From IMG/VR virus record IMGVR_UViG_3300037847_000950, positions 1 through 22,928 of that record: DNA of 22,928 nucleotides; one strand, 5' to 3'. Within the stretch, counting starts at the first letter, position 1, and every line of letters starts with the position of its first letter. Shown piece by piece: positions 1 through 22,928 of this stretch. The translations under genes were made by a program, and so were the position numbers. The notes beneath the pieces were generated by a model. It was given only the letters and a program-made list of their open reading frames with translations, did not search any database and was not told the origin of the DNA. The DNA is from a virus.

Positions 1-59
1 TTGTTCATGATTGCTTGCATCGTGTCGTTAATTGTTATTTCTACTTTTAAATCTGCCAT
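1..59 (-). CDS. Partial hypothetical protein, N-terminus only
   Basis: Nineteen N-terminal codons are visible (MADLKVEITINDTMQAIMN) before the window edge. The start ATG is at 59-57 and is preceded on the minus strand by a good Shine-Dalgarno (AAAGGAGATGTA). It is the next gene of the leftward structural operon, 40 nt after the tail-fibre stop codon. The family cannot be named from so short a piece; genes after the tail fibre in such phages are often further tail or lysis genes, but that is only context. Confidence 0.7.
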   Translation of the reverse strand, partial: MADLKVEITINDTMQAIMN

Positions 60-99
60 GTTACATCTCCTTTAAGATGGGTTATTTCGCCTTTGTTGT

Positions 100-3000
100 T
101 TAACAAGCTAGGTAGCCTGAGAAGTTGCTCTGTGCGGATACTGGAATATCCATTTGTGCTGTACCTTCATACTGTCCTATATCAACTAGTGCAGTATCTG
201 AAGCATCCATATCTGCAAGTACAGAAAGTGAAATTTGATCTCTAACTCTATCTGCTGAATAGTTAGGTTCAATTATATAAGTGTAATCTCTATTTGAAGT
301 ACGAATTTCAACTCTTATATAAGTTGCTTCAGCATCTGAATCATTTATATACAAAAGTGCATTAAGTTGATACTTACCTGTTACTGGTGCAGTAAATGTA
401 GAAGTACTTGTATTATAATCTGAATTTTGATCAAAAATTTCAGTAGTAAATCCTACTGTGTTTCTGCTTGCATCAGTTGCAACATTAGTTGTTGCTGTTC
501 CTACTTGTGCAGAAAAAGCTGGTTGCAATGGCATGGTGACCCAACCACCTTGATTTATTTCCATCACAGTAGTGTCACTAGCTTCTTGAACAAAAAGACC
601 GTGTGAGGACGTATCTTTTTGGATAGTCCATTTCTTAGTTCCTACGTTAGTAAAAATAATACCAGCACCGTTTTGTGTAGTAGTATTTTCAACTTCGATG
701 TAAGCATCTGTTGAATGAGCAAAACTAGCAACTGATGTATGGCTTTGATTACCATTTCCTACTGCGAGAAGAGCGTTTGGACTTGTTTCACCAATACCCA
801 CGTTTCCAGAAGTATCAATACGCATTCTTTCAGCATCATTTGTGCGAAAATGCATTGAGTTACTTGAATGCTCGTAGTTCACGAACCCTACGTTGGTGTC
901 ATCCTCATCTTGGAATTGTAGAGATGAAAGTCCTGATGAATTAGCAATCATCCTTAGCCTAGCGTCTCCGCCAGAATTCGTTGATTGAAGAGTAATTTCT
1001 GCATCAGAAGACGTTGATTTAATGTGTAGCAAATCGTTAGGCGAATCAGTCCCAATACCTAATCCAGTTGAGTCCAGAACCATTTTTTCGGAACCAGCAA
1101 CATCAAAGCGTATCTTGTCTTCATCAGAGGACTCTTCGACCTGTATCATTGTATCGCCATCAGCATCAAGTAGCTGATTAGCAGTAGTACTAGAAGTATT
1201 AGTATTTGTAATAGCCTCTACCAAGACTCCAGTAGGAGGAGCAGTACTAAAGGTTAGTGTAGTTCCAGAGATTGAATAGTTTGATTTGCTCTGGTAAACT
1301 CCATCAAAGTATACCTGTACGTTATTCTCATGTACAGGAGCTACAGATAATGTCAGTGTCGTATCACTACCATCACCTGTCATTGTATTAATTGTATTAT
1401 TAGATCCACCTACAGTAGTTGTACTGTGATACGCTGTAATAACCCTACCACTTGCAGGAGCAGCACTTAGCGTTAATGTAGTACCTGATACACTGTAAGC
1501 ATTGTGTGCTTGGAATACACCGTCTACAAATACCATAAGGTTATTTTCATCGTCAGGTGCAGTACTTAATGTAAAGGCAGTAGTAGATCCATCACCAGTA
1601 TAGATATTAGTATCCATATTAGTACCAGAACCACCACCAATAGCTCCCCAAGAGTCCGTATAGCCTTCAAACTTACCAGTAGTACTATTGTATCTAAAGT
1701 ATCCTGCTACGCCTGTGGGCCTCTGTGCTGTTGTACCTACAGGTACGTGTACAGCATCTGTAGCACTACCAATGTCAAGAGAGACATCAGGTGCAGCATT
1801 TAGAATACCTACTCTATTTGTAGATGAATCAACTACTAATGTATTTGAATCCCAATTAAAGTCTCCTGTACCACCTGTCAGTGCAGTAAGAGTTCCTAAG
1901 CTTGTAATGTTTGTTTGTGCAGCAGTCTGTAATGTACCTGTGAGATTGCCTGAGAAGCCTGTAGCAGTCAAAAGACCTGTAGAGGGGTTATAAGTAAGCC
2001 CTGTGTCTGTCTCTGCTCCCTGTGAGCCTGTAGCTCCGTCTACGAAGACAGGGTATACTGTTTCATCAGTTGAGTTATTTGCTGAGACTGTAAAGTTATC
2101 TGCTGTACCTGTAGTATCTTGGTTAAGAGTGCCTATTACAAAGTCTAGCGTATTATCTGAGTCTTCATATGAGACTGTGATATTCGTTTCTGTATTTGAG
2201 CTAACCATAGCTCCTACAGTATCTGCAATAGTTTCTGCTAGTGTTACGCCGTCAATAGTGATAGCATCAGCTTCAAGTGTACCGTCAATGTCTACGTCAC
2301 CACTAATATCCAGTGTAGCTGCATCCAGCTCACCAGTAATTGTAAAGTTTCTAACGCCTGTATAATCCTTGTTAGAATCCAATACAACGGCTTTAGAAGC
2401 TATTGCAGTACCTACTGCTGTACTACCAAGGTCTAGTGCATTAAGCTCTCCTACGACTGCTGTAATGCCGTCTAAGGTATTTATTTCAGACGCTGTAGCT
2501 GTTACACCGTCAAGTATGTTTAGTTCTGCTGCGGTACTTGTTACACCATCAAGAATATTAAGTTCCGCTGCTGTTGAAGTAACTCCGTCTAGAATGTTAA
2601 GCTCTGCGGCTGTAGCTGTTACGCCATCTAGTATGTTTAATTCCGCTGCTGTAGAAGTTACTCCATCTAATATATTAAGTTCTGCTGTTGTACTAGTAAC
2701 GCCATCTAAAATATTTAATTCTGCTGCGGTGCTTGTAACACCGTCCATAATATTAAGTTCAGCCGCAGTAGCTGTAATAGCTGTACCATTTAAATCAAGG
2801 GTATCTATGTAGGCAGTTCCATCTACATATAGATCTTTCCATTCAGATCCTGATGCACCTAAGTCATATGTATTATCAGCACTAGGAAGTAAATTAGAAG
2901 CAACATCAGCACTAAATGCTACTGTATCTGAAGCAGCATCTCCAAAGGTTAAGTTACCTGCAATAGTTGCATTACCTGTTACTGTAAGATTACCACCTAC

Positions 3001-3846
3001 ATCTAGATTACCTGATATGTCAGCAGCACCATTAATATCAATCGTAGTAGCATTTATTTCTATTTCAGTATCAGATACAAGATCAAGTACACCGTCTGCG
3101 CTTTGATGTATGTAAGTACCTGAATCACCAAACTGTAGTTGATCTGTGCTAGATAAAAGAAGTCCAGTATCAGCTACATGAGTAAGAGAAACATCTTGAT
3201 CATCTCCAAAGTAAACTACTGCTCCATCTGCTAAATAAAGATCACTAAACTCTAATGAAGCTGTACCTAATGCAGCACCATCTGAAGCATCAGGGACAAA
3301 AGCTGTAGTAGCTGTAATCGTAGTTCCTTCTATAGTACTAGAACCTGTAATAGCTCCACTAGCTGCTATAGTAGTAAAAGACCCTGCTGCTGCACTAGAC
3401 CCACCAATTACAGCACCATCTACTGTGCCACCATTAATATCTGCTGTATCTGCTACAAGTGCATCTGTAGTTACTGTACCATCAAAATATGCATCTTTAA
3501 ATTCTAATGAGCTTGTACCCAAGTCTATATCATTATCTGTTACAGGTACAATAGCTCCATCCTGTATTCTTATTTGCTCTACTGCGCTACTAGAAACTTC
3601 TACAAAGAAACCCCAACGATTGTTAGAGCTATCAACTACAATTTTATTAAGAAAATCTAAGTCACCAATAGTATGAATGTTACCACCGTGTCCAGCAGTT
3701 CCATCGTGTCTGTGTCCTGTAGCAGTAGCACTAGTAGAAGAATAAGTAAAAGCATTTTCAAGTTGATTGTATTCGTTATTAAATAATGCTGCTGTAATGG
3801 TATCTCCATCTACGAACGTACTTTGTCTAGTATAGCTTTGAGCCAT
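100..3846 (-). CDS. Tail fibre protein with LNILDGVT repeats and C1q-like tip
   Basis: A 1248-aa protein, the largest in the window, probably the receptor-binding fibre attached to the short tail. The N-terminal ~70 residues (MAQSYTRQSTFVDGDTITAA...) form a collar typical of marine podovirus fibres, followed by beta-rich shaft repeats (LGTSSLEFKDAYFDGT, LGASGSEWKDLYVDGT). Residues 360-476 are nine tandem 13-residue units. Two ~60-73 residue copies of a TGDGS...VDGV...SGTTLTLS domain follow, then two fibre motifs of the type MRIDTSGNVGIGETSPN. Residues ~1105-1248 look like a C1q/TNF-type jelly roll (PAFSAQVGT, FDQNSDYNTSTSTFTAPVTG, YQLN). The start overlaps nothing but follows tandem stops (TAATAAATG), and the ribosome site AGGAAGGAG lies inside the upstream gene's last codons. 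Function is known for such fibres; host receptor is unknown. Confidence 0.88.
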   Translation of the reverse strand: MAQSYTRQSTFVDGDTITAALFNNEYNQLENAFTYSSTSATATGHRHDGTAGHGGNIHTIGDLDFLNKIVVDSSNNRWGFFVEVSSSAVEQIRIQDGAIVPVTDNDIDLGTSSLEFKDAYFDGTVTTDALVADTADINGGTVDGAVIGGSSAAAGSFTTIAASGAITGSSTIEGTTITATTAFVPDASDGAALGTASLEFSDLYLADGAVVYFGDDQDVSLTHVADTGLLLSSTDQLQFGDSGTYIHQSADGVLDLVSDTEIEINATTIDINGAADISGNLDVGGNLTVTGNATIAGNLTFGDAASDTVAFSADVASNLLPSADNTYDLGASGSEWKDLYVDGTAYIDTLDLNGTAITATAAELNIMDGVTSTAAELNILDGVTSTTAELNILDGVTSTAAELNILDGVTATAAELNILDGVTSTAAELNILDGVTSTAAELNILDGVTATASEINTLDGITAVVGELNALDLGSTAVGTAIASKAVVLDSNKDYTGVRNFTITGELDAATLDISGDVDIDGTLEADAITIDGVTLAETIADTVGAMVSSNTETNITVSYEDSDNTLDFVIGTLNQDTTGTADNFTVSANNSTDETVYPVFVDGATGSQGAETDTGLTYNPSTGLLTATGFSGNLTGTLQTAAQTNITSLGTLTALTGGTGDFNWDSNTLVVDSSTNRVGILNAAPDVSLDIGSATDAVHVPVGTTAQRPTGVAGYFRYNSTTGKFEGYTDSWGAIGGGSGTNMDTNIYTGDGSTTAFTLSTAPDDENNLMVFVDGVFQAHNAYSVSGTTLTLSAAPASGRVITAYHSTTTVGGSNNTINTMTGDGSDTTLTLSVAPVHENNVQVYFDGVYQSKSNYSISGTTLTFSTAPPTGVLVEAITNTNTSSTTANQLLDADGDTMIQVEESSDEDKIRFDVAGSEKMVLDSTGLGIGTDSPNDLLHIKSTSSDAEITLQSTNSGGDARLRMIANSSGLSSLQFQDEDDTNVGFVNYEHSSNSMHFRTNDAERMRIDTSGNVGIGETSPNALLAVGNGNQSHTSVASFAHSTDAYIEVENTTTQNGAGIIFTNVGTKKWTIQKDTSSHGLFVQEASDTTVMEINQGGWVTMPLQPAFSAQVGTATTNVATDASRNTVGFTTEIFDQNSDYNTSTSTFTAPVTGKYQLNALLYINDSDAEATYIRVEIRTSNRDYTYIIEPNYSADRVRDQISLSVLADMDASDTALVDIGQYEGTAQMDIPVSAQSNFSGYLAC
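1204..1602 (-). repeat. Two-copy internal domain duplication in the tail fibre
   Basis: Two consecutive related modules share the pattern (Y/M)TGDGS-TT-TLS-AP--ENN--V-(V/F)DGV(F/Y)Q---YS(V/I)SGTTLT(L/F)S(A/T)AP. The first runs 1602 to 1384, the second 1383 to about 1204. They sit between the shaft and the NVGIG-type motifs, consistent with a duplicated beta-sandwich module along the fibre. Confidence 0.8.
2419..2769 (-). repeat. Nine tandem 39-bp (13-residue) repeats in the tail fibre
   Basis: Exactly 351 bp, encoding nine units of the form TAAELNILDGVTS. Seven are near identical in protein, the last two diverged (TASEINTLDGITA and VVGELNALDLGST). At DNA level the near-identical units differ at many third positions, so the peptide is conserved while the codons are not. 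The repeat probably forms regular beta-structured fibre shaft. Confidence 0.92.
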
Positions 3847-3849
3847 TTA

Positions 3850-5463
3850 TTATCTCCTTCCTGAAGGTCTATAATCTACATATATACCATTAATTGCATA
3901 CGGTGCATTAGTATCTGTACTAAAAATTCTAAAACTACAAGTATCTCCACTACCTTGGATTGCTTGTCTAACCATTGGATCATTAGAAGCTCCAAAGGTT
4001 ACTTGATTAAACTTAGATGTTCCAAACAAAGATGGTAATTGTATAGAATCTAAAGTATAGTTAGCAGGTTGTGGTATAGCAGTATCGCCATAGTTAAAAG
4101 ATACTTTTAAACTAGGCTGACATTCTCCTTCTGGAGTAACTGATATTTTTGTATAGTTTAATGTTTTTCTAGTTCCTGCATCACCAAAATCAAAATAGGG
4201 TGTCTCGTATATTGCTGCAATATTTGATGAAGTTCCTGCTGGATTAAATGAATTACCATCATCGTGATTATAAACATACCCATCTTTATCACCATGATAC
4301 GTTTGTTCTAGTCCATCCTTATCTAATCCAGAAGTTAAAGCATGAGCTTGTATTCCTTCTGTTTCTGACCATTCAAATCCATTAGGTGTAATAGTTCCTA
4401 TAACTCCTTTAGAAGTTACGCTTGATGCAGTAGCTTTAGAATAAAATAATCTATATTGTGATTTACTTCTAAGTACTGCACTACTAATTATAAATTCATC
4501 TATTTCTAATGCAATATCACCAATAATAGCTTGTATAGCCCTACTAACAGAACCAAGCTCAACGTCACCAATCCTTGTTGTACCAGCAATAGTTCTTAAT
4601 CCATCAGGGCTTAGGAATACCAAGTCACCTGCAATTTCTTGAATAGATGCTCCATCCATACATCCTACGTTTTGCGTAATAGGTACTATAGTAATTGTTG
4701 ATGAGTTATTTATATTTTGTAATTTGTAAATTGAATTAGTACAAAATATAATTAAGTCATCACGGAAACTTTTAAGACCTACTACTTTATCATCTAATAC
4801 TATACTACCAGATCCAGTACTTGTAAAGTCATCTATATCATTTGTACCACTATAATAGATTGTATTAGGTGCTGTAGCTGCTCCTGCTACTACTAAGTGT
4901 TTATCATGTATTACACAATACTTAGGATATACTGTACCACTTACTGTTATTTCTTTCGCAAAAAAAGTACGATTAGTTATATCTGAATCTGTACCTGTCA
5001 TTTTAAAGTACATTGGTTTAGCACCTGAACCTTCATCTGTTATTATAACTTCACCGTAATCTGAATCACCTTCAAAAATAGCAAAAGAAGCTTGTCCTTG
5101 AGAAGTTCTTGCTGCGGCTGATCGTCCTGAAAAAGTAGTATGATTATCTCCTGATCCAGATACACTAGCTTTGTTTATCTGTAACCAACTTGTACCAGTT
5201 TGACTAAAGTATACATTAGTTCCTGAACAAGCTATAACTCCATCTGCATAAACTTGAAGTCCTAGTATAGAATTAGAACTGTTAGGTCTAGCAGCAGAAC
5301 CACCTCCAAAAGGACTATAGCCATTTATACGTCTATATCCACCATCAGGGTCTACTTCAAAGTTTTTTAACTTAGTAGCAAATCCCGGCTGACCTAATAA
5401 TTCTAACTGATTAAGATTAGTATTAAGACCACCTTTACAAGATATACCATAAGGTTGAGACAT
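3850..5463 (-). CDS. Tail / packaged-DNA stabilisation-like structural protein
   Basis: A 537-aa protein, beta-rich throughout. The N-terminus (ISCKGGLNTNLNQLELL...GYRRINGYSPFGG) and repeated blade-like strands (DGVIACSGTNVYF, KHLVVAGAATAPNTIYYSGT, DDLIIFCTNSIYKLQ, DLVFLSPDGLRTIAG) suggest a beta-propeller core as in P22 gp10-type tail accessory proteins, which sit below the portal and help hold packaged DNA; that assignment is inference from pattern, not alignment. Its ATG overlaps the upstream stop by one base (TAATG at 5463), and it is followed by the tail fibre. A T7-gp12-like tail tube role is the alternative. Confidence 0.6.
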   Translation of the reverse strand: MSQPYGISCKGGLNTNLNQLELLGQPGFATKLKNFEVDPDGGYRRINGYSPFGGGSAARPNSSNSILGLQVYADGVIACSGTNVYFSQTGTSWLQINKASVSGSGDNHTTFSGRSAAARTSQGQASFAIFEGDSDYGEVIITDEGSGAKPMYFKMTGTDSDITNRTFFAKEITVSGTVYPKYCVIHDKHLVVAGAATAPNTIYYSGTNDIDDFTSTGSGSIVLDDKVVGLKSFRDDLIIFCTNSIYKLQNINNSSTITIVPITQNVGCMDGASIQEIAGDLVFLSPDGLRTIAGTTRIGDVELGSVSRAIQAIIGDIALEIDEFIISSAVLRSKSQYRLFYSKATASSVTSKGVIGTITPNGFEWSETEGIQAHALTSGLDKDGLEQTYHGDKDGYVYNHDDGNSFNPAGTSSNIAAIYETPYFDFGDAGTRKTLNYTKISVTPEGECQPSLKVSFNYGDTAIPQPANYTLDSIQLPSLFGTSKFNQVTFGASNDPMVRQAIQGSGDTCSFRIFSTDTNAPYAINGIYVDYRPSGRR

Positions 5464-6230
5464 TAAACAAACCTCATACGATCATCTTTAAATGAACCGG
5501 GATTAGGTTCCATTAAATTAAGCTTCATTAAACGTAAACCTCTTTTATAATCTTCTAAAGCAAATGAAGCAGCTTGAGGATTTTCTTTAAACTGATGTAA
5601 ATAATATCTAGCTCTTGCAAGAATTACTGAGTTATAAATATTTGGAAATACAGTTGTGTCTCCAAATGCAGATAATTCTGTTGGTAAAGTATAAGCTACA
5701 AACCAAATACGATACACTTTATCTGGTATAGGACTTAATCCAAACTTGCGTCCGTCAGGACTTCGTGTTACTCTAGCAGGTGTACCACCATTAGCATCTT
5801 CTGCATCGTCTTTGTTTTCACTAATACGAAAGTAATCTTTCCAAGCTTCTGTGTTTATATATCGTAAGTTTTTAATAGTATACGGAGAAGACTCTCCACT
5901 AACTCCTACAGTTGTTAAAAGAAAATTATCCCAATCTACATAACCATAATCATTAGTTAAGTCTGAACTAGATTCTTTAAGCTCGTACCAGCGTTGATTA
6001 GCTACAGTTTCTACATATACATTACCATACATAGGATCTGTAGCTCCACTTTCAGCAGCAGCTAAAAAAGGCCATTGAGGTTCTTCATTGACTATATCAA
6101 GATAAGACCTATTAACAGCATCTTTAGTATGTTGCTGAATACCAACAGCAGTAGCAAATGTAGCAGAAGTTAATTCTACTTCATTAAGCTCACGCAATAG
6201 TTCATTTGTTAGATTAAGAAATGTCGCCAT
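5463..6230 (-). CDS. Head-tail connector / tail tubular A-like protein
   Basis: A 255-aa protein beginning MATFLNLTNELLRELNEVEL. The alpha-helical N-terminus (LLRELNEVEL...HTKDAVNRSYLDIVNEEPQWPF) resembles connector proteins (T7 gp11 or P22 gp4 type) that dock under the portal. Position between capsid genes and the tail protein supports this. Start overlaps the upstream stop by one base (TAATG), as does its own stop with the next gene, so the three genes are probably translationally coupled. Recognition is by pattern and context only. Confidence 0.58.
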   Translation of the reverse strand: MATFLNLTNELLRELNEVELTSATFATAVGIQQHTKDAVNRSYLDIVNEEPQWPFLAAAESGATDPMYGNVYVETVANQRWYELKESSSDLTNDYGYVDWDNFLLTTVGVSGESSPYTIKNLRYINTEAWKDYFRISENKDDAEDANGGTPARVTRSPDGRKFGLSPIPDKVYRIWFVAYTLPTELSAFGDTTVFPNIYNSVILARARYYLHQFKENPQAASFALEDYKRGLRLMKLNLMEPNPGSFKDDRMRFV

Positions 6231-6376
6231 TATTTTTTATGAACCTTTTGTACGTCAAAGTTAGCAGTAAGGCTTGCACCTTTATGAGGCTTAAACTTAC
6301 CAGTATGTTTCATTAGTTTATAGCCACCTTTAGGTTGCTTCATCCAATGGTATCCTTTTGGTGCTGAAACTTTCAT
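6230..6376 (-). CDS. Small basic protein, 48 aa, unknown
   Basis: I place the start at the ATG at 6376 (MKVSAPKGYHWMKQPKGGYK...), one base after the stop of the preceding 41-aa gene. The same frame extends upstream to a possible 61-aa version starting MLKVECL, but that extension lies on top of the 41-aa gene, and no Shine-Dalgarno supports it better. The protein is rich in Lys, Gly and His with two similar KGGYKLMKHTGKFKPHKG-like turns. Such short basic proteins occur among marine phage structural genes; function unknown. Confidence 0.7.
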   Translation of the reverse strand: MKVSAPKGYHWMKQPKGGYKLMKHTGKFKPHKGASLTANFDVQKVHKK

Positions 6377-6377
6377 A

Positions 6378-6503
6378 TTAACAAGGAGATGCTTTAGGCA
6401 TTCCACCTTTAGCATACTCTTTTCTATTTTGTTTATTACCCATCATACTTTTTCCTGTATACTTATTAGGAACATAACCTTTTTTTCTAGGTACTTTGTT
6501 CAT
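6378..6503 (-). CDS. Small basic protein, 41 aa, unknown
   Basis: This ORF (MNKVPRKKGYVPNKYTGKSM...AKGGMPKASPC) starts at an ATG whose A is the last base of the upstream stop (TAATG at 6503) and stops one base before the next ATG, filling exactly the gap between its neighbours. About a quarter of the residues are Lys or Arg. The KGGMPKA ending recalls the 'AKGG' tails of small virion-associated phage proteins; that is a loose similarity. No function can be assigned. Confidence 0.7.
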   Translation of the reverse strand: MNKVPRKKGYVPNKYTGKSMMGNKQNRKEYAKGGMPKASPC

Positions 6504-6886
6504 TAATTAGGTTTGCATTTTGGTGCAGGATCTACAGATATATAGCCACCTTTATTTGCTATATATCTTTGATAATTTTTTGGCTTTGGCATTTCAAAAG
6601 ATGGTCGTGACAGACCTTTTGACATTCCTTTATAAGGTGTAGACATAGATGGTTGTGCTTGAGGTTGAGCTTCATTAAACCAACTTTTAACTCCTTTACC
6701 TATTTTTTTTCTAGTTTTTTGAGTAAGACCAAAACCTTTTTTACTTACTTTTGATATATTCCCGATACCTTCCTGCATTATATTAGAAGTTTTTTTAACA
6801 GCTTTTCTAGTTGGTTTTTGAATACGTTTAAAAGGGCCAAATATTTCGCTTCCTATATTATACCCATATCGTTTTGTTCCCGGCAT
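6503..6886 (-). CDS. Basic hypothetical protein, 127 aa
   Basis: Starts MPGTKRYGYNIGSEIFGPFK, with ribosome site CAGGAGTAA just upstream that also contains the stop of the preceding gene. The middle (residues ~20-70) is very Lys-rich (KPTRKAVKKTSN, KVSKKGFGLTQKTRKKIGKG), followed by a Gln/Pro/Ser linker and a C-terminus ending CKPN. Such charge suggests nucleic-acid or DNA-core contact in the virion, but this is only inference. It is coupled to the 41-aa gene by a one-base overlap. Confidence 0.75.
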   Translation of the reverse strand: MPGTKRYGYNIGSEIFGPFKRIQKPTRKAVKKTSNIMQEGIGNISKVSKKGFGLTQKTRKKIGKGVKSWFNEAQPQAQPSMSTPYKGMSKGLSRPSFEMPKPKNYQRYIANKGGYISVDPAPKCKPN

Positions 6887-6891
6887 AATGT

Positions 6892-7116
6892 TTACTCCTG
6901 ATCCATAGAAAATGTTTTGCTTTTAGCTCGACATGCTTCTAGTTCTGTATTATAAGATTTTATTTCTTTTTTATCCTTAGAAGCTTTACGAAATATTCTA
7001 TCATAATTAAAGTCGTAAGCTTGCTTATCAAATTTTTTACGAAATCTGCTTTCTTTACTGGCTATTGTACCAGTACTCATAACAAACGGTTTTTCATCTG
7101 TTCCAAGTTGAGGCAA
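6892..7116 (-). CDS. Hypothetical protein, 74 aa, TTG start
   Basis: The frame opens with TTG at 7116 preceded by AGGAG at a 9-nt spacing (ATAGGAGATTGATAAATTG). The first in-frame ATG, at residue 13 (MSTGTIAS), has no ribosome site, so TTG is preferred. The protein is charged (SKESRFRKKFDKQAYDFNYD, KASKDKKEIKSYN) and not recognised. It is the first gene after the terminator that follows the major capsid gene, so its expression depends on read-through. Confidence 0.72.
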   Translation of the reverse strand: MPQLGTDEKPFVMSTGTIASKESRFRKKFDKQAYDFNYDRIFRKASKDKKEIKSYNTELEACRAKSKTFSMDQE

Positions 7117-7132
7117 TTTATCAATCTCCTAT

Positions 7133-7162
7133 AAAAAAAGGTTTGGGGGCCGTTAAGCCCCC
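7133..7162 (-). terminator. Rho-independent terminator after the major capsid gene
   Basis: On the minus strand a GGGGGC stem, a TTAACG loop and GCCCCC are followed by AAACC and seven T residues. It begins 17 nt after the capsid stop codon. A leaky terminator just after the capsid gene is the same arrangement as T7 T-phi after gene 10 and would keep capsid mRNA far above tail mRNA. Confidence 0.8.
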
Positions 7163-7178
7163 TTACCTGAGTTAAGTT

Positions 7179-8168
7179 CTAGTCAATACCATAGAAGGCA
7201 GAAACTAGTGCTTCACCACGTAGTACCTTGGCTCCATATACATGAAGTCCACGTACAATGTCTCCAAAGCTGTCAGGATCACGAATAACTTCTGTACTCG
7301 TAATAGTCTGAGCAGTAGCTGTAGAAGACATGTGACCAGCAATACATTTACCAGCAGCATTAGAGGTGCTTGCAATGTTGTTAGTCTTGTACATATCAAA
7401 ACCACGTAGCTTACCAGAGCTTACCAATCCATTACGGATTGAACCTTGACCAGCGTTGTAGTCTACTGACAAGAGCTTAGAAGAACTTTGTACAAGAACT
7501 TCATAGAACTCTGGATTAGCTAGGAACCAACGTCCTTCTTCAGGTACGTTTTGCTCGTCTAGCAATCTTGCCATGTGAGACAATACATCGATTGGGTCAT
7601 GTTCACTAGTACCAAAACCAATGTCTAAGTTACCAGTACCATCAAAGGTTCCAGCAGCAAGGTCAGTTGCATTATCAGAACCTAGAACATGATTAGGGCT
7701 AGAAGCTGATACGCCTGAGAACATAGTTGCAATTACACCTTCGTCAAATGCATCTCGTAGTGAGTATGCAGCAGAAGATGCAGCAGTCTCACGCCAATTT
7801 ACGTGTGACATATTTGATTCAATGTCATCAACGATAAACTTAAATGCGTTAGCTGTATCTACAACCAAAGTAAGTTCTTGGTCAGTTAGCTTGGTAGCCG
7901 TTACATCTTGCCCTCTTTCATACTGATAAACAGTAATTTCGGGTTCTTTGATAATCTTTACGCTATCTCCGAAAGCGGAAATCTCACCAGCATAATCAGT
8001 GTTAGTGATTGCTTCTGCTACTGAGGCTTTACGGAAGAAGTTAAGTACCTTCTTCGAGTAGACCGCAGGTAGGAAAAATGAGTTAGTTTGACCACTTACA
8101 GAGTTGGCAAAGTTTGCATTGGTATCTGTACTCGGTTCAAAGTACTGATCTGATTGATTATAAGCCAT
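7179..8168 (-). CDS. Major capsid protein
   Basis: A 329-aa protein directly after the scaffold gene and before a terminator, the usual place and size for the coat protein of T7-like and related podoviruses. Sequence features fit an HK97-fold coat: N-arm (MAYNQSDQYFEPSTDTNANF), then FFLPAVYSKKVLNFFRKASVAE, GDSVKIIKEPEITVYQYERG, the long helix (NMSHVNWRETAASSAAYSLRDAF) and a P-domain segment (GRWFLANPEFYEVLVQSS). Start ATG at 8168 has a GGAGAAG site. It forms the icosahedral shell. Confidence is high from the combination of size, order and motifs. Confidence 0.88.
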   Translation of the reverse strand: MAYNQSDQYFEPSTDTNANFANSVSGQTNSFFLPAVYSKKVLNFFRKASVAEAITNTDYAGEISAFGDSVKIIKEPEITVYQYERGQDVTATKLTDQELTLVVDTANAFKFIVDDIESNMSHVNWRETAASSAAYSLRDAFDEGVIATMFSGVSASSPNHVLGSDNATDLAAGTFDGTGNLDIGFGTSEHDPIDVLSHMARLLDEQNVPEEGRWFLANPEFYEVLVQSSSKLLSVDYNAGQGSIRNGLVSSGKLRGFDMYKTNNIASTSNAAGKCIAGHMSSTATAQTITSTEVIRDPDSFGDIVRGLHVYGAKVLRGEALVSAFYGID

Positions 8169-8193
8169 ATTACTTCTCCATTAAAAAGACAGA

Positions 8194-9048
8194 TTAATTT
8201 TTTACTACTCTGCCTTCAACCATAGCTTGATTGATTTCATCTTCAAATTTATCAAACTGGTCTATAGACATTGCAGCAATTTCCCTTTCAGTCCATACTT
8301 TAGGTTGAGCAGTATCGATATTAGTAGTTTTAGTAGATACTATATCTGCTGCTGATTCCCTTGTTACAGGCTGTCGTTGCGGAGAACGCTTTGGTGCAGA
8401 AGTAGGTTGTCCAGTTTCTAATTTATAAAGATCTATAGCTTTAGATGCTAAAGCAACATTATCAGGATTATTATAAATCCAATCTTGTATTTCTTGTGGT
8501 TGATCTTCAGCCCATTGATGAAATGTTTCGTCACCTCGAATATCTTCGAAATCAGGATGACGTTCACGCAATGTAGTTTCTGCTTCTCGTTTTAGTATCT
8601 CAGCTTCTCTCATTTGAATAGCTGATAACTGTTCTCGTAGCTCTCCTACTTGCTGCTCACTTCTCATATGTGCTACAGATTCCACTGTATCATACAAATC
8701 AGGATACTCTTCTTTAAACTTTTCTAAATCTTCAATAGATTTAGGAGCTTCGTACTCAGGTTGCAAAGATCTAGCTTGAGCAATTAATTCCTCTTCTCGT
8801 TGTTTAAATTGAGAAACCTTATCATCATAATGTTTTTTTAAATCATCGTAACGCTTTTTATAATTAGTTCTTTTACGAGGTTGTTTTTCCTCTTGCACTT
8901 CTTCATCAGGGGCCTCTTCGGGGGTAGCCTGTGGTGCAAAGAATAAAGAATCAGCATCATCTGTATTAGGCTTATCTGGCGTGTGCCAAGATTTCTTAGC
9001 ATTATACGGATTTGCTACTGGTTCTTCAATATTTTCTACTTCTGACAT
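8194..9048 (-). CDS. Capsid scaffolding protein
   Basis: A 284-aa, strongly charged protein immediately upstream of the capsid gene. It has an acidic, Pro-rich N-terminus (residues 1-58), a predicted coiled coil of Lys/Glu heptads at about residues 60-165 (KKRYDDLKKHYDDKVSQFKQ, VGELREQLSAIQMREAEILK) and a Pro/Arg linker near 215-230. This is the composition of assembly scaffolds that copolymerise with coat protein and are later expelled. Start ATG has AAGGAGAAC upstream. A 145-nt non-coding gap with direct repeats lies before it. Confidence 0.8.
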   Translation of the reverse strand: MSEVENIEEPVANPYNAKKSWHTPDKPNTDDADSLFFAPQATPEEAPDEEVQEEKQPRKRTNYKKRYDDLKKHYDDKVSQFKQREEELIAQARSLQPEYEAPKSIEDLEKFKEEYPDLYDTVESVAHMRSEQQVGELREQLSAIQMREAEILKREAETTLRERHPDFEDIRGDETFHQWAEDQPQEIQDWIYNNPDNVALASKAIDLYKLETGQPTSAPKRSPQRQPVTRESAADIVSTKTTNIDTAQPKVWTEREIAAMSIDQFDKFEDEINQAMVEGRVVKN

Positions 9049-9064
9049 ATATGTTCTCCTTGTC

Positions 9065-9193
9065 GGGGCTTGAGTCTTTTTAGCAAGGTAGCCATACTAA
9101 TTCATTCTGGCCTGAATAAATAGTCTGGGGCTTGTCTTTACTTCAAGGTAGCCGTTAAGTTAAATGGTAAGGGGCCTATGTCTAGGGGTAGCC
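9065..9193. repeat. Three imperfect direct repeats before the scaffold gene
   Basis: Three related units at 9065-9093, 9127-9153 and 9171-9193 read GGGGCTTG...CAAGGTAGCC twice (29 and 27 bp), then a shorter GGGGCC...GGGGTAGCC (23 bp) that abuts the stop codon of the 188-aa gene. On the coding (minus) strand the first unit met is folded by GTAAGG...CCTTAC with an inner CCTA/TAGG stem. This is the only sizeable gap inside the structural operon; it could be an RNA-processing or promoter site (a weak TTGAAG-N18-TATTTA is present on the minus strand). Confidence 0.65.
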
Positions 9194-9760
9194 TTACCTC
9201 ACACTTGGCATTCGATTTGAGCCGATCATGACTTTTTTTATTTCTTCGTCAGTTTTAGAAAGATAATCTTTAGAATCTTCTAATTCATCTTCTTTTTCAG
9301 CCATCCCACCAAACGCCAATCTTAGTTTTTGACCACTATCATTAGCACGTTCTGCATCATCCATCATAGTTTGTAGATTATCTGCGCCTATAGCATCGGT
9401 AGCTTTCTTCGTCATAACAAACTCTCCATCTGACAATCGTGCAGGTATTGAGTCTGATACTCCAGTTCCGGGGCCTTCGACTTCTCCAGCTCCAGAAAAC
9501 TCAGAAGCAGTATCAATAACCTTATCAAAAATTTGACTTAGTTTTGGGTCTGCTTCTAAAGCATTCATTAAATAATCTTGTTCTTCGTTATTTAGTGATT
9601 CATCTACAACATAATCTAGATAATTTTCTTCCATCTCATCATCTGGAAGTTGTGAGGCTTCTACTTCAGCCATTTCATCAGGTGGTATATTAGGATATGT
9701 ATCTACTGGCATACCTTCTTCTGGCATCATTAAGGAACCACTTTGTTTTTTCTTACGCAT
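9194..9760 (-). CDS. Acidic virion-associated protein, 188 aa
   Basis: Begins MRKKKQSGSLMMPEEG, then an acidic stretch (residues 28-60) and the segment GPGTGVSDSIPARLSDGEFV near residues 95-115, a motif I associate with structural proteins of marine tailed phages; its exact role is not established. The ATG at 9760 has GGAG at 8-nt spacing and overlaps the 76-aa gene by 8 nt. Lying between portal and scaffold it may be an internal or maturation protein. Confidence 0.7.
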   Translation of the reverse strand: MRKKKQSGSLMMPEEGMPVDTYPNIPPDEMAEVEASQLPDDEMEENYLDYVVDESLNNEEQDYLMNALEADPKLSQIFDKVIDTASEFSGAGEVEGPGTGVSDSIPARLSDGEFVMTKKATDAIGADNLQTMMDDAERANDSGQKLRLAFGGMAEKEDELEDSKDYLSKTDEEIKKVMIGSNRMPSVR

Positions 9761-9983
9761 CTTGTCTCTCCATTGCTTCTTTAACCTGCTCCTTCAACGA
9801 GTCTAGGAGTGCCAGCAAACGCAGCTTCCCCTGACTGCGGTACATTTCCTGTTCCAATGTTGCCGCCACCAGTACCTGTGTCTCCAAGGTCTGTAGGTTG
9901 TTGAGGTGTTCCTTCAGGGCCTCCCATACCTCCGGGTTGTTGACCACCGGGGCCAGCTTCCGGGCCAGTTGCTTGTCCAGCAT
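9753..9983 (-). CDS. Overprinted 76-aa helical protein
   Basis: This frame overlaps the last 203 nt of the portal gene, shifted by one base, and runs 28 nt past the portal stop to overlap the next gene by 8 nt. It starts MLDKQLARKLAPVVNNPEVW with AGGA seven bases before the ATG. The product is a regular amphipathic helix (EALKEHLNNLQTLETQVLV, QEMYRSQGKLRLLALLDSLK) that looks far more like a real protein than the low-complexity Gly/Pro/Gln portal tail encoded in the other frame. Similar small proteins follow the portal gene in other marine podoviruses as far as I recall. Confidence 0.78.
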   Translation of the reverse strand: MLDKQLARKLAPVVNNPEVWEALKEHLNNLQTLETQVLVAATLEQEMYRSQGKLRLLALLDSLKEQVKEAMERQDA

Positions 9984-11994
9984 TTTGCATTCCTATTATC
10001 TGAGCCATTAGCGCAGCTTCATCTGGATCATTCATAAGTTCATCAGGATCAAGATCTAAGCTGTACGCAAGTTCACTAATCAGCTTATTAATTTTAACGA
10101 AGGGAGCTACAGCAGGATTCTGTACAGTTTGTAAGAATGTAGTGAGCCTTTGACTTCGTACCTCTTTTTGCATAAGGCTATTAGTGCCTGTAGCTTTTAC
10201 TTCTAGATCACCTTCTATACCTAGCTTACCTTCAAGAAACTGCATATTCCATTGGAAGTATGCTTCTCCTAATGGTTTAAGAAGAAAATCATCTAAGTTC
10301 TTTATCACTGTTTTAATATTAAGCGATGCTGCTCCTAGTAGCATAGACATACCAGAAGCAGTTCTTGTCATGCTTTGTACGCCTGTTTGACCATGAGAGT
10401 AACTAGGAATACCTGTTTGTTCGTCTGCTAGTTGTCTAAATCGATCAAACATCATCATATTTTCATTAGATGTATTAGGAAACTTTAATCCATTAATAGC
10501 TGTTCCGGGCATACCAGTTTGTCTTCTAAATACTTTACCCGGATATATTTCCATGCTTTGACCACCAACTAGTGCAGTCTCGTCCACATCAAATACAAGA
10601 GAACCAGATAATGCAAGATTATCTATAGCCATTCTAGCATGACCATTCATAATCTTTTGAGAATCGTCCATGTTTTCTGCTACACCTATGCCAAAAAAGC
10701 TATAGGGATTCCTTTCATAAGGAAAAGAGTGATAAGGTACTCTAAAGGGAGTAAAAGGATTAACTACTGCTCGTAGTAGATTACCATTACACATCCAAGC
10801 ATTTACTTGAACTTCATCTAGGTCATCTACTTCTTCTGGCAAATCCATTCCAACTTGACGAGCATATTCTGCATCCATTACTCCCCAATACTCTAGAACT
10901 TCATATAGACCTGAACCATATTCTTCTGTACGATTATCATCTTTAAGTTCTTGTTCGTAATCTTCTGGATCATAGTTAGGCCCCATACGCAAAGAAGATC
11001 GAATAGCTTCTTTGTCGAAGTATGGCATCTTACCTAATGACCGAAGTTGAGTCCTATTGAACTTGTGTCTATGAAAAACAAACTCTGATTCAGATATGTT
11101 TGTTGCATTTGGATCTGGAAAAAAGTCCCATATGCTAACGAACTCAATGCGAGGAACACGAACATCAATAGGCTTATACGTCCTAGAACCTTCTTCATCT
11201 TCATCCCACCTACTTAAAGTTTTATTAAAGTTAAACGGCCCTTTTACAATACCTGTGCCGAATAAAGCAGACTCAAACAAAGCATTGCGTATTTCACTAG
11301 CTCCATTAGATTCTTCGATTTGATCATGTATTAGTTTCTCCATCCTTCTTGCTGATCGCTGTGCTGGATTGAGTTCAAGGATTTCGGGGATTGGTGACAA
11401 CCCCTCCCGCAACATATCTTTGGCTTCTCCTTCTTTATCGAGGAATTGTTCTTCAAACTTTCCTGTTCCATAAGTCGCTCCCGGCTTTAGTACTCGCCCA
11501 TCACCTACAAAACCTACATCATATGGATTTTCGGCTCTTCCTTCTTCAATATCTATTTCTTCTTGTTCTTCAGGAGAAGTAGTTTCAAGATTTGGAGTAG
11601 GATTATTTGTATCTAAATGAGCATGTTCTGCTATTCCTTCAGGTACTTTAGTTTCACTAATCCCTATAGGAAATTTGTTTGCTCCGAAAATAACATCAAC
11701 CAACTGACCGAAGGCAGCAAGTACTTTGGTCTTTGTGACTTTAACAAATACTCTTGATTTTTCTGACTCCCTAAATCGTACATTCTTTGGATAGAGTCCT
11801 CTATAATTATGGTATGCCGTGATCCACCTTTTTTCATCTAACTCCCTAGCTCTTTGAGCATTTTCGTATCTATTCATTAGTAACCCAACGAAGTTATTAC
11901 GAAGATTCTCTTCCAAGGTTAATTCCAAGCCATGCTCGTTTTCGACCTTTTCGAAGTAAATTTCATTAGATGTTAAAGTATTATCTTCTTCCAT
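9781..11994 (-). CDS. Portal (head-tail connector) protein
   Basis: About 737 aa, near the 725 of P22 portal and much longer than T7 gp8 (536). It follows the large terminase, as expected. Portal-like segments include RWITAYHNYRGLYP, the stem/wing region (IPRIEF-type VPRIEFVSIWDFFPDPNA), NPYSFFGIGVAENMDDSQKI with NGHARMAIDNLA, and the C-terminal low-complexity GPGGQQPGGMGG tail. It forms the 12-fold DNA channel. The frame also allows an upstream ATG at 12009, but AAGGA lies six bases before the ATG at 11994 (MEEDNTLTS), so I choose that. Its 3' end doubles as the 76-aa gene. Confidence 0.85.
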   Translation of the reverse strand: MEEDNTLTSNEIYFEKVENEHGLELTLEENLRNNFVGLLMNRYENAQRARELDEKRWITAYHNYRGLYPKNVRFRESEKSRVFVKVTKTKVLAAFGQLVDVIFGANKFPIGISETKVPEGIAEHAHLDTNNPTPNLETTSPEEQEEIDIEEGRAENPYDVGFVGDGRVLKPGATYGTGKFEEQFLDKEGEAKDMLREGLSPIPEILELNPAQRSARRMEKLIHDQIEESNGASEIRNALFESALFGTGIVKGPFNFNKTLSRWDEDEEGSRTYKPIDVRVPRIEFVSIWDFFPDPNATNISESEFVFHRHKFNRTQLRSLGKMPYFDKEAIRSSLRMGPNYDPEDYEQELKDDNRTEEYGSGLYEVLEYWGVMDAEYARQVGMDLPEEVDDLDEVQVNAWMCNGNLLRAVVNPFTPFRVPYHSFPYERNPYSFFGIGVAENMDDSQKIMNGHARMAIDNLALSGSLVFDVDETALVGGQSMEIYPGKVFRRQTGMPGTAINGLKFPNTSNENMMMFDRFRQLADEQTGIPSYSHGQTGVQSMTRTASGMSMLLGAASLNIKTVIKNLDDFLLKPLGEAYFQWNMQFLEGKLGIEGDLEVKATGTNSLMQKEVRSQRLTTFLQTVQNPAVAPFVKINKLISELAYSLDLDPDELMNDPDEAALMAQIIGMQNAGQATGPEAGPGGQQPGGMGGPEGTPQQPTDLGDTGTGGGNIGTGNVPQSGEAAFAGTPRLVEGAG

Positions 11995-12094
11995 TAACAA
12001 TCCTTTCATATTGTTTTTTAATTTGTTCTTGCTGACGTTTTAAATCTTTTTCTTGTTCAGATACTGTGGGTTTTTTGTTAAATCTAATTTTCAA
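11981..12094 (-). CDS. Small basic coiled-coil protein, 37 aa, TTG start
   Basis: The ORF (MKIRFNKKPTVSEQEKDLKR...) starts at TTG overlapping the large-terminase stop as TTGA, with GGAG eight bases upstream (ATACGGAGTTTGGATATTG). It ends inside the first codons of the portal gene. It fills the only gap between terminase and portal exactly. The C-terminal half is a charged helix (EKDLKRQQEQIKKQYERIV). Function unknown; it could be a terminase-portal accessory, which is only inference from position. Confidence 0.62.
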   Translation of the reverse strand: MKIRFNKKPTVSEQEKDLKRQQEQIKKQYERIVNGRR

Positions 12095-13770
12095 TATCCA
12101 AACTCCGTATCTATTGGCGTATAAGCCTGTTCCATTCTCATATGTCTCATTTGAGCTAAAGGATCATTTATTTTAGGTCTTGACATAATTAAATAACGCA
12201 AAGCATCATATGCATGATCCTGTGCGTGAGTGTCAACATCTTCAGGGTTAGATCGATCCAACGGAATACTTTGTAGCTCACGTATCAGATTAGGACAAGT
12301 ATTAAATATTTGTATTCGTGGCCTTCCGCTTTGTTGCACTTTTAAGTATTCGTGGATCTGGATCTTTCCTTGAATCCTGTTCTTATCTGCCCTTCGTAGC
12401 TTATGTCCTGCTCTTACAAGCGTTTCACCTACTGTAGGGCCTGTTGTTCCTGTTCTATTCCATGCTGCTGTGTCAAGTACACCAGCAACAGAGAAAGGAT
12501 CTTGTAATTCCATTTGAGTAATTAGCTGTGCTAAATCAACTCCTGTTAGATTCTTTTGATACAACTCTCGATATACAATAAGAGTTCCGTCAGAAGGATC
12601 TATAGTAGACCATATACAAGCACTTTCAGAAGCGTAACCATAGTCAATACCTTTTACTCTTTCCCAACCTACAGGTATTTCAAATGGAGGGATAACATGT
12701 ACAGAAGGATCAAACTCTGTGAAGGCTGCTCCTTCCGATATATCCCAATTACCTTCTAATAACTGCCTACGTTGTACATCAGGCAGGGCTTTTAACATCT
12801 GCTCGTATCGACCATCCTGAGATAAAAACGGATTGTCTTGAAGTCTAGCAGGTATAAACTTTCTTGTCAAGCCATCTGAACCTTTAAAAGAATCATTAGG
12901 AACACAAGGATCAATATATCGTTTCTTGACCCAATGTGCGCCAATACCTCCGGGGTTCGCTGTACAACGTAGGTAAGGGACAATATCTGGATCAGTAGTT
13001 CTTAATCGAGATGCTAAATAGTTCCACCCAAATTCTGTTGGTAGGTGGGTAATCTCGTCAAAACCAATCCAAGAATAGGCTTGTCCCTGATAACGATATA
13101 CATCTGCATCCCTCTCTAGGAATCCAAACTCAACTTTTGCTCCGCTAGGAAAGTTCCATAACTTTTCTACTTCTCTAAACTTAGAACCCGGAAAAGCTTT
13201 AGGATATAATTCCCTAGACTTGTCAATTAATTCTCTTAGCTCTGGCATAGACCTTCTAAGTATTAAAGCTCTATGCGCTGCTCTGTGGCAATATCTTAGC
13301 GGATCTACTAACATCGCATAAGATTTACCACCTCCTGCTGCTCCTCCGTATAGTACATCGGTTTCTCCAGCAGCTAGGAATTCTGTCTGTGGGCCTTCAT
13401 TAGGCTCAAATACTACATTTTGCTCTACTTCTTCTTTTAATTTTTTAGGTAGAGACTTTATATCTTCAACTATCTTTCCTGTTGTAGAAGATTCTTTATC
13501 GTCTAATTTAGCAAGTACTTCTTTAGAAGTATTAGCAGAGTTTCGAAGAGCATTTAGTTTATTTCTTGTTTTCTCTATTTGTTTTTCTTTTATTCTAACT
13601 TGCTTTCTAGCAGCTAACTTAGCTTTAGTTTGAGAATGATAATTATATCCTCTAGACTTTGATCCTTTAGGTCTACCGCCTTTCTTACGTGGTGTACCAT
13701 CTGCTTTAAGTTTAAAGTTACCTTCAGAGTCTGTCAAGTACTTTGAAGGATTTATATCCCAATCATTCAT
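12091..13770 (-). CDS. terL: Terminase large subunit (packaging ATPase-nuclease)
   Basis: 559 aa. ATPase motifs are Walker A GGAAGGGKS at residues 142-150, Walker B WIGFDE at 234-239 and coupling motif TANPGG at 270-275. The RNase H-type nuclease acids are D376 (GIDYGYA), D433 (VLDTAAW) and D518/D522 (DHAYDALRY). The enzyme cuts concatemers and pumps DNA through the portal. An N-terminal extension of about 115 residues precedes the ATPase, with an AT-hook-like KKGGRPKGSK at 29-38 and a basic helix at 48-75. Start overlaps the upstream gene by 8 nt. Confidence 0.95.
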   Translation of the reverse strand: MNDWDINPSKYLTDSEGNFKLKADGTPRKKGGRPKGSKSRGYNYHSQTKAKLAARKQVRIKEKQIEKTRNKLNALRNSANTSKEVLAKLDDKESSTTGKIVEDIKSLPKKLKEEVEQNVVFEPNEGPQTEFLAAGETDVLYGGAAGGGKSYAMLVDPLRYCHRAAHRALILRRSMPELRELIDKSRELYPKAFPGSKFREVEKLWNFPSGAKVEFGFLERDADVYRYQGQAYSWIGFDEITHLPTEFGWNYLASRLRTTDPDIVPYLRCTANPGGIGAHWVKKRYIDPCVPNDSFKGSDGLTRKFIPARLQDNPFLSQDGRYEQMLKALPDVQRRQLLEGNWDISEGAAFTEFDPSVHVIPPFEIPVGWERVKGIDYGYASESACIWSTIDPSDGTLIVYRELYQKNLTGVDLAQLITQMELQDPFSVAGVLDTAAWNRTGTTGPTVGETLVRAGHKLRRADKNRIQGKIQIHEYLKVQQSGRPRIQIFNTCPNLIRELQSIPLDRSNPEDVDTHAQDHAYDALRYLIMSRPKINDPLAQMRHMRMEQAYTPIDTEFGY

Positions 13771-13987
13771 TTTCTACTATCTTTTTTAATCCCATATGAC
13801 TTAAATATCTTCCTGTTTTATAAAGAATCCAGTTAGCTCCTTCTCTAAGAGATATAGATCTATCTTTAATAAGAGGTTTAATTTCATTAAGAACCTCTAG
13901 TTGTTCTGGTATTTCTTCCAGAAATGCAGAATCCTTTTCAGATATTTTGTATCCAAAAGGTATAGTAGAACTTTTACGTTTTAACAT
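13763..13987 (-). CDS. Helix-turn-helix-like protein, 74 aa
   Basis: MLKRKSSTIPFGYKISEKDS... overlaps the small-terminase gene by 14 nt and the large-terminase gene by 8 nt, so it lies locked inside the packaging module. The C-terminal half (SLREGANWILYKTGRYLSHM, GLKKIVENE) has the look of the helix-turn-helix tail found after recombinase-type domains, where a SLR-x2-x-W-x2-x3-G pattern is common. A DNA-binding packaging accessory is plausible; I cannot name a family. Confidence 0.7.
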   Translation of the reverse strand: MLKRKSSTIPFGYKISEKDSAFLEEIPEQLEVLNEIKPLIKDRSISLREGANWILYKTGRYLSHMGLKKIVENE

Positions 13988-14357
13988 CTATAACAACTTC
14001 TTCCTTAGCAGGTAACACAAATATGCCACCTTCTACTTTATGACTAACATCTAACTTATCAGATTTACCAAGACCGATACGATCTAAAATTGTTTGAGCA
14101 GCTTGTAGTCTTATATTTGCTTGTGGAATAGGTTGATCTGATTCCATAACATTTACAAGCTTCATAGCTGCTTTAGGTGCAGATTGTGCTAATATATTAG
14201 AGGCCAAGTCTATTATTTCATTCTTTAATGCTTTTGTCACTTGCCAATGGGTATTAGCAGCATATCCTGCTTTCTCAGCCGCAATTTTAGGATCACCTCC
14301 TGATTCAATTAGTGAGTCTAAGAAACTTTGTTGTCTAGTTGTCAATTCTTTTTTCAT
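13974..14357 (-). CDS. terS: Terminase small subunit
   Basis: 127 aa at the head of the packaging module, directly before the large subunit's partner gene. The N-terminus has a helix-turn-helix (LTTRQQSFLDSLIESGGDPK, IAAEKAGY) of the small-terminase type and a helical middle (NIRLQAAQTILDRIGLG), ending DVSHKVEGGIFVLPAKE, a tail seen on small terminases. It recognises phage DNA and recruits the large subunit. No Shine-Dalgarno precedes the ATG; the -10 box TATAAT ends six bases upstream, so the transcript likely begins at or within a base or two of the ATG (leaderless). Confidence 0.8.
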   Translation of the reverse strand: MKKELTTRQQSFLDSLIESGGDPKIAAEKAGYAANTHWQVTKALKNEIIDLASNILAQSAPKAAMKLVNVMESDQPIPQANIRLQAAQTILDRIGLGKSDKLDVSHKVEGGIFVLPAKEEVVIDVKT

Positions 14358-14363
14358 TATTCT

Positions 14364-14392
14364 ATTATAGTCCTAGTTTACACATTTGTCAA
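14364..14392 (-). promoter_or_regulatory. Consensus sigma70 promoter for the structural operon
   Basis: On the minus strand TTGACA (14392-14387), 17-nt spacer, TATAAT (14369-14364): a perfect match in both boxes. It fires leftward into the small terminase, whose ATG begins six bases beyond the -10 box. The -35 box is one arm of a dyad shared with the divergent promoter. Confidence 0.9.
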
Positions 14393-14408
14393 GTTTTTTC
14401 TTGACAAA
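14385..14408. promoter_or_regulatory. 9-bp dyad across both -35 boxes (candidate operator)
   Basis: TTTGTCAAG, six T, CTTGACAAA is a perfect inverted repeat. Each arm contains one promoter's -35 hexamer, so the two polymerase sites are about 8 bp apart and cannot both be filled at once, or a dimeric regulator could control both. The loop of six T would be a poor terminator for either direction. Confidence 0.75.
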
Positions 14409-14429
14409 ACTTCAAATCAGTACTATACT
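14401..14429 (+). promoter_or_regulatory. Divergent sigma70 promoter for the early arm
   Basis: TTGACA (14401-14406), 17-nt spacer, TATACT (14424-14429), one mismatch in the -10. Transcription would start near 14436 and the RNA would begin almost at once with the hairpin GACCCC-ACC-GGGGTC (14438-14452). It reads toward the 180-aa early gene through about 640 nt of structured leader. Confidence 0.85.
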
Positions 14430-14660
14430 ATTACATAGACCCCACCGGGGTCATACCTATATTATATAGCCACTTTAAAGGTCTTTAGAGGCGCATCTAA
14501 ACTGGTTTACATCTATTTTAGTTAAAAATGTATATCTATTAGTATATATATGGGGTAGCCCCTATGGCCTCCTGCCTACCCTTCGAAGGTCTATGAAGAT
14601 TCCAAAGGAATCTCATGTTCCCTCTCCAGAGAACTTCCTAGTTTACAAGATCAAAGAGGC

Positions 14661-14708
14661 TCTTTAGAGTCTTTAAAGTTTCAAAGAAACTTCAAAGACC
14701 TCTAAAGA
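14661..14708. repeat. Long imperfect hairpin, AAA loop
   Basis: Arms TCTTTAGAG-TCTTT-A-AAGTTTC and GAAACTT-C-AAAGA-C-CTCTAAAGA pair over about 21 bp with one mismatch and one bulged C around the triloop AAA at 14683-14685. The outer 9 bp and inner 7 bp are perfect. Confidence 0.85.
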
Positions 14709-14896
14709 TTTCAAAGACTTACAAGATTTTGTTCCCTCCTTTAGTAAATACTTGCTAGATTTCGAAGAAATCTAAAGTTGCCGCTCAAAATTGACGCTGA
14801 TTTAGCCTCAAAGACTTCAAAGATCTTTTAGATCTTTGAAGATCTTTGGGTCGGTCGTTCACTTCAAAGACTTCAAAGATCTAAAAGATCTTTGAA
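14680..14896. repeat. Cluster of eight TTCAAAGA words (iteron-like)
   Basis: TTCAAAGA occurs forward at 14680, 14691, 14710, 14816, 14863 and 14872, and inverted (TCTTTGAA) at 14833 and 14889. Clustered short repeats with palindromes in an AT-rich non-coding segment are typical of iteron-like replication origins, but no binding protein is identified here. Confidence 0.6.
14815..14841. repeat. Hairpin A, 11-bp arms, TTTTA loop
   Basis: Arms CTTCAAAGATC and GATCTTTGAAG are perfect around a TTTTA loop. A near-identical element follows 30 bp downstream with the loop inverted. Confidence 0.9.
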
Positions 14897-14897
14897 G
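14871..14897. repeat. Hairpin B, same arms, TAAAA loop
   Basis: The arms are identical to those of hairpin A but the loop is TAAAA, the reverse complement of TTTTA. Hairpin B is therefore an exact inverted copy of hairpin A, as expected if the element was flipped or copied on the other strand. Confidence 0.9.
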
Positions 14898-14920
14898 GCT
14901 TTGCCAATCATGGAGAAATT

Positions 14921-14958
14921 CTTGAACTTTAAAGTCTTTAAAGACTTTAAAGTTCAAG
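14921..14958. repeat. 38-bp perfect palindrome
   Basis: Two 19-bp arms with no spacer: the left arm starts CTTGAACTTTAAAGTC, the centre is TTTAAA and the right arm ends GACTTTAAAGTTCAAG. It contains CTTTAAAG three times. Confidence 0.95.
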
Positions 14959-14961
14959 GTT

Positions 14962-15033
14962 AGTTATCATATCTATAAAAACTTTAAAAGAAGTCACAAA
15001 GTGACTTTTAAAGTTTTTATAGATATGATAACT
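14962..15033. repeat. Giant hairpin with 33-bp arms before the first early gene
   Basis: The right arm (15001-15033) pairs over its whole length with the left arm (14962-14997), which carries three extra bases (about 14990-14992) as a bulge. The apex is GTCAC-AAA-GTGAC. It ends 44 nt before the chosen ATG at 15078. As RNA it would be a strong duplex, a likely RNase III target or translation control element. Confidence 0.93.
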
Positions 15034-15077
15034 TAGAGGTCGGGTTCGAAAAATTTAACCGATTGGAGATGTCGATT

Positions 15078-15620
15078 ATGACAAACGAAAATTTAAGCAT
15101 CGCTGAAGACAAGCAAATTGGCAAGACTGCTAGAATTATAGCAGGAACGATTTGCGAAAGCAAATCCCTGCCGTTTTATCTTGTGAGCTTCAAGCCGAGA
15201 GGCTCAAGCTGGAGTCGTAACGGAAGACTTTCCGTTAGAGTCTTCGCCACCATCAAGAACGCCTTTGGCGGTGAGGTTCCAACACAAGCTCTACGAGCTT
15301 TGGAGCAAGATTGTGAAAACAATCTTACTGGAAAGGGTTCGCAGAAAGTCTTAGCATCTCTAAAAATCGAAGATTTTGTAGAGCAATACGGCACTAAGGT
15401 TTCAAAGAAACCTTCAGTGAAAGCTAAAGCAAAGACTTCTACGAAGTCCAAGCCGACTGCTAAAGTGACTCCAAAGGAGTCTACTAAACCAGCGACCAAT
15501 GCTTTCGCAAAATCTCTTGAGATTAATCTGAAAGCACTGGATCAGGATAATTTGCAATCAGAAGAGATTGAGGCGATACAAGAAAGTCTTCTTCAAACTT
15601 TTGAATTAGCGAAGTCTTAA
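15078..15620 (+). CDS. Early protein of unknown function, hairpin-rich gene
   Basis: 180 aa, first gene after the rightward promoter. I start it at the ATG at 15078 because GGAG (15065-15068) is 9 bases upstream; an in-frame TTG at 15063 and ATG at 15069 lie on or against the ribosome site. Residues ~20-105 form a compact domain (ARIIAGTICESKSLPFYLVS, RLSVRVFATIKNAFGG, EVPTQALRALEQDCENNL), then a Lys/Ser/Thr/Pro linker (SVKAKAKTSTKSKPTAK) and an acidic helical tail. Not recognised. The coding sequence itself holds at least eight perfect hairpins with 6-8 bp stems and 3-4 nt loops. By position it may be a host-takeover or regulatory protein. Confidence 0.8.
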   Translation: MTNENLSIAEDKQIGKTARIIAGTICESKSLPFYLVSFKPRGSSWSRNGRLSVRVFATIKNAFGGEVPTQALRALEQDCENNLTGKGSQKVLASLKIEDFVEQYGTKVSKKPSVKAKAKTSTKSKPTAKVTPKESTKPATNAFAKSLEINLKALDQDNLQSEEIEAIQESLLQTFELAKS

Positions 15621-15629
15621 TTTAAACTT

Positions 15630-15650
15630 GGCCCTCTTCGGAGGGCCTTT
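15630..15650 (+). terminator. UUCG-loop rho-independent terminator
   Basis: GGCCCTC-TTCG-GAGGGCC forms a perfect 7-bp stem with the very stable UUCG loop, followed by TTT and an AT stretch. The T-run is short, so it may be partial. It starts 10 nt after the stop of the early gene and shares two bases with the next hairpin. Confidence 0.78.
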
Positions 15651-15696
15651 ATATATCTTATAAGTAAGTTCTACGAACTTATAAGATATATAAAGG
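15646..15696. repeat. 20-bp-arm hairpin next to the terminator
   Basis: Perfect arms 15646-15665 and 15677-15696 (CCTTTATATATC... / ...GATATATAAAGG) around an 11-nt loop. The apex can refold as AAGTTC-TAC-GAACTT (15666-15680) by slipping a duplicated AAGT. The ribosome site AAGGAGG of the next gene begins four bases after it, so folding may influence its translation. Confidence 0.93.
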
Positions 15697-15710
15697 ACTA
15701 AGGAGGTGTA

Positions 15711-15863
15711 ATGCAAGCAGAAACCATTATGGTTGAGTTGACTTTGACAGAAGTTTTAGATATATTAGTTGCCATTGGTGTTAGCGATCACCATAAAGCA
15801 GATAATATTAATGGTAATCTAAGACGTAAACTTATACTGGAACTCAGAAAATACAAGGACTAA
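15711..15863 (+). CDS. Small protein, 50 aa, unknown
   Basis: MQAETIMVELTLTEVLDILV... with a near-ideal Shine-Dalgarno (AAGGAGG at 15700-15706) just after the 20-bp-arm hairpin. The protein is a mix of helix-like hydrophobic and charged residues ending RRKLILELRKYKD. Three bases separate its stop from the next ATG. No family recognised. Confidence 0.72.
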   Translation: MQAETIMVELTLTEVLDILVAIGVSDHHKADNINGNLRRKLILELRKYKD

Positions 15864-15866
15864 TCT

Positions 15867-16049
15867 ATGCAGAATGTGATTGATATGTGCAATGTTGTTT
15901 CTTTACTTCATGACCCTAAGTTTTCTAAGGAACAATGCGAACTTGCAATTACAGTAATGCTGTACACTCATGGCAATTATTTTGTTAGGGATTTTATGGA
16001 TCGTTACATTGAAATAATCAAGGAAGAACAACAGAAGGAGGCTTTTTAA
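15867..16049 (+). CDS. Small protein, 60 aa, unknown
   Basis: MQNVIDMCNVVSLLHDPKFS... ending IIKEEQQKEAF. AAGGA lies seven bases before the start, inside the end of the upstream gene. It has two Cys (C8, C24) and is probably all helical. Its stop overlaps the next ATG by one base (TAATG), so the following membrane protein is probably translated with it. Confidence 0.72.
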   Translation: MQNVIDMCNVVSLLHDPKFSKEQCELAITVMLYTHGNYFVRDFMDRYIEIIKEEQQKEAF

Positions 16050-16243
16050 TGAAAGAACGTAGTTGGTATTTACTTGTGGGCTTGTTGATGTCTATTTCAT
16101 TCGCATTAGTTTTTATAGAATGGCATGATGAATGGGTTCCAAGACTTTCGATTTACATTTTGTTTGGTGCAGGTAATCTTTTTGGTTACGGCATGGCTAC
16201 TTTGATTTTAAATCATATCTATGGATTTCTTGAAGATGAATGA
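16049..16243 (+). CDS. Two-TM membrane protein, candidate holin, 64 aa
   Basis: Residues ~7-23 (YLLVGLLMSISFALVFI) and ~35-56 (SIYILFGAGNLFGYGMATLI) are hydrophobic enough to span the inner membrane, joined by a short charged loop (EWHDEWVPR) and flanked by a basic N-terminus and an acidic C-terminus (FLEDE). This is the size and topology of class II holins. A cell-wall hydrolase lies one gene downstream, which supports a lysis role, but no motif proves it. Confidence 0.65.
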   Translation: MKERSWYLLVGLLMSISFALVFIEWHDEWVPRLSIYILFGAGNLFGYGMATLILNHIYGFLEDE

Positions 16244-16382
16244 AGATATTGAATTAATCCATATACCTTGTCATGTTTGTAATTCAAAAGCTATTGGCAT
16301 GCAAGATGATAAACCAGTGTGTCTTGAACATTTTAGCATGTTAATATTTACTAAGCAGGTGAACCATGAAAAGAGATATTAA
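16236..16382 (+). CDS. Small zinc-ribbon-like protein, 48 aa
   Basis: MNEDIELIHIPCHVCNSKAI... overlaps the candidate holin by 8 nt and the hydrolase by 17 nt and bridges their gap. Residues C12-x2-C15 and C29-x2-H32 are spaced like a CCCH zinc ribbon. The ribosome site is weak (TTGAAG), so the call rests on the fit into the gap and the metal-ligand pattern. Confidence 0.5.
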   Translation: MNEDIELIHIPCHVCNSKAIGMQDDKPVCLEHFSMLIFTKQVNHEKRY

Positions 16383-16845
16383 ATACAATTTGTTAATGTT
16401 ATTCATGGTGTTTGGACTTATCTTTGCTACTTGTGAAGATGCTCAAGCCTATGATGAGAACGAAGAAGCACATTGTTTGGCTCGAAATATATATTTTGAG
16501 GCAGGTAATCAACCATTGGCAGGTCGTATCGCCGTTGGTCAAGTAACGATAAACCGTAGAGATCATGGTTTATTTCCCGATAATATATGTGATGTTGTAC
16601 ATCAAGGAGGTGAAAAAAGACATAGATGTCAGTTTAGTTGGTACTGTGATGGTAAACATGATACTCCAACTGATTCTGAAACTTGGATGGATAGCATAGT
16701 CCTAGCTTATAGGCTACTACACTTTGACGATATGGATATAACAGAAGGTTCTTTATGGTATCATGCTAACTACATTGATAAACCTTATTGGTCTTCAGAG
16801 TTAACTCCTACAGTCATAATAAATAATCATATATTTTATAAATAA
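16366..16845 (+). CDS. SleB-type cell-wall hydrolase (endolysin)
   Basis: 159 aa. Residues ~8-22 are a hydrophobic signal with a likely cleavage site after AQA (residue 28), so it can reach the periplasm by the host Sec system. The mature part matches the cell-wall hydrolase family named for SleB (Hydrolase_2): CLARNIYFEAGNQPLAGRIA with the conserved Glu at 45, VTINRR, CQFSWYCDG at 88-96 and WYHANYI near 131. These enzymes cleave the glycan strands of peptidoglycan. With the two-TM neighbour it forms a probable lysis pair on the early arm. Confidence 0.85.
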   Translation: MKRDIKYNLLMLFMVFGLIFATCEDAQAYDENEEAHCLARNIYFEAGNQPLAGRIAVGQVTINRRDHGLFPDNICDVVHQGGEKRHRCQFSWYCDGKHDTPTDSETWMDSIVLAYRLLHFDDMDITEGSLWYHANYIDKPYWSSELTPTVIINNHIFYK

Positions 16846-16877
16846 ATATATAAATATAACTTTAAAAGGAAACTTTT

Positions 16878-17480
16878 ATGGCTTCTTTATTTAAACTTCA
16901 TAATCCTCTTATTAATTCTTTTATGCAAGAGTCTTCTGATAATTGCGCTAAAGGAGTTAGGATGTCTATCAAATCTATAAGAAAACCTTGGAGATTTGTA
17001 GCTAGACAGATAGAAGAGTTTAATAAGTTCGGACTTAGAGCTAGATGTATTAGAGGTTCTAAAGAAAAATCTATGTTGTGGTTAGAGATTAATAAGGACT
17101 CCTTGTACAAAAATGTAATGGCTTCTCTTAAATATAAAGGAAGACGAAAGAAAGTTGAAATGATGTTAGCTTTCTTGGAAGTTCCTAATTTAGGACTAGC
17201 CAAAGCAGGGTTTTGTTGTCAGTTATTCGCTGGTGTTGTCGGATGTATCGACACTCATAATCTTAGACACTACAATGTAGATCCTAATGTATTGAGTTAT
17301 GATAAGAATGCTTCTTTAGAAACAAGACTAAAGAAGATTAACGCATATCTTGATTTATGTCAACGAATAAGATCTGAACATCTTTGGAATAGATGGTGTA
17401 ATGATTTAGCTAGGAAAGATAAAAGATTTAAAGATGCTTTTGAAGTTTCTGAGCTTCACTTCACTAATCTTCAGATATAA
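16878..17480 (+). CDS. Basic protein, 200 aa, HhH-GPD-like signature
   Basis: MASLFKLHNPLINSFMQESS... ribosome site AAAAGGAAAC. Residues 102-111 (VPNLGLAKAG) followed by CIDTHN at 123-128 recall the helix-hairpin-helix plus catalytic Asp pattern of HhH-GPD DNA glycosylases (LPGVGxKTA ... VDTH), with helices on both sides (KVEMMLAFLEV, TRLKKINAYLDLCQRIR). The first 100 residues are very basic. It may be a base-excision or other DNA-binding protein; a chance resemblance cannot be ruled out. It is the last gene before an internal promoter. Confidence 0.75.
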   Translation: MASLFKLHNPLINSFMQESSDNCAKGVRMSIKSIRKPWRFVARQIEEFNKFGLRARCIRGSKEKSMLWLEINKDSLYKNVMASLKYKGRRKKVEMMLAFLEVPNLGLAKAGFCCQLFAGVVGCIDTHNLRHYNVDPNVLSYDKNASLETRLKKINAYLDLCQRIRSEHLWNRWCNDLARKDKRFKDAFEVSELHFTNLQI

Positions 17481-17486
17481 ATTAGC

Positions 17487-17515
17487 TTGACAGCATCGGC
17501 AGGGGCCGTTACAAT
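17487..17515 (+). promoter_or_regulatory. Sigma70 promoter with GGGGCC/GGCCCC dyad
   Basis: TTGACA (17487-17492), 17-nt spacer, TACAAT (17510-17515). A perfect 6-bp inverted repeat, GGGGCC and GGCCCC with 9 nt between, brackets the -10 box (17502-17522), so a protein bound there would block the promoter. Drives the DUF932 gene. Confidence 0.85.
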
Positions 17516-17531
17516 AGGCCCCGAACCGAAC

Positions 17532-17578
17532 AGCGAGCTTAATTATAAGTACCTACTGCCCCCTTAATGGGACTCGCT
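17532..17578 (+). other. Branched-fold leader before the DUF932 gene (candidate structured RNA)
   Basis: An outer stem AGCGAG (17532-17537) with CTCGCT (17573-17578) encloses two small hairpins, CTTA-ATTA-TAAG (17538-17549) and CCC-TTAAT-GGG (17561-17571), as a three-way junction. It lies in the ~120-nt leader of the 17487 promoter. Could be a cis-acting RNA; no known class is recognised. Confidence 0.5.
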
Positions 17579-17641
17579 ATCTAAAAAGAGCAGTTTAAGT
17601 GACGTTAGTAACACTTCTTTCTAAAACTTTGGAGAATTATC

Positions 17642-18604
17642 TTGAGTAATATAGTTAATATGTTTGAGTCTAGTGTGTTTCCTGAAGGATATGGCGATGC
17701 TGATTTTGAAGTATTGACAGCTACACCATACTACACGGCTGTCCTGAATGATGGTTCTGATATTGAGATAGCGCAAAACAAAAAGAAAGTTTATTTCAGA
17801 ACTGATACTGGTGATGAATTAGGAACACATGGACAACGATATAAGCCTGTACACCACAAGGATATGATTGATAGCACTCGATCAATTCTTAAAAGATCTT
17901 CTTTGAATCTCGATGGTCTTGAAGAAACCATTACTGTCGGAGAGAATGGTGCAGTTTGTTTTGTAAAACATTTACTTCCCGAACACCAGATAACAACTCC
18001 TGATGGTGACACTGGTGAGCTTACATTCCTTGCAGTCAATGCTTATAATTCTAAGATGGCTTACTGGCAGTCAGTTGGGCTTCGACAATCTGCTTGCCTT
18101 AATGGTCAAGTATTTACAACAGGGGCCGCTAGTGTCTACAAGAATAGACATACAATGTCTTTGAATCTAGAACATGCTGCTAAAATAATAAGTAATGTTG
18201 TAGGTATCCTTGATAAAGAGAATGAGATATGGCATCGATGGGCTAAGATGCCGACAAGCAGCGCACAGATGTTTCCTATATTTGCTAAAGCTGCTGGATC
18301 TAAGAAGGCTTTAGATTGTCTTGAAGCTGGCGATGATATGTTCTCGATACTTAGCAATGAAGCTGCTGTTAAAAACAACAAAGCTTTAATCTACATGCTA
18401 ACCAAGTGGACACAAGATTATGCTCCTCGTATGGGTCAGAACTTGTGGGCTGCTTATAATACACTAACTGATTGGTCAACTCACTTTACTCCTGAAACAA
18501 CAAAGAGAACTCCAGTTGTGGACATGCCAATGGTTTCTTACAAGAACTCTGAAACTGTTCGCAGCATTGTGAGTGATACTCCTTTGTTTAAGATGGCGGC
18601 TTAG
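17642..18604 (+). CDS. DUF932-type phage/plasmid protein
   Basis: 320 aa starting at TTG with GGAG eight bases upstream (TTTGGAGAATTATCTTG); the next ATG in frame, six codons on, has no ribosome site. Segments typical of the DUF932 family (phage/plasmid-like protein TIGR03299) are seen: YFRTDTGDELGTHGQRYKPV near 51-70, NAYNSKMAYWQSVGLRQSAC near 133-152 and the helical C-terminus (GQNLWAAYNTLTDWSTHF). The family is widespread in phages and plasmids; its biochemical role is unknown. It has its own promoter and structured leader. Confidence 0.82.
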   Translation: MSNIVNMFESSVFPEGYGDADFEVLTATPYYTAVLNDGSDIEIAQNKKKVYFRTDTGDELGTHGQRYKPVHHKDMIDSTRSILKRSSLNLDGLEETITVGENGAVCFVKHLLPEHQITTPDGDTGELTFLAVNAYNSKMAYWQSVGLRQSACLNGQVFTTGAASVYKNRHTMSLNLEHAAKIISNVVGILDKENEIWHRWAKMPTSSAQMFPIFAKAAGSKKALDCLEAGDDMFSILSNEAAVKNNKALIYMLTKWTQDYAPRMGQNLWAAYNTLTDWSTHFTPETTKRTPVVDMPMVSYKNSETVRSIVSDTPLFKMAA

Positions 18605-18613
18605 TTCTCCTAA

Positions 18614-18629
18614 TATCCTGAGTAGGATA
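18614..18629. repeat. 6-bp hairpin after the DUF932 gene
   Basis: TATCCT-GAGT-AGGATA is a perfect inverted repeat nine bases after the stop codon. There is no T-run, so it is not a classic terminator; it may protect the mRNA end. Confidence 0.6.
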
Positions 18630-18665
18630 ATAAACTGCTCACTTTAAAATTAATAAGGGGATATT

Positions 18666-18908
18666 ATGCTTTTAAAAAAAGGCGATAGGGTTGTACATTG
18701 TGGAGCTTTTCATACTGAAGATCCTAAAGTAATGCGTGTAACTGGAATTCAAAAAGCTTCTTTCGAAGTAATCGAAGATGAACTGATAGATGAAATAGAA
18801 TGGGATGATTTTAGAGCAACGCCAAAAGAATATGTTGTTGATTTTCAAGATGGTGGTTGGGCTTATAACTATCAAATCTATAAACTTGGTTGGAGACCTT
18901 CCACATGA
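18666..18908 (+). CDS. Hypothetical protein, 80 aa
   Basis: MLLKKGDRVVHCGAFHTEDP... with AAGGGGAT upstream. The beta-strand pattern (GDRVVH, MRVTGIQKASFEVIED, EYVVDFQDGGWAYNYQIYKL) suggests a small barrel. Its stop overlaps the next ATG (ATGA). It is the first of a run of small unrecognised genes. Confidence 0.72.
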   Translation: MLLKKGDRVVHCGAFHTEDPKVMRVTGIQKASFEVIEDELIDEIEWDDFRATPKEYVVDFQDGGWAYNYQIYKLGWRPST

Positions 18909-19057
18909 AACAAATAATTCTTGATGCGAAGGATGCCTCACCATCTGAAGAAGGCCCAATAGATGAAATGGTTCTTGACTTTCTTATTGATAAGGGTATA
19001 ATCCCATCTAGTTTTAGATGGAAACTTGTGATTGAATATGAGGAGAATACAAAATGA
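18905..19057 (+). CDS. Small acidic protein, 50 aa
   Basis: MKQIILDAKDASPSEEGPID... starts by ATGA overlap with the preceding stop and ends by ATGA overlap with the next start. It has an acidic middle and ends EYEENTK. GAGGAG for the next gene is in its final codons. No family recognised. Confidence 0.68.
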   Translation: MKQIILDAKDASPSEEGPIDEMVLDFLIDKGIIPSSFRWKLVIEYEENTK

Positions 19058-19197
19058 ACAAAGAAGCTAAGTCAATAGGCAGAAGAGCGGCGGGGTCTTA
19101 CGGAAGACCGCGAAACTCAAACAAGCGCAACGGCTATAACGCCAAACGTGCTGGCAACAAAGCAATCAGAAAATCGGGAAAAAATTATGAACTATAA
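19054..19197 (+). CDS. Very basic 47-aa protein
   Basis: MNKEAKSIGRRAAGSYGRPR..., about one third Arg/Lys and rich in Asn and Gly, with GAGGAG nine bases upstream. Likely binds nucleic acid, by charge alone. Its codons are visibly richer in G and C than its neighbours (GCGGCGGGG..., CGCGAAAC). A 6-bp hairpin, GGTCTT-ACGG-AAGACC, lies in it at 19094-19109. Overlaps the next gene by 11 nt. Confidence 0.65.
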   Translation: MNKEAKSIGRRAAGSYGRPRNSNKRNGYNAKRAGNKAIRKSGKNYEL

Positions 19198-19345
19198 ATA
19201 TGTAGTCGAGGTCGAGTACAAAGACGGGTCAGTTAAATCCAAAATGTTTAAACGCAATGAGTTTGACAGGGTGAATAACTACCACGGCAGGCTGCAAAAT
19301 GCTTGGGGCAAAGGCATAAAGAAAGTAGTAACGAAGAAAATTTAA
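19187..19345 (+). CDS. Hypothetical protein, 52 aa
   Basis: I use the ATG at 19187 (MNYKYVVEVEYKDGSVKSKM...), which has a GGGA 8 nt upstream; the frame also opens further upstream at a non-ATG codon inside the previous gene, which seems unlikely. The protein is a beta-rich N-terminus plus a basic C-terminus (GKGIKKVVTKKI). Function unknown. Confidence 0.65.
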   Translation: MNYKYVVEVEYKDGSVKSKMFKRNEFDRVNNYHGRLQNAWGKGIKKVVTKKI

Positions 19346-19359
19346 CAGGAGAATACTAA

Positions 19360-19383
19360 GTGTTGGATCGAAACTTGCAATGA
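19360..19383 (+). CDS. Possible 7-codon leader peptide
   Basis: AGGAG at 19347-19351 is followed after 8 nt by GTG, TTG, GAT, CGA, AAC, TTG, CAA and the stop TGA, which overlaps the next gene's ATG as ATGA. The best ribosome site here fits this mini-ORF rather than the longer gene, so translational coupling is likely. Confidence 0.35.
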   Translation: MLDRNLQ

Positions 19384-19661
19384 AGTATTGGTGTGGTGAT
19401 ATGGATAAAGAAATAGAAACAAAAAGACATATAGAAATTTTTTTAGATTACTGGATTTATTACAGGAATAGTGAACCTTATATGCCAGTTTTAAGAAGTA
19501 ATCAAAAAGATTTTAAAAACGCTTTAATAGATTTTGTTGAGCTTGAAGTTAAAACACGATTAAATCAAAAGGGTGAAAGCATTGATGAGTATCTTGGTAT
19601 TAAAGAAAATACAAGAGAACTCGGTATGGTATCTTCAATAGTAACTAGGGAGGAACAATGA
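19380..19661 (+). CDS. Hypothetical protein, 93 aa
   Basis: MKYWCGDMDKEIETKRHIEI... The ATG at 19380 overlaps the mini-ORF stop; an internal ATG at 19401 (MDKEIETK) is an alternative start. The protein is mostly helical with charged segments (KDFKNALIDFVELEVKTRLN). Stop overlaps the next ATG (ATGA). Not recognised. Confidence 0.7.
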   Translation: MKYWCGDMDKEIETKRHIEIFLDYWIYYRNSEPYMPVLRSNQKDFKNALIDFVELEVKTRLNQKGESIDEYLGIKENTRELGMVSSIVTREEQ

Positions 19662-19879
19662 GTGCAATAGATCCTAACTCTGAAATGATGGAAGCATTAG
19701 ATGATGCTTGGGCAAAGCATTGGGCTTTTAATTATAATGCTGTACCTAATCGCAAATTGTTTTATAAGTTTGCTCGTTATCTTAGACATGAGTTTGATGA
19801 CCACGACATAATGTCTGAAATAGATACTGTAATTGCTGATCAGTTTCCTTTGTTTTTAGACTACTTGGTAGGTACATAA
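19658..19879 (+). CDS. Hypothetical protein, 73 aa
   Basis: MSAIDPNSEMMEALDDAWAK... with GGGAGG upstream and ATGA overlap with the previous gene. Acidic and helical, with FARYLRHEFDDHD in the middle and a C-terminal hydrophobic segment (FPLFLDYLVGT). Its stop overlaps the next ATG by one base. No family recognised. Confidence 0.72.
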   Translation: MSAIDPNSEMMEALDDAWAKHWAFNYNAVPNRKLFYKFARYLRHEFDDHDIMSEIDTVIADQFPLFLDYLVGT

Positions 19880-20178
19880 TGTATACTACACATACTTTGT
19901 TATCTCTGAAAGATCAACTTTTAAATCCTAAAAGAAGTGATAAGTTTCAAATGCCTTTTTATTTAGAAGGCTGGCGAATATGTGATGTATCTGTTGGATC
20001 TAAAAAATGTAGAGTAGTACCTATAACTAAACGAGGCGGTAAAACTTTCACACTTTTTAAATTAAAAGAACAACTTCAAAAACATTACTGGACTGCTGCA
20101 AAAACTGATGCTACTATAAAAGCATGGAGTAATGGTAAAAGAAAACGCCCAAGAAATTGGGAAAAAGATTATGCTTGA
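19879..20178 (+). CDS. Hypothetical basic protein, 99 aa
   Basis: MYTTHTLLSLKDQLLNPKRS... with a basic C-terminus (SNGKRKRPRNWEKDYA). Start overlaps the upstream stop (TAATG). The -35 box of the next promoter lies at its last codons, so this gene closes the small-gene operon. Function unknown. Confidence 0.72.
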   Translation: MYTTHTLLSLKDQLLNPKRSDKFQMPFYLEGWRICDVSVGSKKCRVVPITKRGGKTFTLFKLKEQLQKHYWTAAKTDATIKAWSNGKRKRPRNWEKDYA

Positions 20179-20203
20179 CAGGAAAAAACCTGTCGGTTAT
20201 AAT
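20175..20203 (+). promoter_or_regulatory. Perfect sigma70 promoter with spacer dyad (SSB gene)
   Basis: TTGACA (20175-20180), 17-nt spacer, TATAAT (20198-20203): full consensus. The spacer contains the inverted repeat GACAGG (20177-20182), six A, CCTGTC (20189-20194), which overlaps the -35 box and could be an operator. It reads into the ssDNA-binding gene and the replication genes. Confidence 0.92.
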
Positions 20204-20235
20204 GTGCAACGAAACCAACCAACGGAGAAATATAT

Positions 20236-20670
20236 ATGGCTGTACTTGAAGGAACTGCATATTGGGCTTTTGTGAAAACGCCTAACACTAAGTTCGAACC
20301 TACATATAGTGTCAATCTTGTAGTTGACAACGAAACTGCATCTGATTTTGAAGATCGTGGTTTCACTGTCAAGCAAATGGATGAAGGCCCTGCTGTTGTA
20401 ATAAAGCGGAAGGTCAATGGCCCTAATGGTATGATTCGAAAGGCTCCAGACCTTATCGGTAGAAACCTTGAAGAGCTTGATGTCAATGTAGGCAATGGCT
20501 CGAAGGTCAGGGTTAAGTACAAAGAGTGGGAGTCTACTTGGAATGGTAGGAAATTCAAAGGATTAGATTTTGTCAAGATGCAAGTCATTGATCTTGTCGA
20601 ATACAATCCAGAAGGTAGTGGCGACGATGAACTAACAGCAGTAGATGATGAGGAGCTAGATGATCTATGA
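20236..20670 (+). CDS. Single-stranded DNA-binding protein (T7 gp2.5-like)
   Basis: 144 aa, with an OB-fold pattern (GTAYWAFVKTPNTKFEPTYS, VKQMDEGPAVVIKRKVNG, SKVRVKYKEWESTWNGRKFK) and a strongly acidic C-terminal tail (GDDELTAVDDEELDDL). The acidic tail is the hallmark of phage SSBs that touch polymerase and helicase; T7's tail ends in Phe, here Leu. It is shorter than T7 gp2.5 (232 aa). It coats ssDNA during replication. It has its own consensus promoter and lies three genes before the DNA polymerase. GGAGA precedes the ATG. Confidence 0.82.
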   Translation: MAVLEGTAYWAFVKTPNTKFEPTYSVNLVVDNETASDFEDRGFTVKQMDEGPAVVIKRKVNGPNGMIRKAPDLIGRNLEELDVNVGNGSKVRVKYKEWESTWNGRKFKGLDFVKMQVIDLVEYNPEGSGDDELTAVDDEELDDL

Positions 20671-20933
20671 GCGAAGTAGAAAGCGACACCGCTAAAATGG
20701 TGTATCGAAACGATGAAACTGACTACGATGTTTCAAAGTTAAATGCTGAAGCGCAGCAAGCTTTTATGTTGTTAGCTCAGTTACAGCAAGGTGCATTGCG
20801 CCAAGCTGAAATTGAGATGGCTACTTTAAGAGCAGCACAAGCTCAGTACAATTCTGTAATCAAAAGCAACCTAGATGAGGAGGCTAGGATAAATACTGAC
20901 GAGCCAGTTATCGTTGAAAATAGCGAAGACTGA
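20667..20933 (+). CDS. Hypothetical protein, 88 aa, coiled-coil-like
   Basis: MSEVESDTAKMVYRNDETDY... overlaps the SSB stop as ATGA. Residues ~30-70 are an Ala/Gln/Leu helix (AEAQQAFMLLAQLQQGALRQ, AEIEMATLRAAQAQ), ending in an acidic tail. Unknown role; it sits in the replication module, followed by a hairpin. Confidence 0.75.
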   Translation: MSEVESDTAKMVYRNDETDYDVSKLNAEAQQAFMLLAQLQQGALRQAEIEMATLRAAQAQYNSVIKSNLDEEARINTDEPVIVENSED

Positions 20934-20943
20934 GTAAAACAAC

Positions 20944-20974
20944 AGGGCTATTAGATTTCTAGTAGCCCTATTTT
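20944..20974 (+). terminator. Hairpin with short T-run before the primase-helicase
   Basis: AGGGCTA (20944-20950) pairs with TAGCCCT (20963-20969), with an inner TAGA/TCTA stem and TTTT after it. The T-run is weak, so it may only attenuate, lowering primase-helicase below SSB. It overlaps the upstream leader of the next gene; AGGAGA follows. Confidence 0.6.
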
Positions 20975-20987
20975 AATAGGAGAATGT

Positions 20988-22649
20988 ATGGCCTTTGTTA
21001 AGTATCACTTACCATGTCCTGAATGTGGTGGTAGCGATCCTGTTTCTCTTAATGAAGATGGTAGCGGCTATTGCTTTAGCTGCAACACTCGGATAAAAGA
21101 TTACTATGGATCTAATGAAAATGTTTCAGACATAAAAACTTATCAGAGAAATTCAATGAATACTTCAGAAGGTTCTTTCAACGAACTGACCGACAGAAAT
21201 ATCAGCTTAGATACCGCTAAGAAATATGGCGTTAAATCAGTGTTGAATTCTGACGGTTCAATTAATTCACACATCTATCCCTACTACATTTCAAATGAAA
21301 TGGTAGGTTCTAAAATACGATTGACAGAAAACAAAGAGTTCCAATGGAAAGGTACTAGCAAAGGTACTGGTTTATTTGGTCAGAATTTATTTGGAACCAA
21401 TGGTAAATTTATAACCTTGACTGAAGGTGAGTGCGATGCGATGGCAGCTTATCAAATGCTAGGTTCTAAATGGCCTGTTGTATCAGTTAAGAATGGTGCA
21501 GGAGGTGGCGTTAAAGATGTCAAAGAAAATCTTGAATACTTAGAATCATTTGAGTATGTTGTCATTGCATTCGATAATGACAAGGTAGGCAAGGACAATG
21601 CAAGAAGAGTAGCTAGAGTTTTAAAACCCGGAAAGGCTAAGATCCTAACACTACCTGAAGGATACAAAGATCCTAATGACATACTCAAGCAGGGCCGTAA
21701 TCAAGCCTTTGTCAATTCTTGGTGGGACTCTAAGATTTACACACCATCTGGTGTCCTTAATATTTCCGACAACCTATCCAAGTACCATAATCGAGAGAAG
21801 AAAGAATCTATTCCTTATCCTTGGGAAGGATTAAATAATAAGCTATATGGTATGCGGCAAGGTGAGCTAGTCACATTGACAGGTGGTACTGGCCTTGGCA
21901 AATCTACAGTTACAAGAGAGATTGAACACTGGCTTATCTCACATACCAAAGATGCAGTAGGCATCATGGCTCTTGAAGAGTCTTGGCGCAGGACTGTTGA
22001 TGGTATTATTTCTATCGAAGCTAATGCTAGGCTATACATAGATCAAGTCAGAGAACAGTATACCAAAGAACAGCTCGATGAATTACTTGGTAAAATGTAT
22101 ACTGGAGAGAACGAAAATCGAGTATGGGTTCATGCTCACTTAGGTATACATGATGTTGAAGAAATATTTTCAAAGCTTAGGTTTATGATCGTTGGTTGCG
22201 GTTGTAAATGGATAATCGTGGATCACTTACATATGCTTGTATCTTCGTTGGCTGAAGGAGATGAAAGACGAGCAATCGATAATATCATGACACGGCTTAG
22301 ATCTTTAGTTGAAGAAACTGGAGTTGGCCTTATACTTGTGGCTCATCCTAGACGCATAGATGGTAACAGAGGGCATGAGAATGGTGCTGAAATAAACCTT
22401 AGTCACCTTAGAGGTAGCCAAAGTATCGCTCAACTTTCTGATTGTGTACTTGCGCTATCTCGAAATCAAATGGCAGATAATGTTGAAGAGGCTAATATAA
22501 CTAAGATGGTTGTTCTAAAATCAAGATACACTGGTGACGTTGGTGTTGCTGCACAGTTGTCTTATGATGCAGAAACAGGTAGACTGTCTGAGATATACGA
22601 AGATGAAATCGATGAGGAGGATGATGACTTTGATAACATACCTTTCTAG
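20988..22649 (+). CDS. Primase-helicase (T7 gp4-like)
   Basis: 553 aa, near T7 gp4's 566. N-terminal zinc ribbon has Cys at 10, 13, 29 and 32 (CPECGG, YCFSCN). The TOPRIM primase core shows TEGECDAMA at 145-153, FDNDKVG at 195-201 and KDPND at 227-231. The RecA-like helicase domain has Walker A GGTGLGKST at 299-307, a LEESWRR segment near 329-335, a Walker-B-like IIVDHLHML and LVAHPRR after it. It unwinds DNA ahead of the polymerase and makes RNA primers. ATG at 20988 has AGGAGA upstream. Confidence 0.94.
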   Translation: MAFVKYHLPCPECGGSDPVSLNEDGSGYCFSCNTRIKDYYGSNENVSDIKTYQRNSMNTSEGSFNELTDRNISLDTAKKYGVKSVLNSDGSINSHIYPYYISNEMVGSKIRLTENKEFQWKGTSKGTGLFGQNLFGTNGKFITLTEGECDAMAAYQMLGSKWPVVSVKNGAGGGVKDVKENLEYLESFEYVVIAFDNDKVGKDNARRVARVLKPGKAKILTLPEGYKDPNDILKQGRNQAFVNSWWDSKIYTPSGVLNISDNLSKYHNREKKESIPYPWEGLNNKLYGMRQGELVTLTGGTGLGKSTVTREIEHWLISHTKDAVGIMALEESWRRTVDGIISIEANARLYIDQVREQYTKEQLDELLGKMYTGENENRVWVHAHLGIHDVEEIFSKLRFMIVGCGCKWIIVDHLHMLVSSLAEGDERRAIDNIMTRLRSLVEETGVGLILVAHPRRIDGNRGHENGAEINLSHLRGSQSIAQLSDCVLALSRNQMADNVEEANITKMVVLKSRYTGDVGVAAQLSYDAETGRLSEIYEDEIDEEDDDFDNIPF

Positions 22650-22657
22650 GAGCCTGT

Positions 22658-22928
22658 ATGAATTTATTATTTGACATCGAAACTGATAGTCTTAATCCTA
22701 CAACTATATGGTGTATAGCTGCATATGATGTAGACAATCAGGTGATGCATAGTTTTAAACCTGATTCTATAGATCAAGGGATAGAACTATTACAAAAAGC
22801 AGATAAGCTAATAGGTCATAACATTATTGGATTTGATATTCCAGTAATAAAAAATCTAACAGGTGTAGATTTGTGGGATAAAAAACTGACAGATACTTTG
22901 GTGTTATCTAGATTGTTTAACCCGACAA
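22658..22928 (+). CDS. DNA polymerase, exonuclease domain (partial, T7-like)
   Basis: First 90 residues only. MNLLFDIETDSLNPTTIW carries Exo I acidic residues D6 and E8; GHNIIGFDIPVI has the Exo II Asp at 60; DTLVLSRLFNP matches T7 gp5, where IDTLVLSRL is found in the same place. This is the 3'-5' proofreading domain of family A phage polymerase. AGGAG overlaps the upstream stop TAG. The gene continues past the window edge. Confidence 0.9.
   Translation, partial: MNLLFDIETDSLNPTTIWCIAAYDVDNQVMHSFKPDSIDQGIELLQKADKLIGHNIIGFDIPVIKNLTGVDLWDKKLTDTLVLSRLFNPT

Follow-up and report, generated by a model that had tools for sequence, protein, structure and literature searches.

A conserved pair of back-to-back, near-consensus promoters at the divergence of the virion and early arms in an HMO-2011-type marine phage

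Introduction

Divergent promoters read by the host sigma factor share a single region in lambda-type control regions, whereas late transcription of the T7 type is carried out by a phage-coded single-subunit RNA polymerase. The literature that we searched yielded no account of temporal gene ordering in HMO-2011-type phages and no expression data for this group; the two pelagiphages for which transcriptomes exist belong to other groups. The HMO-2011-type genome paper (PMC9038755), from which the word "promoter" is absent, describes these phages as dominant in the ocean and as broadly distributed there. Phage Felix O1 lacks an RNA polymerase gene, and host-type promoters are predicted 5′ of its putative early genes as well as its putative late genes (PMC3185647). 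Its authors found no polymerase gene and left the timing of expression unexplained (PMC3185647).

In this work, we analyzed a stretch of 22,928 nucleotides (positions 1 to 22,928 of IMG/VR record IMGVR_UViG_3300037847_000950; hereafter the window) from a 50,856-bp phage genome, with a focus on the intergenic region from which its two gene arms diverge.

Phage identity and gene content

Based on sequence similarity, the phage is a marine member of the HMO-2011 type, with related terminase, portal, and capsid genes as well as a family A DNA polymerase and a helicase-primase. Nucleotide matches to its terminase region were found in HTVC115P, HTVC103P, HTVC104P, HMO-2011, and CRP-1. The leftward arm encodes the small terminase subunit TerS (13974-14357, − strand; phrog_2538, E = 3e-6), the large terminase subunit (12091-13770, − strand; phrog_979, E = 3e-63), the portal, and the capsid. 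This virion arm also contains a 1248-aa ORF (100-3846, − strand) with a run of near-identical TAAELNILDGVT repeats. The rightward arm encodes a cell wall hydrolase, a gp2.5-like protein, the helicase-primase, the family A DNA polymerase, endonuclease I, and ribonucleotide reductase. The first early ORF (15063-15620, + strand; 185 aa) has no confident family assignment and probably starts at the ATG at 15078, with a GGAG at 15065-15068.

No RNA polymerase, including the single-subunit kind, and no sigma factor was found among the proteins scanned, which represent part of the ORFs, such that a divergent polymerase or regulator could have escaped. The Rfam search gave no match and the tRNA scan found none.

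A divergent promoter pair and its conservation

Two consensus-type promoters lie back to back at the divergence. The promoter of the virion ("late") arm (14364-14392, − strand) reads TTGACA-N17-TATAAT and matches the consensus at 12/12 positions, with its −35 box at 14392-14387 and its −10 box at 14369-14364. The promoter of the early arm (14401-14429, + strand) reads TTGACA-N17-TATACT and matches at 11/12 positions, with its −35 box at 14401-14406 and its −10 box at 14424-14429. Both fit the hexamer pattern of sigma-70 (RpoD), i.e., TTGACA and TATAAT at a distance of 16-18 bp, and the same is true in 141 distinct relatives. The sequence-only reading had already placed both promoters at these coordinates and assigned one host-type promoter to each arm; both points are borne out by the comparisons made here, with starts expected near 14357 and 14436.

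Across the 50,856-bp genome, six sites match the consensus at 11/12 positions or better, compared with a mean of 2.1 and a maximum of 8 in dinucleotide shuffles (n = 200). A divergent near-consensus pair within 60 bp occurs once in the genome and in none of the 200 shuffles. The pair is beyond chance, single sites alone are not significant, and conservation in relatives is decisive. The leftward promoter is the only site of at least 11/12 facing the virion arm in the whole genome, whereas right-facing sites of this quality are found in the early arm at 14401, 17487, 18975, and 20175. These directions agree with the gene map (four rightward sites within the early arm and one leftward site facing into the virion arm), with one exception at 34145. 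The site at 20175-20203 (+ strand) is a second 12/12 match and is located just 5′ of the gp2.5-like gene at 20236. The exception matches at 11/12 positions and runs antisense to the virion arm (genome position 34145, + strand; L086 position 11246).

Among relatives, both promoters were found in all 75 loci recovered by the terminase search, each matching 11-12 of 12 positions. When all loci with a TerS match and sufficient upstream sequence were pooled (n = 217) and a pair was defined by matches of at least 10/12 on each side, the pair was present in 205 loci, which contain 141 distinct promoter cores. The −10 boxes of these cores are TATAAT or TATACT in all but two of 282 promoters. The 12 loci that lack the pair are mostly distant (TerS identity <50%) and include HMO-2011, CRP-1, CRP-2, CRP-345, and CHOED. 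At the divergence, a 12/12 site that faces the virion arm is present in HMO-2011 and CRP-2 but lacks a near-consensus early partner, and in CRP-1 both are missing; thus, the pair belongs to a subclade. As a check without promoter bias, loci were retrieved by the conserved ~57-bp element described below alone. Among those with sufficient sequence (n = 89), the pair was found in 87 and TerS in all 89; for the 50 loci outside the first set, 48 have the pair.

The −35 form found in Alphaproteobacteria is CTTGAC. A C directly precedes TTGACA in most relatives (64/67 for the virion arm and 57/67 for the early arm), which fits this form. A pattern scan of viral contigs also recovered perfect back-to-back promoters in at least 64 viral loci (among L100-L216) whose terminases have no detectable similarity to that of this phage. 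The layout by itself therefore does not identify the phage group.

We consider it likely that this region is the master control of an HMO-2011-type phage, in which the host polymerase starts both arms from two separate, back-to-back, near-consensus promoters. This reading draws on the positions, conservation, variable spacing, and start-codon geometry of the promoters, together with predicted folding; from these, we infer the use of both promoters, by the host sigma factor, and its timing. Both promoters, one for each genome arm, would be recognized by the host RNA polymerase carrying the main sigma factor. The leftward RNA would run from the region of the TerS start codon through terminase, portal, capsid, and the rest of the virion arm. 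The rightward RNA would begin with a hairpin, continue through a structured untranslated leader of ~600 nt, and then enter the early genes. The dyad seen at this locus would arise from two CTTGACAAA-type −35 regions that are close together; in relatives, the promoters are retained whereas their spacing varies. A delay of the virion arm, if any, might come from gene copy number rising after replication or from an early protein acting on CTAGTTTACA, which are our leading guesses.

Predicted transcripts of the two arms

The ATG of TerS is located at 14357, 6 nt past the −10 box of the virion-arm promoter, and the corresponding distance is 6-11 nt in 129 of the 141 distinct relatives. Given that transcription typically starts ~7 nt past the −10 box, these distances imply a leader of 0-5 nt. 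The virion-side mRNA probably starts at the TerS start codon or within a few nucleotides of it and is predicted to be leaderless. The first 30 nt of the predicted virion-arm RNA are unstructured (mean −0.6 kcal/mol). The corresponding site in HMO-2011 is ~190 nt from the next annotated gene, such that the leaderless layout belongs to a subclade. This arrangement suggests that unmodified host polymerase may transcribe the virion genes into a leaderless mRNA.

At its 5′ end, the predicted early RNA is expected to fold into the hairpin GACCCC-ACC-GGGGTC (14438-14452, + strand), as judged by folding against shuffles. In 88 of 107 distinct relatives (p = 1e-12), the first 30 nt of the early RNA exceed dinucleotide shuffles in folding stability, whereas windows at 70-100 nt do not. 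The hairpin stems in relatives have many different sequences. An automatic alignment of these 5′ hairpins gave no consensus pairs, probably because sequence alignment fails to register the stems, and perfect stems at the 5′ end are in little excess over other leader windows. The support for the predicted hairpin is its folding energy relative to shuffles, with covariation not formally shown.

The early promoter is followed by an untranslated, hairpin-rich leader of ~600 nt (14436-15062, + strand), in which no convincing ORF was found. The segment 14436-15070 has a folding z-score of −18 against shuffles, and most relatives are alike in this respect while sharing little sequence. Long, near-perfect hairpins are arrayed at 14600-15033 of the early leader, and the arrays in relatives differ in sequence. 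Such an array could also be purely a DNA feature. Its raw stability is greater on the opposite strand, as a DNA feature would allow, but relative to shuffles, the strand of the early RNA has the somewhat greater excess (18/24, p = 0.003).

A conserved noncoding element and its associated repeats

A highly conserved noncoding element of ~57 bp is located at 14525-14582 (+ strand) and consists of AAAATGTATA...AGTATATATA, a variable GC-rich core, and GGCCTCCTGCC. It was found as a single copy in each of 71 further loci (E of 1e-2 or better) and is present in nearly all close relatives examined, where two conserved blocks flank the variable core. Visual inspection of the divergence revealed diverged versions in HTVC115P, HTVC103P, HMO-2011, CRP-1, and CRP-2. 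In HMO-2011, CRP-1, and CRP-2, TerS is kilobases away from the element, which indicates that the position of the element is tied to the divergence and not to TerS. No description of this element was found in the literature. Its anatomy combines an A+T-rich block and flanking repeats with one copy per genome, and the GC skew turns near 15 kb, coinciding with the change of gene direction. A replication origin and a packaging site are the two leading candidates for what the element may be. A T7-type or mitochondrial-type G-rich signal was also considered but dropped, as the core varies between G-rich and C-rich among relatives.

The motif CTRGTTTACA occurs exactly three times in the whole genome, always in the same orientation (+ strand) and within 14373-14647. 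The first exact copy, CTAGTTTACA, is inside the spacer of the virion-arm promoter (14373-14382); the second, CTGGTTTACA, is just upstream of the ~57-bp element (14502-14511); and the third, again CTAGTTTACA, is downstream of the element (14638-14647). We tentatively entertain control of the virion-arm promoter by an early phage protein that would bind the CTAGTTTACA repeats. Such control is compatible with initiation by host polymerase at both promoters and would supply the timing. The confinement of all three exact copies to this region in one orientation points to it, as does the flanking of the ~57-bp element by two copies in many relatives. However, the spacer copy is found in only a minority of relatives (this phage, L001, L005, L008, and L080, with a variant in HTVC115P), no binding protein was identified among the proteins scanned, and a role of the flanking copies in replication or packaging is an alternative.

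A broader proposal, to which we likewise give limited credence, is that the intergenic region acts as a compact composite control element in a widespread group of marine phages. It would combine a virion-arm promoter for a leaderless mRNA, an early promoter whose structured leader is capped by a hairpin, and the ~57-bp site with its flanking CTAGTTTACA repeats; early transcription by the host polymerase would prime T7-like replication there, or packaging would begin there. If this is true, a single region governs where replication begins and in which direction transcription proceeds. The region offers exact predicted start sites that can be tested and a noncoding element kept in nearly every close relative examined.

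Spacing of the −35 boxes

The two −35 regions form a dyad, read from the sequence as TTTGTCAAG-T6-CTTGACAAA (14385-14408), with TTTGTCAAG at 14385-14393, TTTTTT at 14394-14399, and CTTGACAAA at 14400-14408. The sequence-only reading had described the −35 boxes as interlocked in one dyad. Both boxes are indeed part of the dyad, but "interlocked" is too strong because the hexamers do not overlap and are separated by 8 bp. Among the 141 distinct cores, the gap between the −35 boxes ranges from 3 to 49 bp (8 bp in 14 cores and at least 16 bp in 106), and both promoters are near-perfect despite this variation. Therefore, the dyad is not a conserved feature or a fixed unit, and the tight spacing seen here is one among many. 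A single dyad operator with a fixed half-site distance was rejected on the basis of this range. In relatives, the spacers tend to open with A's and a C mostly precedes TTGACA on both sides, such that two close CTTGACAAA-type regions yield the 9-bp arms without any further signal.

These observations also bear on the suggestion that the arrangement forces competition between the arms or control by a single dimeric factor, which is unsupported as a general rule given the gap range. Coupling of the two promoters, either by mutual exclusion of polymerases or by one dimeric factor on the dyad that switches between early and late transcription, appears unlikely. At this locus, the −35 boxes are 8 bp apart and the predicted starts ~79 bp apart, which is near enough for crowding. 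The gaps in relatives also have a weak periodicity of 10.5 bp (R = 0.31-0.37, p = 0.0001-0.008 depending on clustering, against a smooth null), but these statistics ignore kinship, and the phasing is only a hint that leaves some room for coupling. Against it, both promoters stay near-perfect across the full range of gaps, with 106 of the 141 distinct relatives at 16 bp or more, and the dyad arms are accounted for by the −35 boxes with their preceding C and following A's. Where the −35 boxes are 27-49 bp apart, two polymerases presumably need not exclude each other. It is highly implausible that the leftward site matches the consensus by chance, with transcription of the virion arm starting elsewhere. 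Although ~2 sites of at least 11/12 are expected by chance in a genome of such size, this one, beside TerS, is kept in 205 of 217 loci and no other near-consensus site in the genome faces the virion arm.

Comparison with known systems

The reading of two separate host-type promoters, one per arm, can be compared with several described systems. By terminase similarity, HMO-2011, HTVC115P, HTVC103P, HTVC033P, CRP-1, and CRP-2 belong to the same phage group. HTVC115P, HTVC103P, and HTVC033P are like this phage in having near-consensus sites that face both ways at the divergence, although these sites are farther from TerS in HTVC033P. In contrast, HMO-2011, CRP-1, and CRP-2 lack a near-consensus early promoter, and in these phages TerS is separated from the divergence by other genes.

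Salmonella phage Felix O1, whose kinship to this phage is not shown, is similar in its predicted host-type promoters for putative early and late genes and in its lack of a phage RNA polymerase, which was likewise not found among the proteins scanned here, but no back-to-back near-consensus pair serving both arms has been described for it (PMC3185647). The sequence-only reading had regarded a host promoter on late genes as unexpected; this was an overstatement in light of the Felix O1 precedent (PMC3185647) and the lack of a polymerase gene among the proteins scanned here.

As in lambda-type regions, divergent promoters of the host-sigma type are found in a single control region, but the analysis identified neither a repressor gene nor a shared operator, and virion genes are carried on one of the arms. 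The replication genes, namely, those for the helicase-primase, family A polymerase, gp2.5-like protein, and endonuclease I, resemble those of T7. Unlike T7-type late transcription, no single-subunit RNA polymerase was found among the proteins scanned, and the virion arm has a host-type promoter.

Follow-up and report, generated by a model that had tools for sequence, protein, structure and literature searches.

The question raised by this locus is why the early control region of a double-stranded DNA (dsDNA) phage should carry a dense run of short hairpins that continues through a coding gene. The window, a stretch of 22,928 nucleotides that forms positions 1 to 22,928 of IMG/VR record IMGVR_UViG_3300037847_000950 (full length 50,856 bases, ~50.9 kb), belongs to a member of the HMO-2011-type marine podoviruses. 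Its large terminase is related to those of the group (68% identity to Pelagibacter phage HTVC115P, 47% to roseophage CRP-1 and 49% to Puniceispirillum phage HMO-2011), the genome falls in the size range of ~50-55 kb, and the gene order has the early genes rightward and the late genes leftward. HMO-2011-type phages are a dominant and widely distributed marine group (PMC9038755), and the function of nearly all of their early genes is unknown. The hairpin array sits in the divergent control region, at a sign change of the GC skew, and extends across gene 1, the first of the early genes.

Hairpins with a stem of at least 6 bp and a loop of 3-5 nt were counted in the window. The region 14380-15700 contained 18 non-overlapping hairpins, compared with 1.41 ± 1.16 in dinucleotide shuffles. 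Gene 1 alone contained 8, against 0.64 in dinucleotide shuffles and 0.56 in synonymous-codon shuffles; not one of the 2000 synonymous shuffles had as many. The first-pass annotation of this DNA had named shuffles that keep the protein and codon usage as the control that could refute its proposal; the excess survived them. Its observations that the hairpins fall in all codon phases (0, 1 and 2) and that no comparable cluster exists elsewhere also held, with 7-8 hairpins per 500 bp in the bins of the array (14.5-15.5 kb) and at most 4 in the other bins of the 50,856-base record.

The loops that it had listed were all present where it had placed them, namely the triloops AAA (14604, 14683, 14998, 15404, 15473), GAA (14764, 15369), TAC (15292, 15440, 15672), TTT (15264, on a 4-bp stem) and ACC (14444), and the tetraloops GAAA (15156 and 15315) and TTCG (15637). 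Four larger perfect hairpins were missing from its list (14815-14841, 14871-14897, 14921-14958 and 14962-15033; Table 1). The C-G closing pair, which it had given as common to the whole family, is general and not universal, with exceptions such as GGAA-GACT-TTCC at 15218 and TTGT-GAAA-ACAA at 15307. The stems of the ~20 hairpins are unrelated in sequence and share short partial repeats only. The region of the 14815-14841 hairpin also pairs with 14871-14903 (33-nt arms, 97%).

Table 1. Promoters, gene, terminator and hairpins of the array-bearing region (window coordinates)
Feature	Position	Strand	Basis or detail
Divergent promoter TTGACA-N17-TATAAT, terminase/late operon	14364..14392	-	Consensus scan, 12/12 matches
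Sigma-70-type promoter TTGACA-N17-TATACT	14401..14429	+	Consensus scan, 11/12 matches
First hairpin, GACCCC-ACC-GGGGTC	14438..14452	+	Sequence; at inferred transcript 5' end
Hairpin AGATTCC-AAA-GGAATCT	14597..14613	+	Sequence
Hairpin AAGTTTC-AAA-GAAACTT	14676..14692	+	Sequence
Hairpin TAGATTTC-GAA-GAAATCTA	14756..14774	+	Sequence
12-bp hairpin CTTCAAAGATCT-TTT-AGATCTTTGAAG	14815..14841	+	Sequence
12-bp hairpin CTTCAAAGATCT-AAA-AGATCTTTGAAG	14871..14897	+	Sequence
17-19 bp hairpin	14921..14958	+	Inverted-repeat sequence
Long hairpin just 5' of gene 1	14962..15033	+	29-bp perfect arms and inner AAGTCAC-AAA-GTGACTT (7 bp)
Gene 1, first early gene	15078..15620	+	180 aa, pI 9.5; 8 hairpins (stem at least 6)
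Hairpin GATTTGC-GAAA-GCAAATC in gene 1	15149..15166	+	Sequence
Hairpin TAACGGAA-GACT-TTCCGTTA in gene 1	15218..15237	+	Sequence
Hairpin AAGCTC-TAC-GAGCTT in gene 1	15286..15300	+	Sequence
Hairpin AAGATTGT-GAAA-ACAATCTT in gene 1	15307..15326	+	Sequence
Hairpin AAAATC-GAA-GATTTT in gene 1	15363..15377	+	Sequence
Hairpin AAGGTTTC-AAA-GAAACCTT in gene 1	15396..15414	+	Sequence
Hairpin GACTTC-TAC-GAAGTC in gene 1	15434..15448	+	Sequence
Hairpin GACTCC-AAA-GGAGTC in gene 1	15467..15481	+	Sequence
Intrinsic terminator GGCCCTC-TTCG-GAGGGCC with T-rich tail	15630..15655	+	Closes the array-bearing unit
20-bp inverted repeat, inner TAAGTTC-TAC-GAACTTA	15646..15696	+	Last hairpin of the array; overlaps terminator tail

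The rightward promoter places the inferred transcript start at ~14436-14437, beside the first hairpin, and all 24 phages examined have the same promoter in the corresponding position. The predicted transcript has an untranslated leader of ~640 nt. No array is present on the leftward (late) side, and the leftward promoter forms the boundary. Across the 24 phages, hairpin density was 0.82 per kb upstream of the inferred start and 10.8 per kb over the next kilobase; the averaged profile peaked at 23.6 per kb at +200 to +400 and reached background by about +2000. The profile was flat in relatives that share this promoter and lack the array. Coverage by tight hairpins was near background from -135 to -15, except for start-site hairpins close to -10, was 0.02 at the gene-1 start codon, and was 0.15-0.45 further inside the gene.

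On the other strand, the leftward promoter (14357-14392) places the inferred start of the late operon 0-4 nt from the ATG of the terminase small subunit. The same spacing was found in 23 relatives with a scored promoter, and this arrangement suggests that the late message is leaderless. The window and many of its relatives have a long hairpin directly 5' of gene 1. In HMO-type relatives it is imperfect and 33-39 bp long; across loci L129-L205 (e.g. L133, L193) this conserved hairpin spans roughly -105 to -10 relative to gene 1, between the leader array and the gene, carries regular 3' bulges and resembles an RNase III substrate. The pre-gene hairpin was dropped as a marker of RNA because in the HMO clade it has more G-U pairs on the antisense strand (77) than on the sense strand (25).

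Relatives were gathered by a terminase search, and gene-1 homologues were reached through the terminase and family alignments; a single query with the window protein found none in viral contigs or a phage collection. The relatives found in this way carry a hairpin zone at the same location, in which the density of perfect 7-bp stems closed by loops of 3-4 nt is 5.8 per kb, versus 0.13 per kb in the late genes of the same loci. A total of 49 homologous gene-1 ORFs contained 288 hairpins, where 34.5 were expected from synonymous shuffling. The cultured type phage HMO-2011 has its array at 53.5-55.2 kb (gp74), with roughly one hairpin per 30 nt, and an array is present at gp01 of roseophage CRP-1. 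It is absent from HTVC115P, HTVC103P, HTVC033P and CRP-3.

Compensatory stem changes, proposed as a check in the first-pass annotation, were found in relatives, and stem pairing is kept. Pairwise alignments of related zones gave 77 Watson-Crick double changes versus 43 other double changes, counts over related loci being of non-independent events. In close pairs, stems changed less than their surroundings (0.015 vs 0.095, 0.058 vs 0.174 and 0.083 vs 0.307). Examples are CACTAC-TAC-GTAGTG, which corresponds to TAGAAC-TAC-GTTCTA, and a hairpin of 46 nt in which many positions are compensated (L010/L013). The nearest relatives of the window are only ~50% identical in the zone and so are too diverged for a full covariation test; its own hairpins show compensatory changes at two sites. 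At the site of the 14756 hairpin, L010 has TAGTTTAC-AAA-GTAAACTA, with 8/8 positions paired and 2 compensatory changes, and at that of the 14871 hairpin L013 has 11/12 positions paired and 4 compensatory changes. We conclude that the array is real, conserved and under selection. Hairpins turn over quickly. L006, the closest relative (terminase 89% identical), has kept the gene-1 homologue and the promoter and has 1 leader hairpin left, which implies that the array is either dispensable or fast-evolving. It provides a natural before/after pair for array loss.

The loops are strand-polar. GAA loops outnumbered TTC loops 31 to 1 on the sense strand (17 to 1 in the non-coding leader alone), and GGA outnumbered TCC 12 to 0. 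GNA loops numbered 57 sense and 18 antisense, and GNRA loops 12 and 2; coding tetraloops on the sense strand were GNRA in 11 cases and GNYA in 1. The GNA bias was not seen in further clades of the terminase search (12 to 11). RRA made up 76 and GGA 12 of 199 triloops in relatives, and innermost loops showed a sharp cut-off between 4 and 5 nt. Strand-polar loops exclude symmetric dsDNA sites and indicate the sense strand. Sequence-specific dsDNA palindromes, as for a dimeric operator, were rejected because the stems are unrelated, inner loops end at 4 nt and the loops are polar.

The sense leader RNA was more stable than the antisense RNA beyond shuffles, by -6.2 ± 1.7 kcal/mol (31/43). Among near-perfect stems or single changes, G-U and A-C were equally frequent (43 vs 43), with no enrichment of G-U. 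The single-stranded RNA phages MS2 and Qbeta showed the same balance in this test, which is therefore without force, and the inference of DNA that it had first suggested was withdrawn.

The clearest evidence for RNA comes from the Shine-Dalgarno sequences of related array phages. With the criterion that GGA be flanked by at least 4 consecutive pairs, the Shine-Dalgarno GGA lay in a C-GGA-G triloop at 36 of 315 early starts in these phages, compared with none of 169 late starts and none of the 130 early starts in phages that lack the array. After removal of similar ORFs, the counts were 23/222, 0/117 and 0/105, respectively. The stems are variable and complementary (e.g. CAAAC-GGA-GTTTG, TTAAC-GGA-GTTAA, CAATAC-GGA-GTATTG), the number of flanking pairs peaks twice, at 0-1 and at 5-6, and an ATG follows the hairpin end by 0-6 nt in 57 of the 78 GGA-triloop hairpins. 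Such hairpins occur at many early genes in L112-L157, L028, HMO-2011 and CRP-1; the phage of the window lacks start-site hairpins of the C-GGA-G type. Start-site hairpins occur in phages that also have arrays, and sister phages that share the promoter and terminase have neither. This is the pattern expected of a regulon with a trans-acting reader. The occurrence of Shine-Dalgarno GGA triloops at many early genes is a finding in its own right.

The first-pass annotation had proposed a functional family of hairpins acting in early RNA or single-stranded DNA (ssDNA). A functional family is strongly supported by the synonymous excess, the compensatory changes, the onset at the transcript start, the loop bias and the Shine-Dalgarno hairpins in relatives. 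As for the level of action, RNA is favoured over ssDNA, and the sequence patterns indicate that the array is probably selected at the RNA level.

In gene-1 proteins a disordered linker, rich in Lys in the clade of the window, joins a compact helical N-terminal domain to a C-terminal helix; this modelled architecture would suit RNA binding and self-assembly. Leader arrays of at least 4 hairpins were found in 22 of 23 phages with a detectable gene-1 homologue and in 2 of 19 without, an association confounded by phylogeny. The two array phages counted without gene 1 comprise one with a weak homologue and one AT-repeat artefact. Locus L058 was rejected as a case of an array without gene 1, its hairpins being AT-only AATATT-type repeats. 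Phages without an array may have distant relatives of gene 1 as their first genes. Comparison of gene 1 with Pfam and PHROG gave no credible family, and two gene-1 proteins modelled with AlphaFold (pLDDT 69-74) had no fold match in the PDB. With no known family or fold, the gene-1 protein is a candidate only.

The best explanation overall, with a probability of roughly 0.45, is that the array of the early unit is an RNA platform for a hairpin-binding regulator. The region would form one early unit, with the promoter at 14401-14429, a start near 14437, the leader, gene 1 and the terminator at 15630, and selection would maintain its sense RNA as a series of tight local stem-loops with stems of 6-8 bp and loops of 3-4 nt, usually C-G-closed and often RRA. 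A single reader, an RNA-binding regulator, would bind all of these hairpins, sensing shape and loop and not stem sequence. The leader and gene-1 array would then serve as a multivalent platform or sponge for this regulator, and the start-site hairpins in relatives as its translational operators. The gene-1 product (basic, with a Lys-rich linker and a C-terminal helix) would act on its own message during synthesis.

The existence of a dedicated hairpin-binding regulator is something we infer at a little short of even odds, and the gene-1 product is tentatively put forward as the best candidate for it. It is more doubtful that the gene-1 family reads C-NNN-G triloops by shape, coats the nascent message and controls early genes through the Shine-Dalgarno triloops; if true, this would be a hairpin code new to dsDNA phages and a regulon of sequence-unrelated RNA hairpins. 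An array confined to part of the group and tied to the gene-1 family and the Shine-Dalgarno triloops would represent a new layer of post-transcriptional control. The cultured phages HMO-2011 and CRP-1 make this reading testable.

The onset of the array at the inferred +1, its highest density in the untranslated leader and its fading over 2 kb, together with the hairpin that opens the unit at its inferred 5' end and the terminator that closes it at the 3' end, could also reflect a physical shield without a dedicated reader. In it, stable stem-loops in the long leader of the strong early transcript would remove unpaired stretches and hinder Rho loading and ribonuclease attack until protection passes to translation or to later phage functions. 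Diverse stems are expected where foldedness alone counts. The narrow loop spectrum, the preference for C-G closing pairs and the RRA loops (76/199) exceed the needs of foldedness, however, a shield does not account for the Shine-Dalgarno triloop hairpins that these phages also have, and array-less sister phages share the promoter and have no such shield; we consider a shield of this kind unlikely. Alternatively, the sense (non-template) strand might be exposed, whether by an R-loop or by serving as the lagging-strand template of an origin immediately beyond the promoter, and might fold into mini-hairpins that keep it open or mark priming sites. C-GNA-G, the commonest class of sense-strand triloop, is a very stable DNA motif (PMC4686876), short hairpins extrude from supercoiled DNA in phage N4 (PMC4496689), G-T is tolerated no better than A-C, and the region lies at the GC-skew sign change, though divergent transcription explains the skew too. 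Folding as ssDNA is nevertheless rather improbable, as the Shine-Dalgarno triloops and the thinning of hairpins at the start codon operate on RNA, and the 11 to 1 ratio of GNRA to GNYA among coding tetraloops of the sense strand is an RNA preference.

The array could in principle titrate a host repressor of the CsrA type, with the start-site GGA hairpins as its targets. CsrA binds loop GGA over the Shine-Dalgarno sequence, and RNAs with many hairpins, CsrB among them, titrate it (PMC7652899); relatives have 36 start-site GGA triloops. Like the array, CsrB and RsmZ (the latter in the RsmA system) offer loop motifs on many short hairpins per RNA, and CsrA/RsmA operators place hairpins over Shine-Dalgarno sequences (PMC7652899). 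GGA, which occupies most loops of CsrB-type RNAs, is in contrast found in no loop of the window array and in 12 of 199 triloops of relatives; the loops here are mostly GAA, AAA and TAC on longer perfect stems, and the array runs through a coding gene, whereas RNAs selected by CsrA have mostly six-nt loops and few pairs (PMC7652899). A CsrA-type sponge is thus very unlikely. A mutational origin, through template switching at quasi-palindromes in an ssDNA-prone zone, would make perfect hairpins without selection, and would fit stems that are sequence-unrelated, perfect and tight-looped as well as their quick turnover. That stems change less than their surroundings in close pairs is not predicted by correction alone, however, and the strong loop polarity of the leader (GAA 17 vs TTC 1) and the positioning of hairpins on Shine-Dalgarno sequences also speak against a by-product, which we regard as extremely unlikely. 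An RNA platform read by a hairpin-binding regulator remains the preferred reading.

Several known systems resemble the array in part. The three promoters of N4 have conserved bases and a hairpin on the template strand (PMC4496689). The first-pass annotation had pointed to them, as an analogy only, as being triloop hairpins too; a 3-nt loop, C-G closure and a place in an early region are shared. The analogy is not supported: N4 has few promoters with conserved bases, whereas here ~20 variable hairpins with unrelated stems occur, and their GNA loops are on the sense strand (57 vs 18). A search for T7-type RNA polymerase (PF00940) had hits in 0 of 11 records, the control genomes being equally silent. 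Among phages, translational operator hairpins are known for the MS2 coat protein, T4 gp43 and RegA. Early ribosome-binding sites of the relatives likewise bear a hairpin, and a phage protein is the suspected reader; here, however, a C-GGA-G triloop recurs at many genes on unrelated stems, accompanied by ~20 extra hairpins in the leader and gene. A hairpin over the Shine-Dalgarno sequence occurs in relatives only, and not in the window's own phage.

The genomes of MS2 and Qbeta also have dense local hairpins through coding sequence. Those are packaged RNA genomes, whereas the array occupies a single 1.2-kb dsDNA-phage transcript that runs from a promoter to a terminator; structure selected through a dsDNA phage coding gene has a scale otherwise seen in RNA genomes. 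The type III toxin-antitoxin system ToxIN has near-identical ToxI repeats and a terminator between ToxI and toxN. It resembles the present unit in placing an RNA array before a protein gene, but here the stems are unlike, the array extends into the gene and the terminator lies beyond the gene; near-identical tandem repeats are absent from the array. No Rfam family reached the gathering threshold, and the 62 sub-threshold matches were mainly to miRNA-like long hairpins. No description of these hairpins was found in the literature searched, whose coverage was incomplete, and the words 'inverted repeat', 'promoter' and 'terminator' do not occur in the main paper on the HMO-2011 group.

Three further features were observed. 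In HMO-2011 (NC_021864.1), the hairpin AGTCCG-ACAG-CGGACT is repeated, once inverted, at 53877, 54807, 55342 and about 1260, at several early-gene junctions, and may be a terminator or processing site. An early gene at 17642-18604 of the window encodes a DUF932 domain; in a pattern search, L086 and L087 alone had close relatives of it. The minus strand at 100-3846 of the window encodes a 1248-aa tail-fibre-like protein with repeated 'TAAELNILDGVTST' units.
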